This document shows positions 1 through 64,000 of a stretch of DNA of 64,000 bases, in pieces. The first letter of the stretch is position 1, and every line of letters starts with the position of its first letter. This stretch comes from Rubellimicrobium roseum (GTDB taxonomy: Bacteria; Pseudomonadota; Alphaproteobacteria; Rhodobacterales; Rhodobacteraceae): positions 62,001 to 126,000 of the forward strand of contig NZ_VDFV01000003.1 of NCBI RefSeq assembly GCF_006152145.1, in the 5' to 3' direction. Made by a program: the position numbers and the translations under genes. The notes beneath the pieces are model-generated. The model worked only from the letters and a program-made list of their open reading frames with translations, did not search any database and was not told the origin of the DNA.

Positions 1-1705
1 TCATCTGCGCGTAGGCGGGCGCCGCGTTGATCATGTCGATCGAGCGCATCCGGGTGGCGAGCAGCGACTGGTGGCCGTCCCGCATCGTCGTGTCGGTGAC
101 AAGGAGCCGGGTCTGCGCCTTCATCCACTCTGCGACGGCCTTGGGGCCTTTCTCATCGAGGAGCTGCCGCGTCCCGGCCTGCCACGTGCCCAGCGCCTGA
201 ACCGGGGGCTTGGCTTTTCGGGCGTCGGCGGCGGGCTTGGCGCGACCGGCGGTCTCGGGGTGGCCGTTCACCGTGATGTCGGCGATGTAGGTCAGGATCT
301 TGGTCGCCCGGTCCTGCCGCTTGGCGAACTCGAACAGGTCCGGCGTCGTGTCGATGAACTTGGTCGTGTACCGGTTCGACAGGAAGGTCGGGTGCTTGAG
401 CAGATTGATGACGAAGTCGATGTTCGTCGATACGCCCCGGATGCGGAACTCGCGCAGGGCGCGGTCCATGCGGGCGATGGCCATCTCGGGCGTGGGCGCG
501 CGCGCCGTGACCTTGGTCAGGAGCGAGTCGTAGTAGCGGGTGATGACCGCGCCCGAATAGGCCGTGCCGCCGTCGAGCCGGATACCCGGGCCGGTGGCGC
601 TGCGATAGGTCAGGATGCGCCCGTAGTCGGGGATGAAGTTGTTCGCCGGGTCCTCGGTCGTCACGCGGCACTGGAGCGCGTGGCCGTCGAGCTTCACGTC
701 CTCCTGCCGGGCGGCGCCGGTGGCTTCGGCGAGGCTCTTGCCCTCTTCCAGCAGGATCTGGGCGCGCACGATGTCGATGCCGGTGACCTCCTCGGTCACG
801 GTGTGCTCGACCTGAACGCGGGGGTTCACCTCGATGAAGTAGAACTTGCCCGAGTCCATATCCATCAGGAACTCGACGGTGCCCGCGCATTCGTAGTTGA
901 CCGCGCGCGTGAGGCGGACGGCCATCTCGCAGACCTCCTCGCGCTGCTCCTGCGTGAGGTAGGGGGCGGGGGCGCGCTCCACGACCTTCTGGTTGCGCCG
1001 CTGGACGGAACAGTCACGCTCCCACAGGTGATAGATGTTGCCCTGCTTGTCGCCGAGGATCTGCACCTCGACGTGGCGGGCGCGCAGGATCATCTTCTCG
1101 AGGTAGCCCTCGCCGTTGCCAAAGGCGGCCTCGGCCTCGCGCCGGCCCTCCAGCACCTTGGTCTCCAACTCGTCCTCGGACAGGATCGGGCGCATGCCCC
1201 GGCCGCCGCCGCCCCAGGAGGCCTTGAGCATCAGCGGATAGCCGATCCCGGCGGCCTCGCGCTTGATGGCCTCCATGTCGTCGCCCAGGACCTCGGTCGC
1301 CGGGATCACGGGCACGCCGGCCTGGATCGCCACGCGCCGCGCGCTGGCCTTGTCGCCCAAGGCCCGCATGGTCGCGGCGGTGGGGCCGATGAAGACGATT
1401 CCCTCGGCCTCGCAGGCGTCCACGAGGTCGGGGTTCTCGGACAGGAGCCCGTAGCCCGGATGGATCGCGTCGGCGCCCGACATCTTGGCGACGCGAATGA
1501 TCTCGGGGATCGACAGGTAGGCCTGCACGGGCCCCAGCCCCTCGCCGATGCGATAGGCCTCGTCGGCCTTGAAGCGGTGGAGACCCAGCTTGTCCTCTTC
1601 GGCATAGACCGCGACGGTGCGCTTGCCCATCTCGTTGGCGGCCCGCATGACCCGGATGGCGATCTCGCCCCGGTTGGCGATCAGGATCTTCTGGAATTCG
1701 GGCAT
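1..1705 (-). CDS. pyc: Pyruvate carboxylase, N-terminal part (runs off the window)
   Basis: Biotin enzyme that carboxylates pyruvate to oxaloacetate to refill the TCA cycle. The 568 residues present begin MPEFQKILIANRGEIA and hold a full biotin carboxylase domain: HPGYGLLSEN near residue 82, the glycine-rich ATP loop KASWGGGGRGM near 161, and EVNPRVQVEH near 300. The frame then enters the carboxyltransferase domain at DTTMRDGHQS (about 540). That motif separates pyruvate carboxylase from AccC and from propionyl- or methylcrotonyl-CoA carboxylase subunits. The rest of the transferase domain and the biotinyl domain lie outside the window. The start is the ATG at 1705, divergent from uvrD. Confidence 0.95.
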   Translation of the reverse strand, partial: MPEFQKILIANRGEIAIRVMRAANEMGKRTVAVYAEEDKLGLHRFKADEAYRIGEGLGPVQAYLSIPEIIRVAKMSGADAIHPGYGLLSENPDLVDACEAEGIVFIGPTAATMRALGDKASARRVAIQAGVPVIPATEVLGDDMEAIKREAAGIGYPLMLKASWGGGGRGMRPILSEDELETKVLEGRREAEAAFGNGEGYLEKMILRARHVEVQILGDKQGNIYHLWERDCSVQRRNQKVVERAPAPYLTQEQREEVCEMAVRLTRAVNYECAGTVEFLMDMDSGKFYFIEVNPRVQVEHTVTEEVTGIDIVRAQILLEEGKSLAEATGAARQEDVKLDGHALQCRVTTEDPANNFIPDYGRILTYRSATGPGIRLDGGTAYSGAVITRYYDSLLTKVTARAPTPEMAIARMDRALREFRIRGVSTNIDFVINLLKHPTFLSNRYTTKFIDTTPDLFEFAKRQDRATKILTYIADITVNGHPETAGRAKPAADARKAKPPVQALGTWQAGTRQLLDEKGPKAVAEWMKAQTRLLVTDTTMRDGHQSLLATRMRSIDMINAAPAYAQM

Positions 1706-1731
1706 GGGCGGGCTCCGCTTAAGGACGCGGC

Positions 1732-1759
1732 ACATTAGGCGCGCCGCGACGCAGCGCAA
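1732..1759 (-). promoter_or_regulatory. Candidate promoter of pyc
   Basis: On the minus strand a -35-like TTGCGC (1759-1754) and a -10-like TAATGT (1737-1732) are 16 bp apart, about 27 bp upstream of the pyc ATG. This is a pattern match only. Confidence 0.3.
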
Positions 1760-1803
1760 GGGTCGGATTGCGACGCTCCCGAGCGTGCTCACGGCGCTTG
1801 CCG

Positions 1804-1818
1804 GAACATAACACGAAC
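1804..1818 (+). promoter_or_regulatory. LexA (SOS) box upstream of uvrD
   Basis: The sequence GAAC-N7-GAAC lies 45 bp before the uvrD start. Read on the other strand it is GTTC-N7-GTTC, the direct-repeat LexA site known from alphaproteobacteria. Both half sites are exact. A neighbouring helicase of DNA repair fits SOS control. Confidence 0.75.
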
Positions 1819-1862
1819 GAGAGCCTTTCCTTGAAACGAGGGTCGGGATAGGGTCCGGGGCC

Positions 1863-4250
1863 ATGAGCCTTTCGCCTGACTCCGACCTCCCGCTTTCGCG
1901 CCGCGCCATGGCCGGCGCGGTTCCCCGGATGCCCTATCTGGACGACCTCAACCCCGCGCAGCGCGCGGCGGTCGAGGCGCTGGACGGGCCGGTGCTGATG
2001 CTCGCGGGGGCGGGCACCGGCAAGACCAAGGCGCTGACGGCGCGGATCGCGCATCTGCTTGCGACGGGCAAGGCGCGGCCCAACGAGGTGCTGGCCGTCA
2101 CCTTCACCAACAAGGCCGCGCGCGAGATGCGCGACCGCATCGGCCGCATGGTGGGCGAGGCGGTCGAGGGGATGCCCTGGCTTGGCACCTTCCACGCGAT
2201 CTGCGTGAAGCTCCTGCGGCGGCACGCCGAGCTGGTGGGGCTCCGGTCGAACTTCACGATTCTCGACACCGACGACCAGATCCGGCTCCTGAAGCAGCTC
2301 GTGCAGGCGGCGGGCATCGACGAGAAGCGCTGGCCGGCGCGGCAGCTGTCCCACATCATCGACGGGTGGAAGAACCGGGCGCTCACGCCGGGCAACATCC
2401 CGGCAGCGGACGTGGCGGCCTTCGATCACAAGGGGGTGGACCTGTATGCCGCCTACCAGCAGCGGCTCAAGGATCTGAACGCCGTCGACTTCGGCGACAT
2501 CCTCCTGCACGTCATCGGCATCTTCAAGGCGCATGAGGACGTGCTGGCCCAGTACCAGCGCTGGTTCCGCTACATCCTCGTGGACGAGTACCAGGACACC
2601 AACATCGCGCAGTACCTCTGGCTGCGGCTCCTGGCGCAGGGGCACCGCAACATCTGCTGCGTGGGCGACGACGACCAGTCGATCTACGGCTGGCGCGGGG
2701 CCGAGGTGGGCAACATCCTGCGCTTCGAGCAGGACTTCCCCGGTGCGACCGTGGTGCGGCTGGAGCAGAACTACCGCAGTACGCCGCATATCCTCGCCGC
2801 CGCGTCCTCGGTGATCGCGGGGAACAAGGGGCGGCTTGGGAAGACGCTCTGGACCGCCTTGGGCGAGGGGGAGAAGGTCCGGCTCATCGGCCATTGGGAC
2901 GGCGAGGAGGAGGCACGCTGGATCGGCGAGGAGATCGAGGCCATGCAGCGCGGCACCCGCGGCATGGACCCGATCGACTTGGACGGTATCGCCATCCTCG
3001 TGCGGGCGTCCCACCAGATGCGCAGCTTCGAGGACCGATTCCTGACCATCGGGCTGCCCTACCGCGTGATCGGCGGCCCACGCTTCTACGAGCGGCAGGA
3101 GATCCGGGACGCCATGGCCTATTTCCGGCTGGCGGTGTCCCCGGACGACGACCTCGCCTTCGAGCGGATCGTGAACACCCCCAAGCGTGGCTTGGGCGAC
3201 AAGGCGATCCAGACGATCCAGGTCTGCGCCCGGCAGAACAAGGTGAGCCTGCTCGACGGTGCGCGGATCGCAGCCGAGACCAAGCTGGTCGCGGGCAAGG
3301 GCGGGAACGAGCTGCGCGTCTTCGTGCAGGCCATGGAGCGCTGGCACGATCAGGTCGTGCGCGAGGGCGACACCCATGTGGAGCTCGCGCAGATGATCCT
3401 GGACGAGTCGGGCTACACCGCAATGTGGCAGAACGACAAGTCGCCCGAGGCGGCGGGGCGGCTCGAGAATCTCAAGGAGCTGGTGAAGGCGCTGGAGGAG
3501 TTCGACTCGCTCCAGGGCTTCCTCGAACACGTGGCGCTGGTCATGGACAACGCGGCCGAGGGGGGCGAGGAGAAGGTGTCGATCATGACGCTCCACGCCG
3601 CCAAGGGGCTGGAGTTCCCGGCGGTGTTCCTGCCCGGCTGGGAGGATGGGCTGTTCCCCTCGCAGCGATCCCTGGACGAGGGGGGCCTCAAGGGCCTGGA
3701 GGAGGAGCGGCGGCTCGCCTACGTGGGCATCACGCGGGCGGAGCGGGTGGCGACCATCTCCTTCGCCGGGAACCGGCGGGTGCACGGGCAGTGGCAAAGC
3801 TCCCTTCCGAGCCGGTTCATCGACGAACTGCCCAAGGACCATGTGGAGATCCTGACGCCGCCCGGCCTGTATGGCGGCGGCTACGGCGCGGCGGGCATGG
3901 CGATGGGCGCGAGCCCCGTGCTGCAAGCGGCCGAGGCCTCGGATCTCATGAACCGGGCGGCGCGGGCCGATGTCTACGCGAGCCCCGGCTGGCGCCGGCT
4001 CCAGGCGCGGGCGCAGGTGCGGCCGATGCGCGAACCGGGCGAGTCGCGCGGCCTGACCATCGACGCCACGGCCGAGTCCTCCTTCACGCTGGGCGACCGG
4101 GTGTTCCACCAGAAGTTCGGCTATGGCCGGATCGTAGGCGCCGAGGGCGACAAGCTCGACATCGCCTTCGAGAAGGCGGGCGAGAAGAAGGTCGTGGCCA
4201 AGTTCGTCGTGCCCGCGCCGGGCGGCGGCGGGGACGACGTGCCGTTCTGA
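1863..4250 (+). CDS. uvrD: ATP-dependent DNA helicase UvrD/PcrA
   Basis: Superfamily 1A 3'-5' helicase of nucleotide excision and mismatch repair, 795 residues, a usual length. Walker A AGAGTGKT lies at about 48-55, motif II DEYQDTN near 241, the Q-rich GDDDQSIYGWRG motif near 270 and the C-terminal VGITRAER motif near 625. The last 60 residues (GDRVFHQKFGYGRIVG onward) match the Tudor-like tail that lets PcrA/UvrD bind RNA polymerase. The first 20 residues are extra, and a second ATG at residue 16 is possible. The gene stands alone, diverges from pyc and sits behind a perfect LexA box, so induction by DNA damage is inferred. Confidence 0.93.
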   Translation: MSLSPDSDLPLSRRAMAGAVPRMPYLDDLNPAQRAAVEALDGPVLMLAGAGTGKTKALTARIAHLLATGKARPNEVLAVTFTNKAAREMRDRIGRMVGEAVEGMPWLGTFHAICVKLLRRHAELVGLRSNFTILDTDDQIRLLKQLVQAAGIDEKRWPARQLSHIIDGWKNRALTPGNIPAADVAAFDHKGVDLYAAYQQRLKDLNAVDFGDILLHVIGIFKAHEDVLAQYQRWFRYILVDEYQDTNIAQYLWLRLLAQGHRNICCVGDDDQSIYGWRGAEVGNILRFEQDFPGATVVRLEQNYRSTPHILAAASSVIAGNKGRLGKTLWTALGEGEKVRLIGHWDGEEEARWIGEEIEAMQRGTRGMDPIDLDGIAILVRASHQMRSFEDRFLTIGLPYRVIGGPRFYERQEIRDAMAYFRLAVSPDDDLAFERIVNTPKRGLGDKAIQTIQVCARQNKVSLLDGARIAAETKLVAGKGGNELRVFVQAMERWHDQVVREGDTHVELAQMILDESGYTAMWQNDKSPEAAGRLENLKELVKALEEFDSLQGFLEHVALVMDNAAEGGEEKVSIMTLHAAKGLEFPAVFLPGWEDGLFPSQRSLDEGGLKGLEEERRLAYVGITRAERVATISFAGNRRVHGQWQSSLPSRFIDELPKDHVEILTPPGLYGGGYGAAGMAMGASPVLQAAEASDLMNRAARADVYASPGWRRLQARAQVRPMREPGESRGLTIDATAESSFTLGDRVFHQKFGYGRIVGAEGDKLDIAFEKAGEKKVVAKFVVPAPGGGGDDVPF

Positions 4251-4273
4251 TCTGAGGGGCGTCCGCATCGGGG

Positions 4274-4299
4274 CCTGTCTCCTGTGTGTTGGAGACAGG
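4274..4299. other. Perfect hairpin downstream of uvrD
   Basis: CCTGTCTCC and GGAGACAGG form a 9-bp stem with an 8-nt loop, 24 nt after the uvrD stop. There is no T-tract on either side, so it is not a classical intrinsic terminator. It may protect the mRNA 3' end. Confidence 0.5.
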
Positions 4300-4312
4300 A
4301 TGGGCGCGGAGG

Positions 4313-4341
4313 GTTAACGAAGTCTGATAGCACCGAGCGTT
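4313..4341 (+). repeat. Dispersed intergenic repeat, weak copy C
   Basis: This segment, GTTAACG...TAGCACCGAGCG, resembles the first half of the repeats at 20304-20355 and 48003-48054, but lacks their 17-nt right half. It is the least certain member of the family. Confidence 0.35.
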
Positions 4342-4384
4342 GCGCGGTCGCAGGGATTTTTCATGTGTGGCAGCTACTTAGTCG

Positions 4385-4399
4385 TTAACGGCGGATTAA
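4385..4399. promoter_or_regulatory. TTAA-N7-TTAA motif (CtrA-type site)
   Basis: TTAACGGCGGATTAA matches the full CtrA consensus exactly. It lies between the convergent ends of uvrD and the sulfotransferase gene, with no gene start next to it, so its function is uncertain and it could be chance. Confidence 0.35.
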
Positions 4400-4428
4400 G
4401 GCCTGTGGGGAGCGTCGTGCCGATCCGG

Positions 4429-5184
4429 TCATCCGGTCGAGGCCGAGTCCGCATGGTAACGGCGCATCCACTCATGGGTGGTGGCGTCCGCCAGCTTGGC
4501 GACGCCGGGCCTGAGGGCGTCAGGAGCGGGCTGGGGAAGGCCCAGGGCCCCCAGGATGCGACCCAGGGTGGCCGAAGGATCGGCTGAGAGACGTTCGTAG
4601 GCGACCGGCAGCGGCTCGATGCCCTGTTCGTCGAACCAGGTCCGCCAGGCGGAGTCGTGGCCCTCCAGCTCGGCCACCTTGCGCGCGATCCGGTCGAAGT
4701 CGTAGGCCGGCTCTTTCGGCGGGGCGAGGCGTTCTAGCTCGGTGCCGTCGGGGGCAACGTGCCATAGGCCGGTCTGCTCGGCTTTCACCAGCGACACGGC
4801 CTGCCCGAGCTTGTCCACGCGAGACAGGTGGATGTAGAGGACCCTGCCGAAGGCCGCCTCCAGACGGGCCCTGTCGGACGGCAGATCCGGGAACACCTGC
4901 CCGATCAGGGCCGACAGGCCGTCGAGGTCCCTTCTCATGAGTCGGAGGCCGAAGACTCCAGTCTGTCCGCGGCCTACCTTTTTAGCCGCTTCGAGATGGG
5001 AAGCCGCGTGGCCGGGGGTGTCCCGAGCGCTTCGGCCCGGAAAGCCCCACCGCTCGACCCAGACGGGATCGAGGTCGGTCATGAAGTACGAGTCCGGGCA
5101 CCCGGCGACCTTCGTGGAGGCCAGCAGGTCGCAGAGCAGCGTGCTCCCTGTCCTTGGAGTTGCGCAGATGATGTAGGCGTCCAT
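4429..5184 (-). CDS. Stf0-family sulfotransferase
   Basis: Probable PAPS-dependent sulfotransferase of the Stf0 type; the acceptor substrate is unknown. The protein has 251 residues from the ATG at 5184. A TTG one codon upstream is possible but not needed. The N-terminal ATPRTGSTLLCDLL (about 7-20) is the 5'-phosphosulfate loop of the family, and a C-terminal THEWMRRYHAD stretch is typical of the Stf0 fold. In mycobacteria Stf0 sulfates trehalose; here no glycan or lipid gene is nearby to point to a substrate. It is a single gene facing uvrD. Confidence 0.8.
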   Translation of the reverse strand: MDAYIICATPRTGSTLLCDLLASTKVAGCPDSYFMTDLDPVWVERWGFPGRSARDTPGHAASHLEAAKKVGRGQTGVFGLRLMRRDLDGLSALIGQVFPDLPSDRARLEAAFGRVLYIHLSRVDKLGQAVSLVKAEQTGLWHVAPDGTELERLAPPKEPAYDFDRIARKVAELEGHDSAWRTWFDEQGIEPLPVAYERLSADPSATLGRILGALGLPQPAPDALRPGVAKLADATTHEWMRRYHADSASTG

Positions 5185-5238
5185 CAAAAGGCCCCCGGGT
5201 CGGTGATCCGCCGTCTCCGCATGGCCGGTCCGGCGACC

Positions 5239-5841
5239 TCAGAATGCTTTCAGGATCGGCCAGAGCGTCGCAACGAGCAGGAGCGCCATAGTGACGTTGA
5301 AGGCGCGGAAGCGGGCGGGGGAGGTCAGGATGCGGCGCATCTCCTGGCCCAGCATGGCCCAGGCCGAGATGCAGGGCAGGTTGATCGCGCCGAAGACGGC
5401 GGCGACGAGGAGGACCGCGCCGAGGCTCTGGTCGGCGGCGTAGAAGGTGAGGGCCGAGATCACCATCATCCAGCCCTTGGGGTTGACCCACTGGAAGGCC
5501 GCCGCCTGCCAGAAGGTGAGGGGACGGGCGGCGCGGGGCGCCTCGGGCGTCGAGGGCTTGGCCGTGGCGATCTTCCAGGCGAGCCAGAGGAGATAGACGA
5601 CCGCGAAGATCTCGAGCGCCGAATGCGCCCAGGGCAGGGCTTCGAAGATGCCGTGGAGGCCGAGGCCCACGGCGACGATCATGGCGGTGAAGCCGAGCCC
5701 TACGCCCAGCATGTGCGGCAGCGACCGGCGCAGGCCGAAGTTCGCGCCCGACGCCATGAGCATGAGGTTGTTGGGCCCGGGCGTGATCGAGGACACGAAG
5801 GCGAAGCCGGCGAGGGCGGGGAGGAGATCGAGCGTGGTCAT
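5239..5841 (-). CDS. LysE/RhtB-family amino-acid exporter
   Basis: Inner-membrane exporter of 200 residues with about six hydrophobic helices. The first helix region contains SSITPGPNNLMLMASG (about 16-31), the hallmark of LysE/RhtB proteins. These pumps export amino acids such as lysine, homoserine or threonine; the substrate is not readable here. The start is the ATG at 5841, and an in-frame TTG nine bases upstream is less likely. It diverges from an Lrp/AsnC regulator across a 74-bp gap holding an inverted repeat, so that regulator probably controls it. Confidence 0.9.
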   Translation of the reverse strand: MTTLDLLPALAGFAFVSSITPGPNNLMLMASGANFGLRRSLPHMLGVGLGFTAMIVAVGLGLHGIFEALPWAHSALEIFAVVYLLWLAWKIATAKPSTPEAPRAARPLTFWQAAAFQWVNPKGWMMVISALTFYAADQSLGAVLLVAAVFGAINLPCISAWAMLGQEMRRILTSPARFRAFNVTMALLLVATLWPILKAF

Positions 5842-5874
5842 GATGCGCAATCCTACGGCGCAGACGGGTACATG

Positions 5875-5915
5875 GGATTGCGAAATCGCGCGTGATGGCG
5901 GTAGGATCGCAATCC
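5875..5915. promoter_or_regulatory. Inverted-repeat operator between lysE and lrp
   Basis: GGATTGCGA (5875-5883) and TCGCAATCC (5907-5915) form a perfect 9-bp inverted repeat with 23 bp between. A related copy, GCGCAATCCTAC, lies at 5845-5855 inside the lysE side. The right arm abuts the lrp ATG. Lrp/AsnC octamers bind spaced, phased sites of this kind, so this is a likely shared and autoregulatory operator. Confidence 0.6.
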
Positions 5916-6368
5916 ATGACGGATCTGGATGCCATCGACGAACGCATATTGCGCGAGCTGCGCCGGGACGGGCGGATCTCGAACCTGCACCTGTCGGAGC
6001 GGGTGGGGTTGTCAGCTTCGGCCACGCTGCGGCGGGTCGAGGCGCTGGAGCGCCGGGGCGTCATCCGGGGCTACCGGGCGGTGCTGGACGGCGCGCAGGT
6101 GGGACGGGGCTACGTGGTCTATGTCGCCGTGGGCCTGAGCGAGCACGGCAAGGCCGCGCAGAAGGGCTTCGAGGCGGCCATGCGGGCCGCGCCCGAGGTG
6201 GTCGAGGTCCACAACATCGCGGGGGCTTTCGAATACCTGCTGCGGGTCGAGGCGCGGGACCTGGCCGCCTACAAGGCCTTCCATACGGACGTGCTGGGGA
6301 CGGTGCCGGCGGTGCGGTCGATCACCAGCTATATTGTCATGGAGTCCCCGAAGGACGAGCGAGCCTGA
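5916..6368 (+). CDS. Lrp/AsnC-family transcriptional regulator
   Basis: DNA-binding regulator of 150 residues. The N-terminal winged helix-turn-helix spans about 4-60 (LDAIDERILRELRRDGRIS, then LSERVGLSASATLRRV). The C-terminal RAM/AsnC ligand domain follows, with the GAFEYLLRVEARDL stretch near 106-120. The start at 5916 (MTDLDAID) is chosen because family members begin this way; GTG at 5892 and ATG at 5895 would add eight residues across the operator arm. It pairs divergently with lysE, an arrangement common for amino-acid-sensing exporters' regulators. Its 3' end overlaps the convergent benE gene by 32 bp. Confidence 0.92.
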   Translation: MTDLDAIDERILRELRRDGRISNLHLSERVGLSASATLRRVEALERRGVIRGYRAVLDGAQVGRGYVVYVAVGLSEHGKAAQKGFEAAMRAAPEVVEVHNIAGAFEYLLRVEARDLAAYKAFHTDVLGTVPAVRSITSYIVMESPKDERA

Positions 6369-7503
6369 CCGCCCCCAGGTCGAGGAGGTGGAAGGCCACG
6401 CCCGCCACGAGGCCCCAGAACGCCGCGCCGATCCCAAAGGCCGCGACGCCCGAGGCCGTCACCGCGAGCGTCACCACGGCCGGGACTCGGGTGGCGGCGG
6501 CGTTCGTGGCGCCCGTCAGCGCCCCGGTCAGCGGCCCGAGAAGCGCGATGGCGACGATGCCGGCCACGAGCGAGGGCGGCAGCGCCGCGATGGCGGCGAT
6601 GACGAGGGGCGAGGCGAGGCCCAGCGCCACCCAGATGCCGGCATAGGCGAGGCCGACGATCCAGCGGCGGCCCTTGTCCGGGTGCACGTCGTCGCCCAGG
6701 CAGATCGCGGCGGTGATCGCGGCCATGCTGACCGGATGGGCCCCGAAGAGCCCGGCGCCCGCCGACAGGAGTCCCGTGGTGGTGAGCGCCGCGCCCACGG
6801 GGGGCTCGTAGCCCGCCGCGCGCAGGGTGGCGAAGCCGGGCAGGTTCTGGGATGCCATGGTCACGAGCGCGAGGGGAACGGCGAGGCCCATGAGCACGCC
6901 CGCGTCGAATTCGGGCCGGACGAGGACGAGCGCGGGAAGGCCTGCGACGGCCGGCGCGTGGGCGGCGCCGGTGAGGAAGGCGAGGGGGAGGCCGACGGCC
7001 AGCGCGGACAGCACCGCCCAAGCGGGGTTGCGCAGCCGCACCAGCGCAAAGATCGCGACCATGGGGCCGAGGAGGGCCGGCGATTCGGCCGCCGCCGGGG
7101 CGAGCTTGAGGACGAAGGGCAGCAGCACGCCCGCCAGCATCCCGGCCGCGATGGCGTCGGGAATCAGCGCCACGAGCCGGCCGAGCGGGCGGATCAGGCC
7201 CATCGCCGCGATCAGGAGGCCCGACAGGACGAAGGCTCCGGCCGCCTGCTCCATGGAAAGGCCCTGGGTGGCGGCGACCAGCGCCGCGCCCGGCGTGGAC
7301 CAGGCCAGCACCATCGGCATCCGCGCCCAGAGGCTGAGCCCGGCGCTGCCCAGCGCCTTGGCGAGCGAGACGGCGAGCACCCAGGAGGCGGTCTGCTCGG
7401 GGCTCGCCCCCACAGCGGCGGCGGCGGCGAGCACCAGCGCCACCGTCGAGCCGAAGCCCACGAGCGCGGCCACAAGCGCCGCCGAAAGAAGGGATGCCCG
7501 CAT
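6337..7503 (-). CDS. benE: BenE-family (benzoate/H+ symporter-like) transporter
   Basis: Membrane transporter of 388 residues, nearly all in about 11-12 hydrophobic helices. Features of the BenE family include AWSTPGAALVA near 67, IPDAIAAGMLAGVLLPF near 115 and the NLPGFATLRAAGY stretch near 220. Family members import benzoate with protons in aromatic degraders, but no benzoate catabolic gene lies nearby, so the real substrate is open. The start is the ATG at 7503. The 3' end overlaps lrp by 32 bp tail to tail. Confidence 0.85.
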   Translation of the reverse strand: MRASLLSAALVAALVGFGSTVALVLAAAAAVGASPEQTASWVLAVSLAKALGSAGLSLWARMPMVLAWSTPGAALVAATQGLSMEQAAGAFVLSGLLIAAMGLIRPLGRLVALIPDAIAAGMLAGVLLPFVLKLAPAAAESPALLGPMVAIFALVRLRNPAWAVLSALAVGLPLAFLTGAAHAPAVAGLPALVLVRPEFDAGVLMGLAVPLALVTMASQNLPGFATLRAAGYEPPVGAALTTTGLLSAGAGLFGAHPVSMAAITAAICLGDDVHPDKGRRWIVGLAYAGIWVALGLASPLVIAAIAALPPSLVAGIVAIALLGPLTGALTGATNAAATRVPAVVTLAVTASGVAAFGIGAAFWGLVAGVAFHLLDLGAVRLARPSGTP

Positions 7504-7566
7504 CTGCCCTGTCCTGCCGTTGCGGGCGCGACCATGGCGGGTCGCGGCGGCGGACGGAAGGGGGGC

Positions 7567-7818
7567 TCAGATGCCCCAACGGGCCGCGCGGTGCCGGGCG
7601 CGGGCGACCGAGGGCGGCTCGGGTTCGGGCGGCGGAACGGGAGGAAGGCCCATGTCGTCGCGCAGGTGCGGGGGCAGGTGGTCGAGGATTTCCTCCTCGG
7701 CCAGACCGCGGCCGCGACCCTGCCCCGGCCGGCCCATGGTCGAGGCCGGATGGGCGTGGATGACGTCCATCAGGATGCCGAGGACCGAGCGGGGTCGGTC
7801 GAGATGGGTCGTGGCCAT
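7567..7818 (-). CDS. Small protein of unknown function (83 aa) beside the sRNA array
   Basis: I do not recognise the family. From the ATG at 7818 the protein is MATTHLDRPRSVLGILMDVI..., soluble, with an acidic middle (LAEEEILDHLPPHLRDDMG) and a proline-rich, basic end (PPVPPPEPEPP then ARARHRAARWGI). A very strong ribosome-binding site, AGGGAGGA, lies 4-11 bases upstream. That site is the exact complement of the loops of the hairpin RNAs encoded just upstream on the same strand, so translation could be blocked by them. Its own promoter is not clear; read-through past the array terminator is possible. Confidence 0.7.
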   Translation of the reverse strand: MATTHLDRPRSVLGILMDVIHAHPASTMGRPGQGRGRGLAEEEILDHLPPHLRDDMGLPPVPPPEPEPPSVARARHRAARWGI

Positions 7819-7821
7819 GCT

Positions 7822-7833
7822 ATCCTCCCTGGG
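7822..7833 (-). promoter_or_regulatory. Shine-Dalgarno region complementary to the array loops
   Basis: The minus strand reads CCCAGGGAGGAT just before the ATG at 7818. Its first 11 bases are the exact reverse complement of TCCTCCCTGGG, found in the array hairpins around 7934-7944, 8143-8153 and 8185-8195. It serves as the ribosome-binding site and may be an antisense target. Confidence 0.7.
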
Positions 7834-7917
7834 TCGGACCGCCACCGCAGGTCCGTTACCGCGAAGGATGCCCCGGGAGGCCCGGCCGCGTCCTGATGGA
7901 AGGCTGAAACCTCCACG

Positions 7918-7955
7918 AAAAAAACGGCGGTCGCCCAGGGAGGAGGGCGCCGCCG
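7918..7955 (-). terminator. Intrinsic terminator = last hairpin of the array
   Basis: On the minus strand an 11-bp GC stem with one bulge (arms 7955-7945 and 7936-7925) and an 8-nt loop TCCTCCCT is followed directly by seven Ts (7924-7918). It ends the DUF1127/array transcript while displaying the same loop as the other hairpins. Confidence 0.85.
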
Positions 7956-8290
7956 TCCGGTAGGAGCGGCCCAGGGAGGAGGAGAGGGCCGCCGTTCCGA
8001 TGAGAATGCGACAGGACCAGGGAGGAGGAGAGGTCCCGCCGCAGTTCCGCACGACGCCCAGGGAGGAGGACGGGCGCCGGCGAAGTCGTGAATTCCGTGC
8101 GGCGGAGCCGGGGAGGATCGGCCCCGCCGCGAGCCGCCGACACCCAGGGAGGAGAAGGGCGCCGGCGTATTCCGTGCGGTGGAGCCCAGGGAGGAGGGCT
8201 TCCACCGCGACCGTTGCGAGGGGGCCTCGGGAGGAGGTGAGTCCCTGTCCCGCAGAGGCGATCCGGACCCGGGGAGGACGGACCGGACCG
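7918..8290 (-). ncRNA. Tandem array of nine CcsR-like sRNA hairpins with CCUCCUCCC-type loops
   Basis: Nine consecutive stem-loops lie on the minus strand downstream of the DUF1127 gene. Stem arms in plus-strand coordinates, in transcription order, are: 8259-8266/8283-8290, 8222-8228/8239-8245, 8176-8187/8196-8208, 8136-8145/8157-8166, 8101-8110/8119-8128, 8052-8059/8072-8079, 8007-8018/8032-8043, 7966-7972/7986-7992 and 7925-7936/7945-7955. Each loop shows TCCTCCC or a close variant. Most imperfect stem positions are A/C on the plus strand, which become allowed U.G pairs only in the minus-strand RNA. In R. sphaeroides four homologous stress-induced sRNAs (CcsR1-4) with this loop are co-transcribed with a DUF1127 gene. 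The order here is the same but with more copies. Processing into single sRNAs is inferred. Confidence 0.85.
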
Positions 8291-8298
8291 TAGATCCG

Positions 8299-8520
8299 TC
8301 AGGCGCCGTAGGCGGCGCTCCGGGCGAGGGCAGGAAGATCCGCCGTGTTCAGCCCGAGGTCGTGGAGTTCGCGCGGCCCGAGCGTGGACAGTTCGGCCAG
8401 CGTCTCGCGGTAGAGGCGGTAGCGAGCGATGCGGGTCGCGAGATCCGCACGGAGCTGCCCGATCCGTTCGGCCAGCGAAAGCCCGGTGGCGGCGTGATGG
8501 GTGTCGTGTGCGTAGGCCAT
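8299..8520 (-). CDS. DUF1127 small RNA-binding-type protein (CcaF1-like)
   Basis: Basic protein of 73 residues. The C-terminal half carries the DUF1127 pattern RYRLYRETLAELSTL then GPRELHDLGL (about 34-58). The R. sphaeroides homologue at the equivalent position, CcaF1, is an RNA-binding protein that affects maturation of the downstream CcsR sRNAs and RNA turnover. Here the stop codon is about 9 bases from the first array hairpin, so gene and array are one transcript. The ATG at 8520 has only a weak purine-rich ribosome-binding site (GAAAGAAA). Confidence 0.88.
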   Translation of the reverse strand: MAYAHDTHHAATGLSLAERIGQLRADLATRIARYRLYRETLAELSTLGPRELHDLGLNTADLPALARSAAYGA

Positions 8521-8594
8521 GATCGTTTCTTTCGTTCCGGTTCATCCCGGGCCATCGGGGCCTCGGGACGGCGCTGTTAGCGCTGTCGGGAACA

Positions 8595-8622
8595 CAAATA
8601 GACAATTGCTGCGACTGCACAA
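8595..8622 (-). promoter_or_regulatory. Candidate promoter of the DUF1127/sRNA transcript
   Basis: The minus strand has TTGTGC (8622-8617), a 16-bp spacer and TATTTG (8600-8595), about 75 bases before the ATG. The R. sphaeroides locus is driven by the heat-shock sigma factors RpoHI/RpoHII, and this pair is compatible with such a site, but the sigma factor cannot be decided from sequence alone. Confidence 0.35.
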
Positions 8623-8869
8623 TGGAGCTTGGGCGCAAGGCCGCCATGCAGTCAGCGCATGGAGTTGCCGCATTTTCTGGCATCCTGTTGCATGACTGGA
8701 GGGAAAGGGGCCGCCGTCGGCGCGCTGCGCGGAGGGCGGGCCCTTGCGCTTTGCCCGGTCCGCGACAAGGGTTGCCCGCCGGAAGGGCGGCCGTCGAACG
8801 GGCAGCCGCCGCTGGGGCGTCCGGTCCAGCCGGACAGGATAGGGCCGACAGGCGACAGGAGTGTGACGG
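8623..8869. other. Intergenic region between the DUF1127 promoter and mrp; no gene seen
   Basis: About 250 bp of GC-rich sequence with several open frames that have no coding character. It should hold the mrp promoter, but I find no convincing -35/-10 pair. The mrp ribosome-binding site ACAGGA is at 8855-8860. Confidence 0.5.
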
Positions 8870-9961
8870 ATGGGTCCGACACGAGAGCAGGTGATGGCGG
8901 CGCTGGCCCGCGTGGCGATGCCGGGCGGCGGCGATCTGGCCGGCAGCGGGCTCGTGCAGGCGCTGGCGGTGGCCGAGGGAGCGGTGCGCTTCGTGCTGGA
9001 GGCGCGGGGCGTGGACGAGGCGCGGGCGCTCGAGCCCGTGCGCGCGGAGGCTGAGCGGGTGGTGCGGGCGATCCCCGGGGTCACGGGCGTGTCCATCGTC
9101 GTGACCGCGCATGGGCCGGCGGCGAAGGCCCCGGCTCCGCCTCCGCCGTCGGGGGCGCCCTCGCTGACCATCGGGAGGCACCCGACGCCGCAGGCGGGTC
9201 CGCAGCGGGTGACGGGGGTCGACCGCATCCTCGCGGTGGGCTCGGGCAAGGGGGGCGTGGGCAAGTCGACGGTCAGCGCCAACCTCGCCGTGGCGCTGGC
9301 GCGCGAGGGGCGGCGCGTGGGGCTTCTGGACGCCGACATCTACGGGCCGTCGCAGCCGCGGATGATGGGGGTGAGCAAGCGCCCCGCCTCGGCCGACGGC
9401 AAGACCATCGAGCCGCTGCACGCCCATGGCGTGACCCTGATGTCCATCGGGCTCATGGTCGACCCGGACAAGGCCATCGTGTGGCGCGGGCCGATGCTGA
9501 TGGGGGCGCTCCAGCAGATGCTGACGCAGGTGAACTGGGGGCGGCTCGACGTGCTGATCGTCGACCTGCCGCCGGGGACGGGGGACGTGCAGCTCACGCT
9601 CTGCCAGAGGACGCACCTGACCGGTGCGGTCGTGGTCAGCACGCCCCAGGATGTGGCACTGATCGACGCCCGCAAGGCGATCGACATGTTCAGGACGCTC
9701 CACACCCCCATCCTGGGCCTGATCGAGAACATGAGCAGCTTCGTCTGCCCGAACTGCGGCCACGAAAGCCATGTCTTCGGTCACGGCGGCGTCGAGGCGG
9801 AGGCGCGGAAGGACGGCATCCCCTTCCTCGGCCGGCTTCCCATCGACTTGGAGACGCGGATCTCGGGCGACGAAGGCGTGCCCGTGGCAGCCGGGGAGGG
9901 GCCCATGGCCGAGGCCTGGCGCGGCATCGCCCGCCGGCTGGTCGAGGGCGGCATGGCCTGA
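8870..9961 (+). CDS. mrp: Mrp/ApbC-type Fe-S cluster carrier ATPase
   Basis: P-loop ATPase that carries and delivers Fe-S clusters to apoproteins in the cytosol; 363 residues. Residues 1-80 form a MIP18-like (DUF59) domain, then an Ala/Pro linker, then the deviant Walker A GSGKGGVGKST (124-134). DADIYGPSQP, VDLPPGTGDVQLT and the CxxC pair VCPNCGHE near 294 follow; the two cysteines bridge the cluster in the dimer. Complex I needs eight or so Fe-S clusters and is encoded 14 kb away, a possible client. It is a single gene, closed by a terminator at 9995. Confidence 0.93.
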   Translation: MGPTREQVMAALARVAMPGGGDLAGSGLVQALAVAEGAVRFVLEARGVDEARALEPVRAEAERVVRAIPGVTGVSIVVTAHGPAAKAPAPPPPSGAPSLTIGRHPTPQAGPQRVTGVDRILAVGSGKGGVGKSTVSANLAVALAREGRRVGLLDADIYGPSQPRMMGVSKRPASADGKTIEPLHAHGVTLMSIGLMVDPDKAIVWRGPMLMGALQQMLTQVNWGRLDVLIVDLPPGTGDVQLTLCQRTHLTGAVVVSTPQDVALIDARKAIDMFRTLHTPILGLIENMSSFVCPNCGHESHVFGHGGVEAEARKDGIPFLGRLPIDLETRISGDEGVPVAAGEGPMAEAWRGIARRLVEGGMA

Positions 9962-9994
9962 TCCGAGTCGCCCGGCTCCTCGCGACCGACCCAC

Positions 9995-10027
9995 GCGGCG
10001 GCCCTCCGGGGTCGCCGCTTTCGTTTT
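9995..10027 (+). terminator. Intrinsic terminator of mrp
   Basis: GCGGCGGCC and GGTCGCCGC make a 9-bp stem with one G.U pair and a 6-nt loop, followed by TTTCGTTTT. It starts 33 bases after the mrp stop. Confidence 0.8.
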
Positions 10028-10182
10028 GGCCCGATGCCGACAAAAAGCCGTCACAATCCGATTCGGATTTGCCTCACGAACGAGGTTCAAGGGCTAAGCG
10101 GCTGAAACACCGAAGAATGTGACCCAAGCGCCGCGAACCGTGCCGCGAATCTGTGCTGCGCCAGGACGGTTGACGAAAGGTT

Positions 10183-10202
10183 ACCGGCGGTTCTTTGCCG
10201 GT
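10183..10202 (+). other. Small hairpin in the mraZ upstream region
   Basis: ACCGGC and GCCGGT form a perfect 6-bp stem with an 8-nt loop. It follows a -35-like TTGACG at 10170-10175. It could be leader structure or an operator; no function is assigned. Confidence 0.35.
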
Positions 10203-10214
10203 CGAAGTTTCTGT

Positions 10215-10289
10215 CGTCCACAGGCCCCTCCGAAGGGGTCTTGCCCTGATGTTCCGAGAAAAGCGGGCTTTTCCACAGGGCTGTCCACA
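10215..10289 (+). promoter_or_regulatory. Cluster of three DnaA-box-like TCCACA motifs
   Basis: CGTCCACA (10215-10222), TTTTCCACA (10269-10277) and TGTCCACA (10282-10289) lie within 75 bp in the same orientation. TTTTCCACA differs from the DnaA box TTATCCACA by one base. DnaA control of the division cluster would make sense, but no AT-rich unwinding region suggests a replication origin. Confidence 0.4.
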
Positions 10290-10399
10290 GCAAGATGGCG
10301 CTTGGGCTGTGACATTCGCGCAAAGGGCGGCCCTGAAGGCAACATAGGCCTTGAGTACCAGGAATTCCCATGGCATCCCTAATGGTGTCGGAAGCGGCG

Positions 10400-10618
10400 C
10401 GGGATACCCAGGGGCGACAAAGAACCCCGACCGAGACGCAGTCATACAGGCAAATCCATTCCGGTTGCTTCCGATATCGAGAGCAGGACAGCGAACGCCA
10501 CAGGCAGAACGATCCGGCGCGCGAGCGAGCAGCATCCCCCCAGGTGCGCGCGCAGTCGGACTTCCCGGAAGGGACGGAAACGGCGGATCAGGTGTGGCAG
10601 CCCGGATCCGCCGTTTTC
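10400..10618 (+). ncRNA. UpsM-like sRNA from the mraZ 5' leader (5' end uncertain)
   Basis: The roughly 700 bp before mraZ contain no gene, and a strong intrinsic terminator stands 48 bp before the mraZ start. In R. sphaeroides the mraZ leader yields an abundant sRNA of about 200 nt, UpsM, through partial termination upstream of mraZ and RNase E processing. Position, length and terminator agree here. The 3' end at about 10618 follows from the terminator. The 5' end is only placed by analogy, since no clear promoter is visible. Confidence 0.55.
10578..10617 (+). terminator. Terminator/attenuator inside the mraZ leader
   Basis: AAACGGCGGATC and GATCCGCCGTTT form a perfect 12-bp stem with a 15-nt loop and run into TTTTC. 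All dcw transcription that starts upstream must read through it, so it can act as an attenuator and as the 3' end of the leader sRNA. Confidence 0.8.
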
Positions 10619-10665
10619 GTGTCGAAGGACCAGCACCGCGGGGGTTTGGGGCGTAGCGGGTTCCG

Positions 10666-11178
10666 GTGATCACGGCCAGCTTCACAGGCGAATATCCGCA
10701 AAGGATCGACGGCAAGGGCCGGATGTCGATCCCGTCGGACTTCCGCCGCGTGCTGGAGGCCAACGATCCAAACTGGACCGAGGGGCTGAACCCGTCGCTC
10801 TATCTCCTCTATGGCGAGCATCTGAGGGATCATCTCAAGGCCTACACGGTCGCGGCCTTCAACGAGGTCGCCCAGCAGATCATGGCCATCAAGCCGCGCA
10901 CGCCCGAGGAGGCGCAGCGCAAGGCCGTGTCGCAGCGCCTGATCCTGGGCCAGTCGGTGCGGCTGGAGGTCGACCGCGACGGCCGCATCGTCATGCCGAT
11001 CCGCCAGCGCCAGAAGCTGGGCCTGACCGAGGGCGAGGTCGTCTTCTCGGGCGGAGGCGACCATTTCGAGATTTGGGCGGCGGCGACCTTCGAGGAGAAG
11101 GTGGGAGCCCAGATGCGCGCGTTCCTGGAAGCGCAGCCCGAAGGCTTCGATCCCATGACGCTGGTCTGGGGCGGCTGA
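10666..11178 (+). CDS. mraZ: Transcriptional regulator MraZ
   Basis: First gene of the division and cell-wall (dcw) cluster, 170 residues. Two SpoVT-AbrB-like repeats carry the conserved DxxxR signatures: DGKGRMSIP (about 16-24) and DRDGRIVMP (about 105-113). In E. coli MraZ represses its own operon by binding TGGGN repeats upstream. The start is a GTG at 10666; no upstream ATG fits. A terminator-bearing leader precedes it, and rsmH starts one base after its stop. Confidence 0.93.
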
Positions 11179-11179
11179 G

Positions 11180-12181
11180 ATGATGGCCGAGCCGCATATC
11201 CCGGTCCTGCTGCGCCCCCTGCTGGCGGCCTGCGCCCCCGTGTGCGGCACCTGGATCGACGGGACCTTCGGCGCCGGCGGCTACGCGCGCGGCCTGATCG
11301 CCGCCGGAGCGGCGCGCGTCATCGGGATCGACCGGGATCCGCTGGCCCATCACATGGCGGCCGGGTGGCTTCCGGGATTTCATGGAACCATCGACCTGCG
11401 CGAAGGGACCTTCGGGGAGCTGGACCGCATCGCCGCCGAAGCGGGCGCGGAACAGGTCGAGGGCGTGGTGCTGGATCTCGGCATCTCGTCGATGCAGATC
11501 GACACGGCCGAGCGGGGCTTCTCGTTCCAGAAGGACGCGCCGCTCGACATGCGGATGTCGCAGTCGGGCCCGAGCGCGCGCGACCTCGTGAACGAGGCTG
11601 GGGAGGAGCGGCTGGCCGATATCCTGTATCTCTACGGCGAGGAACGGGCCTCGCGCCGGATCGCGCGGGCGATCCTGGCGGCGCGCCCCGTGGAGACGAC
11701 GCTGGAACTGGCCGAGATCGTGGCGCGGTGCCTGCCGCGCCAGAAGCCCGGCGAGAAGCACCCGGCGACGCGCACCTTCCAGGCGTTGCGGATCGCCGTG
11801 AACGACGAATACGGCGAGCTGGCGCGCGGCCTGGAAGCGGCCGAGCGGGTGCTGGCCCCGGGGGGGCTGCTGGCGGTGGTGAGCTTCCACTCGGTCGAGG
11901 ACCGGATGGTGAAGCGGTTCCTCCAGCTTCGCGCGGGGCGGATGGGGCAGGGGAGCCGCTATGCACCCGAGGCCGAGGCCGAGGCCCCTGCCTTCGAGAT
12001 GGTGACGCGCAAGGCGGTCGAGCCCGACGAGACGGAGCTGGCGGCCAATCCCCGCGCGCGCTCGGCCAAGCTGCGCGTCGCGCGGCGGACGTCGGCGCCC
12101 GCGGGACGGATCAACGACGAGGAGATCGGCATGCCGATGCTCCCGACAAGCCGGACCACCGGCGGACGACCGAGGCGATGA
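11180..12181 (+). CDS. rsmH: 16S rRNA (cytosine1402-N4)-methyltransferase RsmH
   Basis: SAM-dependent methyltransferase (formerly MraW) acting on C1402 in the ribosomal P site; 333 residues. The SAM loop [11 protein letters not shown] is at 28-38, GIDRDP follows near 48, [11 protein letters not shown] near 96, and [11 protein letters not shown] near 236. Two adjacent ATGs (11180 and 11183) are possible starts. The C-terminal 25 residues ([12 protein letters not shown]...) are a variable basic tail. It lies between mraZ and ftsL in normal dcw order. Confidence 0.95.
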
Positions 12182-12194
12182 GGGAGCGAGAGCG

Positions 12195-12554
12195 ATGAAG
12201 GGTCTGATCACGATCGGCCTGGCCCTGCTGGTGATGGGCCTGGGCTTCTGGGCCTATCAGGAGAACTACGCCACGCAGGCCAGCCTTCGCGAGGTGCGCG
12301 ACCTCAGGGGCCAGATCGCGGCGGCGCAGGCGCGGCTCGATCGGCTGGAGGCCGAATGGGCCTATCTCAACCGGCCTGACCGGCTGCGCGACCTCGCCGA
12401 GATCAACTTTCAGCGGCTGGAGCTGCTGCCGCTGATGCCCGAGGCCTTTGCGGCCGTGGACGAGGTGCCCATGCCGTCGGACACGCTGGCTCCGGTCCTG
12501 TCGGAACTCATCGTCTCGCACGGGACGCCCGGCGACGGGGAGGAGCCGCTGTGA
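12195..12554 (+). CDS. ftsL: Cell division protein FtsL
   Basis: Small bitopic division protein of 119 residues. A short cytoplasmic start is followed by one membrane helix (about 4-20), then a periplasmic coiled coil (about 28-62, REVRDLRGQIAAAQARLDRL). FtsL joins FtsB and FtsQ to activate FtsW-FtsI. Identification rests on topology and on its place between rsmH and ftsI, because FtsL sequences diverge strongly. Its stop overlaps the ftsI GTG by four bases, so translation is coupled. Confidence 0.88.
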   Translation: MKGLITIGLALLVMGLGFWAYQENYATQASLREVRDLRGQIAAAQARLDRLEAEWAYLNRPDRLRDLAEINFQRLELLPLMPEAFAAVDEVPMPSDTLAPVLSELIVSHGTPGDGEEPL

Positions 12555-14329
12555 CCACGCGCGAGCTGGCCCTGGCGGCCGCCGCGCTCGGGCGCGGGGC
12601 CTGGGCGCGACGGCCCTCGCTGCGGCTCCTGCGCCGCGCCGCCACCCGCGACAGTGCCGAGCGGGCGCGCATCCGGGCCGAGAAGCGGATCTGGATCCTC
12701 GCGGGGGTCTTTGCCCTGGCCTACGGCACCGTGGGCACGCGCATGGCGGTGCTGGCTTCCACCGAGCCCGAGGAGCCGCAGGTCGCGAGCGCGATCGACG
12801 CCCCGATCCTCAGCACCCGCGCCGACATCGTGGACCGCGAGGGGCGCATCCTGGCCACCAATCTCGCGACCCATGCGCTTTATGCCCAGCCGCGGCAGAT
12901 GGTGGACCCAGCCCGTGCCGCGCGCGAGCTGGCGGCGATCTTCCCCGACCTCGAGGAGGCCGAGCTGCTGCGCGACTTCACGGGGCCGCGCAAGTTCCTG
13001 TGGATTCGCCGCCAGATCAGCCCCGAGCAGGTGCAGGCCGTCCACGACATCGGCGAGCCGGGGCTGCTGTTCGGACCCCGCGAGATGCGGCTTTACCCGA
13101 ACGGGCCGGTGGCGGCCCATATCCTGGGGGGCGCGGGCTACGGGCGCGAGGGCGTCGATTCGGCCGAGGTGATCGGCACGGCCGGGGTGGAGCGCCACTT
13201 CGACGCCCGGCTGCGTGACCCCGAGCGGCAGGCCGAGCCGCTGGCGCTGTCGCTCGACCTCACCATCCAGGCCGCTATGGAGGAGGTGCTCCAGGGCGGC
13301 ATGACGCTGATGAACGCCAAGGGCGCGGCCGGCATCCTGATGGATGTCCACACGGGCGAGATCCTGGCCATGGCCTCCCTGCCGGACTTCGATCCCAACA
13401 CGCGGCCCCCGGCGGCCACGAGCGGCGACCCCGGTGACAGCCCCCTGTTCAACCGGGCGATCCAGGGCGTCTACGAACTGGGTTCGGTGTTCAAGATCTT
13501 CACCGTGGCGCAGGCGCTGGACCTCGGGCTCTTGAACCCCGAGACCATGATCGACACCCAGGGACCGATGACCTGGGGCCGCTTCCGCATCAACGACTTC
13601 CACTATTATGGCGCCGAGAACACGGTCACGGACGTGATCGTGAAGTCCTCGAACATCGGCACCGCCCATATCGCCCTGATGATCGGGCCCGCGCGGCAGA
13701 GGGCCTTCCTGCAGGGGCTGGGCCTTCTGGAGCCCACCCATGTCGAGATGACGGAGGCGCGGACGGGCCGGCCTCTGCTGCCGGCGCAATGGTCCGAGAT
13801 CAGCCTCCTGACCATCTCCTACGGGCATGGGGTCTCGACCTCGCCCCTGCACCTGGCGGCGGCCTATGCAGCCATCGGCAACGGCGGGACGGCGGTGACG
13901 CCGAGCCTTGTCCACGAGGAGAACCGCGAGCCCGGGCCGCGCGTCCTGAGCGAGCAGTCCGCGCGCCAGTCGGTCGACATGCTGCGGCAGGTGGTGTCGC
14001 GGGGGACGGCCTCGCTCGCGGACGTGCCGGGCTACGAGGTGGCGGGCAAGACCGGGACCGCCGACAAGCCGCGCGCCACGGGCGGCTACTACGACGACAA
14101 GGTCATCGCGACCTTCGCGGGGGTCTTCCCGGCGAGCGATCCCCAGTACGTCATCGTGGTCAGCCTCGACGAGCCCGTGGAGACCTCGGGGACCGAGCCG
14201 CGCCGGACGGCGGGCTGGACGGCGGTGCCGGTGGCGGCCGAGCTCGTCCGGCGCGCGGCGCCTTTGCTGGGGCTTCGTCCGGCGGTTGAAGTGGCGGCGG
14301 CGGACGGTGTAACCGAGCCCGCGAACTGA
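12551..14329 (+). CDS. ftsI: Penicillin-binding protein 3, septal transpeptidase FtsI
   Basis: Periplasmic D,D-transpeptidase that cross-links septal peptidoglycan; 592 residues. A basic cytoplasmic N-terminus and one membrane helix (about 52-70) precede the PBP dimerisation domain and the transpeptidase. Active-site motifs are all present: SVFK near 311-314, SSN near 376-378 and KTGT near 499-502. The start is a GTG overlapping the ftsL stop. The end is 14 bp from murE. Confidence 0.95.
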   Translation: MTTRELALAAAALGRGAWARRPSLRLLRRAATRDSAERARIRAEKRIWILAGVFALAYGTVGTRMAVLASTEPEEPQVASAIDAPILSTRADIVDREGRILATNLATHALYAQPRQMVDPARAARELAAIFPDLEEAELLRDFTGPRKFLWIRRQISPEQVQAVHDIGEPGLLFGPREMRLYPNGPVAAHILGGAGYGREGVDSAEVIGTAGVERHFDARLRDPERQAEPLALSLDLTIQAAMEEVLQGGMTLMNAKGAAGILMDVHTGEILAMASLPDFDPNTRPPAATSGDPGDSPLFNRAIQGVYELGSVFKIFTVAQALDLGLLNPETMIDTQGPMTWGRFRINDFHYYGAENTVTDVIVKSSNIGTAHIALMIGPARQRAFLQGLGLLEPTHVEMTEARTGRPLLPAQWSEISLLTISYGHGVSTSPLHLAAAYAAIGNGGTAVTPSLVHEENREPGPRVLSEQSARQSVDMLRQVVSRGTASLADVPGYEVAGKTGTADKPRATGGYYDDKVIATFAGVFPASDPQYVIVVSLDEPVETSGTEPRRTAGWTAVPVAAELVRRAAPLLGLRPAVEVAAADGVTEPAN

Positions 14330-14343
14330 CGCGGAGGGCCAGC

Positions 14344-15834
14344 ATGGCCGAGACCAAGACATTGGCCGAGCTGGGCCTGACCGCGCCGGGCGGGCGCGAT
14401 CCCGCCGTGACGGGACTGTCGGTGGACAGCCGGATGGTGGAGCCGGGGCACCTCTTCGCCGCGCTGCCCGGCGCCACGATTCACGGCGCGCATTATGTCG
14501 AGGCCGCCGTCCTGCGCAGGGCCGCCGCCGTGCTGACCGACGCCGAGGGCGCGCGCCTCGCGGAAGGCAAGCTGGGCGGGGCCGTCCTGATCCTGGCCGA
14601 GGACGCGCGGCAGGTCTTTGCCCGGAGCTGTGCGCTGTGGTTCGGGCCGCATCCCGAGGCGGTGGTCGCCGTCACAGGCACCAACGGCAAGACCAGCGTG
14701 GCGAGCTTCTGCCGCCAGATCTGGATGGGCCTGGGGTTGAGCGCGGTGAACCTGGGAACCGTGGGCGTCGAGGGAGCGTGGGAGGCCTCGCTGCGCCACA
14801 CGACGCCCGATCCGCTCACGCTGCACCGGGTGCTGGCGCAGGCACGGCGCGCGGGCGTGACCCATGTGGCGATGGAGGCCTCCTCGCACGGGCTCGACCA
14901 GCGGCGGCTCGATGGCGTGTGGCTGGCTGCGGCCGGGTTCACGAACTTCACTCAGGACCATCTCGACTACCACGGAACGTTCGAGGCCTATTTCGACGCC
15001 AAGATGCGGCTGTTCCGGGCCGTGCTGCCCGAGGACGGCGTCGCGGTCGTGAACCTCGACGACCCCAAGGGGCCGGAGGTCGCGGCCATCGCCGCCGCAC
15101 GCGGGCTGGAGGTGATCGGGACCGGCGCGGCCGAAGGGGCGCGGCTCCGGCTTTTGGGCCAGCGCTTCGACGCCACGGGGCAGGACCTGCGGTTCGCCTG
15201 GCAGGGCGAGGTGAGGCAGGTCCGGCTCGACCTGATCGGAGGCTTCCAGGCCGAGAACGTGCTGGTTGCGGCGGGTCTCGTGATCGGCGCGGGCGAGGAC
15301 CCGGAGACCGTGTGGAAGGCGCTGCCGCTGCTGAAGACGGTGCGGGGGCGGATGCAGCTGGCGGCCCGGCGAAGGAACGGAGCGTCCGTGTTCGTGGACT
15401 ATGCCCATACGCCCGACGCGGTGGAGACGGCGCTGGCGGCGCTGCGGCCCCACGTCATGGGGCGGATCATCGCCATCGTGGGGGCGGGCGGGGACCGCGA
15501 CCGGAGCAAGCGGCCCTTGATGGGGGCGGCGGCGGCGCGCCACGCGGACCTCGTGATCGTCACGGACGACAACCCGCGCAGCGAGGACCCCCGCAGCATC
15601 CGGGCCGCCGTGATGCAGGGCGTGCGCGAGGCCGGAGGCGCGGAGCGGGCGACCGAAGTGGGCGACCGCGCCGAGGCGATCCTGCGGGGCGTGGATGCGC
15701 TCCAGCCGGGGGATGCGTTGCTCGTTTGCGGCAAGGGGCATGAGACGGGGCAGATCGTCGGCAACGAGATCTATCCGTTCGACGACGTGGAGCAGGCGAG
15801 CGTCTCGGTCGCCGTGCTGGAGGGACGGGAATGA
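14344..15834 (+). CDS. murE: UDP-MurNAc-tripeptide synthetase MurE (meso-DAP type)
   Basis: Cytoplasmic ligase adding the third amino acid to the peptidoglycan stem; 496 residues. The ATP loop GTNGKTS lies near 112-118. The DNPR motif (DDNPRSED, about 408-415) marks specificity for meso-diaminopimelate over lysine, as expected for a Gram-negative. It overlaps murF by four bases (ATGA). Confidence 0.96.
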   Translation: MAETKTLAELGLTAPGGRDPAVTGLSVDSRMVEPGHLFAALPGATIHGAHYVEAAVLRRAAAVLTDAEGARLAEGKLGGAVLILAEDARQVFARSCALWFGPHPEAVVAVTGTNGKTSVASFCRQIWMGLGLSAVNLGTVGVEGAWEASLRHTTPDPLTLHRVLAQARRAGVTHVAMEASSHGLDQRRLDGVWLAAAGFTNFTQDHLDYHGTFEAYFDAKMRLFRAVLPEDGVAVVNLDDPKGPEVAAIAAARGLEVIGTGAAEGARLRLLGQRFDATGQDLRFAWQGEVRQVRLDLIGGFQAENVLVAAGLVIGAGEDPETVWKALPLLKTVRGRMQLAARRRNGASVFVDYAHTPDAVETALAALRPHVMGRIIAIVGAGGDRDRSKRPLMGAAAARHADLVIVTDDNPRSEDPRSIRAAVMQGVREAGGAERATEVGDRAEAILRGVDALQPGDALLVCGKGHETGQIVGNEIYPFDDVEQASVSVAVLEGRE

Positions 15835-17258
15835 GCCTTTGGACGGCGGACGAGGCCGCGGCGGCCACGGGCGGGACGGCGACGCGCGACTGGGTGGCCG
15901 GGGGCGTGTCCATCGACACACGGACCCTTCGGCCGGGCGACCTGTTCGTGGCGCTGAAGGCCGCGCGGGACGGGCACGACTTCGTCGCCCAGGCGCTGGA
16001 GAAGGGCGCGGCGGCGGCGCTGGTGACCCGCCGACCCGAGGAGGTGGCGGAAGATGCGCCCCTCCTGATCGTGCCGGACGTTCAGGCGGCGCTGGAGGAC
16101 CTGGGCCGGGCCGGGCGGGCGCGGAGCCGCGCGCGGGTCGTGGGCGTCACCGGCTCGGTGGGCAAGACCTCGACCAAGGAGATGCTGCGGTCGGCGCTGG
16201 AAACGCAAGGGACGGTCCATGCCGCCGAAGCCTCCTACAACAACCATTGGGGCGTGCCGCTGACGCTGGCGCGGCTTCCGGCCGACGCGGACTTCGCCGT
16301 GGTCGAGATCGGCATGAACCACCCGGGCGAGATCGCGCCGCTGGCCCGGCAGGCGCGGCCGCACGTGGCGCTCATCACGACCATCGGGGCCGCGCATCTG
16401 GAGGCCTTCGGGTCGCTGGAGGGCATCGCCGCCGAGAAGGGGGCGATCTGCGAGGGTCTGGAGCCCGGCGGCGTGGCCGTGCTGCCCGCCGACGTGCCGC
16501 AGCTTCCGGTCCTGCTGGCCTGCGCCGAGACGGCGGGCGCGCGGGTCGTCACGTTCGGGCTGGCGGACGGGGCGTCCCACCGGCTCCTCGACCTGCGCAT
16601 GGCCGGGGGGGCTACGGTGGGGCGCGCGCTGGCCGGGGACGAGCCCGTGCATCTGAAGGTCGCCACCGAGGGCGCGCATTTCGCCGTCAACGCCTTGGGC
16701 GCGCTGGCGGCGGCCGAGGCGCTGGGGGCGGAGCGGGCGCTGGCGCTCAACGGCCTTGCGGGTTGGACCCCGCCCAAGGGCCGTGGCGGGCGCGAGGAGA
16801 TCGAGTGGGGCGACGGCCGGATCACGCTGGTCGACGACGCCTTCAACGCCAACCCGACCTCGATGGCGGCGGGGCTGGCCGTGCTGGCGGGAATGCAGCC
16901 CGAGGATGGGCCTGGCCGCATCTCGCGCGGGCGGCGGATCGCCATCCTGGGCGACATGTTGGAGCTGGGGCCCGAGGAGGCGGCGCTGCACGCGGGCCTT
17001 GCGGAGGACCCGGCCATGGAGGCCGTCGACCAGGTGCATTGCGTAGGCCCCCGCATGAGGGCGCTGCACGCGGTGCTGCCCGCCGACCGGCGCGGCGAAT
17101 GGGCCGAGCGGCCCGAGGCCCTGTCGGGCCACCTGCGCCGGCTTGTTGACGCGGGGGACGTGGTGCTGGTCAAGGGCTCCAAGGGGAGCCGCGTCTCGCT
17201 CGTCGTTGACGCGATCCGACGGATGGGGCAAGGCGCGCCGTCCATCGAGGGAGGCTGA
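15831..17258 (+). CDS. murF: UDP-MurNAc-tripeptide D-Ala-D-Ala ligase MurF
   Basis: Adds D-Ala-D-Ala to the UDP-MurNAc tripeptide; 475 residues in the usual three Mur domains. The ATP loop GSVGKTS is at about 108-114, the [14 protein letters not shown] motif near 139 and [13 protein letters not shown] near 160. The C-terminal domain carries [11 protein letters not shown] near 339. It is coupled to murE by a 4-bp overlap, and mraY follows 5 bp later. Confidence 0.95.
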
Positions 17259-17263
17259 TCCGC

Positions 17264-18346
17264 ATGCTCTACTGGCTGACCGCGCTGTCGGACGGGGGGG
17301 ACGTGTTCAACCTCTTCCGCTACATCAGCTTCCGGGCGGGCGGGGCTTTCCTGACGGCGCTGATCTTCGGCTTCGCCTTCGGGCCGCGCCTGATCGGCTG
17401 GCTGCGGGTCAAGCAGGGCAAAGGCCAGCCGATCCGCAGCGACGGACCGCAGACGCATTTCATCAAGGCGGGCACGCCGACGATGGGAGGCCTCCTGATC
17501 GTGGGGGCGGTGCTGACCGCGACGCTCCTGTGGGCGCGGTGGGACAATCCCTTCGTCTGGATGGTGCTGTTCGTGACGCTGAGCTTCGCGCTCCTGGGCT
17601 TCGCGGACGACTACGCTAAGGTCACCAAGCAGACCGTGGACGGGGTGTCGGGGCGCGTGCGGCTTGCCATCGGCTTCGTGGTGGCGGCCATCGCCGCCAT
17701 CTGGGCGGCGGCCTGGCATCCGGCGGAGCTGACGAACCAGCTCGCGCTCCCGTTCTTCAAGGATGCTCTCATTCACCTGGGCATCCTGTTCGTGCCCTTC
17801 GCGATGATCGTGATCGTCGGCGCCGCCAATGCGGTGAACCTGACCGACGGGCTCGACGGGCTGGCCATCATGCCGGTGATGATCGCGGCGGGAACCTTCG
17901 GGGCCATCTCCTACGCCGTGGGGCGGACGGACTTCACCGAATACCTGGGCGTTCACTTCGTCCCCGGCTCGGGCGAGATCGTCATCTTCTGCGCGGGGCT
18001 GATCGGCGGGGGACTGGGCTTCCTGTGGTACAACGCCCCGCCGGCGGCGGTGTTCATGGGCGACACCGGGTCCCTGGCCCTGGGCGGCGCGCTGGGCGCC
18101 ATCGCCGTGGCCACCAAGCACGAGGTCGTCCTGGCCATCGTCGGCGGGCTCTTCGTGGTCGAGGCGCTGTCGGTCATCATCCAGGTCTTCGTCTACAAGC
18201 GCACCGGCCGGCGTGTCTTCCTGATGGCGCCGATCCACCACCACTTCGAGAAGAAGGGCTGGGCCGAGCCGCAGATCGTCATCCGCTTCTGGATCATCAG
18301 CCTGATCCTCGGGGTGATCGGGCTGGCCACGCTGAAGGTGCGCTGA
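17264..18346 (+). CDS. mraY: Phospho-MurNAc-pentapeptide transferase MraY
   Basis: Integral membrane enzyme that moves phospho-MurNAc-pentapeptide to undecaprenyl phosphate, making lipid I; 360 residues with about ten helices. Landmarks are TPTMGGLL near 70, the catalytic aspartates in FADDYAKVT (about 115-123), [10 protein letters not shown] near 192, and the triple histidine HHHFEKKGW near 325. Confidence 0.96.
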
Positions 18347-18784
18347 GTGAGGGTCCGGCGGCTGGAGCCGGGCGACCGGGCCGGCTGGGACCGTCTCTAT
18401 GCCGGCTATGCCGGATTCTACGGCGTGGCGCAGACGCCCGGGATGCACGACCGGGTCTGGGGCTGGCTCCACGACCCGGCGCACGAGGTCGAGGGGTTCG
18501 TCGCCGAGCGGGGCGGGGCGCTGGTGGGATTGACCCATTTCCGCGCCTTCGCGCGGCCGCTCTCGGCCACGACTGGCGGGTTCCTGGACGACCTGTTCGT
18601 CGATCCCGAGGCACGGGGCTGCGGCGCGGCCGAGGCGCTGGTCCGCGCTGTGGCCGAGGAGGGGCGCCAGCGGGGCTGGTCGGTGATCCGCTGGATCACA
18701 GCCAAGGACAACGCCCGTGCCCGCAGCCTTTATGACCGGCTGGCGCGGGCGACGCCCTGGGTGACCTACGATCTCGCGCCCTGA
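18347..18784 (+). CDS. GNAT-family N-acetyltransferase inserted in the dcw cluster
   Basis: Acetyl-CoA-dependent N-acyltransferase of 145 residues, substrate unknown. The acetyl-CoA loop is seen in VDPEARGCGAAEALVRA (about 85-101, replacing the usual Q/RxxGxG/A with RGCGAA). A C-terminal KDNARARSLYDRLA stretch (about 119-132) is typical of the fold. The GTG start immediately follows the mraY stop and the gene lies before murD, so it is probably co-transcribed. It is not part of the classical dcw set. Confidence 0.85.
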   Translation: MRVRRLEPGDRAGWDRLYAGYAGFYGVAQTPGMHDRVWGWLHDPAHEVEGFVAERGGALVGLTHFRAFARPLSATTGGFLDDLFVDPEARGCGAAEALVRAVAEEGRQRGWSVIRWITAKDNARARSLYDRLARATPWVTYDLAP

Positions 18785-18847
18785 ATCCCCGGCTTGCGGG
18801 GCCGCACCTGCGCGGGGATAAGGCCACCGGCAGAGCGGAGGGGCAGC

Positions 18848-20248
18848 ATGATCGCGGTTCAGAACGTGGCGGGCACGCGGGTGGCGGTGCTGGGACTGGG
18901 CCGGTCGGGGCGCGCGACCGTGCGGGCGCTGGAGCAGGGCGGGGCCACGGTGGTCGTCTGGGACGATGGCGGCGAGGCGCGCGCCCAGGCCGAGGCCGAC
19001 GGGCTGGAGGTCCGGGACCTGACCAAGGCGAAGTCCTGGGACGGGGTCTCCCTTTTGGTGACGAGCCCCGGCATCCCGCACCTTTACCCGCAGCCGCATC
19101 CCGCGATCGCGGCCGCCTGGGACGCCGGGGTGCCCGTCGACAACGACATCGGGCTGTTCTTCCGCTCCTTCGCGACCGACGCCTGGGACGGCTTCGGCAC
19201 GCGGCCCAAGGTCGTGACCGTCACGGGATCGAACGGCAAGAGCACCACGAGCGCGCTGATCCATCATATCCTGGCCGAATCGGGACGGCCGAGCCAGTTG
19301 GCCGGGAACATCGGGCGCGGGGTGCTGGACCTGGAGCCCGCGCGGGACGGGGAGGTCGTCGTGCTGGAGCTGTCGAGCTACCAGACGGACCTCGCCCGGG
19401 CCCTGACGCCCGACGTCGCGGTGTTCACCAACCTGAGCCCCGACCATCTGGACCGCCACGCAGGTCTGGGGGGCTACTTCGCGGCCAAGCGGAGGCTGTT
19501 TGCGGAAGGGGGACCCGACCGCGCCGTGATCGGCGTGGACGAGAACGAGGGGCGCTACATGGCGAACCAGCTTTCGGAGGGGCCGGGGGATGACCGGGTG
19601 ATCCGCGTCTCCTCGGGGACCAAGCTGGAGGAGGCGTCCTGGGCCGTCTTCGCGCGCAAGGGGTTCCTGGCGGAGTGGCGCAAGGGGCGGCAGGTGGCGA
19701 GCGTGGACCTGCGGAGCATTACCGGCCTGCCCGGCGCGCACAATCACCAGAACGCCTGCGCGGCCTGGGCGGTGGCGCGCAGCCTCGGCCTGGGCCCCAA
19801 GGCCATCGAGGCCGCGATGCGGAGCTATCCGGGGCTGCCGCACCGCAGCCAGCGCATCGCCGAGAGAGGCGGCGTCGCCTTCGTCAACGACTCCAAGGCC
19901 ACCAACGTCGATTCGGCGGCCAAGGCGCTGCAGGCCTTCGCCCGCATCCGCTGGATCTGCGGGGGGCTGGAGAAGGAGGGGGGCCTCGGGCCTCTGGTGC
20001 CCCATCTGGGCTCGGTCGCGAAAGCCTACGTCATCGGGCGGGAGGCTGCGGCCTTCGCGCGCCAGCTTCCGGGGATCGAGGCCGAGGTCTGCACGACCAT
20101 GGCCCGCGCCGTGGAACGGGCCATCGCCGAGGCGCAGGCAGGCGAGACGGTGCTTCTGGCCCCGGCGGCGGCGAGCTTCGATCAGTACGACAACTTCGAG
20201 AAGCGCGGCGAGGACTTCGTGGCCGAGGTCCGGGCGCGACTGGGGTAG
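18848..20248 (+). CDS. murD: UDP-MurNAc-L-Ala--D-Glu ligase MurD
   Basis: Adds D-glutamate to UDP-MurNAc-L-alanine; 466 residues. The UDP-binding loop [12 protein letters not shown] is at about 13-24, the ATP loop TGSNGKST at about 126-133, and [11 protein letters not shown] near 351 marks the C-terminal domain. The start at 18848 follows a GGAGGGG ribosome-binding site; an upstream in-frame start at 18794 would add 18 non-conserved residues. This is the last dcw gene in the window: ftsW, murG, murC, murB, ddl and ftsQAZ do not follow. Confidence 0.95.
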
Positions 20249-20303
20249 GGCAGGGGCATGGTCACGGCTTTGGGTCATCCTGAGCCGAGCCTGCCCGCCA
20301 AAG

Positions 20304-20355
20304 CTTAAGGAAGCGTAGCACCACCGAACGGTGGGGGACCGATTCGCGCAACACC
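20304..20355 (+). repeat. Dispersed intergenic repeat, copy A
   Basis: CACCGAACGGT (20322-20332), a 6-bp spacer and the 17-mer CCGATTCGCGCAACACC (20339-20355) recur in the same order and spacing at 48021-48054. Both copies also start with a TTAA block. It lies between the convergent ends of murD and creA. Confidence 0.65.
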
Positions 20356-20375
20356 CCGGCGGACCGGGACCTACC

Positions 20376-20846
20376 CTATGGAGGCGGGGCCCCGGCGCCG
20401 GCGTTCCAGAGCGGGACGGTCGAGATCGACATCTTGGCCGAGCCCTGGCTCAGTTCGGTCGCGTGGGCGAGGTAGACGAGGACCTGGTTCTCCTCGTCGT
20501 AGATGCGCGTGACGCGCAGCGACTTGAGAATGATCGACTGGCGCTCGGAGAAGATCTCCTCTCCTTCGGGCGAGGTGTCGATGTCGCCCAGCCCGATGGG
20601 GCCGGTCTGGCGGCAGGCGATGGAGGAGTTGGAGGGATCCTCGAACCAGTTGCCCTGGCTGAAGCGGTCGATGAGCGACCGCTCGAAGTAGGCGACGTGG
20701 CAGGTGACGCCCTCGACCTCGGGATCGGGCAGCGCCTCGACGATGACGTCGTTGCCAACCCAATCGACGCCGACGCGGCCCACCTCCTCGGCGGAAAGAA
20801 GCGCGGGCAATGTCGAGAATATCACGGACAGGAGAGCAAGTTTCAT
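20376..20846 (-). CDS. creA: CreA-family periplasmic protein
   Basis: Conserved protein of unknown function, 156 residues, named after E. coli CreA. A signal peptide (about 1-19, MKLALLSVIFSTLPALLSA) is followed by the family core EEVGRVGVDWVGNDVIVEA and a conserved cysteine segment (GVTCHVAYFERS near 48, SSIACRQTGPI near 75). The start is the ATG at 20846; open sequence continues upstream but loses the signal peptide context. It faces murD. Confidence 0.85.
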   Translation of the reverse strand: MKLALLSVIFSTLPALLSAEEVGRVGVDWVGNDVIVEALPDPEVEGVTCHVAYFERSLIDRFSQGNWFEDPSNSSIACRQTGPIGLGDIDTSPEGEEIFSERQSIILKSLRVTRIYDEENQVLVYLAHATELSQGSAKMSISTVPLWNAGAGAPPP

Positions 20847-21080
20847 GCGCCGGGAACGCGAGCCTGCCCCAGCGGTTCCCCTCACCAAAGGGCGCTTGTC
20901 CCGCATCGGAGCCCAGGGCTCCGACCGTCCAGCTTCGCCCAGAACGTCATCGGGTCGCTTCATGGCTGCTGAATACTTGAGCATTGGCACGAACCGCACC
21001 GCCGATTTGCTGCATTGCAGCGAAACAGGGGCGTGCTCTGATGTATTCAGTCCAAGACCCGCCACATTCGGAGCAGTTTC

Positions 21081-21479
21081 ATGACTCTACACCGTTCGGC
21101 GCGCCTTGTCACGCTATTTGCCGTCGGGCTCGCGCTCGCCACCCCCGCCCTGGCCGAGGAGGAGCAGGGGGCCTCGCTGCGCGACATCCTGGCCTGGGGA
21201 ACCACGACGACCGCCTATGTCCAGCTCGTCCCGGCGGACGGCCATCCGGCGGACCTCGTGTTCCTGAACGAGCTCACGCACGGGAATCCGCTGGAGATGA
21301 TCTTCGCGCTGGAGCTCGATGGCCTGGTGGTCGATGTCGAGGTCATCAACGGCATCGGCGAGGAGCCCGACATCGTGACCGTGCTGCCGCCGCCGGGCTT
21401 CGTCGCGGTGCCGGAACGGCTGGAGGTCGACGAAGGCCAGACGGGCCGCATCGAGATCCAGCACGCCCTCCTGAGCTGA
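21081..21479 (+). CDS. Small secreted protein of unknown function (132 aa)
   Basis: I do not recognise the family. A cleavable signal peptide is clear (about 1-25, ending ALATPALA). The mature part is acidic, has no cysteine and looks beta-rich (TTAYVQLVPADGHPADLVFLN; later GFVAVPERLEVDEGQ). It is divergent from creA across 234 bp, which also contain the palindrome CTGCATTGCAG at 21009. No conserved neighbour suggests a role. Confidence 0.75.
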   Translation: MTLHRSARLVTLFAVGLALATPALAEEEQGASLRDILAWGTTTTAYVQLVPADGHPADLVFLNELTHGNPLEMIFALELDGLVVDVEVINGIGEEPDIVTVLPPPGFVAVPERLEVDEGQTGRIEIQHALLS

Positions 21480-21536
21480 CCGCTTGACTTGGGGCCGGTC
21501 CGGGGCAGCATCCGAAGGGTGCCGCCCGGAGGTCGA

Positions 21537-21953
21537 ATGCCGCAGGACCCGCCCGCCCTGATCCTGGAGACCGCGATCTACGCGGAGGACCTCGACGCCG
21601 CCGAGGCCTTCTATGGCGACGTGCTGGGGCTGGCCCGCATCTCCCGCGTCGGGCGGCGGCATGTCTTCTACCGCTGCGGGCCGGGGGTGTTGCTGATCTT
21701 CAACCCCGCCGAAACCGAGGTGGTCGATCCCGCCTCGCCGCTGCCGGTCCCGCCGCACGGGGCGCGGGGGCCGGGGCACCTGTGCTTCGCGGCCGAGCCG
21801 CTGGGACTGGCAGCCTGGCGCGCGCGGCTGGAAGCGGCCGGGATCGCGATCGAGGCCGAGACCGACTGGCCCTCTGGGGGCCGCTCCTTCTACTTCCGCG
21901 ATCCGGCGGGCAACTCCCTGGAGGTGGCCGAGGCGCGGATCTGGGGGGGCTGA
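21537..21953 (+). CDS. VOC (glyoxalase/dioxygenase-fold) family protein
   Basis: Vicinal-oxygen-chelate protein of 138 residues: one beta-alpha-beta-beta-beta repeat pair starting LETAIYAEDLDAAEAFYGDVLGL and ending YFRDPAGNSLEVAE. The glutamate of NSLEVAE and the histidine of GPGHLCF are metal-ligand candidates. The reaction is not predictable. The ATG at 21537 follows a CGGAGG ribosome-binding site. A -35-like TTGACT at 21484 could drive it. It overlaps the DUF1622 gene by one base. Confidence 0.85.
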   Translation: MPQDPPALILETAIYAEDLDAAEAFYGDVLGLARISRVGRRHVFYRCGPGVLLIFNPAETEVVDPASPLPVPPHGARGPGHLCFAAEPLGLAAWRARLEAAGIAIEAETDWPSGGRSFYFRDPAGNSLEVAEARIWGG

Positions 21954-22381
21954 TGGAGTCGGTCTGGACGATGGGCCGCGGGGAGGGTCCGCTGCATCAG
22001 GAATTCGGCTGGCTCGTGAAGGGGCTCGAATGGGCCGGCGAGATCATCGACGTGCTGGCGATCCTGCTCCTGCTGATCGGGGCCATCCGGTTCATCGTCG
22101 GAGTGGTCCAGGCCGAGCTGTCGCGCGATTCTGGGGTGCGGTTCCGAGGCCTCAACCGGGAGCGGGTGGAGCTGGCCCGCTACATCCTGTCGGGGCTGGA
22201 GCTGCTGATCGTCGCGGACATCATCCGCACGGCGCTGAGCCTTGCGCTGTCGGATCTGGTGTTCCTGGGCGTTCTGGTGCTGATCCGGTCGGTGATCTCC
22301 TTCTTTCTCGACCGCGAACTGGAGCAGCTTCGCCAGGAGTTGTCGGAGCCGCCTCTCGTGGCCCCGCATCGGGAGGACTAG
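21953..22381 (+). CDS. DUF1622 membrane protein
   Basis: Membrane protein of 142 residues with three likely helices: about 26-47 (IIDVLAILLLLIGAIRFI), 76-98 (ILSGLELLIVADIIRTAL) and 100-117 (LVFLGVLVLIRSVISF). The LxRYILSGLELLIVADII block is the DUF1622 signature. Function is unknown. Its ATG overlaps the VOC stop (TGATG), so the two genes are coupled. Confidence 0.85.
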   Translation: MESVWTMGRGEGPLHQEFGWLVKGLEWAGEIIDVLAILLLLIGAIRFIVGVVQAELSRDSGVRFRGLNRERVELARYILSGLELLIVADIIRTALSLALSDLVFLGVLVLIRSVISFFLDRELEQLRQELSEPPLVAPHRED

Positions 22382-22555
22382 CGCGCCGCGCGCAGGATGG
22401 AAGGGGAGCGCCGTGACGGGCCGGCGCGGGGCTCCTCCATGTGGCGCTGGCGGTGGTCGCGAACGCCGCGGCGCCCGAGCGGGCGGTTTCGCCGCCGGCG
22501 ACCGTGGCGACGCTGCTCCTTGCGGGGCTTGTGTCGAAGGCGTGATGCGGTTCGG

Positions 22556-22584
22556 TTGACCCCGCACGGGCCGAGCGCTAAGCC
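22556..22584 (+). promoter_or_regulatory. Candidate promoter of the nuo operon
   Basis: TTGACC (22556-22561), a 17-bp spacer and TAAGCC (22579-22584) lie 45 bp before nuoA, in the 247-bp gap after DUF1622. The -35 is good and the -10 weak, as is common in this group. The rest of the gap shows only a short open frame without a usable start. Confidence 0.4.
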
Positions 22585-22628
22585 GCAGGGCGCGGGCGCG
22601 CGGGCGCCCCATAGGTCCGGAGGCGCGC

Positions 22629-22997
22629 GTGGACGACGGCTTTCTGAGGGAATACCTCCCCATCATCATCTTCCTGGGGCTCGCGGTCGCCCTGGGGATC
22701 ATCCTGATCCTGGCTGCGGTGGTCCTGGCCGTGCGCAACCCCGACCCGGAAAAGGTGTCGGCCTACGAATGCGGCTTCAACGCCTTCGACGACGCGCGGA
22801 TGAAATTCGACGTGAGGTTCTACCTCGTGTCCATCCTGTTCATTATCTTCGACCTCGAAGTCGCCTTCCTGTTCCCCTGGGCCACGGCCTTCGGCGAGCT
22901 GTCCATGGCGGCCTTCTGGTCGATGATGATCTTCCTCGCCGTGCTGACCGTCGGGTTCGCCTACGAGTGGAAGAAGGGAGCCCTTGAATGGCAGTGA
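22629..22997 (+). CDS. nuoA: NADH-quinone oxidoreductase subunit A
   Basis: Membrane subunit of complex I (the proton-pumping NADH dehydrogenase), 122 residues and three helices. The conserved loop [20 protein letters not shown] (about 46-65) between helices 1 and 2 lies near the quinone site. The start is a GTG at 22629. It overlaps nuoB by 10 bases. Confidence 0.95.
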
Positions 22998-23635
22998 AGG
23001 ACGACACCAAGAAGCCCGGCCTGATCCTTCCCACCGAGGAGGAGATGCAGCGTGCCGGGAGCCTTGTGCAGGGCGGGCCGCAGACGGGCGGCCTGGAGGT
23101 GCAGGGGGTCCAGACGGGGCTCTACACCGCCGGGGCCGACCGCGAGGTCACCGTGCGCGAGATGAACAAGGACCTCCAGGACAAGGGGTTCCTCGTCACC
23201 TCGACGGCCGACATCATCAACTGGGCGCGCACGGGCTCGCTGCACTGGATGACCTTCGGGCTCGCCTGCTGCGCCGTGGAGATGATGCACACCTCCATGC
23301 CGCGGTACGACCTCGAACGCTTCGGGACGGCGCCGCGGGCCTCTCCGCGCCAGTCGGACCTCATCATCGTGGCGGGCACGCTGACCAACAAGATGGCGCC
23401 GGCCTTCCGCAAGATCTACGACCAGATGCCCGAGCCGCGCTACGTGATCTCCATGGGATCCTGCGCGAACGGCGGCGGCTACTACCACTTCGGCTACTCG
23501 GTCGTGCGCGGCTGCGACCGGATCGTGCCCGTGGACGTCTACGTGCCGGGCTGCCCGCCCACGGCCGAGGCGCTGCTCTACGGCATCCTCGCGCTCCAGC
23601 GGAAGATCCGCCGGACCGGCACCATCGTCCGCTGA
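22988..23635 (+). CDS. nuoB: NADH-quinone oxidoreductase subunit B, with N-terminal extension
   Basis: Peripheral-arm subunit that holds the last [4Fe-4S] cluster, N2, next to the quinone; 215 residues against the more usual 160-180. Cluster ligands are present: the CC pair in [11 protein letters not shown] near 95, C in MGSCANGGG near 160 and C in [14 protein letters not shown] near 190. About 40 extra residues precede [10 protein letters not shown]. The ATG at 22988 is preferred because AAGGGAG lies upstream; a GTG at 23099 would remove the extension but has poor spacing. Confidence 0.95.
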
Positions 23636-23645
23636 GGCCCAACCC

Positions 23646-24341
23646 ATGACCGACACCACCGATCTCCAGACCCCCGCGCAGGTGCCCGAGGCGCCCACCG
23701 ATCCGCTCGACGCGCTGGGCGCCTCGATCGTCGCCCGGCTGGGCGACGCCGCGATGGGCCATGCGGTCACGCATGGCGAGCTGGCCATCGAGGTCGACAT
23801 CCGCCGGATCGTGGAGGTGGTGGGCTTCCTTCGCGCCGATTCGGCCTGCCCGTTCTCGTGCCTGATCGACATCACGGCGGTGGACTGGCCGGGGCGCGCC
23901 AAGCGCTTCGACATGGTCTACCACTTCCTGTCGATGTACACGAACCGCCGCATCCGCGTGAAGGCGCAGGTCTCCGAGGAGGAGATGGTCCCCTCGATCA
24001 TCCCCGTCTTCCCAGGCGCCAACTGGTTCGAGCGCGAGGTCTTCGACATGTACGGGCTCGTCTTCTCGGGCCACCCGGACCTGCGGCGGCTGCTCACGGA
24101 TTACGGCTTCCGCGGCCATCCCTTGCGCAAGGACTTCCCGCTCACGGGCTTCAACGAGGTCCGCTACGACGAAGTGCAGAAGCGCGTCGTCTACGAGCCG
24201 GTGAAGCTTGCGCAGGAATGGCGACAGTTCGACTTCCTGAGCCCCTGGGAGGGCGGGGCCTTCGCGCTGCCCGGCGACGAGAAGGCCGGCGCGTCGAATC
24301 CCCAGAAGGGCAAGGCCACCACCCCCAACACCAACCGCTGA
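23646..24341 (+). CDS. nuoC: NADH-quinone oxidoreductase subunit C
   Basis: Peripheral-arm subunit (30 kDa homologue) of complex I, 231 residues. The family signature spans [20 protein letters not shown] (about 128-147) and is followed by [13 protein letters not shown]. The last 25 residues ([19 protein letters not shown]) form a low-complexity tail. It is separate from nuoD, unlike the fused NuoCD of E. coli. Confidence 0.95.
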
Positions 24342-24351
24342 GAGGCGCAGC

Positions 24352-25632
24352 ATGGACGGCGATCTGAAGGGCGACATCCGGCCCAACCTCCGCGGCACCG
24401 ACATCGAGCGCGGCGGCGAGGCCGGCACGCGGGGCTTCGAGGACACCCTTACGGGCGAGCAGAAGATCCGCAACTTCAACATCAACTTCGGCCCGCAACA
24501 CCCGGCGGCGCACGGGGTTCTCCGGCTGATCCTCGAGCTCGACGGCGAGATCGTGGAGCGCTGCGACCCGCATATCGGGCTGCTGCACCGGGGCACCGAG
24601 AAGTTCTGCGAGCACAAGACCTACCTCCAGGCGCTGCCCTACTTCGACCGGCTCGACTACTGCTCGCCCATGGCGATGGAGCACATGTGGTGCCTCGCCA
24701 TCGAGAAGCTGACGGGCGTGACGATCCCCCGCCGGGCCTCGCTGATCCGGGTTCTCTATTCCGAGATCACCCGCGTCCTGAACCACCTGCTGAACGTGAC
24801 GACCTGGGCCATGGACGTCGGCGCGCTGACGCCGCCGCTCTGGGGCTTCGAGGAGCGCGAGAAGCTGTTCATGTTCTACGAGCGGGCCTCGGGCGCGCGG
24901 ATGCACGCGGCCTATTTCCGGCCCGGTGGGGTACACCAGGACCTGCCGCCCGTGCTCCTCGACGACATCGAGGCCTGGGCGGACCACTTCCCCAAGGTGC
25001 TGGACGACATCGACGAGCTGCTGACCGAGAACCGGATCTTCAAGCAACGCAACGTCGATATCGCGATCATCACCGAGAAGGACGTGCAGGACTGGGGCCT
25101 GTCGGGGCCTATCGCGCGCTCGGCCGGGCTGGCCTGGGACCTGCGGCGGTCGCAACCCTACGAGTGCTACGACGAGTTCGATTTTCAGGTGCCGGTGGGC
25201 AAGAACGGCGACAACTACGACCGCTACCTGATCCGCATGGCGGAGATGCGCGAGTCGACCAAGATCATCCACCAGGCCATCGCCAAGCTGCGCGTGGAGC
25301 ATGGCGACGTGCTGGCGCGGGGCAAGATCACGCCGCCCAAGCGCGGCGAGATGAAGACCTCGATGGAAGCCCTGATCCATCATTTCAAGATGTACACCGA
25401 AGGCTTCCACGTCCCGGCGGGCGAGACCTACACCGCCATCGAGGCGCCCAAGGGCGAGTTCGGGGTCTATCTGGTCGCCGACGGCACCAACAAGCCGTAC
25501 AAGGCCAAGATCCGGGCCGCCGACTACCTGCACCTGCAGGCCATGGATCACCTCGTGAAGGGGCACATGCTCGCGGACGTGTCGGCGGTGATCGCCACGC
25601 TCGACATCGTGTTCGGGAGCATCGACCGCTGA
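24352..25632 (+). CDS. nuoD: NADH-quinone oxidoreductase subunit D
   Basis: 49-kDa homologue of complex I, lining the quinone cavity; 426 residues. [14 protein letters not shown] (about 44-57) contains the histidine at the quinone head site, [14 protein letters not shown] follows near 78, and DIVFGSIDR is the conserved C-terminus. About 30 extra residues precede the core ([19 protein letters not shown]). Confidence 0.96.
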
Positions 25633-25685
25633 GGCAGTCGCGCGCCGCCGGGACGGCCCGGCGGCCAGGGAATCGGGAGGGCAGG

Positions 25686-26027
25686 ATGATCGTTCGAGCC
25701 GTGGCGCTGGTGGTGGCGGGGGGCGTCGCCCTTTCGGCCTGCAGCCGGTCCAGCCCCCTCGTCAGTCCGGCTCCGCAGGGGGCCGCGCAGCCCCAGCCGG
25801 TCGGCGCCCCCGTCACGGCCCCGCCGCGCGACCGTCTGGTCGCCGCGCTGGAGTCCGAGGGCTGCCTCTTCAGCCGCGAGACCTCGGGCGCGGTGCTGCT
25901 GCGCGCGAACCTGACGCAGGCCGAGGCGGCGCGCATCCTGGGCGAGCTCGACGCCGAGGGGCGGCTCGAGGCCGGGGGGACGGAAGGGGCCGAGACCATC
26001 CGGCTCCTGTCCGCGAACTGCATCTGA
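25686..26027 (+). CDS. Small lipoprotein between nuoD and nuoE
   Basis: Predicted lipoprotein of 113 residues. The signal peptide ends in the lipobox LSAC (Cys 19), so the mature form is lipid-anchored. A Pro/Ala linker is followed by a folded segment with two cysteines (EGCLFSR near 59 and SANCI at the very end) that could pair. The GGGAGGGCAGG ribosome-binding site is strong. I do not recognise the family. It sits in the same direction as the nuo genes. Confidence 0.8.
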   Translation: MIVRAVALVVAGGVALSACSRSSPLVSPAPQGAAQPQPVGAPVTAPPRDRLVAALESEGCLFSRETSGAVLLRANLTQAEAARILGELDAEGRLEAGGTEGAETIRLLSANCI

Positions 26028-26111
26028 ATCCGCTCGGCCGGGGTCTGTCCCCGGCCGGCTTCGCGCTGTATAGGCGCCCTGACCACGCCGCTGACCTCTG
26101 ATCGGACCCCC

Positions 26112-27359
26112 ATGCTCCGTCGCCTCGACAAAGACCAGCCCGCCGCCTTCGCCTTCACGCCCGCCAATCGCCGTTGGGCCGAGGCGCAGATCCAGAAGTA
26201 TCCCGAGGGCCGGCAGGCCAGCGCCGTGATCCCCCTGCTGTTCCGCGCGCAGGAGCAGGAGGGCTGGGTCTCCAAGCCCTGCATCGAGGAGGTCGCTCGG
26301 ATGCTGGGGATGCCCTACATCCGGGTGCTGGAGGTCGCGACCTTCTACTTCATGTTCCAGCTCTCGCCCGTGGGGAGCATCGCGCATATCCAGATCTGCG
26401 GGACGACGCCCTGCATGCTGCGCGGGAGCGAGGAGCTGATTGAGCTCTGCCAGCGCCGCATCTCGGCCGAGCCGCACCATCCTGGCGCCGACGGCAAGTT
26501 CTCGTGGGAGGAGGTCGAGTGCCTGGGGGCCTGCGCCAACGCCCCGATGGCACAGATCGGCAAGGACTACTACGAGGACCTGTCGGCCGAGAGCCTGAAC
26601 CGCGTGCTGGACGAACTGGAGGCGGGCCGCGTGCCGAAGCCGGGCTCGCAGACCGGGCGCTTCGCTTCGGAGCCCGCGGGCGGGATCACGACGCTGCAGG
26701 CGTTCACCGGCGGGCACGAGCACAACGCCAGCGTGGACCTCGCGCTGACCATCGGCGACACGGTCAAGCGGATCGACGGGACCGAGGTGCCGTTCCGGGC
26801 GCCCTGGCTCCGCACCCCGCAGCAGGACGAGGTGCCGCCGGTTCCCGTCGAGGAGGTGCAGGCGGTGACTCCACCGGACGGCGAGCCGGCCGAGGCGCCG
26901 GTGCGGACGGACATGGAGCATGTGGGCCGTCCGCCGGGCGTGCGCCATCCGCTGCCAGGCGGCGAGACCGTCGCGCCGGCGCCCGAAGGCGAGCCGCTGG
27001 GCGTGACGCCGGACGGCAGCCAGACGGCCGGGCCGGACGCGACCAGCGCCGAGATCGAGACGGCGCCGCTTTCGCCCGAGCAGGTACCGGCCGTGCTGGT
27101 GGCGCCGCGCGACGGCGTGGGCGACGACCTGCAGCGCATCCAGGGGATCGGGCCCAAGCTCGAAGCCGTGCTGCATGACTTGGGCGTCTGGCACTTCGAC
27201 CAGATCGCCTCGTGGAACCCCGGCGAGGTCGCCTGGGTCAACTCGCGCCTGGGCCAGTTCCGCGGCCGCATCGAGCGCGACAACTGGATCGAGCAGGCCC
27301 GTCGGCTTGCCACCGAAGAGGGACGGGGATGGCAGCAGGCCGAGACTCCCGCGCCCTGA
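26112..27359 (+). CDS. nuoE: NADH-quinone oxidoreductase subunit E with helix-hairpin-helix tail
   Basis: 24-kDa homologue carrying the [2Fe-2S] cluster N1a; 415 residues, more than twice the usual 160-240. The thioredoxin-like core (about 1-165) has the four ligands in CGTTPC (96-101) and CLGAC (137-141). A Pro/Glu-rich linker (about 170-335) leads to a C-terminal segment [17 protein letters not shown]...FDQIASW...[16 protein letters not shown] (about 338-405). Its GIGPKLE turn looks like a helix-hairpin-helix domain. The same tail appears in other Rhodobacterales NuoE proteins and in some ribosomal L21 proteins; its role here is unknown. Confidence 0.93.
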
Positions 27360-27664
27360 GCGGCCACAAGCGGCTGGTGCCCCGGAGCGGGCGGCCCTCG
27401 CGGCCTGCGGCTCCGACGGAGGACCCGCGCCTGAAGGCCACGCCCAAGGGGCCGGACCCGCGTCTCGGGGCGGCCGGGCGGCGCGCGGCGCTGGTGCTGG
27501 CGGGCGTGGGCCTGTTCTGGATCGCCGTCACGGCGCTGGGCGACGCCCTTGGCTGGTCCCCGCGCCTGCGGGCGCTGCTCGACCTATTCGCTCTCGCGGG
27601 CTTCGGCTTCGCGCTCTATCTGACATGGCAGGTCTGGCGGCTGAGCCGGACGCACAAAGGGTAA
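27329..27664 (+). CDS. DUF5337 small membrane protein between nuoE and nuoF
   Basis: Protein of 111 residues with a basic N-terminus and two membrane helices (about 51-70 and 80-98), ending [12 protein letters not shown]. It matches the DUF5337 type found at this spot in Rhodobacteraceae. Its start overlaps the nuoE end by 31 bases and nuoF begins 5 bases after its stop. Function unknown; an accessory or assembly role for complex I is only inferred from position. Confidence 0.8.
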
Positions 27665-27669
27665 GGCCC

Positions 27670-28965
27670 ATGCTTGAGGACAAGGACCGCATCTTCACCA
27701 ACCTGTACGGGATGCACGACCGGTCCCTCGCCGGGGCCCGCGCGCGCGGCCACTGGGACGGGACCAAGGACATCCTGGACAAGGGGCGTGACTGGATCGT
27801 CAACGAGATGAAGGCCTCGGGGCTGCGGGGGCGGGGCGGAGCCGGCTTTCCCACGGGCCTCAAGTGGTCCTTCATGCCCAAGGAGTCGGACGGGCGGCCC
27901 GCCTATCTCGTGGTCAACGCCGACGAATCCGAGCCCGGTACCTGCAAGGACCGGGAGATCATGCGCCATGACCCGCACACGCTGGTCGAGGGCTGCCTGA
28001 TCGCCTCCTTCGCGATGGGGGCCCATGCGGCCTACATCTACATTCGCGGCGAATACGTACGCGAGAAGGAATCGCTCCAGCGCGCCGTGGACGAGGCCTA
28101 TGACGCGGGGCTGATCGGGCGGAACGCCTGCGGCTCGGGCTGGGATTTCGACCTCTACGTGCATCACGGGGCCGGCGCCTACATCTGTGGCGAGGAAACG
28201 GCGCTGCTGGAAAGCCTCGAAGGCAAGAAGGGCATGCCCCGGATGAAGCCGCCCTTCCCGGCGGGAGCGGGGCTCTACGGCTGCCCGACGACGGTGAACA
28301 ACGTCGAGTCGATCGCCGTGGCGCCCACCATCCTGCGGCGCGGCGCGTCGTGGTTCTCGTCCTTCGGGCGGCCCAACAACGCGGGGACCAAGCTCTTCGC
28401 GATCTCGGGACACGTGAACAAGCCCTGCGTGGTCGAGGAGGCCATGTCGATCCCCTTCGTGGAGCTGATCGACAAGCATTGCGGCGGCATCCGGGGCGGC
28501 TGGGACAACCTCAAGGCGGTGATCCCCGGCGGCTCGTCGGTGCCGAACATTCGGGCCGAGGTGATGAAGGACGCGATCATGGACTTCGACTGGCTGCGCG
28601 AGCAGCGGTCGGGCCTGGGGACGGCCGCCGTCATCGTCATGGACCAGAGCACGGACATGGTGAAGGCGATCTGGCGGCTCGCCAAGTTCTACAAGCACGA
28701 GTCCTGCGGCCAGTGCACGCCCTGCCGTGAAGGCACTGGCTGGATGATGCGCGTCATGGAACGGCTGGTGAAAGGCGAGGCGGAGGTCGAGGAGATCGAC
28801 ATGCTGCTCGACGTCACCAAGCAGGTCGAGGGTCACACGATCTGCGCCCTGGGGGACGCCGCGGCCTGGCCGATCCAAGGCCTGATCCGCAACTTCCGCG
28901 ACGAGATCGAGGACCGCATCCGGGCCAAGCGCACGGGCCGCGTCACGGCGCTGGCGGCGGAATGA
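27670..28965 (+). CDS. nuoF: NADH-quinone oxidoreductase subunit F
   Basis: 51-kDa homologue that binds FMN and NADH and cluster N3; 431 residues. [16 protein letters not shown] (about 51-66) is the NADH/FMN glycine loop, [17 protein letters not shown] follows near 78, and [10 protein letters not shown] (about 349-358) plus HTICALGDA (about 392-400) give the [4Fe-4S] ligands. Its end overlaps the next small lipoprotein gene by four bases. Confidence 0.97.
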
Positions 28966-29351
28966 AGCGGAGCGGCCTCCTCGGCTTGGCGGGGGCCGTT
29001 CTCCTGACGGCCTGCGGAGGACTGGAGATCGCCCCCGACGGCAGCGCCACGGTCCCCTACATGGACCGCGACTGGACGGTGCGGCGGGTCGAGGCAGAGC
29101 CGCGGCCCGACCTGTCGGACGGGGCGCTGTTGCGCCTGCCAGACGGCGGGTTGGCGGTGCCACCCGATGCGGCGTTTGTCGATCAAGGGCCGGCGATCCG
29201 GGTCCGGGGCGGCGTCACGCGGCCGGCGGCCAGCGACGTGCTGGCTCTGTACTGCCAGGAGCGCGGGCTCGACGTGGCGCCAGGCTGGCGGGGGGCACCG
29301 GTGCGCTTCGACGACACCGGGGCCGAGTTTGTCTTCTACACCGACTGCTGA
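28962..29351 (+). CDS. Small lipoprotein coupled to nuoF
   Basis: Predicted lipoprotein of 129 residues with lipobox LTAC (Cys 18). The rest contains a repeated short motif around [14 protein letters not shown] and [14 protein letters not shown] and ends with two cysteines (LYCQERG near 97, FYTDC at the C-terminus). The ATG overlaps the nuoF stop (ATGA). I do not recognise the family. Confidence 0.75.
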
Positions 29352-29424
29352 GGGACCCGGGGCGGGCCTTCGACGCTTGAACCCGGAGCGGACACGAGGT
29401 CCGCGTCACCGGAGGAAGCGCGCG

Positions 29425-29805
29425 ATGAAGGCAAGGGCATTGGTGGCCGGGTTGGCCATCTGGGGCGGGGCGGCGGCAGCGGCGGACCTCGTGGTCGCGG
29501 GGGCGGCCGGGACGGTGGCCTGGCCCGGAGAGCTGGAAGTGGTGCGCAATGTCGGGTCCCGTGACGGGCACCGGGTCGTGGTGCCGGAACCGGGCGGCGC
29601 GCGGGCAGCGATCGAATGGCGCAGCCCCGTCGAGGTCCGGGTGCGGACCCTGTCGGGCGAGCGCCTGAGCCCCGCCCTTCAGGCCGCAGCCCGGGTCGAG
29701 GCCACGACCTGCGATCGGGGCGTGCCGGTGGATGCGCGCGAGGCGTTCGAGCTGAACGGGACCTACGTCCTTCGCTTCGACTGCGCCTGGCTTCAGGATC
29801 AGTAG
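29425..29805 (+). CDS. Small secreted protein in the nuo cluster (126 aa)
   Basis: Signal peptide about 1-20 (ending GGAAAAA), then a beta-rich mature part with two cysteines (ATTCDRGVP near 98 and RFDCAWLQDQ at the end), plausibly one disulfide. The start at 29425 has a GGAGGA ribosome-binding site. No family recognised. It overlaps the next, opposite gene by seven bases. Confidence 0.7.
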   Translation: MKARALVAGLAIWGGAAAAADLVVAGAAGTVAWPGELEVVRNVGSRDGHRVVVPEPGGARAAIEWRSPVEVRVRTLSGERLSPALQAAARVEATTCDRGVPVDAREAFELNGTYVLRFDCAWLQDQ

Positions 29806-30032
29806 GTGCTGGGCGGATCGCTCGCGGGGAAGCTTTCGTCCGACATCTCGTCGGCCAGGTCCCAATGCCGGACGGGCAGGGTCATCTCCTTGGTCCCGGC
29901 GTTGCGGACGGGCTGGTAGGGCGATTTCGTGCCGCTCTGCCCGCGAAGCTGGGCCGCATGGGGCCGCAGGGCGTAAGCGGCCCCGGCGAGCCCCAGGGCG
30001 AGAAGGGCAAGGGCCGGACGGGTGAAGGTCAT
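29799..30032 (-). CDS. Small protein with SDESFPASDPPS motif, antisense within the nuo cluster
   Basis: Protein of 77 residues on the opposite strand to nuo. A hydrophobic N-terminal helix (about 6-22) could be a signal or anchor. The C-terminus DEMSDESFPASDPPSTY carries a motif that recurs at the ends of many small proteins in alphaproteobacteria and actinobacteria; its role is unknown. It breaks the otherwise unidirectional nuo cluster and needs its own promoter, in the 138-bp gap before the DUF3291 gene. Confidence 0.7.
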   Translation of the reverse strand: MTFTRPALALLALGLAGAAYALRPHAAQLRGQSGTKSPYQPVRNAGTKEMTLPVRHWDLADEMSDESFPASDPPSTY

Positions 30033-30170
30033 GGACGCGTCTCCGGTTCGGGTGAATCGCAGACGCAACGGCGGCGACGCAGGGATGTTCCCGCCCGTGC
30101 CGCAAGGAACGGATGCGCGGCGGCCGGTCTCGAGGCATGATGGCGATGCGCCACCAACCGGGAGGACCTG

Positions 30171-30656
30171 ATGCCGCATCTCGCCCAACTCAACATCGGT
30201 CGCCTCGTCGCCGACACGGACGATCCCCGCGTGGCCGAGTTCATGGCGGCGCTCGACCGGGTCAATGGGCTCGGCAAGCGGATGCCGGGCTTCGTCTGGA
30301 TGATGGAGGGCTCGGGCGCGCCGGGGACGGGCAACACCGAGGCCAAGATCGGCGGCGATCCGCGCTTCGTGTCGAACCTGACGGTCTGGGAGTCGGTCGC
30401 GGCGCTGGAGCACTTCGTCTGGAATACCGTCCACCGGCAGTTCTATGAACGTCGGGCCGAATGGTTCGAGGTGCTGGGAGGCATGCACTTCGTCATGTGG
30501 TGGGTGCCCGAAGGGCACCGGCCCACGCTGGAGGAGGCGCTGGAGCGGCTGGCCCATGTGGAGGCGCATGGAGATTCGGACCACGCCTTCGGCTGGCGGC
30601 ACCTGCCAAAGGCGCGACTCTGGCGGACCCGCGCCTGCTCACAGGGGGCCGCCTGA
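30171..30656 (+). CDS. DUF3291 (dabb-like) protein
   Basis: Soluble protein of 161 residues. It starts LAQLNIGRLVADTDDPRVAEFMAALDRVN, has a SVWESVAALEHFVW-like segment near 69-84, and later GMHFVMWWVPEGHRPTLEEALERL, the DUF3291 pattern of ferredoxin-like monooxygenase-type folds. No catalytic assignment is known. GGAGGA precedes the ATG. It is inserted between nuoF and nuoG. Confidence 0.8.
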   Translation: MPHLAQLNIGRLVADTDDPRVAEFMAALDRVNGLGKRMPGFVWMMEGSGAPGTGNTEAKIGGDPRFVSNLTVWESVAALEHFVWNTVHRQFYERRAEWFEVLGGMHFVMWWVPEGHRPTLEEALERLAHVEAHGDSDHAFGWRHLPKARLWRTRACSQGAA

Positions 30657-30785
30657 CGGGACCGGGGCCTGTCACCAGCCCACGGCGAGTTGATATGGCT
30701 TAGCGGCCGGCGCACCCCACATGCTGGGCGGAGTGAACGGCCGGACCGGATGCCCCGCAACCGGCCTTGGACAGGAGCCCCCGCC

Positions 30786-31190
30786 ATGATCGCCGTCCTT
30801 CGCGCCCTTGCGCTTCTTTGCGCACTTCCGTTGACCGCCGCCGCGCAGGAGAGGCCACCGCTGGGGCAGGTCGAATCGATCACCGAGGGGCTGATCGACA
30901 CGGCCATCGCCTACGAGATCGGCGAGCGGTGCGAGAGCCTCGATGGACGCAGGATCCAGGGGCTCGCCTATCTCCTTTCGCTCCAAGCCGAGGCGCGGCG
31001 CCTGGGCTACTCGCCCCAGGAGATCGACGCCTTCATCGATGACGACGGCGAGAAGGACCGGCTGGAAGCCATCGCCCGGGGCCGGCTGCGCGACATGGGC
31101 GCCGTCGAAGGGGAGTGGGACACCTACTGCGCCGTCGGTCGAGCGGAGATGGACCGGGGCAGCCGGATCGGGCGGTTGCTGACCGACTAG
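30786..31190 (+). CDS. DUF5333 secreted protein upstream of nuoG
   Basis: Protein of 134 residues with a signal peptide (about 1-20, ending LTAAAQ). The mature helix-rich part has cysteines at CESLDGRR near 44 and [10 protein letters not shown] near 115 and fits DUF5333, a Rhodobacterales family found beside nuo genes. The ATG at 30786 is chosen because it gives a proper signal peptide. Export implies that it acts outside the peripheral arm, if it is linked to complex I at all. Confidence 0.8.
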
Positions 31191-31323
31191 GCGGGGCACG
31201 GGCCAGGGGATCGCAAGCGCGGGAGCAGCGCTCGGAGCATCTGGCCCTTGGGCGGGGTCCACGCTAGAAGGCGCGGCAAACCGGGGCGACCCATCGCGCC
31301 CCCGAGCCGAAAGGGATGCCCGC

Positions 31324-33336
31324 ATGTCCGACCTGAAGCCCATCAACATCGACGGCACGGTCTACGAAGTGCCGGGCGCCATGACGGTGCTCCAGGCCTG
31401 CGACATGATCGGGATCGAGATCCCGCGATTCTGCTACCACGAGCGTCTGTCCATCGCTGGCAACTGCCGCATGTGCCTCGTGGAGGTGGTGGGCGGCCCG
31501 CCCAAGCCGTCAGCTTCCTGTGCGCTGCAGGTCAAGGACCTCCGCCCCGGCAAGAACGGCGAGCCGCCCGAGGTCAAGACCGCCTCGCCCATGGTCAAGA
31601 AGGCCCGGCAGGGGGTGATGGAGTTCCTGCTCATCAACCACCCGCTCGACTGCCCGATCTGCGACCAAGGCGGCGAATGCGACCTGCAGGATCAGGCACT
31701 GGCCTACGGGCTCGACTTCTCGCGCTACCGGGAGCCGAAGCGCGCCGTGGAGGACCTGGAACTGGGGCCTCTGGTCGAGACGCACATGAACCGCTGCATT
31801 TCCTGCACGCGCTGCGTCCGCTTTACGACCGAGGTCGCGGGCGTGACCGAGATGGGCCAGACCGGGCGCGGCGAGGACAGCGAGATCACGAGCTATCTCA
31901 ACCAGACGCTGTCGTCGAACCTGCAGGGCAACATCATCGACCTCTGCCCCGTCGGCGCGCTGGTCAGCAAGCCCTACGCCTACAAAGCGCGGCCCTGGGA
32001 ACTGGTCAAGACCGACTCGGTGGACGTGATGGACGCGCTGGGGTCCGCGATCCGCGTGGACGTCAAGGGACGAGAGGTCATGCGCATCCTGCCGCGCAAC
32101 CATGACGGCATTAACGAGGAGTGGCTGTCCGACAAGGCCCGCTTCGTGTGGGACGGCCTGCGGCGGCAACGGCTCGACACGCCCTATGTGCGCGAGAATG
32201 GCAGGCTTCGGAAGGCGACCTGGGGCGAGGCGCTGGCCGTGGCCGCCCAAGCCATGAAGGGCCGCCGGGTGGCGGGCCTCGTGGGCGACCTCGCCTCGAC
32301 AGAGGCGGCCTTCGCGCTCAAGGACCTGATGGCCCGCGTCGGTGGCGTGGTCGAGTGTCGGGTGGACGGGACCCGGCTCCATGCCGAGGGGCCGCGCGGC
32401 GCCTGGGCGGGCAACGCCCGGATCGAGGACCTGGCCACGGCCAAGAGGATCGTGATCGTCGGCTCCAACCCGCGCGCCGAGGCGCCGGTGCTGAACGCAC
32501 GCATCCGAGGTGCCTGGCTCAAGGGCGCGGACGTAACGGTGATCGGCGAGGCCGCCGACCTCACCTATGACTACGACTATGCCGGCGCGGATCGCGCGGC
32601 GCTCGACCGGCTGCGGCAGGACGCGCAGGCGACCGAGAACGCGGTCGTCATCCTGGGGCAGGGGGCCCTGCGCGAGGCGGACGGCGAGGCAGTGCTGAGC
32701 CATGTCCTGGGCCTCGTGGAGGCGATGGGGGCCAAGCTTCTCGTGCTGCACACGGCGGCGTCGCGCGTGGGCGCCATGGACGTGGGCTGCGTGACCGAGG
32801 GCGGGATCCAGGCCGCCGTCGAGGGGGCAGAGGTCATCTGGAACCTGGGTGCCGACGAGATCGAAATCGGGGTAGGCCCCTTCGTCATCTACCAGGGCAG
32901 CCATGGCGACCGCGGCGCGCACCGTGCCGACCTGATCCTGCCCTCCGCTGCCTGGACGGAAGAGAACGGAATCTTCGTGAACACCGAGGGACGTCCGCAG
33001 CTGGCGCTCCGCGCGGGCTTCGCGCCCGGCGAGGCCAAGGAGAACTGGGCGATCCTGCGCGCCGTCTCGGGCGCCATCGGCTCGCCCCAGCCCTGGGACA
33101 GCCTCGCGCAGCTTCGGCAGGCGCTGGTCACGGCGCATCCGTACCTGGCCGAGATCGACAGCGTGGCCTCGAACCGGCTGCCTCACCTGCCGCCGCGCCG
33201 GATGGGCGACGCGACCTTCCGCAACGCGGTGCGGGACCACTACCTGACGAACCCCATCGCGCGCGCGAGCCGCGTCATGGCCGATCTCGCGCAGCTTGAG
33301 GCGGGGCGTCAGCAGAAGCGCTTGGCGGCGGAGTGA
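31324..33336 (+). CDS. nuoG: NADH-quinone oxidoreductase subunit G
   Basis: 75-kDa homologue with the Fe-S chain between NuoE/F and NuoI; 670 residues. The N-terminal ferredoxin part has [18 protein letters not shown] (about 38-55) and SCAL, then the [18 protein letters not shown] block (about 107-124) and [10 protein letters not shown] (about 159-168). The C-terminal half is the molybdopterin-oxidoreductase-like domain without a cofactor. Length fits the shorter mitochondrial-type NuoG. Confidence 0.95.
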
Positions 33337-33482
33337 GGCAGGCCCGCATGGGCCGCCCCACTTCGAGACAGGACGACGGAATCGGCTGGAAACCGGCGGG
33401 GAGTTGCTGTTTACAGCACCTCGCCGGAGAGGCCCCCACAAGCTTTGGCCCGAACGGCAGATCGACGGTCTAGAGGATTGCG

Positions 33483-34523
33483 ATGGCTGACTTCTTCACG
33501 AACAACTGGCTCGGCATCGTGCTCCTCACCCTGGGGCAATGCCTGCTGATCCTTGTGCCGCTCCTCGTGGCGCTGGCGTTCCTGCTGTATGCGGACCGCA
33601 AGATCTGGGCGGCGGTGCAGATGCGGCGCGGGCCCAACGTCGTCGGTCCCTTCGGGCTGATGCAGAGCTTCGCGGACTTCCTGAAGTACATCGTCAAGGA
33701 AGTGGTGATCCCCGCTGGCGCGGACAAGGCCGTCTTCCTGATCGCGCCGCTCATCTCCTTCGTCGTGGCGGTGATCGCCTGGGCGGTGATCCCCTTCAAC
33801 GACACCTGGGTGCTCGCCGACGTCAACGTGGCGATCCTCTACGTCCTCGCGATCTCCAGCTTGGGCGTTTACGGGATCATCATGGGCGGCTGGGCTTCGA
33901 ACTCCAAGTATCCGTTCCTCGGCTCGCTTCGGTCGGCCGCGCAGATGATCTCCTACGAGGTCTCGCTCGGGCTCATCATCATCGGGGTCATCATCTCGAC
34001 GGGCTCGATGAACTTCGGCGACATCGTCCGGGCGCAGGACACCGGCGCGGGCATCTTCGGCTGGTATTGGGTCGTCCATTTCCCGATGGTGTTCCTGTTC
34101 ACCATCTCGGCTCTGGCCGAGACGAACCGCCCGCCCTTCGACCTGCCCGAAGCCGAGTCCGAACTCGTGGCCGGCTACCAGGTGGAATACAGCTCCACGC
34201 CATTCCTGCTGTTCATGATCGGCGAGTACATGGCCATGGTGCTGATGTGCACGCTGACGGCGCTGCTGTTCTTCGGGGGATGGCTGTCGCCGATCCCGGG
34301 CCTGCCGCACGGCGTGTTCTGGCTCATCCTCAAGATCCTGTTCTTCTTCTTCATCTACTCGATGGTGAAGGCGATCACGCCCCGCTACCGCTACGACCAG
34401 CTCATGCGGCTGGGCTGGAAGGTATTCCTGCCGTTCTCGCTCTTCTGGGTGGTGCTGGTGGCGTTCCTCGCGAAATTCGAAGTCCTCGGCGGAGCCTGGG
34501 CCCGCTGGACCTGGGGAGTCTGA
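33483..34523 (+). CDS. nuoH: NADH-quinone oxidoreductase subunit H
   Basis: Membrane subunit ND1, which forms the entrance to the quinone chamber; 346 residues and about eight or nine helices. Conserved segments include [18 protein letters not shown]-like [19 protein letters not shown] (about 36-54), [20 protein letters not shown] (about 212-231) and the [14 protein letters not shown] loop near 302. A 146-bp gap precedes it with no clear gene or promoter. Confidence 0.96.
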
Positions 34524-34524
34524 C

Positions 34525-35022
34525 ATGACGCAGCATTTCGACTTTGGCCGCGCCGCGAAGTACTGGCTCCTCCAGGACTTCGTGAAGGGCTTCGCGATCG
34601 GGATGAAGTACTTCTTCAAGCCCAAGGCGACGGTGAACTACCCGCACGAGCGCACGCCGCTCTCGCCGCGCTTCCGGGGCGAGCACGCGCTGCGGCGCTA
34701 CCCCAACGGCGAGGAGCGGTGCATCGCCTGCAAGCTCTGCGAGGCCGTGTGCCCGGCGAACTGCATCGTGATCGACGCCGAGCCGCGCGAGGACGGCTCG
34801 CGCCGGACCACGCGCTACGACATCGACATGACCAAGTGCATCTACTGCGGCTTCTGCCAGGAGGCCTGCCCGGTGGACGCCATCGTCGAGACGCCGAACC
34901 TCGAGTTCTCGACCGAGACGCGCGAGGAGTTGCTCTACAACAAGGACAAGCTCCTCGACAACGGCGCGCGGTGGGAGGTCGTCATCGCCCGCAACCTCGA
35001 ACTCGACGCGCCGTACCGGTGA
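34525..35022 (+). CDS. nuoI: NADH-quinone oxidoreductase subunit I
   Basis: TYKY subunit, 165 residues, with two [4Fe-4S] clusters (N6a and N6b) that pass electrons to NuoB. The two ferredoxin motifs are [15 protein letters not shown] (about 65-79) and [15 protein letters not shown] (about 104-118). It starts one base after nuoH. Confidence 0.97.
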
Positions 35023-35027
35023 CCGGG

Positions 35028-35423
35028 ATGGCGGATCAAAATCCCTTCGCGGCGTGGATGAAGATGGGCCAGGACTGGGCCCGCGCCGTCAACCCTGCTC
35101 TCGAGAGCTTCACACCCAAGGGTTTCGAGGCGCTCATCCCCACCATGCCCAAGAACGTCATGGAGATGTTCATGGGCAAGACGATGAACCCCGACGGGCT
35201 GGACGCGCGGACGCGGCTGCTCGTCACGCTCGCGGGCCTGACGATCCAGGGCGCGCAGGCCGAGCCGCAGGTGCGCCTGACGGTACGCCACGCGCGCGAG
35301 GCCGGGGCCAGCAAGCAGGAGATCGCCGAGACCATCGCGCTGGCCGGTCTCTTCGGCGGGGTCCCCGCGATGACCAAGGCGATGGAGCTCGCCACAGAGG
35401 CGATGAAGGAGGACAAGACCTGA
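35028..35423 (+). CDS. Carboxymuconolactone decarboxylase-family protein between nuoI and nuoJ
   Basis: Protein of 131 residues, all-helical AhpD/CMD type: [20 protein letters not shown] (about 61-80) and [27 protein letters not shown]. It has no CxxC pair, so an AhpD-like peroxidase role is unlikely. The ATG at 35028 is preferred to a GTG nine bases upstream. Tight spacing to nuoI and nuoJ implies co-expression; it may be an accessory factor, but that is inference. Confidence 0.8.
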
Positions 35424-35424
35424 G

Positions 35425-36057
35425 ATGACCGCCGCCGCCCTCGCCTTCTACGCCTTTGCCATAACCACCCTGACGGGCGGCCTGATGACCGTGGTGAGCC
35501 GTAACCCGGTGCATTCGGTCCTGTGGCTCATCCTGTCCTTCCTCAGCTCCGCCGGGCTCTTCGTGCTGCTGGGCGCCGAGTTCGTCGCCATGCTGCTCGT
35601 GATCGTCTATGTCGGCGCGGTCGCGGTGCTGTTCCTCTTCGTCGTGATGATGCTCGACGTCGACTTCGCCGAGCTCAAGGCCGAGATGGCGCGCTACATG
35701 CCGCTCGCGCTGCTGATCGGGCTCATCATCCTGATGCAGCTCGCGATCGCCTTCGGCGTCTGGGAAGTGGATGCCGGCGCCGCCACGCGGGTCGCCGCGC
35801 CCATCGTCGGGGTCGACAACACCCGTGCCATCGGCCTGCTGCTCTATGACCGCTACTTCCTGCTGTTCCAGCTCGCCGGGCTGATTCTGCTCGTGGCCAT
35901 GATCGGGGCCATCGTGCTCACGCTGCGCCACCGCCAGGACGTGCGCCGCCAGGATGCGCTGGCCCAGATGTTCCGCGACCCGGCCAAGGCGATCGAGCTG
36001 CGCGAGATCAAGCCGGGGCAGGGCCTCGCCGCCCCCATCGAAGGAGCCCGCCGTTGA
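35425..36057 (+). CDS. nuoJ: NADH-quinone oxidoreductase subunit J
   Basis: Membrane subunit ND6, 210 residues and five helices. The conserved third helix [20 protein letters not shown] (about 54-73) contains the pi-bulge segment of ND6. It overlaps nuoK by four bases. Confidence 0.95.
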
Positions 36058-36359
36058 TCGGCCTCGAACACTACCTCACCGTCTCGGCGGCGCTCTTCGT
36101 GGTGGGCGTCTTCGGGCTCTTCCTGAACCGGAAGAACATCATCATCCTGCTGATGTCGATCGAGCTCATCCTCCTCGCCGTCAACATCAACTTCGTGGCC
36201 TTCTCGTCCTACGCGGGCGACCTGGTGGGCCAGATCTTCACGCTCTTCGTGCTCACGGTCGCGGCGGCCGAGGCGGCCATCGGGCTCGCCATCCTGGTCT
36301 GCTTCTTCCGCAACCGCGGCACGATCGACGTCGAAGACGTCAACGTCATGAAGGGCTGA
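36054..36359 (+). CDS. nuoK: NADH-quinone oxidoreductase subunit K
   Basis: Membrane subunit ND4L, 101 residues and three helices, with the buried glutamates of [11 protein letters not shown] (about 35-45) and [10 protein letters not shown] (about 70-79) used in proton transfer. The start is a TTG inside the nuoJ stop (TTGA). A rare start codon plus 4-bp coupling would tie NuoK output to NuoJ. Confidence 0.94.
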
Positions 36360-36363
36360 CGCC

Positions 36364-38627
36364 GTGACCACGATCATCCTCTTCGCGCCACTCATCGGCA
36401 GCCTGGTCTGCGGCTTCGGCTGGCGTTTCCTGGGCGAGCAGGCCGCCTGCTGGTTCGCCACCGCGATGCTCGGCCTTGCCGCGTTCCTGTCCTGGATCGT
36501 GTTCTTCACGGTCGACGGCCCGGCCCAGCATGTCGAGATCATGCGCTGGATCCAGTCCGGCACGCTCGACTCCGCCTGGTCGATCCGGCTCGACCGCCTG
36601 ACCGCGATCATGCTCGTGGTCATCAACACGGTTTCGGCGCTCGTGCACCTCTACTCGGTGGGCTACATGGCCCATGACGAGAACTTCCACGAGGGCGAGA
36701 GCTACCGGCCGCGCTTCTTCAGCTACCTGTCGCTCTTCACCTTTGCGATGCTGACGCTGGTGACGGCGGACAACCTGCTCCAGCTCTTCTTCGGTTGGGA
36801 AGGGGTTGGCCTCGCGTCCTACCTCCTGATCGGCTTCTACTTCCGCAAGCCGTCGGCGAACGCGGCGCAGGTCAAGGCCTTCGTGGTCAACCGCGTGGGC
36901 GACTTCGCCTTCCTGCTCGGGATCTTCACGCTCTACTTCCTCGTCGACTCGATCCGGCTCGACGACATCTTCGCCGCCGTGGGCGAACTCGCGCAAACCG
37001 AGGTCTCCTTCGCCTGGAGCACCTTCAACGCCGCCGAGCTGGTCGCCTTCCTCCTGTTCTTTGGCGCGATGGGAAAATCGGCGCAGCTCTTCCTGCACAC
37101 CTGGCTGCCGGACGCGATGGAGGGGCCGACGCCTGTGTCGGCGCTGATCCACGCGGCGACCATGGTGACGGCGGGCGTGTTCCTGCTCTGCCGCATGTCG
37201 CCGGTCTTCGAGGTCGCGCCCTACGCCAAGAACTTCATCGTTTACGTCGGCGCCTCGACGGCCTTCTTCGCGGCGACCGTCGGCCTCGTGCAGAACGACA
37301 TCAAGCGCGTGATCGCCTATTCGACCTGCTCGCAACTCGGCTACATGTTCGTGGCCGCGGGCGCGGGCGTCTACGGCGCGGCCATGTTCCACCTGTTCAC
37401 GCACGCCTTCTTCAAGGCCATGCTGTTCCTAGGCGCCGGGAGCGTGATCCACGCCACCCACCACGAGCAGGACATGCGCAACTACGGGGGCCTGCGCACC
37501 TATATCCCCTACACCTACTGGGCGATGGTCATCGGGACGCTGGCCATCACCGGCGTGGGCATCCCGCTCACCTATATCGGCTTCGCGGGCTTCCTGTCCA
37601 AGGACGCGATCATCGAGACGGCCTGGGCCTCGGGCAACGGCTTCGCCTTCTGGGCGCTGGTGATCGCGGCCTGCTTCACCGCCTTCTATTCCTGGCGGCT
37701 GATCTTCCTGACCTTCTTCGGCCAGCCGCGCTGGGGCCATGCGTCCCATGCCCATGACCCGCACGCCTTCGTGCCCGCCGACGGCACCGGCTCGGCCCCG
37801 CTCGTGGGGACCGAAGCCACGCCGCATGGCCACGACCATCACGACGACCATCACCATGTGCCGCACGAGAGCCCGACGGTCATGCTCGTCCCCTTGGGCG
37901 TCCTCGCCCTGGGCGCCGTGTTCGCGGGGATGATCTGGCACAACAGCTTCTTCGGCGACCATGAGCGCATGACGGCCTTCTTCGACATGCCGCACGGCGA
38001 GGAGCACGGCTCCGAGGCGCGCGCGGGAGACGCCCACAGCGAGGGCGAGGCCCATGCCGAAGCTGGCGCCACGCCCGAGGAGGCCGCCGCCGAGGATGGC
38101 CAAGCCAGCGAGGCCGCGCCCGAGGAGGCCACCGCAGCCCCGACCGAGGAGAGCGATGTGCTCGTCCCCGGACTGGGCGGCGCCATCGCCATGAACCAAG
38201 CCAGCGAGGCCGTGCTCGACGCAGCGCACCATTCGCCGGCCCTGGTGAAACTGTCACCGTTCCTGGCGATGCTGATTGGCACCGCGCTGGCCTACGTGAT
38301 GTACATCCGCCGCCCGGACCTGCCGGGCCGGATCGCCGCGACCAACCGGCCGCTCTACGAGTTCCTGCTCAACAAGTGGTACTTCGACGAGATCTATGAC
38401 GCCGTCTTCGTGCGGCCGGCCGCGTGGCTCGGCAGCTTCCTCTGGCGGCGGGGGGACGGGACGGTCATCGACGGCACCATCAACGGCGTCGCCATGGGCG
38501 TCATCCCGACCTTCACGCGCCTCGCGGGCCGGTTCCAGTCCGGCTACGTCTTCCACTATGCCTTCACCATGGTCGTCGGGATCGCCATCCTCCTGACCTG
38601 GTTCACGATCACCGGGGGAGCCGAGTG

Positions 38628-38628
<1 letters not shown>
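36364..38628 (+). CDS. nuoL: NADH-quinone oxidoreductase subunit L, with His-rich and acidic insert
   Basis: ND5-type antiporter-like proton channel subunit; 754 residues, longer than the 610-700 typical. The core includes [19 protein letters not shown] (about 141-159) and [15 protein letters not shown] near 261. A His/Asp-rich loop ([15 protein letters not shown], about 488-502) and an Ala/Glu-rich stretch (about 545-597) are inserted before the last helices, which include the lateral helix. The start is a GTG. Its stop overlaps the nuoM ATG by one base. Confidence 0.95.
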
Positions 38629-40174
<1,546 letters not shown>

Positions 40175-40178
<4 letters not shown>

Positions 40179-41605
40179 CCGGCGACTTCGATGTGATCCG
40201 GCCCGAGACCTACCTCGCGCTCTATGCCATCCTGGCGCTCCTGGGCGGGGTCTTCACGCTCAAGGATCGCGCCACGCCGATCCTGCTGTGGCTGACCGCC
40301 GCCGTCCTGGCGCTGCTGGCCTGGTGGATCGGGGCGCGTGACGGGCTCGACGTCGCCTTCAACGGCAGCTTCGTCGATGACGGCTTCGCCCGCTTCGCCA
40401 AGGTACTGATCCTGTCGGCCGCGGCGGTGACGCTGATCCTGAGCCAGGACCACCTGACGCGCGCGGGCACGCTGCGCTTCGAGTACCCGATCCTGATCGC
40501 GCTCTGCGCGCTGGGCATGATGATCATGGTCTCGGCCGGGGACCTGCTCACCCTCTACATGGGGCTCGAGCTGCAGGCGCTGTCGGCCTACGTGCTGACC
40601 TCGATCCGCCGCGACAGCGTGCGCTCGACTGAGGCGGGGCTCAAGTTCTTCGTCCTGGGCGCCTTGTCCTCGGGGCTCCTGCTTTACGGCGCGTCGCTGA
40701 CCTACGGCTATGCCGGGACGATCGACTTCGCGGGCATCTTCGCGGCGACGGGCGACGGCGCCTCGCTGGGGCTGATTTTCGGTCTGGTGTTCATCATGGC
40801 CGGGCTGGCCTTCAAGATCTCGGCCGCGCCCTTCCACATGTGGACGCCCGACGTCTACGAAGGCGCCCCCACGCCGGTGACGCTGTTCCTGGCCACGGGC
40901 TCCAAGGTTGCCGCCGTGGGTCTTCTGGCTCGCGTGGTCCACGACGCCTTCGGCATGGTCGCGGGCGACTGGCAGCAGATCGTGGCATTCCTGGCGGTCA
41001 TCTCGATGTTCCTCGGGTCCATCGCGGCCATCGGGCAGCGAGACATCAAGCGCCTCATGGCCTATTCCTCGATCTCGCACATGGGCTTCGCGCTCATGGG
41101 TCTGGCCTCGGCCACGGCCTTCGGGGTGCAGGCGATGCTGATCTACATGGCGATCTACGTGGCCATGAACTTCGGCACCTTCGCCTTCATCCTGTCGATG
41201 GACCGGAACGGCCAGCCGGTCACCGACATCCGGTCGCTCAACATGTATTCGCGTCGCGAACCGCTTCGGGCCTTTGCGCTGCTGATCCTGATGTTCTCGA
41301 TGGCGGGCGTGCCGCCGATGATCGGCTTCTTCGCGAAGTTCTACGTGCTGCGCGCGGCTTACGAGGGCGGGCTCACCTGGCTGGCCATCGCGGGAATGGT
41401 GGCCTCGGCGATCTCGGCGTTCTTCTACCTGCGCATCGTTTACTTCATGTACTTCGGCGAGGACGGGGAGCGGCTGGACAGCCGGATGCCGGGCGCGCAT
41501 TGGGCGGTGCTGATGGTCTCGGCGGCGGTGATGGTGCTGGGGGTGTTCAACCTCTTCGGCCTCGAGCCCCTGGCGGCGGCGGCGGCGGCCACCCTTGTCA
41601 ACTGA
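40175..41605 (+). CDS. nuoN: NADH-quinone oxidoreductase subunit N
   Basis: ND2-type antiporter-like subunit, 476 residues. [15 protein letters not shown] (about 128-142), [19 protein letters not shown] (about 212-230) and [13 protein letters not shown] near 299 are the family landmarks. It overlaps nuoM by four bases and the birA start by eleven. Confidence 0.96.
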
Positions 41606-42356
41606 GCCGCTTCCGCACGGGCTCTGGCCCGAGGGCTACGCCCTGGTCGTCCTGGACGAGGTGGACAGCACCATGGCCGAGGCGCGGCGACGCGCCCCGG
41701 CGCTGGACCGGCCGACCTGGATCATGGCCCGCCGGCAGAGCAATGCGAAGGGGCGCCGGGGACGGACCTGGCTGGGCGGGGACGGGAACCTCGCCGCCAC
41801 GCTCGTCTACAAGCCCTGGTGCACGCCCGCCCAGGCGGCGAACCGGTCCTTCATGGTCGCCAACGCGCTCTTCGAGTCGCTGGCGCTCTACATCGACCGC
41901 AGCGCGCTGTCGCTGAAGTGGCCGAACGACGTGCTGCTGAACGGCGGCAAGGTGGCGGGCATCCTGCTGGAAAGCGCATCCAGCACGGGGCCGCTGGTGG
42001 ATTGGCTGTCCATCGGAATCGGCGTGAACCTGTCCAAGGCTCCGCATGACCTGCGCACGGAGTTCGCGCCGGTGTCGCTGGCGGGCGAGGGCGGCGAGGT
42101 CGTCGCGCCCGAGGAGTTCCTGCACGTCCTGGCGGGGCATTTCGCGACGCAGGAGCTCAAGCTTGGCACCTGGGGCTTTCCGCGCATCCGAGAGGATTGG
42201 CTGGCCAACGCCGCACGCCTGGGCGAGATCGTCACCGCCCGCACTGCCACGCGCGAGATCACGGGCGTCTTCGAGACGGTGGACCAGGCCGGCAACCTGA
42301 TCCTGCGGGTCGAGGGGCGCGAGGTGCTGATCCCGGCGGCGGACGTGTATTTCTGA
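41595..42356 (+). CDS. birA: Biotin--[acetyl-CoA-carboxylase] ligase, catalytic-domain type
   Basis: Ligase that attaches biotin to carboxylases; 253 residues without the N-terminal DNA-binding helix-turn-helix of E. coli BirA, so it is an enzyme only. [12 protein letters not shown] is at about 21-32, [19 protein letters not shown] (about 52-70) is the biotin-AMP loop, and [18 protein letters not shown] follows near 105. A TTG start inside the nuoN end is the only start that keeps the full domain. Pyruvate carboxylase at the left end of the window is a likely client. Confidence 0.92.
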
Positions 42357-43129
42357 TGCTGCTCGCGGTCGATTGCGGCAACACCAACACCGTCTTCGCG
42401 CTCTGGGACGGCACGCGCTTCCTCGGGACCTGGCGCATGGCCACCGACTGGCGGCGGACGGCGGACGAATACTATGTCTGGCTCACCTCGCTGATCCGCT
42501 TTCGCGAGGTCGAGGCCGCGGTGGACGAGGTCATCATCTCGTCGACCGTGCCGCGGGTGGTGTTCAACCTTCGGGTGCTCGCGGACCGCTACTTCGGCTG
42601 CCGGCCGCTGGTCGTGGGCAAGCCCGAGTGCCGGCTTCCCTGCCCGCCACGGGTGGACGAGGGGACCCAGGTCGGGCCCGACCGGCTGGTGAACGCCGCC
42701 GGCGCCTTCGACCGGCACGGGGGCAACCTGATCGTGGTGGACTTCGGGACCGCCACCACCTTCGACGTGGTGGACGACGACGGCGCCTATGTGGGGGGCG
42801 TGATCGCGCCCGGCGTGAACCTGTCGCTGGAGGCCCTCCACATGGCCGCCGCCGCGCTGCCGCACGTGGACGTGACCAAGCCGCAACGCGTGATCGGCAC
42901 CAACACCGTCGCCTGCATGCAGTCGGGCATCTTCTGGGGCTACGTCGGACTCGTGCGCGGGATCTGCGAGCGCATCCAGGCCGAACGGGAGCGGCCGATG
43001 CGGATCATCGGAACCGGCGGGCTCGCCCCCCTGTTCGGACAGGGAGACGTCCTATTTGACCGGGTCGAGGACGACCTGACCATCCACGGGCTCACCGTGA
43101 TCCACGCCTTCAACAAGGAGACGGCATGA
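42356..43129 (+). CDS. coaX: Type III pantothenate kinase CoaX
   Basis: First enzyme of coenzyme A synthesis, 257 residues. Acetate-kinase-fold motifs are DCGNTNTVFALW (5-16), GPDRLVNAAGAF near 108, DFGTATTFDVV near 127 and GGVIAPGVNLS near 142. Type III enzymes are not inhibited by CoA and use K+ or NH4+. Coupled to birA by a one-base overlap. Confidence 0.95.
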   Translation: MLLAVDCGNTNTVFALWDGTRFLGTWRMATDWRRTADEYYVWLTSLIRFREVEAAVDEVIISSTVPRVVFNLRVLADRYFGCRPLVVGKPECRLPCPPRVDEGTQVGPDRLVNAAGAFDRHGGNLIVVDFGTATTFDVVDDDGAYVGGVIAPGVNLSLEALHMAAAALPHVDVTKPQRVIGTNTVACMQSGIFWGYVGLVRGICERIQAERERPMRIIGTGGLAPLFGQGDVLFDRVEDDLTIHGLTVIHAFNKETA

Positions 43130-43160
43130 CCGTCGCAACGACCAACCCCGAGGCCCGCGC

Positions 43161-44831
43161 ATGAGCGGGGAGCGCCTGATCTACATGCCGCTGGGCGGCG
43201 CCGGCGAGATCGGCATGAACGCTTATGTCTACGGCTACGGTCCGCCCGACCGGGAGCGGCTGCTGGTCGTGGACCTGGGCGTCACCTTCGGCGACATGGA
43301 CGGCACGCCGGGCATCGACCTGATCCTGCCGGACGTGGCCTGGCTGGAGGCGCGGCGGGACCGCATCGAAGGCATCGTCGTCACCCATGCCCACGAGGAC
43401 CACGTGGGCGCGCTGGGCCTCGTCTGGGACCGCCTGCGGGCTCCGATCTACGCCCGCAAGTTCACCGCCGCCATCGCGCGGCTGAAGCTGGACGAGCGGG
43501 GCGGAGCGCCGGAATCGGCGCTCCGGGTCGTGGAGGCCTGGCCCGAGGTCCTGGAACTGGGGCCCTTCCGCGTGGGCTTCGTGCCGATCAGCCATTCCAT
43601 TCCGGAAAGCGCGGGTCTGGTGATCGACACGCCGCAGGGGCGGATCGTCCATTCGGGCGATTTCAAGACCGATCCCGACCCGGTGATCGGCGAGCCCTTC
43701 GTGCCCGCCGTCTGGGAGGAGATCGCCAAGGGCGGGGTGCGGGCTCTGGTCTGCGACTCGACGAACGTGTTCTCGCCGAACCCCGGGCGCTCCGAGGCGA
43801 GCCTCGTGGACAATATCGAGGCGCTGCTGCGCGAGGCCAAGGGGATGGTCGTGGCGACCACCTTCGCCTCGAACGTGGCGCGGCTCCAGACGCTCGCGAA
43901 CGCGGCGATGGCGGCGGGGCGGTCGGTCTGCCTTCTGGGCCGGGCCATGCGGCGGATGGTGGAGACCGCCATCGACACCGGGCTTCTCACGCAGTTCCCG
44001 AAGGTTGTCTCGCCCGAGGACGCGAGCCAAGTTCCGCGCGAGAATCTGCTGCTGCTCGTGACCGGCTCGCAGGGCGAGCGGCGGGCGGCCTCGGCGCAAC
44101 TCGCGAGCCAAGGCTACATGGGGCTCTCGCTCAAGGAGGGGGACACGTTCCTCTTCTCGGCGCGGACAATTCCGGGCAACGAGCGCCCGGTGGCGCGGAT
44201 CATGAACCAGCTCTCGGAAAAGGGCGTGGACGTGATCGACGACGCGGGCGGGCGCTACCACGTCTCGGGCCATGCGAACCGCCCCGATCTGGAGCGCTTC
44301 CATGACCTCGTGAAGCCGCAGTTCCTCATCCCCATGCATGGCGAGCATCGGCACCTGCGCGAGCACATGAAGCTGGGCGAGGCCAAGGGCCTGAAGGGCA
44401 TCGTCGCCACGAACGGCATGATGATCGACCTGTCGGGCAATGCGCCCAAGGTGGCCGAATACGTCGAGACGGGGCGGACCTATCTGGACGGCGGCGTGCT
44501 GATCGGGGCCATGGACGGGGTCATCCGCGACCGGATGCGGATGGCGCTGAACGGGCATGTCGTCGTCACGCTGATCGTGGACGAGAAGGACGAGCCGCTG
44601 GGCGAGCCCTGGTGCGAGATCATGGGGCTGCCGCACAAGGGGCGCGGCAACAGCGACCTCGTGGAGGTGCTGGAGGCGGAGCTGAGCCAGTTCATCGGCC
44701 GGGCCGAGAAGCGGACCCTGCGCGACGACGAGCGGCTCGAGAAGGAGATGATCCGCATCGTGCGCCAGGCCTCTCAGGCCGAGATCGGCAAGAAGCCCGA
44801 GGTGACGGTGGTGGTGAGCCGGCTGGCCTGA
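43161..44831 (+). CDS. rnj: Ribonuclease J
   Basis: Metallo-beta-lactamase/beta-CASP nuclease with endo- and 5'-3' exonuclease activity, used in mRNA turnover and rRNA maturation; 556 residues. The zinc motif HAHEDH is at about 76-81, SGDFKTDPDPV near 165, STNVFSPNPGRSE near 203, and GHANRPDLERF plus MHGEHRH (about 370-397) in the beta-CASP part. Last gene of the nuo-birA-coaX-rnj run, closed by the terminator at 44861. In R. sphaeroides RNase J works beside RNase E. Confidence 0.95.
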   Translation: MSGERLIYMPLGGAGEIGMNAYVYGYGPPDRERLLVVDLGVTFGDMDGTPGIDLILPDVAWLEARRDRIEGIVVTHAHEDHVGALGLVWDRLRAPIYARKFTAAIARLKLDERGGAPESALRVVEAWPEVLELGPFRVGFVPISHSIPESAGLVIDTPQGRIVHSGDFKTDPDPVIGEPFVPAVWEEIAKGGVRALVCDSTNVFSPNPGRSEASLVDNIEALLREAKGMVVATTFASNVARLQTLANAAMAAGRSVCLLGRAMRRMVETAIDTGLLTQFPKVVSPEDASQVPRENLLLLVTGSQGERRAASAQLASQGYMGLSLKEGDTFLFSARTIPGNERPVARIMNQLSEKGVDVIDDAGGRYHVSGHANRPDLERFHDLVKPQFLIPMHGEHRHLREHMKLGEAKGLKGIVATNGMMIDLSGNAPKVAEYVETGRTYLDGGVLIGAMDGVIRDRMRMALNGHVVVTLIVDEKDEPLGEPWCEIMGLPHKGRGNSDLVEVLEAELSQFIGRAEKRTLRDDERLEKEMIRIVRQASQAEIGKKPEVTVVVSRLA

Positions 44832-44860
44832 GGCCAGCCCGATAACCTAGCTGCAGACCG

Positions 44861-44887
44861 AGGCGGGCTTCGGCCCGCCTTTTCTTT
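44861..44887 (+). terminator. Strong intrinsic terminator after rnj
   Basis: AGGCGGGC-TTCG-GCCCGCCT is a perfect 8-bp stem with a TTCG tetraloop, followed by TTTCTTT. It ends the long nuo to rnj unit 30 bases after the rnj stop and overlaps the end of the convergent gene. Confidence 0.9.
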
Positions 44888-45506
44888 ACGAGCAGAGGTA
44901 GAAGGCGCCGCCGACGCCGATGACCGTCACGGCGGCGGCTCCGGCAGCGGCAGGGACGGCAAGGGCGCTGCCCAGAGCGGCGGCCGAGGGGCCCAGCGAA
45001 GAGGCAACGGCCGAGGCCTGCCCCGAGACGAGCACGGCGCCGGTGCCGTGGGCGACGGCGGTCACCGCTTCGGCGTCGTTGTCGATGCGCCGTCCGGTGG
45101 CGAGGCTCATCATGGTCAAGCCCAGCGTCTCCACGCCATCGGCCACCACGTTCACCCGGTCGCAAACGGTCTTCGTGCAGCGACCCCGGTAGTTCCGGAC
45201 ACCGGGGACCAGCAGCCAGCCCTCGTGGTCGTCCTCGGCCAGGCAGTAGCCGTCGGTCTCTTCCAGCCGCATGGTGGTGCCGAGGACATGGATGATGGCG
45301 GCACTGTCGCAGGCCACCCGCTCGCCCCAGGCGCGGTCCCAAGTGCGCGAGGGCCACATCCGCAAGCGTTCCCGCAGGCCGGGGGACGGAGCGCCCATGG
45401 CCTCGGGGACGATGATGAGCTCCTGCGCGTTGACGCGGGTGGCGCAGCTCTGGGCCTGCGCCGCCCCGCCGAGGAGCGTGAGAAGGAGCGCGAGAGCGAG
45501 CCTCAC
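44886..45506 (-). CDS. Secreted protein of unknown function coupled to the DEAD-box gene
   Basis: Protein of 206 residues with a signal peptide (about 1-19, ending GGAAQAQ). The central part has several cysteines (SCATRVN, VACDSAA, GYCLAEDD, GRCTKTVCDRVN) and a long Ala/Gly/Val-rich hydrophobic C-terminus (about 160-203) ending FYLCS, which may insert in a membrane. The GTG start overlaps the helicase stop by four bases, so translation is coupled. Family not recognised. Confidence 0.75.
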   Translation of the reverse strand: MRLALALLLTLLGGAAQAQSCATRVNAQELIIVPEAMGAPSPGLRERLRMWPSRTWDRAWGERVACDSAAIIHVLGTTMRLEETDGYCLAEDDHEGWLLVPGVRNYRGRCTKTVCDRVNVVADGVETLGLTMMSLATGRRIDNDAEAVTAVAHGTGAVLVSGQASAVASSLGPSAAALGSALAVPAAAGAAAVTVIGVGGAFYLCS

Positions 45507-46975
45507 CCGGCGCGACGCTCCGCGAAGCTCATGCGGATGAAGGCGGGGACGTCGTCGCCCATGCCCACGATCCGGTCGTCGGCGGCATCCGAGCGCGGGC
45601 GGCGTTCGGCGACCTCACGCTCGGGCCGGTTGCGCTCGGGCCGGGGCGCCCGCTCCGGGCGCGGGGCGCGAACCTCCTCGACCGGTACGGTCTCCTCCAC
45701 GGTAGCCACGGGTTCGGGCGCGTGGGACTCGCGCCGTTCCTCGCGGTCGCGGCGGGGGCGGCGCTCGTTGCGCTCGGTCCGCTCGCGCCGGGGCCGGTCC
45801 TCGCGCATCTCGCGCGGGGGGGCGTCCTTGAGCGGATTCTCGATGCGCGGGATCTCCTTCTGGACCAGCGCCTCGATGGCCGAGAGATACTTCTCGTCCT
45901 TGGGGGCGCAGATCGTCAGCGCCTTGCCCGAGCGGCCCGCACGGCCCGTCCGGCCGATGCGGTGCACGTAGTCCTCGCTGTGCGAGGGCACGTCGAAGTT
46001 GAACACGTGGCTGACGGCCGGGATGTCGAGGCCGCGGGCGGCCACGTCGGAGGCGATCAGGAGCCGCAGCTTGCCGTCACGGAACGCCTCCAAGGTGCGG
46101 GTCCGCTGCGACTGGTCGAGGTCGCCGTGGATCGCCTCGGCGTTGTAGCCGTGTTTCTTGAGCGACTTGGCGACGATGTCGACGTCGATCTTGCGGTTGC
46201 AGAAGATGATCGCGTTGGTGCAGGCCTCGCCTTCGGCGTCGATGAGCGCGCGCAGGACGGCCCGCTTCTCGCTGCCCTCGGTCTCGCGGCGGGTCGGCTT
46301 GAACATGACCAGCCCCTGGGCGATGTTTTCGCCCGTCGTGGCGGCGCGGGCGACCTCGACCTTGGCGGGGTTCGACAGGAAGGTCTTGGTGATCCGCTCG
46401 ATCTCGGGCGCCATGGTGGCGGAGAAGAACAGCGTCTGCCGCGTGAAGGGCGTGAGCGAGAAGATCCGCTCGATGTCCGGGATGAAGCCCATGTCGAGCA
46501 TCCGGTCGGCCTCGTCCACGACCATGATCTGCACGCCCGTCAGCAGCAGCTTGCCACGTTCGAAATGGTCGAGCAGGCGGCCGGGGGTGGCGATCAGCAC
46601 GTCCACGCCGCGGTCGATCAGCGCGTCCTGATCCTTGAAGGACACGCCGCCGATCAGCAGCGCCTTCGTCAGCTTCAGGTGCTTGGTGTACTTGTCGAAG
46701 TTCTCGGCCACCTGGGCGGCCAGCTCGCGCGTGGGGCAGAGCACGAGGCTGCGCGGCATCCGGGCGCGGGCGCGGCCCTGCGCGAGGCGCGTGATCATGG
46801 GGAGCACGAAGCTCGCCGTCTTGCCGGTGCCGGTCTGGGCGATGCCCAAAACGTCGCGGCCTTCGAGCGCGGACGGGATGGCGCCGGCCTGGATCGGCGT
46901 GGGCGTCTGGTAGCCCGCGTCGGTCAGGGCCTGGAGCACGCGGGGGTCGAGATTGAGGTCGGAGAATTGGGTCAA
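45503..46975 (-). CDS. DEAD-box RNA helicase (RhlE type)
   Basis: ATP-dependent RNA helicase of 490 residues. The Q motif (GYQTPTPIQ, about 18-26), Walker A AQTGTGKT (about 43-50), DEAD (in VVDEADRMLD, about 153-162), SAT near 185 and HRIGRTGRAGRSG near 332 are all present. The last 110 residues are Arg/Glu/Pro-rich and probably disordered RNA-binding sequence. The start is a TTG at 46975 behind AGGATAG; no ATG is available. Such helicases are often cold-induced and help RNase degradosomes. A palindrome, AACGCC-CC-GGCGTT at 47071-47084, lies in the upstream gap. Confidence 0.92.
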   Translation of the reverse strand: MTQFSDLNLDPRVLQALTDAGYQTPTPIQAGAIPSALEGRDVLGIAQTGTGKTASFVLPMITRLAQGRARARMPRSLVLCPTRELAAQVAENFDKYTKHLKLTKALLIGGVSFKDQDALIDRGVDVLIATPGRLLDHFERGKLLLTGVQIMVVDEADRMLDMGFIPDIERIFSLTPFTRQTLFFSATMAPEIERITKTFLSNPAKVEVARAATTGENIAQGLVMFKPTRRETEGSEKRAVLRALIDAEGEACTNAIIFCNRKIDVDIVAKSLKKHGYNAEAIHGDLDQSQRTRTLEAFRDGKLRLLIASDVAARGLDIPAVSHVFNFDVPSHSEDYVHRIGRTGRAGRSGKALTICAPKDEKYLSAIEALVQKEIPRIENPLKDAPPREMREDRPRRERTERNERRPRRDREERRESHAPEPVATVEETVPVEEVRAPRPERAPRPERNRPEREVAERRPRSDAADDRIVGMGDDVPAFIRMSFAERRAG

Positions 46976-47173
46976 ACGCTATCCTGACGGAAAATTTGGG
47001 TTGCGGCGTGGGTGGCCGCATCCTGTCGCGCGGCCCGGCCCGGCCGGATTGCCGGGGCTGTGTCCTGATAAACGCCCCGGCGTTACGAGGAAAACGACGA
47101 AAGGTCAAGGCTGTGCCGGACTTGAGGGTGCGGCATCGTGACCTAGCTGACGCAGCGGACAGAGGAGGTTTCG

Positions 47174-47602
47174 ATGATCCAGAAGTATGGAGAGGCGCGC
47201 TGGCAGGGTGGGCTGCGGGACGGGCAGGGCACGCTGTCGACCGAGACCGGCTCGCTGAGGGACCAGCCCTACAGCTTTGCCAAGCGGTTCGGCGACGAGA
47301 AGGGCACCAACCCCGAGGAACTGATCGGCGCGGCCCATGCGAGCTGCTTCGCCATGCAGATGAGCGCCTTCATCGAGCAGTCCGGAACCAAGGCGGAGAG
47401 CATCGAGGCCCGCAGCACCGTGACGCTGACCGTGGGCGCCGAGGGCGCCGACATCACGCGCGTTCATGTGGAGGTGGTGGCCTCGGTGCCGGGCATGACC
47501 GCCGAGCAGTTCCAGGAGATCGCCGAGCGGACCAAGGCGGGCTGCCCGGTGTCGAAGGTGCTCAAGGGCGCCGACATCACGATGGCGGCGCGGCTGGGCT
47601 GA
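47174..47602 (+). CDS. osmC: OsmC-family peroxiredoxin-like protein
   Basis: Cysteine-dependent organic hydroperoxide reductase, 142 residues. Two redox cysteines are seen: AHASCFAMQMSAF (Cys near 58) and AGCPVSKVL (Cys near 125), with the N-terminal RDGQGTLSTETG motif of OsmC rather than Ohr. The AGAGGAGG ribosome-binding site is very strong. It diverges from the DEAD-box gene across 198 bp. Confidence 0.92.
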   Translation: MIQKYGEARWQGGLRDGQGTLSTETGSLRDQPYSFAKRFGDEKGTNPEELIGAAHASCFAMQMSAFIEQSGTKAESIEARSTVTLTVGAEGADITRVHVEVVASVPGMTAEQFQEIAERTKAGCPVSKVLKGADITMAARLG

Positions 47603-47608
47603 CGGGGG

Positions 47609-47674
47609 TCAGCGGCGGCGGGCGAGACGCTTGAGCGCGTATCTCAGGGCGGCCTTGAGCAGGAGCTTCTTCAT
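47609..47674 (-). CDS. 21-residue cationic amphipathic peptide
   Basis: ATG at 47674, stop at 47609, with GGAG eight bases upstream. The peptide MKKLLLKAALRYALKRLARR plus one Arg has nine or more basic residues and alternating leucines/alanines, so it should form an amphipathic helix. The stop lies six bases from the osmC stop, tail to tail. Small size makes a chance ORF possible, but composition, start and ribosome-binding site are convincing. A long leader with several hairpins lies upstream on the same strand. Confidence 0.5.
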   Translation of the reverse strand: MKKLLLKAALRYALKRLARRR

Positions 47675-48141
47675 GGGGGTCTCCGGGTTGGGATACCCTC
47701 GATATGGGGACGCGGCCCTAATGTTGAAGGGGACGGAACTGCGCGATTGCGCGCAGGGTCGGAGCGTTTCCCGCCATCTGGGGGCATGAGGGGACGGCCT
47801 CCGAAGGCTGCCCGCGGGACGCCACTCCGGGCGGGCAGGGGGCGCGTCCACGACGCGCGGCGGCTGGGGGATGGGTCCCCAGTGGTCCGGAAGGCGCTTT
47901 TCCACGGACCTGCAAAGAGCGGAACGGGGGTGCCTTCCGAGGGCGGGAGAGTCTGTGTCCCGCCAGCGGCCCCGTCATGTAGGGCCACTCTGCGGGGCAG
48001 GGGTTAACGGTTTCCTACAGCACCGAACGGTCCTGCCCCGATTCGCGCAACACCTCATAGGAACCGAAGAAGGTCCGAGCCCTGCAGTGAGGTCGTCTCC
48101 TGGGAGCCTCAGATCACAAGGTCTGACCTGCTTCGGCAAGC
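47675..48141. other. Gene-free region with several hairpins
   Basis: Stem-loops include CTGCGCG-ATTG-CGCGCAG (47739-47756), GCGCGTC-CAC-GACGCGC (47842-47858), CTGGGG/CCCCAG (47864-47882) and GGTCCG/CGGACC (47884-47910). The right part holds repeat copy B. Open frames crossing it have no coding character. It could be the leader of the 21-residue peptide gene or an unidentified RNA. Confidence 0.45.
48003..48054 (+). repeat. Dispersed intergenic repeat, copy B
   Basis: CACCGAACGGT (48021-48031) and the 17-mer CCGATTCGCGCAACACC (48038-48054) match copy A at 20304-20355 exactly and with the same 6-bp spacing; the left part begins GTTAACGG. Confidence 0.65.
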
Positions 48142-48536
48142 TCAGCATGTCCCGACCAAGGATGGTCGAACCGCCACCAAGCGCCGTTCACTCGGAAAGA
48201 AGAACCTCCCGTTAGGCTTGTCATTCGGCCAGCACCGTTCGGCAGCATCATGCGCCTTGGCAAGCATGGGTGGTATCACTCGTGCGACTTCTATCCCAAC
48301 CGTCCCATGCTGGCTAACGATCCTGAAATCAGGCCTGTCAAAATGAATTGCGGTCAGGGGAAAGAGGCCGATCGGCAATCGGAAGTCCCTGAGAAGCAGT
48401 CTCAGCAGTCTACGTTCGTGGAATATGCCCTCCTCGCCTTTCGAGTGGGGGCGAGGCTCAGTCAGGCTCGGTAGCCGTACTGGTAATTCGACAGGGTCGT
48501 TGGCCGTAAACAGAACGACAGGCTTCTGGAGGCGGG

Positions 48537-48540
<4 letters not shown>
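48142..48540 (-). CDS. Low-GC hypothetical ORF, possibly an acquired gene remnant
   Basis: An open frame of 132 codons follows prfC. A GTG at 48540 overlaps the prfC stop (GTGA), but no ATG exists before residue 81. GC is near 55 percent, clearly below the neighbours (roughly 65-70 percent). The translation looks protein-like: RLLRLLLRDFRLP, then DRPDFRI...TVGIEVARV, similar in layout to PD...(D/E)xK nuclease-fold hypotheticals, although the final lysine is not where expected. It ends abruptly (RPSLVGTC). It may be a truncated foreign gene that lost its own start. Confidence 0.4.
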
Positions 48541-50138
<1,598 letters not shown>

Positions 50139-50299
50139 GGCCCGGCCCACATAGGGGCAAAGCGATCTTGGGGCAACGCCGGGGCGCCTGGGCCACGGTG
50201 ACGCGGGGACCGCGCGCGGCCCGTTGCGCCGGGTCGGCCGGCGGAGGAGGATGCCGGGACGCGCCCCGGATCGGGCGCGAGGGATCAGGGGTTGGCGAC

Positions 50300-51004
50300 A
50301 TGAGGGCGAAACGTCGGGGCGCGGTGGCGCTCCTGTGCCTGCTGGCGGGGTGCTCGGGCGGCAGCGGCGGGGGCGGCGAGCCGCTGCGCAGCTACGAGGA
50401 CCTCGCGGACGAGGCGCTGGCCCTGGCGGACGAGATCAAGGCCATGGACACGGTGCCCGGCGAGGACCTGCCTGTTTCGGGAAAGGCGCGCTACGAAGGT
50501 ATCATGGCCGTGACCGTCGAGGACGGGTCGCGGCTGGCCGGGGCCATGGAGATGGAGGTCGACTTCGGCGACGCCTCGGACCCCGTCTCGGGCCGTGTCT
50601 CGAACATCGTCTCGTCGGACGAGGAACGCTATGGGGGCAGCCTCGCGCTGTCGGACAGCCGGCTCGACCGGACGGCGGATGGGGATGTCGATCCGACCTT
50701 GGTGGCCGACCTCGGGGGCACGGTGACGGGGCCCGATGACCGGACGACCCGGGTCGAGGCGGATATCTGGGGCTCCTTCGGGGGCGAGGGGGCCAGCCAC
50801 GCGGGCGGTTTCGTCGGCGGGCGCGCCTGCACGGCGGGAGACTGCCAAGGCCTGGACGGCGCCTTCATCCTGGAGCCGCCGGGCGGAACGGGCCCCGACA
50901 CCGGGACGGGGGGGACGGGCGCAGCCGTTGGGGGCTCGGTGTGCAACGGCGACTGCGGAGGCGACTTCGGTTCGGCTCAGGGCGTGGACCCGGACGATAT
51001 CTAG
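50300..51004 (+). CDS. Surface lipoprotein with TbpB-like beta-barrel repeat features
   Basis: Predicted lipoprotein of 234 residues with lipobox LAGC (Cys 18) followed by a Gly/Ser linker. The middle (about 54-190) reads as a small antiparallel beta-barrel: VSGKARYEGIMAV, GAMEMEVDFGD, GRVSNIVS, ADIWGSFGGEGASHAGGFVG. This layout resembles the C-lobe of transferrin-binding-protein-B-like lipoproteins. The C-terminus has four cysteines in glycine-rich sequence. Ligand and surface exposure are not known. Confidence 0.7.
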   Translation: MRAKRRGAVALLCLLAGCSGGSGGGGEPLRSYEDLADEALALADEIKAMDTVPGEDLPVSGKARYEGIMAVTVEDGSRLAGAMEMEVDFGDASDPVSGRVSNIVSSDEERYGGSLALSDSRLDRTADGDVDPTLVADLGGTVTGPDDRTTRVEADIWGSFGGEGASHAGGFVGGRACTAGDCQGLDGAFILEPPGGTGPDTGTGGTGAAVGGSVCNGDCGGDFGSAQGVDPDDI

Positions 51005-51029
51005 GCGGGCAGAGAAGCAAGGGGACGGA

Positions 51030-51809
51030 ATGGACCTGGGCATCAAGGGACGGCGGGCGCTGGTGACAGGAGCCTCCAAGGGGCTCGGGCGCGGCTGCGC
51101 CGAGGCGCTGGCGGCGGCGGGCGTGGACCTCGTGCTGAACGCGCGGGGGGCGGAGGCGCTGGAGGAGGCGGCCGAGGCGATCCGGGCGGCGCACGGCGTC
51201 ACGGTCGCGACCGTCGCGGCGGACGTGACGACCGACGAGGGGCGCGCCCGGGTGCTGGAGGCGGCGGGCGGGCTCGACATCCTCGTGACCAACGCGGGGG
51301 GGCCGCCGCCGGGGCTCTGGCGCGACTGGGCGCGCGAGGATTTCCAGCGCGCCATCGAGGCCAACATGCTGACGCCCATCCTGCTCATGCAGGCGATCCT
51401 GCCGGGGATGTGCGACCGGGGCTGGGGGCGGGTGGTCAACATCACCTCGACCTCGGTCAAGGCGCCCCTGCCGCCGCTGGGGCTGTCGAACACCGCGCGG
51501 GCGGGGCTCACGGGCTATGTCGCCGGCGTCTCGCGGCAGGTGGCGTCCTTCGGGGTCACCATCAACAACCTCCTGCCCGGCAGCCACGACACCGACCGCA
51601 TCAAGGCGCTGGACATGGCGACGGTGGAGCGCGAGGGCATCCCGATGGAGGAGGCCCGAAAGCGCCGGATGGCGTCGATCCCGGTGGGGCGCTACGGCAC
51701 GCCGGAGGAGTTCGGGGCGATGTGCGCCTTCCTCTGCTCGGCCCATGCGGGCTACGTGGTGGGGCAGAACGTCGTGCTGGATGGCGGGGCGGTGAACGCG
51801 ACGCTCTGA
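51030..51809 (+). CDS. SDR-family oxidoreductase lacking the canonical catalytic Tyr
   Basis: Short-chain dehydrogenase/reductase of 259 residues. The NAD(P) loop TGASKGLGRG is at about 13-22, the NAGG motif near 89 and the C-terminal GQNVVLDGGAVN near 245. The usual YxxxK is replaced: after ITSTSVKAPLPPLG comes LSNTARAGL, so neither Tyr nor Lys is in place. This fits the FabG-like BKR_like SDR subgroup. The reaction cannot be assigned. It follows the lipoprotein gene by 25 bp. Confidence 0.85.
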   Translation: MDLGIKGRRALVTGASKGLGRGCAEALAAAGVDLVLNARGAEALEEAAEAIRAAHGVTVATVAADVTTDEGRARVLEAAGGLDILVTNAGGPPPGLWRDWAREDFQRAIEANMLTPILLMQAILPGMCDRGWGRVVNITSTSVKAPLPPLGLSNTARAGLTGYVAGVSRQVASFGVTINNLLPGSHDTDRIKALDMATVEREGIPMEEARKRRMASIPVGRYGTPEEFGAMCAFLCSAHAGYVVGQNVVLDGGAVNATL

Positions 51810-51871
51810 GGCTTGCCCCCGCCCGGTGGGCGGCATAGGACCCCGAAGATTTCTGTCGGGAATGGGTGATC

Positions 51872-52957
51872 ATGCAGCCGCGGCTCGAGATCCAGGGCCT
51901 CGTGCGCCGCTTCGGCGGGCGCGAGGTGGTGTCGGACGTCTCGCTTTCGATCGCGGCCGGGCAGGTGAGCTGCCTTCTGGGACCCTCGGGCTGCGGGAAG
52001 TCCACGACGCTGCGCCTGATCGCGGGCGTGGACATGCCGGACGAGGGCGTGATCCGGGTGGACGGGCAGCCCATCGTTGAGGGGACGACCCGCGTGCCGC
52101 CGGAGCGGCGCGGCATCGGGCTCATGTTCCAGGACTTTGCGCTGTTCCCGCATCTCACGGTCGAGCAGAACGTGGGCTTCGGGCTGGCGAAGGCCGCCCC
52201 TGACCGGCGGGCGCGGATCGCCGAGCTTCTGGAGCGGGTGGGCATGAGCCGGCACGCGGCCAAGCATCCGCACGAGCTGTCGGGGGGCGAGCAGCAGCGG
52301 GTGGCGCTGGCGCGGGCGCTCGCGCCCCGGCCCCGGATCATGCTGATGGACGAGCCGTTCTCGGGCCTCGACGACCGGCTGCGCGACGACATCCGCGACG
52401 AGACGCTGGAGGTGCTGAAGGCCGAGGGGACGGCGGTGCTGCTGGTCACGCACGAGCCCACGGAGGCCATGCGGATGGCGGACGAGATCCTGCTGATGCG
52501 CGACGGGAGGATCGTACAGGCGGGCGCGCCCTACACGATCTACAACAACCCCGTGGACCTGCCGGCGGCGGCGTTCTTCTCCGACCTGAACGTGATCCGG
52601 GGGCGGGTGCAGGGCGCGCTGACCGAGACGCCCTTCGGACCCTTCCTGGTGCCGGGGGTGCCGGACGGGACCGAGGTGGACATCGCCATCCGGCCGCAGC
52701 ACCTGAAGATCGACTTCGACCGGGCGGGCAAGGGGCCTCTGTCCACGCCTACCCACGGCGAGGCCGCACGGGGCGTGGTGGAGCGGGCGCGCTTCATGGG
52801 GTCGGAGAGCCTAGTCGAATTCCGCATGGACTTTGACGGGCGGGTCCTGAAGGCGCATGTGCCCTGGGTGTTCCTGCCCAAGCCGGGGACGCCGCTCTGG
52901 CTGATGTTCCGGCGCGACCGCTGCTTCGTCTTCCCGCATCAGCCCAGGGTGGCCTGA
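51872..52957 (+). CDS. ABC transporter ATP-binding protein (FbpC/PotA-like), orphan
   Basis: ATPase subunit of an importer, 361 residues. Walker A GPSGCGKST (37-45), Q-loop FQDFALFPHL, signature LSGGEQQRVALARAL (about 138-152), Walker B IMLMDEPFSGLD (about 159-170) and the switch His in VTHEPTEA are present. The C-terminal 120 residues form a TOBE-like regulatory domain, as in iron or polyamine importers. No permease or binding protein is adjacent, so its partner lies elsewhere. The ATG at 51872 is preferred to a GTG two codons upstream. It overlaps the WYL regulator gene by 19 bp. Confidence 0.9.
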   Translation: MQPRLEIQGLVRRFGGREVVSDVSLSIAAGQVSCLLGPSGCGKSTTLRLIAGVDMPDEGVIRVDGQPIVEGTTRVPPERRGIGLMFQDFALFPHLTVEQNVGFGLAKAAPDRRARIAELLERVGMSRHAAKHPHELSGGEQQRVALARALAPRPRIMLMDEPFSGLDDRLRDDIRDETLEVLKAEGTAVLLVTHEPTEAMRMADEILLMRDGRIVQAGAPYTIYNNPVDLPAAAFFSDLNVIRGRVQGALTETPFGPFLVPGVPDGTEVDIAIRPQHLKIDFDRAGKGPLSTPTHGEAARGVVERARFMGSESLVEFRMDFDGRVLKAHVPWVFLPKPGTPLWLMFRRDRCFVFPHQPRVA

Positions 52958-53610
52958 TAGTCGGCGAGCGTGCGGCCGGGCTCGTCCACGAAGAGCTGGG
53001 GCAGGGCGGTCACCTCGGCGATCAGGTCGACGCGGAGGAGCTGGAAGGACCGGGTCGTCTCGTCCCAGCAGGTGACGGTCCAAACCCGGCCCCAGTAGTC
53101 GAGCCGCAGGGGCCGGACGATGCGGCGGGGCAGGGGATCGTCGGCGAGGTGCAGCCGCAGCTTCTGGCGGGCGCGGATGGCGGCGCGGATCGGGGCCATG
53201 TGGCGGAAGCCGCGCGAGGCCTCGGCGAAGGCATGGGTGGCGAAGCCGAAGGTCGCGCCACGCGCCGAGCGGTCCTCGGGCAGCACCGCGTCGATCTTCT
53301 CGGACAGCGTGCGGGCGGCCTCCTTGAGCTCCTCGTCGCCCGCCTCGCCCACCACGGCGAGGCCGAGGTGCAGGGCCTCCAGCTCGGGGAGCGAAAGGTT
53401 CAGGGGCGGCAGGGTGATGGCGGCGGTGGCGGCGTAGCCCAGGCCGCGTTCTCCGGCGATGGGGACGCCGCTCGCGATCAGCGTGTCCATGTCGCGGTAG
53501 ATCGTGCGCTGCGACACGCCGAGACGGCGCGCGAGGTCCTCGGCCCGGTGGAGGCGGCCGTCGGAGAGGAGGCGCACGAGGTCGAGGAGGCGGTCGGTCC
53601 GGGGGGGCAT
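52939..53610 (-). CDS. YafY/WYL-type transcriptional regulator
   Basis: Regulator of 223 residues. The N-terminal HTH_11 winged helix (about 5-58) contains LARRLGVSQRTIYRDMDTLI. The C-terminal half is a WYL-like sensor domain (DYWGRVWTVTCWDETTRSFQLLRVDLI, about 172-198) in which the WYL triad itself is altered. Targets and ligand are unknown. It diverges from tatA. Confidence 0.88.
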   Translation of the reverse strand: MPPRTDRLLDLVRLLSDGRLHRAEDLARRLGVSQRTIYRDMDTLIASGVPIAGERGLGYAATAAITLPPLNLSLPELEALHLGLAVVGEAGDEELKEAARTLSEKIDAVLPEDRSARGATFGFATHAFAEASRGFRHMAPIRAAIRARQKLRLHLADDPLPRRIVRPLRLDYWGRVWTVTCWDETTRSFQLLRVDLIAEVTALPQLFVDEPGRTLADYQATLG

Positions 53611-53741
53611 CGGAGGGCTACTGACAGGTTCGTGTCACAAATTGCGACGGCGGCGGACGGTTCTCAAGCCCGTGCCGGTTCCGGCGGGGGATGTTCTGGC
53701 GTAGAACGGGGCAACGCGAACCCTCCGCCGGAGTATCCGAC

Positions 53742-53957
53742 ATGCTCAACAACATCGGCCTGCCCGGCCTGCTTCTCATCGCCGTCGTCGTGCTCGTGCT
53801 GTTCGGCCGGGGCAAGGTGTCCTCGCTGATGGGCGAGGTCGGCAAGGGCATCACCGCCTTCAAGAAGGGCATCGACGACGGCCAGAAGGAGGTCGAGGAC
53901 GCCAGGGTGACGGCGGCCCGCGACGTGACCCCCGCCGAGAAGCGCGCGGGCGCCTGA
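53742..53957 (+). CDS. tatA: Sec-independent translocase protein TatA, copy 1
   Basis: Pore-forming subunit of the twin-arginine exporter, 71 residues: membrane helix about 6-21, the FGRGK hinge, then an amphipathic helix and a short charged tail. The start at 53742 ([12 protein letters not shown]) aligns with copy 2. 49 of the first 54 residues are identical to the next gene. Confidence 0.92.
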
Positions 53958-54005
53958 GCCGCCCGCGGCCCGGATCGATATCCACGCCAGAGAGGATAGA
54001 CTCCC

Positions 54006-54254
54006 ATGCTCAACAACATCGGCCTTCCCGGCCTTCTGCTGATCGCCGTCGTCGTGCTCGTGCTCTTCGGGCGCGGCAAGATCTCGTCCATGATGGGCGA
54101 GGTCGGCAAGGGCATCACCGCCTTCAAGAAGGGGATGGACGACGGCCGCAAGGAGATCGAGGACGCGAATGCCTCGACCCCGGTCACGCCCGTGACCACC
54201 GTGACCTCGGAGCCCACGGTCACCACCGTGACGCCCGAGCGCGACCGCGTCTGA
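54006..54254 (+). CDS. tatA: Sec-independent translocase protein TatA, copy 2
   Basis: Second TatA of 82 residues directly after the first, with the same helix, FGRGK hinge and amphipathic segment; its tail differs and is a Thr/Val/Pro repeat ([20 protein letters not shown]). Synonymous positions have diverged between the copies, so the duplication is not recent. It could be specialised like TatE. Confidence 0.92.
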
Positions 54255-54301
54255 CGATCCCCGGCCCCCTTCGGGGGGCGTGACCCAGGAGGCATAGGCC
54301 C

Positions 54302-54892
54302 ATGTTCGACCTCGGCTGGTCGGAGATGCTGCTCATCGGCGTCGTGGCCCTCATCGTCGTCGGGCCCAAGGAGCTCCCGAACCTGTTCCGGCAGGTCGGC
54401 GTGTTCATGGGCAAGGCGCGTGGCATCGCGCGCGAGTTCAGCCGCGCGATGGAGGCCGCCGCCGACGAGAGCGGCATGAAGGAGATCGACCGCACCATCC
54501 GGGCCGCGGCGAACCCCGTGAAGTTCGGGACCAGCGCCCTGCGCGACGCGGCCACGGGCAAGCCGGCGACGGCGGCTACGGCCAAGGTGCCGACGGCCGG
54601 GACGCCGCTCGATCCGGGCGCGCCGATCACCCCCGGGGCGCCGGTCGCCAGCGCCGTGACGGGGGCCGTCGACACCGCGCCCGGCAGCACCGCGCCAGGC
54701 AGCGCGGCGGCGGTGCATGGTGCGGCCACCATGGGCGTGGCGGCGCAGCGCGCCAGGGAGCGTGAGGAACGGCTCGCGGCGGCGGCCGCTCGGCAAGCCG
54801 CCACGTCGCCGGTGGCTACCCCTGTGGCCGTGGCGCCGGCCGCGGCCTCTGGCGACCTGCCGCCCACGCCCAACCCGGACGGGACGGCATGA
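54302..54892 (+). CDS. tatB: Sec-independent translocase protein TatB
   Basis: Receptor-complex partner of TatC, 196 residues. The N-terminal FDLGWSEMLLIGVVALIVVGPKELP (membrane helix plus hinge with the conserved Glu 8) is typical of TatB rather than TatA. The amphipathic helix reaches about 70, then a long Ala/Pro/Thr-rich disordered tail to the end. It overlaps tatC by four bases. Confidence 0.93.
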   Translation: MFDLGWSEMLLIGVVALIVVGPKELPNLFRQVGVFMGKARGIAREFSRAMEAAADESGMKEIDRTIRAAANPVKFGTSALRDAATGKPATAATAKVPTAGTPLDPGAPITPGAPVASAVTGAVDTAPGSTAPGSAAAVHGAATMGVAAQRAREREERLAAAAARQAATSPVATPVAVAPAAASGDLPPTPNPDGTA

Positions 54893-55788
54893 CCATGACC
54901 CCACCCCTCAAGCCCGCCCCCGCCGTGGACGAGATCGACGAATCCTCGGCCCCGCTGATCGAGCATCTGGCCGAGCTGCGGAACCGGCTGATCTGGTCGC
55001 TGCTTGCCTTCACGGTGGCGATGATCCTGTGCTTCTTCGTCTGGGAGCCGATCTACGACTTCCTGACGGTGCCGCTCTGCGAGGCGCTGAACTCGCGCGG
55101 GCAGGACTGCGCGCTGGTGTTCCTGAGCCTGCAGGAGGGCTTCTTCCTGGCCTTCTCCATCTCGGTGATGGCGGGGCTGGTGCTGTCCTTCCCGGTCATC
55201 AGCTACCAGATGTGGCGCTTCGTGGCGCCCGGACTCTACAGGTCCGAGAAGGCGGCCTTCCTGCCGTTCCTCGTGGCCTCGCCCTTCATGTTCTTCCTGG
55301 GCGCGGCCTTCGCCTATTACGTCGTCACGCCCATGGCGTTCAGCTTCTTCCTGACCTTCCAGGACGTGGGCGCCCTGGTGAGCGACGGCGTGGTGGCGGA
55401 GGGCGAGGGCTCGGCGGCCATGGTGTTCCAGGGCTCGGCGCAGATGTACCTGTCGCTGACGATGTCCTTCATCGTGGCCTTCGGACTGTGCTTCCAGCTT
55501 CCGGTGCTGCTCACGCTCATGGGGCGGGCGGGGATCATCAGCTCGAACGCCCTGGTGCGGACGCGGAAGTACGCCGTCGTGGCGATCCTGATCCTCGCGG
55601 CGGTGGCCACCCCCCCCGACATGATGAGCCAGATCATCCTGTTCTGCGCGGTCTACCCCCTTTACGAGGTGTCCATCCTGCTCATGCGGCGGCACGAGAG
55701 GAAGGTCGAGGCGCAGATGCGCGCCGAGGGGCTGCTGGGTCCGAACGAGACGCTCTATGGCGACGGCGACGCGGAGGAAAAGGCGTGA
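54889..55788 (+). CDS. tatC: Sec-independent translocase protein TatC
   Basis: Core of the Tat receptor, which reads the twin-arginine signal; 299 residues, six helices. IEHLAELRNRLIWSL (about 24-38) holds the conserved Glu of the first loop, FPVISYQMWRFVAPGLY near 102 and a helix with YYVVTPMAFSFFL near 144 follow. Two ATGs (54889 and 54895) are possible. It overlaps the next gene by four bases. Confidence 0.96.
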   Translation: MTMTPPLKPAPAVDEIDESSAPLIEHLAELRNRLIWSLLAFTVAMILCFFVWEPIYDFLTVPLCEALNSRGQDCALVFLSLQEGFFLAFSISVMAGLVLSFPVISYQMWRFVAPGLYRSEKAAFLPFLVASPFMFFLGAAFAYYVVTPMAFSFFLTFQDVGALVSDGVVAEGEGSAAMVFQGSAQMYLSLTMSFIVAFGLCFQLPVLLTLMGRAGIISSNALVRTRKYAVVAILILAAVATPPDMMSQIILFCAVYPLYEVSILLMRRHERKVEAQMRAEGLLGPNETLYGDGDAEEKA

Positions 55789-56642
55789 GCTTCGATAGTC
55801 CGGCGGGGAACGACCATCTCCGCCGCATCGCCGAGGCGCTGGAGCGCCTCGCGCCCCCCTCGACGCCGATCCCCGACTTCCGGGGCTTGGCCTTTGCCTG
55901 GCACGCCGATCCCGACCGGCTGGCGCTCGTGCCGCGGGTGAGCCGCGTAGACCTGTCGCTCCTGCAGGGCGTGGACCGGGCCCGCGACACGCTTCTTGCG
56001 AACACCCGCGCCTTCGCCCGGGGGTTCCCGGCCAACAACGCGCTTCTCTGGGGCGCGCGGGGCATGGGGAAGTCGAGCCTCGTCAAGGCCGTGCACGCCG
56101 CCGTCGAGGCCGAGTCGCCGGGGCTCAAGATCGTGGAGGTCAGCCGCGAGGACCTGCCCACGATCGGGCGCTGCCTCGGCCTCCTGCGCGGGGCGCCGGG
56201 GCGCTTCATCCTGTTCTGCGACGACCTGTCCTTCAGCCACGACGACGCGCACTACAAGTCGCTCAAGGCGGTGCTGGACGGCGGCATCGAGGGGCGGCCC
56301 GAGAACGTGGTGCTTTATGCCACGTCGAACCGGCGCCACCTGATGCCGCGCGACATGATCGAGAACGAGCGGTCGAGCGCCATCACGCCCTCCGAGGCGG
56401 TGGAGGAGAAGGTCTCGCTGTCGGACCGCTTCGGCCTGTGGCTGGGCTTCCACCCCTGCTCGCAGGACGAGTACCTCGGCATGATCCGGGGCTACTGCGA
56501 GGCCTATGGGATCGCAATCGACGATGCGACGCTGCGGGCCGAGGCGATCGAGTGGCAAGCCACGCGCGGGTCGCGATCGGGGCGGGTCGCGTGGCAGTAC
56601 GTGACCGACCTCGCCGGGCGGCGTGGGGTGCAACTCGGCTGA
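55785..56642 (+). CDS. DUF815 AAA-type ATPase downstream of tatC
   Basis: P-loop ATPase of 285 residues, DUF815 family. Walker A GARGMGKSSLV is at about 85-95, Walker B-like FILFCDDLSFSHDD near 144, and ATSNRRHLMPRDM near 181 is the family signature. It resembles DnaA/RuvB-type AAA modules, but no function is established. GTG start overlapping the tatC stop; co-expression with Tat genes is inferred. Confidence 0.9.
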   Translation: MSFDSPAGNDHLRRIAEALERLAPPSTPIPDFRGLAFAWHADPDRLALVPRVSRVDLSLLQGVDRARDTLLANTRAFARGFPANNALLWGARGMGKSSLVKAVHAAVEAESPGLKIVEVSREDLPTIGRCLGLLRGAPGRFILFCDDLSFSHDDAHYKSLKAVLDGGIEGRPENVVLYATSNRRHLMPRDMIENERSSAITPSEAVEEKVSLSDRFGLWLGFHPCSQDEYLGMIRGYCEAYGIAIDDATLRAEAIEWQATRGSRSGRVAWQYVTDLAGRRGVQLG

Positions 56643-56669
56643 CGCGGCGGATTGGCGCGAAGGATCAGG

Positions 56670-56692
56670 GGGTGGGCCGTGGCCCGCCCTTT
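56670..56692 (+). terminator. Likely terminator after the tat operon
   Basis: GGGTGGGCC and GGCCCGCCC can form a GC-rich stem with one U.G pair, followed by TTTGCCGTT. It lies between the convergent ends of the DUF815 and nlpD-like genes. The T-tract is short. Confidence 0.5.
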
Positions 56693-56707
56693 GCCGTTCC
56701 GGGCGCC

Positions 56708-57916
56708 CTACGGCAGGAAGGCGCTCGGGTCCTGGCTGGCCATGCCGCGCCGGACCTCGAAATGCAGGAAGCTCGGGTCGCCGGCGCGGATTGCGCCGAT
56801 GGGCTGGCCGCGCGACACGCGGTCGTCCTTGGCCACGGTCAGGCTGTCGACATGCGTGTAGACCGTCAGCAGGTCGTTCGCGTGCCGGATGACGACGATC
56901 TGGATGCCCTCGGTGTTGGTGGTGATCGCCGCCACGGTGCCCGCGTCGGCGGCGCGCACCTCGGTCCCGGCCGGCGCGCCGATGTCGATGCCCTCGTTCC
57001 GGCCGGGCGCGTAATCGCGGATGATCGAGCCCGTGGCGGGCATGACGAGCTGCGCGCTCGCCGTCTCGGTCTGCTGTGCGCCCAGGTCCTGGGGCACGGG
57101 GGCAGGCTCGGGCTCGGCGGCGGGCGCTGGGGGCTCCTCGTCGGGGAGGGGCTCGCTCGCGCTGGGCGGCACAGGGGTGGGGCTGCCCACACCGGGCGCG
57201 GCGACGACGTTCGGGCCGGGCGCGGCGGCGGGGACGGGCGGCACGAGGAGCTGCTGCCCCTCGCGCACGGCGAGGTCGGGGCCCAGGCCGTTCCATTCGG
57301 CGATGGTGCGGACGGGCACGCCGTAGAGGCGGGCGATCGAGTAGGCGGTCTCGCCGCGGGCGACCGGGTGGCGGATGGGCTCCACGCCCGAGGGCACGCC
57401 CGTGGACGGCGCCGCGGGCGCGCTGGCGGTCGGCGCCGGGGGGGCAACGGCCGCGGGCGTCACCGGGGCGAGCGGCGTGGTGGACACGGGGCCCGCCCGG
57501 TCGATGGCGGCGGAGGCGACGCTCACGAGGTCGGTCGAGGGCGCGGCGGGAGCCATAGGTGTGCCGGGGGCGGCCACGGGCGCGGGGAGGGCGACCAGTT
57601 CCTCGGCCCGCAGGGGAGCGTCGGGCGCCAGGCCGTTGAAGGCGGCGAGCTCCTCGGCGCTCAGGCCGAGGCGGCCGGCGAGCGTGCCCACGGTGTCGCC
57701 CTGCCGGGCCACGGCGACCTGGTAGGTCGGATAGGAGATCACGCCGCGCGAGTCGGGGGCAGGCCGCTCCATGGCGTTGAGCGCGGCGTCGGTGGTCGAG
57801 AAGCCGTCGCCCAGGCTGCGCATGTCCGTGTCGATGGGACCTCCGCAGGCCGAAAGCGCGCCCAGGGCCAGAGCCGCGCAGGCCGCGCGGCGGGTGCCAT
57901 GGAATCGGATCGACAT
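56708..57916 (-). CDS. nlpD: LysM/degenerate-LytM lipoprotein, NlpD-like
   Basis: Outer-membrane-type lipoprotein of 402 residues with lipobox LSAC (Cys 24). Two LysM modules (about 65-110 and 182-228, the latter VARGETAYSIARLYGV) bind peptidoglycan; a Pro/Ala linker precedes a C-terminal M23/LytM domain (about 295-400). Two zinc-ligand histidines are missing: NEGIDIGAPAG has Asn for His and SFLHFEVR has Phe for the first His. So it should be inactive and act as an amidase activator, like NlpD and EnvC. It follows surE and pcm, the same order as surE-pcm-nlpD in gammaproteobacteria. Confidence 0.88.
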   Translation of the reverse strand: MSIRFHGTRRAACAALALGALSACGGPIDTDMRSLGDGFSTTDAALNAMERPAPDSRGVISYPTYQVAVARQGDTVGTLAGRLGLSAEELAAFNGLAPDAPLRAEELVALPAPVAAPGTPMAPAAPSTDLVSVASAAIDRAGPVSTTPLAPVTPAAVAPPAPTASAPAAPSTGVPSGVEPIRHPVARGETAYSIARLYGVPVRTIAEWNGLGPDLAVREGQQLLVPPVPAAAPGPNVVAAPGVGSPTPVPPSASEPLPDEEPPAPAAEPEPAPVPQDLGAQQTETASAQLVMPATGSIIRDYAPGRNEGIDIGAPAGTEVRAADAGTVAAITTNTEGIQIVVIRHANDLLTVYTHVDSLTVAKDDRVSRGQPIGAIRAGDPSFLHFEVRRGMASQDPSAFLP

Positions 57917-57971
57917 GGTAGCTGCCCTCTCATCCCGCCTCGGGCCCGTTCGCGGGCCCCTTGGCGCTCCC

Positions 57972-58619
57972 TTAATCCGTCCCGAGCCCCGGCAGAAGGG
58001 GGACGAAGCGGACGGGGCGCAGTTCGTCGTAGTCGAAGCCCTTTTCGCCCGTGCGCGTCACGCGGATCAGGCTTTGGACCGTGTCGCTCTGGCCGACCGG
58101 CAGGACCATGATGCCACCGATGCGCAACTGGGCCAAGAGGGGCGAGGGCGGGTCCTCGGCCGCGGCGGTCACGAGTATGCGGTCGAAGGGGGCCTGCTCG
58201 GCCAGGCCGTGGCTGCCGTCGGCGACCAGCGTCGTGATGTTGTGGAGCCCCAGCGACTCGAGGATCTCGCGCGCCTGGAGCACGAGGTCGCGGTGGCGGT
58301 CCACGGTGTAGACGCGCCGGGCGAGCAGGGCGAGGATCGCGGCCTGATAGCCCGATCCGGTGCCGACCTCGAGCACCTTGTCGCGGGGGCCGACCTGGAG
58401 CGCCTGCGTCATCAAGCCCACGACGGAGGGCTGGCTGATCGTCTGGCCGCAGGGGATGGGCAGCGGCACGTCCTCGTGTGCGCGGTCCTTGAAGATGCCG
58501 TGGATGAAGTGGCCGCGCGGGATGCGCTCCATGGCGGTGAGCACGCGCGGGTCGGTCACGCCCGCGCTGCGCAGCGCATAGAGGAGCTGCATCGTGCGTT
58601 CGGCCCCTTCGTCGGTCAT
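57972..58619 (-). CDS. pcm: Protein-L-isoaspartate O-methyltransferase
   Basis: Repair methyltransferase that uses SAM to convert isoaspartyl residues back towards aspartate; 215 residues. [19 protein letters not shown] (about 80-98) is the SAM loop, [16 protein letters not shown] near 57 is the family signature, and [12 protein letters not shown] near 145 follows. The stop of surE overlaps its start by four bases. Confidence 0.95.
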
Positions 58620-59407
58620 GCCCCGGCCAGGGCGCGTTCCAGCGCCGGGAGCGCGTCATGGGCCGTGAGGTCTGCCCGGCAGGGCTGGACGGAGATGAAG
58701 CCGTCCATGTTGGCCTCCACGTCCGTGCCGGGGCCCGTGCGCTCGTCCTGGGGGCCGCCGCGCACCCAGAGGAAGCGCCGGCCCGAGGGCGAGACGTGGG
58801 GCTCGACCGCGTGGACGGCGCGGCGGCGGAAGCCCTGCCGGGTGACGGCCAGCCCCGCGCAGTCGTCGCCAGAGACGGGTGGGAAGTTCACGTTGTAGAA
58901 GAGCCGGTAGGGGCCCTGGTCCCAGATCGCCTTGTCGAGGAGCGTGCGCACGACGCGGGTTCCGTGGCGGGCGGCGCAGTCGAAGGGGTTGTCGAGCGCG
59001 GCCGTGCGGGGGCCCATGAACTGCGACAGCGCGATGGCGGGCAGGCCCTGGAGCGCGGCCTCCATGGCGCCGCCCAGGGTGCCGGAATACATCGCGTTCT
59101 CGCCCGCGTTGTTGCCCCGGTTCACGCCCGAGAGCACGAGGTCGGGCCGGGCGTCCACCAGCACGTCGTGGAGGCCCGCCAGAACGCAGTCGGCGGGCGA
59201 GCCTTCGGCGGCGAAGCGGCGCTCGGCCAGCTTCACGATCATCGTGGGATGGGTGTAGCTGATGCAGTGGGCGACGCCCGACTGCTCGAAGGCCGGGGCG
59301 ACGGTCCAGACCTCGCCCTCGCTTCCGGCGATCTCGGTGGCGATGGCGTGCAGGATCTCGAGCCCGGGGGCGTTGATGCCGTCGTCGTTGGTGATGAGAA
59401 TGCGCAT
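58616..59407 (-). CDS. surE: 5'-nucleotidase SurE
   Basis: Metal-dependent nucleotidase/exopolyphosphatase, 263 residues. [13 protein letters not shown] (2-14) holds the Asp pair of the metal site, and [19 protein letters not shown] (about 96-114) the Asn and Ser residues of the family. The start at 59407 gives the standard [10 protein letters not shown]; longer in-frame sequence upstream is not conserved. Confidence 0.95.
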
Positions 59408-59467
59408 GACGTCCCCGTTGTGCCCGCCTTTCCTACGGAAGGCGGCGGGCACGGGCAAGGCGGGAGG

Positions 59468-60106
59468 TCAGCCGAGGATCTGCGGCAGGAGGCGCTGGAC
59501 TTCGTCCGTGGGGGTGGCGAGGCGCGAGCGGTCCTCGCCGGGGAAGAAGCGGGCGCGGGTGCCGGTGGCCATGGGCTCTGGCTGGAGGACCAGCACGCGG
59601 GGGCCGATGCGCTCGGATTCGGCCTGCCACGAGCGGACGAGCGCGATCTGTGCGGCCTTGGTCGCCCCGTAGTGGCCGAAGAACCTCTGGCCGCCGCGCG
59701 GATCGTCGAAGAAGACGGCGCGGGACTCGGGCGCGAGGAGGGGCGAGAGGACCCCGATCAGGTCGGCGGTGGCGCGCAGGTTGATGGCGATGGACTTGTC
59801 GAGGTCCTTGACCGCGAGATGCCCGGCCGGGGCGAGAGGCCCCGCATGGATGGCGGTGTGGACCCAGAGGTCGAGCCGGCCCCAGCGGTCGTGGATCGAG
59901 CGGGCGAGCTGGCGCATCGCGTCGGGCACGGCGATGTCCATGGGGGCGAGCGTCGCCTGGCCGCCCTGAGCCTGAATCCGGTCGTCGAGCTCTTCGAGCG
60001 CGCCCACGGTGCGGGCGACGGCGACGACGTGGTGCGTGGGCGCGAGCGCGAGGGCGAGCGCGTGGCCCAGGCCGCGCGAGGCGCCGGTGACGAGGGCGGT
60101 AGGCAT
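59468..60106 (-). CDS. SDR-family oxidoreductase
   Basis: Short-chain dehydrogenase of 212 residues. TGASRGLGHALAL (about 7-19) is the nucleotide loop and YGATK (about 149-153) the active site with Tyr and Lys in place. NAxG is changed to HTAIHAG. The substrate is unknown. It shares direction with surE and may be co-transcribed (60-bp gap). Confidence 0.85.
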   Translation of the reverse strand: MPTALVTGASRGLGHALALALAPTHHVVAVARTVGALEELDDRIQAQGGQATLAPMDIAVPDAMRQLARSIHDRWGRLDLWVHTAIHAGPLAPAGHLAVKDLDKSIAINLRATADLIGVLSPLLAPESRAVFFDDPRGGQRFFGHYGATKAAQIALVRSWQAESERIGPRVLVLQPEPMATGTRARFFPGEDRSRLATPTDEVQRLLPQILG

Positions 60107-60174
60107 GGGGCGGGCCTTTCTGGACGATGCGGCCGTCTTCTGCCGCGTCCGGGGCTGGCCCGCAAGGCGGGCGC

Positions 60175-60525
60175 TCAGCTCGGGAGAGTGAGGAGGACGG
60201 ACTCGGCGCCGCGCTGGAGGCGGAGGCCCTGTTCGTCGATCGCCAAGACCCGACCGCCGTCGACTTCCGCCCCTTCCGCAACGCGCACGACCTTGCCCGA
60301 GGCGAGGCGGAGCAGGGCGGAGTTGCCGTCCGGAGCGCCGAACAGGCCGATCAGCGTCGTCCGGTCGAGCGGGAGGCGGTCGGGAATCGTGGCCTTGGCT
60401 TCGGTGTCGGAGTTCACGTGGCCCAGGCTCTCGGGCCGCCCCTGCGGTCGGGTGGGCTCGGGCGCGAGGGCGTCGGGACGCGCGCGCGGGCGCAGGGGCT
60501 CGGGGAGGTCCCAGGTGTCGGCCAT
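60175..60525 (-). CDS. Small PilP/GspC-like homology-region protein
   Basis: Soluble protein of 116 residues. A Pro-rich N-terminal half leads to a compact beta domain (about 60-116): LIGLFGAPDGNSALLRL, SGKVVRVAEGAEVDGGRVLAIDEQGLRLQRG. This pattern resembles the homology region of GspC or PilP of secretion systems, but there is no membrane helix or secretion gene nearby. It may be one of the orphan homologues common in this group. Start ATG at 60525. Confidence 0.65.
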   Translation of the reverse strand: MADTWDLPEPLRPRARPDALAPEPTRPQGRPESLGHVNSDTEAKATIPDRLPLDRTTLIGLFGAPDGNSALLRLASGKVVRVAEGAEVDGGRVLAIDEQGLRLQRGAESVLLTLPS

Positions 60526-60728
60526 GCTCGGAACGCCTCTGTCATGGGCGCGCAGCTTCGGGCCGCGCCTCAAAGGGGCGTCCTAGGCAACGGAGGCGGT
60601 CCTGCGGAACTGACGAAACCGTGTGCCTGATCGATAGGCAGGATGCAGCGCATCCGGGCAGACCAGAGCAGCGGGCTTCGGCCAGCCACCGCAAGAGTGG
60701 CTGTGGCCGATCGTCGCCCCGACCGGGC

Positions 60729-62201
60729 CTACTCGGCGGCGGTCTTCATCTCGAAGCCCTGGTCCATCATGTCGGCCGGGGCCACGGGGTATTCGCCCGA
60801 GAAGCAGGCGTCGCAGTAGCGCGGCGCGAGGGGGTCGCGGCCCCCGGCCTCACCCACGGCACGGTAGAGGCCGTCGAGCGAGATGAACTTGATTGAGTCG
60901 ACGCCCAGGTGGGAGCGCATCTCCTCCTCGCTCATGTTGGCGGCCAGGAGCTTCTCGCGGTTGGGCGTGTCCACGCCGTAGAAGCAGGGCCAGGCCGTGG
61001 GCGGGGAGGCGATGCGGAAATGGACCTCGCGCGCGCCGGCATCGAGGATCATCTCCTTGATCTTGCGCGAGGTGGTGCCGCGCACGACCGAGTCGTCCAC
61101 CAGGATCACCCGCTTGCCGCGGATCAGCGCCCGGTTGACGTTGAGCTTGAGCCGCACGCCCATGTTGCGGATCTGGTCCGTGGGCTCGATGAAGGTGCGG
61201 CCCATGTACTGGTTGCGGATGATCCCCATGCCGAAGGGGATGCCCGACTCCTGCGCGTAGCCGATGGCGGCCGGGGTGCCCGAGTCCGGGACCGGGCAGA
61301 CGAGGTCGGCGTCCACCGGCGCCTCGCGCGCCAGCTCCTTGCCGATGGCCTCGCGCGTTTCGTAGACCGATCGGCCGCCGATCAGGCTGTCGGGACGCGA
61401 GAAGTAGACGTGCTCAAAGATGCAGAAGCGCGACTTGCGTGGGCGGAAGGGGAAGAAGCTTTCGAGCCCCTTCTCGGCCGAGATGACGACCATCTCGCCG
61501 GGCTCGATTTCGCGCAGGAACTCGGCCCCCACGATGTCGAGCGCGCAGGTTTCGGAGGCGAGGACCCAACCCCCGCCCAGGCGGCCCACGACGAGCGGGC
61601 GGATGCCCAGGGGGTCGCGGCAGCCCACCAGCTTGGTCCGGGTCATGGCGACGACCGAGAAGGCGCCCTCCACCTTGCGCAGCGCGTCCTCCATGCGGTC
61701 CACCAGCGTGCGGCCCATGGAGCGGGCCATCAGGTGGATGATGCATTCCGTGTCCGAGGAGGACTGGAAGATCGACCCGCGCTCGATCAGTTCGCGTCGG
61801 AGCGCGACGGCGTTGGTCAGGTTGCCGTTGTGGGCGATGGCCGCGCCGCCGATGGCGAACTCGCCGAAGAAGGGCTGGACGTTGCGGATCACCGCCGGGC
61901 CCTTGTCACCGCTAGTCGAGTAGCGGACGTGGCCGATGCCGAGCGAGCCCGGCAGCGTGTCCATCACCTCGCGCGAAGTGAAGTTGTCCCGAACGTAGCC
62001 CATGCGGCGGGCCTGGTGGAAACCGCCCTCGGGGTCGAAGGTGACGATGCCCCCGGCCTCCTGCCCGCGGTGCTGCAGGGCGTGGAGCCCCAGGGCCACG
62101 AAGTTCGCCGCGTCGGCGACCCCGATGACGCCGAAGACGCCGCATTCCTCGCGCAGCTTGTCGTCGTCGAAGGGATGGGCGTAATGGACCTTCTCGGCCA
62201 T
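60729..62201 (-). CDS. purF: Amidophosphoribosyltransferase PurF
   Basis: First committed step of purine synthesis, turning PRPP and glutamine into phosphoribosylamine; 490 residues. A short propeptide precedes the catalytic cysteine in EECGVFG (Cys 20), so self-cleavage is expected. The PRPP loop is VILVDDSVVRGTTS near 365. Cysteines in AWPCFYG and YCDACFSG near the C-terminus match the [4Fe-4S] type known from Bacillus. It follows cvpA. Confidence 0.96.
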   Translation of the reverse strand: MAEKVHYAHPFDDDKLREECGVFGVIGVADAANFVALGLHALQHRGQEAGGIVTFDPEGGFHQARRMGYVRDNFTSREVMDTLPGSLGIGHVRYSTSGDKGPAVIRNVQPFFGEFAIGGAAIAHNGNLTNAVALRRELIERGSIFQSSSDTECIIHLMARSMGRTLVDRMEDALRKVEGAFSVVAMTRTKLVGCRDPLGIRPLVVGRLGGGWVLASETCALDIVGAEFLREIEPGEMVVISAEKGLESFFPFRPRKSRFCIFEHVYFSRPDSLIGGRSVYETREAIGKELAREAPVDADLVCPVPDSGTPAAIGYAQESGIPFGMGIIRNQYMGRTFIEPTDQIRNMGVRLKLNVNRALIRGKRVILVDDSVVRGTTSRKIKEMILDAGAREVHFRIASPPTAWPCFYGVDTPNREKLLAANMSEEEMRSHLGVDSIKFISLDGLYRAVGEAGGRDPLAPRYCDACFSGEYPVAPADMMDQGFEMKTAAE

Positions 62202-62240
62202 GGTTCGGGCTCCGTGGCGGCGGCGGGGGCGTGCGGCGCC

Positions 62241-62269
62241 CGGATAGCCGAATGGCGTGGGGGTGTCAC
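62241..62269 (-). promoter_or_regulatory. Candidate promoter of purF
   Basis: On the minus strand GTGACA (62269-62264), a 17-bp spacer and TATCCG (62246-62241) lie 40 bp before the purF ATG in the cvpA-purF gap. The -35 matches five of six consensus bases. purF may thus be expressed apart from cvpA. Confidence 0.4.
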
Positions 62270-62325
62270 GGGCCTGTAACAGAGGTCCGAGCGCTGGGCA
62301 CGGGAACGTGTCGCCGCAGCAGGCC

Positions 62326-62886
62326 TCAGGCCGGGGTGGCGCAGCTGCCGACCAGTTCCTCGTATTGGGTGGTGATCCAGCCCAGGGCCGCCTGCGGGTC
62401 CTGCTGCTCGATCTGGCCGGTGAGCCGGGCGAAGACGGCGCTGGCGCGGCTGTTCTCGACCATGGGGATGGGCTCGGCCGAAAGGACCGTGTCGTAGATG
62501 AAGAAGGCGACCGCGATCAGCAGGACGCCCCGGAACACCCCGAACAGGAAGCCCAGGCCCTGGTCGAGCCCGCCCAGGGCAGAGCGCTGCACGACCGAGG
62601 AGAAGAGCGGCGTGAAGATCGAGAAGAGCACGAGCGCCACCGCGAAGACGGCGGCGAAGGCGGCGATGATCGACAGCTCGCAGGAATCGCCGATGAAGTC
62701 GCCCAGCATGGGGATCTGGCGGACGAGCGGCTGCGCCCGGTCGGCGAAGATGAAGGCCAGGATCGTGGCCCCGATCCAGCCGGCGATGGCCAGCATCTCG
62801 CGCACGAGGCCGCGGCTGTAGGCCAGGAGCGCCGAAACCACGATGACGATCGCGACAATGCCGTCGATGATGGTGAAACCTTCCAT
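62326..62886 (-). CDS. cvpA: CvpA-family membrane protein
   Basis: Inner-membrane protein of 186 residues with four helices, starting IIDGIVAIVIVVSALLAYSRGLVREML (about 6-32), the family signature. Named for colicin V production in E. coli, where it also precedes purF; its true role is probably in envelope homeostasis. The order radA-cvpA-purF on one strand suggests an operon. Confidence 0.92.
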   Translation of the reverse strand: MEGFTIIDGIVAIVIVVSALLAYSRGLVREMLAIAGWIGATILAFIFADRAQPLVRQIPMLGDFIGDSCELSIIAAFAAVFAVALVLFSIFTPLFSSVVQRSALGGLDQGLGFLFGVFRGVLLIAVAFFIYDTVLSAEPIPMVENSRASAVFARLTGQIEQQDPQAALGWITTQYEELVGSCATPA

Positions 62887-62906
62887 GCGTCCCCGTGCCC
62901 TGTGTC

Positions 62907-64000
62907 TCAGGTCTCGCCGAGATGACCGGTCACGGCGGCGGCCAGATCGGGCATCTCCTTCAAGGCAAGCCCGGTGCTGGCCGCACGCTTGGCCAGCGTC
63001 GGCAGGATGGCCGCCGTGAAACCAAGTTTCTGCGCTTCCTTCAACCGGTTTTCGGTCTGGGTGACCGAACGGAGCCCCCCGGACAGGCTGATCTCGCCGA
63101 AGACGACCGCCTGCGGGTCGAGCGGCCGCTGCGCCTGGGCGGAGACCAGCGCCATGGCCACGGCCAGATCGGCGGCGGGCTCGGTGATGCGCAGGCCGCC
63201 CGCGACGTTGAGATACACGTCGAGGCCGGCGAAGCTGAGGCCCGCGCGGGCGTCGAGCACGGCAAGGATCATGGCGAGGCGCCCGCCGTCCCAGCCCACG
63301 ACCGAGCGGCGCGTCTGGCCCGGCGCGGCGGGGGCGACGAGGGCCTGGATCTCGCACAGGATGGGCCGGGTTCCCTCGATGCCGCCGAAGACCACCGAGC
63401 CAGGAACCGGCGCGCCCCGGTCGGCGAGGAAGAGCGCCGAGGGGTTCTTCACCTCGATCAGGCCCTTGCCGGTCATTTCGAAGACGCCGATCTCGTCAGC
63501 GGGGCCGAAGCGGTTCTTGACGGCGCGCAGGATGCGGAACTGGTGGCCGCGGTCGCCCTCGAAGTAGAGCACCGTGTCCACCATGTGCTCGACCACGCGG
63601 GGGCCGGCGATCGCGCCTTCCTTGGTGACGTGGCCGACCATGACCACCGCGATGCCGCGCCGCTTGGCGAAGGAGGTCAGCTCGTGCGCGGCGGCGCGGA
63701 CCTGGGAGACGGAGCCGGGCGCCGATTCGACGGTGTCGAGCCACATGGTCTGGATCGAATCGATGATGGCGAGCTGCGGCTGCTCGGATTCGAGCGTCGA
63801 GAGGATGTCGCGGAGCGCCGTCGCGGCGGCGAGCTTCACGGGGCTTTCGGTAAGCCCCAGCCGCTGGGCGCGCATCTGGACCTGGCCCGCCGATTCCTCG
63901 CCGGTGACATAGACGACCTTGAGGCCGTTGCGGGCGAAGCGCGCGGCGGCCTGAAGGAGGAGAGTGGACTTGCCGATGCCGGGATCGCCGCCCACGAGGA
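62907..64000 (-). CDS. radA: DNA repair protein RadA (5' end beyond the window)
   Basis: RecA-like branch-migration ATPase, 364 residues visible. Walker A GGDPGIGKSTLLL is almost at the cut, so the N-terminal zinc finger is missing from view. The RadA-specific KNRFGPADEIGVFEM motif lies about 160 residues later, and the C-terminal part is the Lon-like domain (LSGGLRSVTQTENRLKEA). Ends 20 bp before cvpA. Confidence 0.95.
   Translation of the reverse strand, partial: LVGGDPGIGKSTLLLQAAARFARNGLKVVYVTGEESAGQVQMRAQRLGLTESPVKLAAATALRDILSTLESEQPQLAIIDSIQTMWLDTVESAPGSVSQVRAAAHELTSFAKRRGIAVVMVGHVTKEGAIAGPRVVEHMVDTVLYFEGDRGHQFRILRAVKNRFGPADEIGVFEMTGKGLIEVKNPSALFLADRGAPVPGSVVFGGIEGTRPILCEIQALVAPAAPGQTRRSVVGWDGGRLAMILAVLDARAGLSFAGLDVYLNVAGGLRITEPAADLAVAMALVSAQAQRPLDPQAVVFGEISLSGGLRSVTQTENRLKEAQKLGFTAAILPTLAKRAASTGLALKEMPDLAAAVTGHLGET

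Follow-up and report, generated by a model that had tools for sequence, protein, structure and literature searches.

In Rhodobacter (Cereibacter) sphaeroides the ccaF1 (RSP_6037)-CcsR1-4 operon has a DUF1127 gene first and motif hairpins directly behind it, arranged in two-hairpin units, with an RpoH-type promoter sequence and an end terminator. According to the parts of two papers that deal with them, the CcsR RNAs have regulatory targets in this species (PMC8625941; PMC8307010), affecting C1 metabolism and pyruvate dehydrogenase (PMC8625941), acting on FlhR, and with a reported link to Hfq (PMC8307010). One part of a 2011 survey describes RS0680a as two stem loops. The Rfam model of CcsR1 also represents a single RNA of 83 positions with two hairpins, and the abstract of Billenkamp 2015 is said to give two stem-loops for each CcsR. 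Because one CcsR equals two hairpins, the four CcsR RNAs equal eight hairpins, a figure for R. sphaeroides that follows from four RNAs of two.

The cuckoo family (ar14, RF02344) includes SmelA075 and SmelA099 of Sinorhizobium. Cuckoo-type RNAs have CCUCCUCCC loops, variable stems and a number of hairpins that varies per transcript, with three and four hairpins described in a section of PMC3927594. In the Rhizobiales, AbcR1 and AbcR2 (ar15) carry anti-Shine-Dalgarno motifs that act on the mRNAs of ABC-transporter binding proteins, and their RNA architecture is unlike that of the locus described here (PMC7143759, in part).

This locus lies in Rubellimicrobium roseum (G000; 4.85 Mb in 155 contigs), in a stretch of 64,000 nucleotides that was analysed as a whole and is called the window below (Table 1). 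It is very probably a CcaF1-CcsR ('cuckoo RNA', CIN1-type) operon, in which a stress-induced precursor would give rise to four two-hairpin sRNAs and a leading hairpin, with anti-Shine-Dalgarno-like loops. We favour this reading because of the DUF1127 domain, the excess of hairpins over shuffled sequence, the CcsR1 matches on hairpins 6+7 and 4+5, the register of such matches in the genus, covariation, the two-hairpin period, the lone pairs of genome G014 and the adjacency of related arrays to DUF1127 genes. The locus resembles the R. sphaeroides operon in gene order, two-hairpin units, candidate promoter sequence, terminator and RF02791 matches; it differs in having one hairpin beyond four pairs and in scoring under the gathering cut-off. 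It shares loops, variable stems and varying hairpin number with the cuckoo family, but nine hairpins in one presumed precursor set it apart from the Sinorhizobium RNAs with three and four. An earlier note, made from the sequence alone, had proposed a CcaF1/CcsR-type identity; the layout, the loop motif and the DUF1127 gene speak for it, as do the CcsR1 matches from Rfam. This type of locus is already known and the window locus is by itself ordinary; what is new is the family-wide range of array length and a candidate target code.

Table 1. Features of the array locus from promoter to terminator, in window positions.
Feature	Position	Strand	Evidence
Candidate RpoHI/RpoHII-type promoter: TTG 8622-8620, 19 nt, TAT 8600-8598	8598-8622	minus	sequence likeness
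DUF1127 small protein gene (CcaF1-type), 73 aa	8299-8520	minus	Pfam PF06568
Hairpin 1 (leading), loop TCCTCCC	8259-8290	minus	motif and hairpin matcher
Hairpin 2 (first of pair A), loop ACCTCCTCCC, weakest stem	8222-8245	minus	matcher; ten-pair family model E 2.5e-4
Hairpin 3 (second of pair A), then linker ACGGAATA	8176-8208	minus	matcher
Hairpin 4 (first of pair B)	8135-8167	minus	Rfam CcsR1 match 8094-8172, 30.5 bits, E 2.8e-5
Hairpin 5 (second of pair B), then linker ACGGAATTCACGAC	8099-8130	minus	CcsR1 match with hairpin 4
Hairpin 6 (first of pair C)	8046-8084	minus	Rfam CcsR1 match 8003-8087, 55.4 bits
Hairpin 7 (second of pair C), loop TCTCCTCCTCCCT, then linker with CATCGGAAC	8003-8048	minus	same CcsR1 match as hairpin 6
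Hairpin 8 (first of pair D)	7965-7993	minus	weak CcsR1 match 7919-8001, 19.2 bits, E 0.061
Hairpin 9 (second of pair D), presumed intrinsic terminator	7918-7958	minus	T-run 7924-7918

The DUF1127 gene and the hairpins behind it

The 73-aa open reading frame at the head of the locus matches PF06568 with 43 bits (E 3.8e-11; cut-off 23.3), and 8 nt separate its stop codon from hairpin 1 on the same strand. The array that follows on its 3′ side (8290-7922, minus strand) consists of nine hairpins with TCCTCCC at each loop, the motifs starting at 8278, 8235, 8195, 8153, 8117, 8067, 8026, 7980 and 7944. A hairpin matcher, which demands that TCCTCC be unpaired, found nine hairpins with 8-19 pairs and energies of -16 to -27 kcal/mol, compared with a mean of 0.43 hairpins (maximum 4) and 0.39 motifs (maximum 3) in 300 dinucleotide shuffles of the same stretch. 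The DUF1127 gene and nine stem-loops on the minus strand, as described in the earlier note, are confirmed. Folding of the whole array gave a z of -7.2, with none of 100 shuffles equally good. The full nonamer CCTCCTCCC is present in six of the nine units, with shorter variants in units 1, 4 and 5, and adjacent hairpins with CCUCCUCCC in the loop, a feature of family membership, are found. Hairpin 2 is the weakest: when the whole array is folded at minimum energy, part of its motif is paired.

The gathering scores of CcsR1 (RF02791) and ar14 (RF02344) are 65.3 and 58.8 bits, and an Rfam scan of the whole window at gathering scores gave no match; the window matches were obtained with permissive settings. 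The best of them, on hairpins 6 and 7, spans model positions 1-83 of 83 (E 1.2e-12 or 4.8e-13), but at 55.4 bits stays under the CcsR1 cut-off, as do the other two CcsR1 matches, and this counts against the CcaF1-CcsR reading. An ar14 match at 7919-8048 reaches 49.2 bits, again under its cut-off, which two matches in a relative (L068) attain. The locus is CcsR-like and of cuckoo type, and by Rfam's own cut-off it is not a member of RF02791. The earlier note had taken as a test whether most units get a CcsR-like score in a covariance search, and the outcome was mixed: clear CcsR1 matches (E about 1e-12 and 1e-5) cover four of the nine hairpins and a weak one (E 0.02-0.06) covers two more, hairpins 8 and 9, while three hairpins are in none and all three matches are under the Rfam cut-off. 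We regarded the matches to 6C RNA (RF01066, E 0.4-2) as chance, along with further weak ones to Rfam families.

Independent models were built from 48 hairpins, selected by motif, of twelve loci from other genera. RNAalifold, when no structure was supplied, gave no base pair for them, probably because loop length shifts the register; the covariance model was therefore built on a supplied fixed structure. The sequence-only model found seven of the nine window units at E < 0.03, the other two scoring 0.47 and 0.81. With the ten-pair model five of the nine were found at E < 0.02, whereas hairpins 1, 3, 5 and 9 were within noise, which counts against the reading. Hairpin 1 is within the noise of both models (E 0.33 with ten pairs, 0.81 by sequence only).

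Upstream of the array, TTG-N19-TAT is present in six of the eight loci of the genus and TTG-N20-CAT in the remaining two (L013 and L014), with GCGCTAAC behind the element in seven of the eight. A figure legend in PMC10673084 gives the TTG/TAT form as the RpoHI/HII promoter consensus, and the candidate promoter may by this likeness of sequence be of RpoH type. A scan for sigma-70 promoters found none. At the other end, at the start of the earlier note's interval, hairpin 9 is followed by a run of seven T, as expected of a Rho-independent terminator; a simple consensus terminator scan did not have it among its listed matches. Further upstream of the promoter, several Rubellimicrobium genomes carry a palindrome-like TGCTGCATRGCAGCA, weaker in the window (about 8640-8690), which resembles what we take to be the CTGC-N3-GCAG regulator site of PhaR. 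The mraZ leader region (9900-10900) had no match to a known RNA at E <= 1.

Two-hairpin units in the genus and the family

The earlier note had called the locus expanded, setting nine here against four in R. sphaeroides. These are different units, since nine counts hairpins and four counts sRNAs; counted as hairpins, the four CcsR RNAs come to eight, which is one short of the nine seen here and of the same order, so the claim is not supported. Comparison with other arrays corrects the counting unit to pairs rather than single hairpins. In 54 arrays of at least six hairpins, taken from 67 arrays of at least four in 70 loci (L057 was removed because it duplicates L029), motif spacing alternates when compared with permutations (lag-1 z -8.1, lag-2 z +6.6), and linker A+T alternates too (lag-1 z -4.5, lag-2 z +4.1). 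The motif spacings in the window are 43, 40, 42, 36, 47, 41, 46 and 39. The linkers after hairpins 5 and 7 are distinct (spacing 47 and 46; A+T 0.50), but that after hairpin 3 (42; A+T 0.33) is like that after hairpin 1 (43; 0.33), which counts against the pairing. Two-hairpin units are clear in the 3′ part of the array and weak for 2+3; because the linker after hairpin 3 is no different from that after hairpin 1, confidence is lowest for pair 2+3 and for hairpin 1 standing alone, and the register of this pair rests on relatives. The locus reads best as four pairs and a leading hairpin. The presumed window precursor has nine hairpins and the predicted mature units have two, and the abstract of the 2015 cuckoo paper reportedly gives 2 to 4 hairpins per RNA.

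The seven other loci of the genus together have 14 CcsR1 matches with E <= 0.01, and 13 of these keep to the register 2+3, 4+5, 6+7, 8+9. Five loci have a match on 6+7, two on 4+5, one on 8+9, and L013 and L008 on 2+3; in L009, L010 and L015 (three of the 13) the counterpart of hairpin 3 is matched alone, as the second hairpin of CcsR1. The match out of register, on units 1+2 of L014 (30.0 bits), counts against it. Pairs also occur on their own. Four DUF1127 open reading frames stand in a row in locus L329 of genome G014 (G014:C6:20000-24500): four well separated motif pairs follow the first, a single pair follows the second and likewise the third, and the fourth is without a pair within the stretch.

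All eight Rubellimicrobium genomes examined have the DUF1127 gene and then the array, in the same order. Arrays in the genus have 8-9 units when motifs are counted, excluding a tenth hit of L012 that is 116 nt away, and 6-9 when the stricter hairpin matcher is used; one count gives 10 for L014, where one loop contains the motif twice. Seven of the arrays (L013 was left out) align end to end with units corresponding one by one, and the second unit of G004 and G002 keeps its position while the motif is absent. When the nine stems of the window are mapped onto this alignment, 20 pairs have changed on both sides, compared with 11.4 +/- 2.3 in shuffles; none of 500 shuffles attained this count, and slid structures gave 2-9. 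Cells are paired in 83% of cases, against 38-50% when the structure is slid by 1-3 columns. One of the five covariation measures, further pair types, was ordinary (attained by 64 of 500 shuffles). In the main helix of hairpin 5 every cell is paired in the seven aligned sequences, with one pair changed on both sides. The window locus is ordinary for its genus. A second DUF1127 match in G006 (L011) is without an array, and among the other DUF1127 loci retrieved from the genus a run of two hairpins was found only in L020 (G003).

A pattern of three exact TCCTCCC motifs with gaps of 20-50 nt was found in 167 of 394 family genomes. The pattern misses pairs set far apart: G014, with a score of 0, carries six two-hairpin units within a single stretch, so the figure is a lower bound for arrays. 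It also includes a little chance noise, as the reversed control pattern matches occasionally, up to 7 times in G317. At least seven matches on one strand, corresponding to about the length of the window array or more, were found in 24 of the 394 genomes, including that of the window. In the window genome there are 1 forward and 7 reverse matches, and the forward one, which lies outside the array, may be chance.

We sampled 60 loci, 30 from the first search and 30 among the higher counts, so that the sample is biased upward. Arrays of at least three hairpins were present in 58 of them, with nine or more hairpins in 26 and above nine in 22. Many Rhodobacteraceae genomes share this design of a DUF1127 gene plus an array, with a range of 3 to 26 hairpins; the largest arrays have 26 (L041), 19 (L093) and 17 (L077). 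In 54 of the 58, no more than 58 nt separate the end of a DUF1127 open reading frame from the start of the array, and in 46 no more than 11 nt. The remaining four have no DUF1127 open reading frame upstream, which counts against the reading (L038 with 10 hairpins, L040 with 13, L042 and L047 with 3 each), and no DUF1127 remnant was seen in them by eye in three frames. In the portions of the literature that our search reached, no array above four pairs was found; Billenkamp 2015, Reinkensmeier and Giegerich 2015 and Grutzner 2021 were outside its reach, and absence from print is not claimed. These natural length variants allow a direct comparison of whether array length tunes regulation.

Proposed mechanism and competing explanations

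By analogy with R. sphaeroides, an RpoH-type stress promoter would give one precursor, made up of the DUF1127 mRNA, a 3′ UTR of nine hairpins and the intrinsic terminator. The DUF1127 product would be a small RNA-binding protein that, together with RNase E, cuts the linkers after hairpins 3, 5 and 7. Such cleavage would release four two-hairpin sRNAs (2+3, 4+5, 6+7 and 8+9), the leading hairpin staying beside the mRNA, and Hfq would be expected to bind as it does there. The exposed UCCUCCC loops would copy the anti-Shine-Dalgarno end of 16S rRNA and pair with ribosome-binding sites of GGGAGGA type, so that translation is blocked or the mRNA marked for decay. The likely purpose would be to lower both C1 oxidation and the uptake of substrates when cells meet oxidative stress or heat.

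The same layout could be explained if the array served chiefly as a 3′ UTR that protects or terminates the transcript, or as a decoy for the DUF1127 protein or Hfq, in which case pairing between loops and mRNAs would be unnecessary. The close fit of 54 of the 58 arrays to the DUF1127 stop codon speaks for this, as does the T-run that follows the final hairpin of 50 among 67 arrays, and a unit number anywhere from 3 to 26 would suit a buffer whose dose outweighs its sequence. However, the genus alignment keeps the motif in nearly every unit while the stems change with compensation, and the R. sphaeroides CcsR RNAs, in the published parts cited above, have regulatory targets; we consider this explanation unlikely. 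The invariant motif of the 48 model hairpins is no evidence against it, as those hairpins were chosen by motif.

A real tandem expansion in this lineage, with more copies than in relatives and a higher dose, is very improbable. Such growth does occur elsewhere: an 89-bp two-hairpin unit is repeated 5.4 times in L068 (G372) and a 140-bp three-hairpin unit 6.5 times in L041 (G172), each at 97% identity, and recent amplification of array units is visible in these repeats. In the window array, by contrast, a tandem-repeat search found none, units keep their position across the genus, and one CcsR already comprises two hairpins. The relatives also bear on the idea of an enlarged copy number raised in the earlier note, 8-9 units being the norm of the genus and well short of the family maximum of 26. 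Expansion in this lineage was rejected on the genus comparison and the absence of a tandem repeat in the window array. It is also conceivable, although extremely unlikely, that the stretch is protein-coding, for example as the open frame of 212 aa (7567-8205, minus) that is present through hairpins 3 to 9. Against this, the genus alignment has one- and two-base gaps across the array, compensatory pair changes exceed those in shuffles, and the small protein downstream has its own start and ribosome-binding site (7832-7816). The CcaF1-CcsR operon remains the preferred reading.

Candidate target code

The loop sequence TCCTCCCT is the complement of AGGGAGGA, which occurs 3-9 nt before an ATG at 53 sites in the whole genome, compared with 2 for the reversed pattern. 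Once seven were dropped (six short ORFs and one repeat), 46 ORFs of at least 60 aa were left, and 15 of these encode substrate-binding proteins, as judged by eye from the N-termini and consistent with the Pfam tally. The comparison forms AAGGAGGA and AAGGAGA gave 1 of 23 (28 sites, 5 short dropped) and 1 of 28 (first 30 of 86 sites, 2 short dropped), and the enrichment is 15/46 vs 2/51 (Fisher p 2.8e-4). In G002, another genome of the genus, binding proteins make up 12 of 26 ORFs (from the first 30 of 44 sites, with 4 short ones dropped), and G014 shows a similar enrichment (N-termini, Pfam tally) among the 29 ORFs behind the first 30 of its 53 sites. G014 had been considered as an array-free negative control, which was ruled out as it carries arrays. 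Housekeeping genes are found with other forms, namely ribosomal protein S16 and SSB with AAGGAGA and EF-Ts with AAGGAGGA.

Other members of the AGGGAGGA-led set include Gfa, S-(hydroxymethyl)glutathione synthase (TIGR02820), a binding protein linked to PQQ (TIGR03863) and a dehydrogenase of the PQQ methanol/ethanol family (TIGR03075, 674 bits). When the whole genus is considered, GGGAGG precedes a plausible start in each of the 12 TIGR03075 genes that pass the cut-off, in 8 of them as GGGAGGA, and all seven gfa genes over the cut-off have GGGAGG or GGAGGAGG; start codons were chosen partly by the presence of a site, and orthologues are not independent. Under the same loose rule, a site precedes 3 of 50 window genes, with either 60 or 150 codons searched. 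Sites before C1 genes fit the published effects of CcsR on C1 metabolism (PMC8625941) and on FlhR (PMC8307010), with direct pairing here as a putative mechanism.

It is possible, although we regard it as doubtful, that the Rubellimicrobium array uses a common GGGAGGA code for direct repression of many substrate-binding proteins, of PQQ methanol/ethanol dehydrogenases and of the glutathione-dependent formaldehyde enzyme, instead of acting via FlhR as published for R. sphaeroides, and that unit number (3-26) sets the strength of the shut-off. The genes concerned may just be strongly expressed. The enrichment at AGGGAGGA sites may also belong to the family as a whole, or other anti-Shine-Dalgarno sRNAs, AbcR among them, may cause it. 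These sites are rich in genes for binding proteins, the kind of mRNA on which AbcR1/AbcR2 act; to our knowledge, AbcR1 and AbcR2 have no DUF1127 gene. The GGGAGGA sites before C1-oxidation and binding-protein genes are a concrete candidate target code, open to ordinary genetics.

Just past the terminator lies a small ORF (7567-7818, minus) without a Pfam or NCBIfam match, whose C-terminal LPPHLRDDMGL resembles a DUF1127 motif by eye. Over 11 nt, its ribosome-binding site CCCAGGGAGGA is perfectly complementary to the loop TCCTCCCTGGG. As a dedicated target it was rejected: relatives were seen downstream by eye in two of the seven other genomes (G003 and G006), and their sites differ. In G002, a gene with a Pfam Lactamase_B_2 match (L262) has a AGGGAGGA site too, and its product, which by sequence we take to be a PqqB-like protein, adds a further PQQ-related gene to the target-like set.
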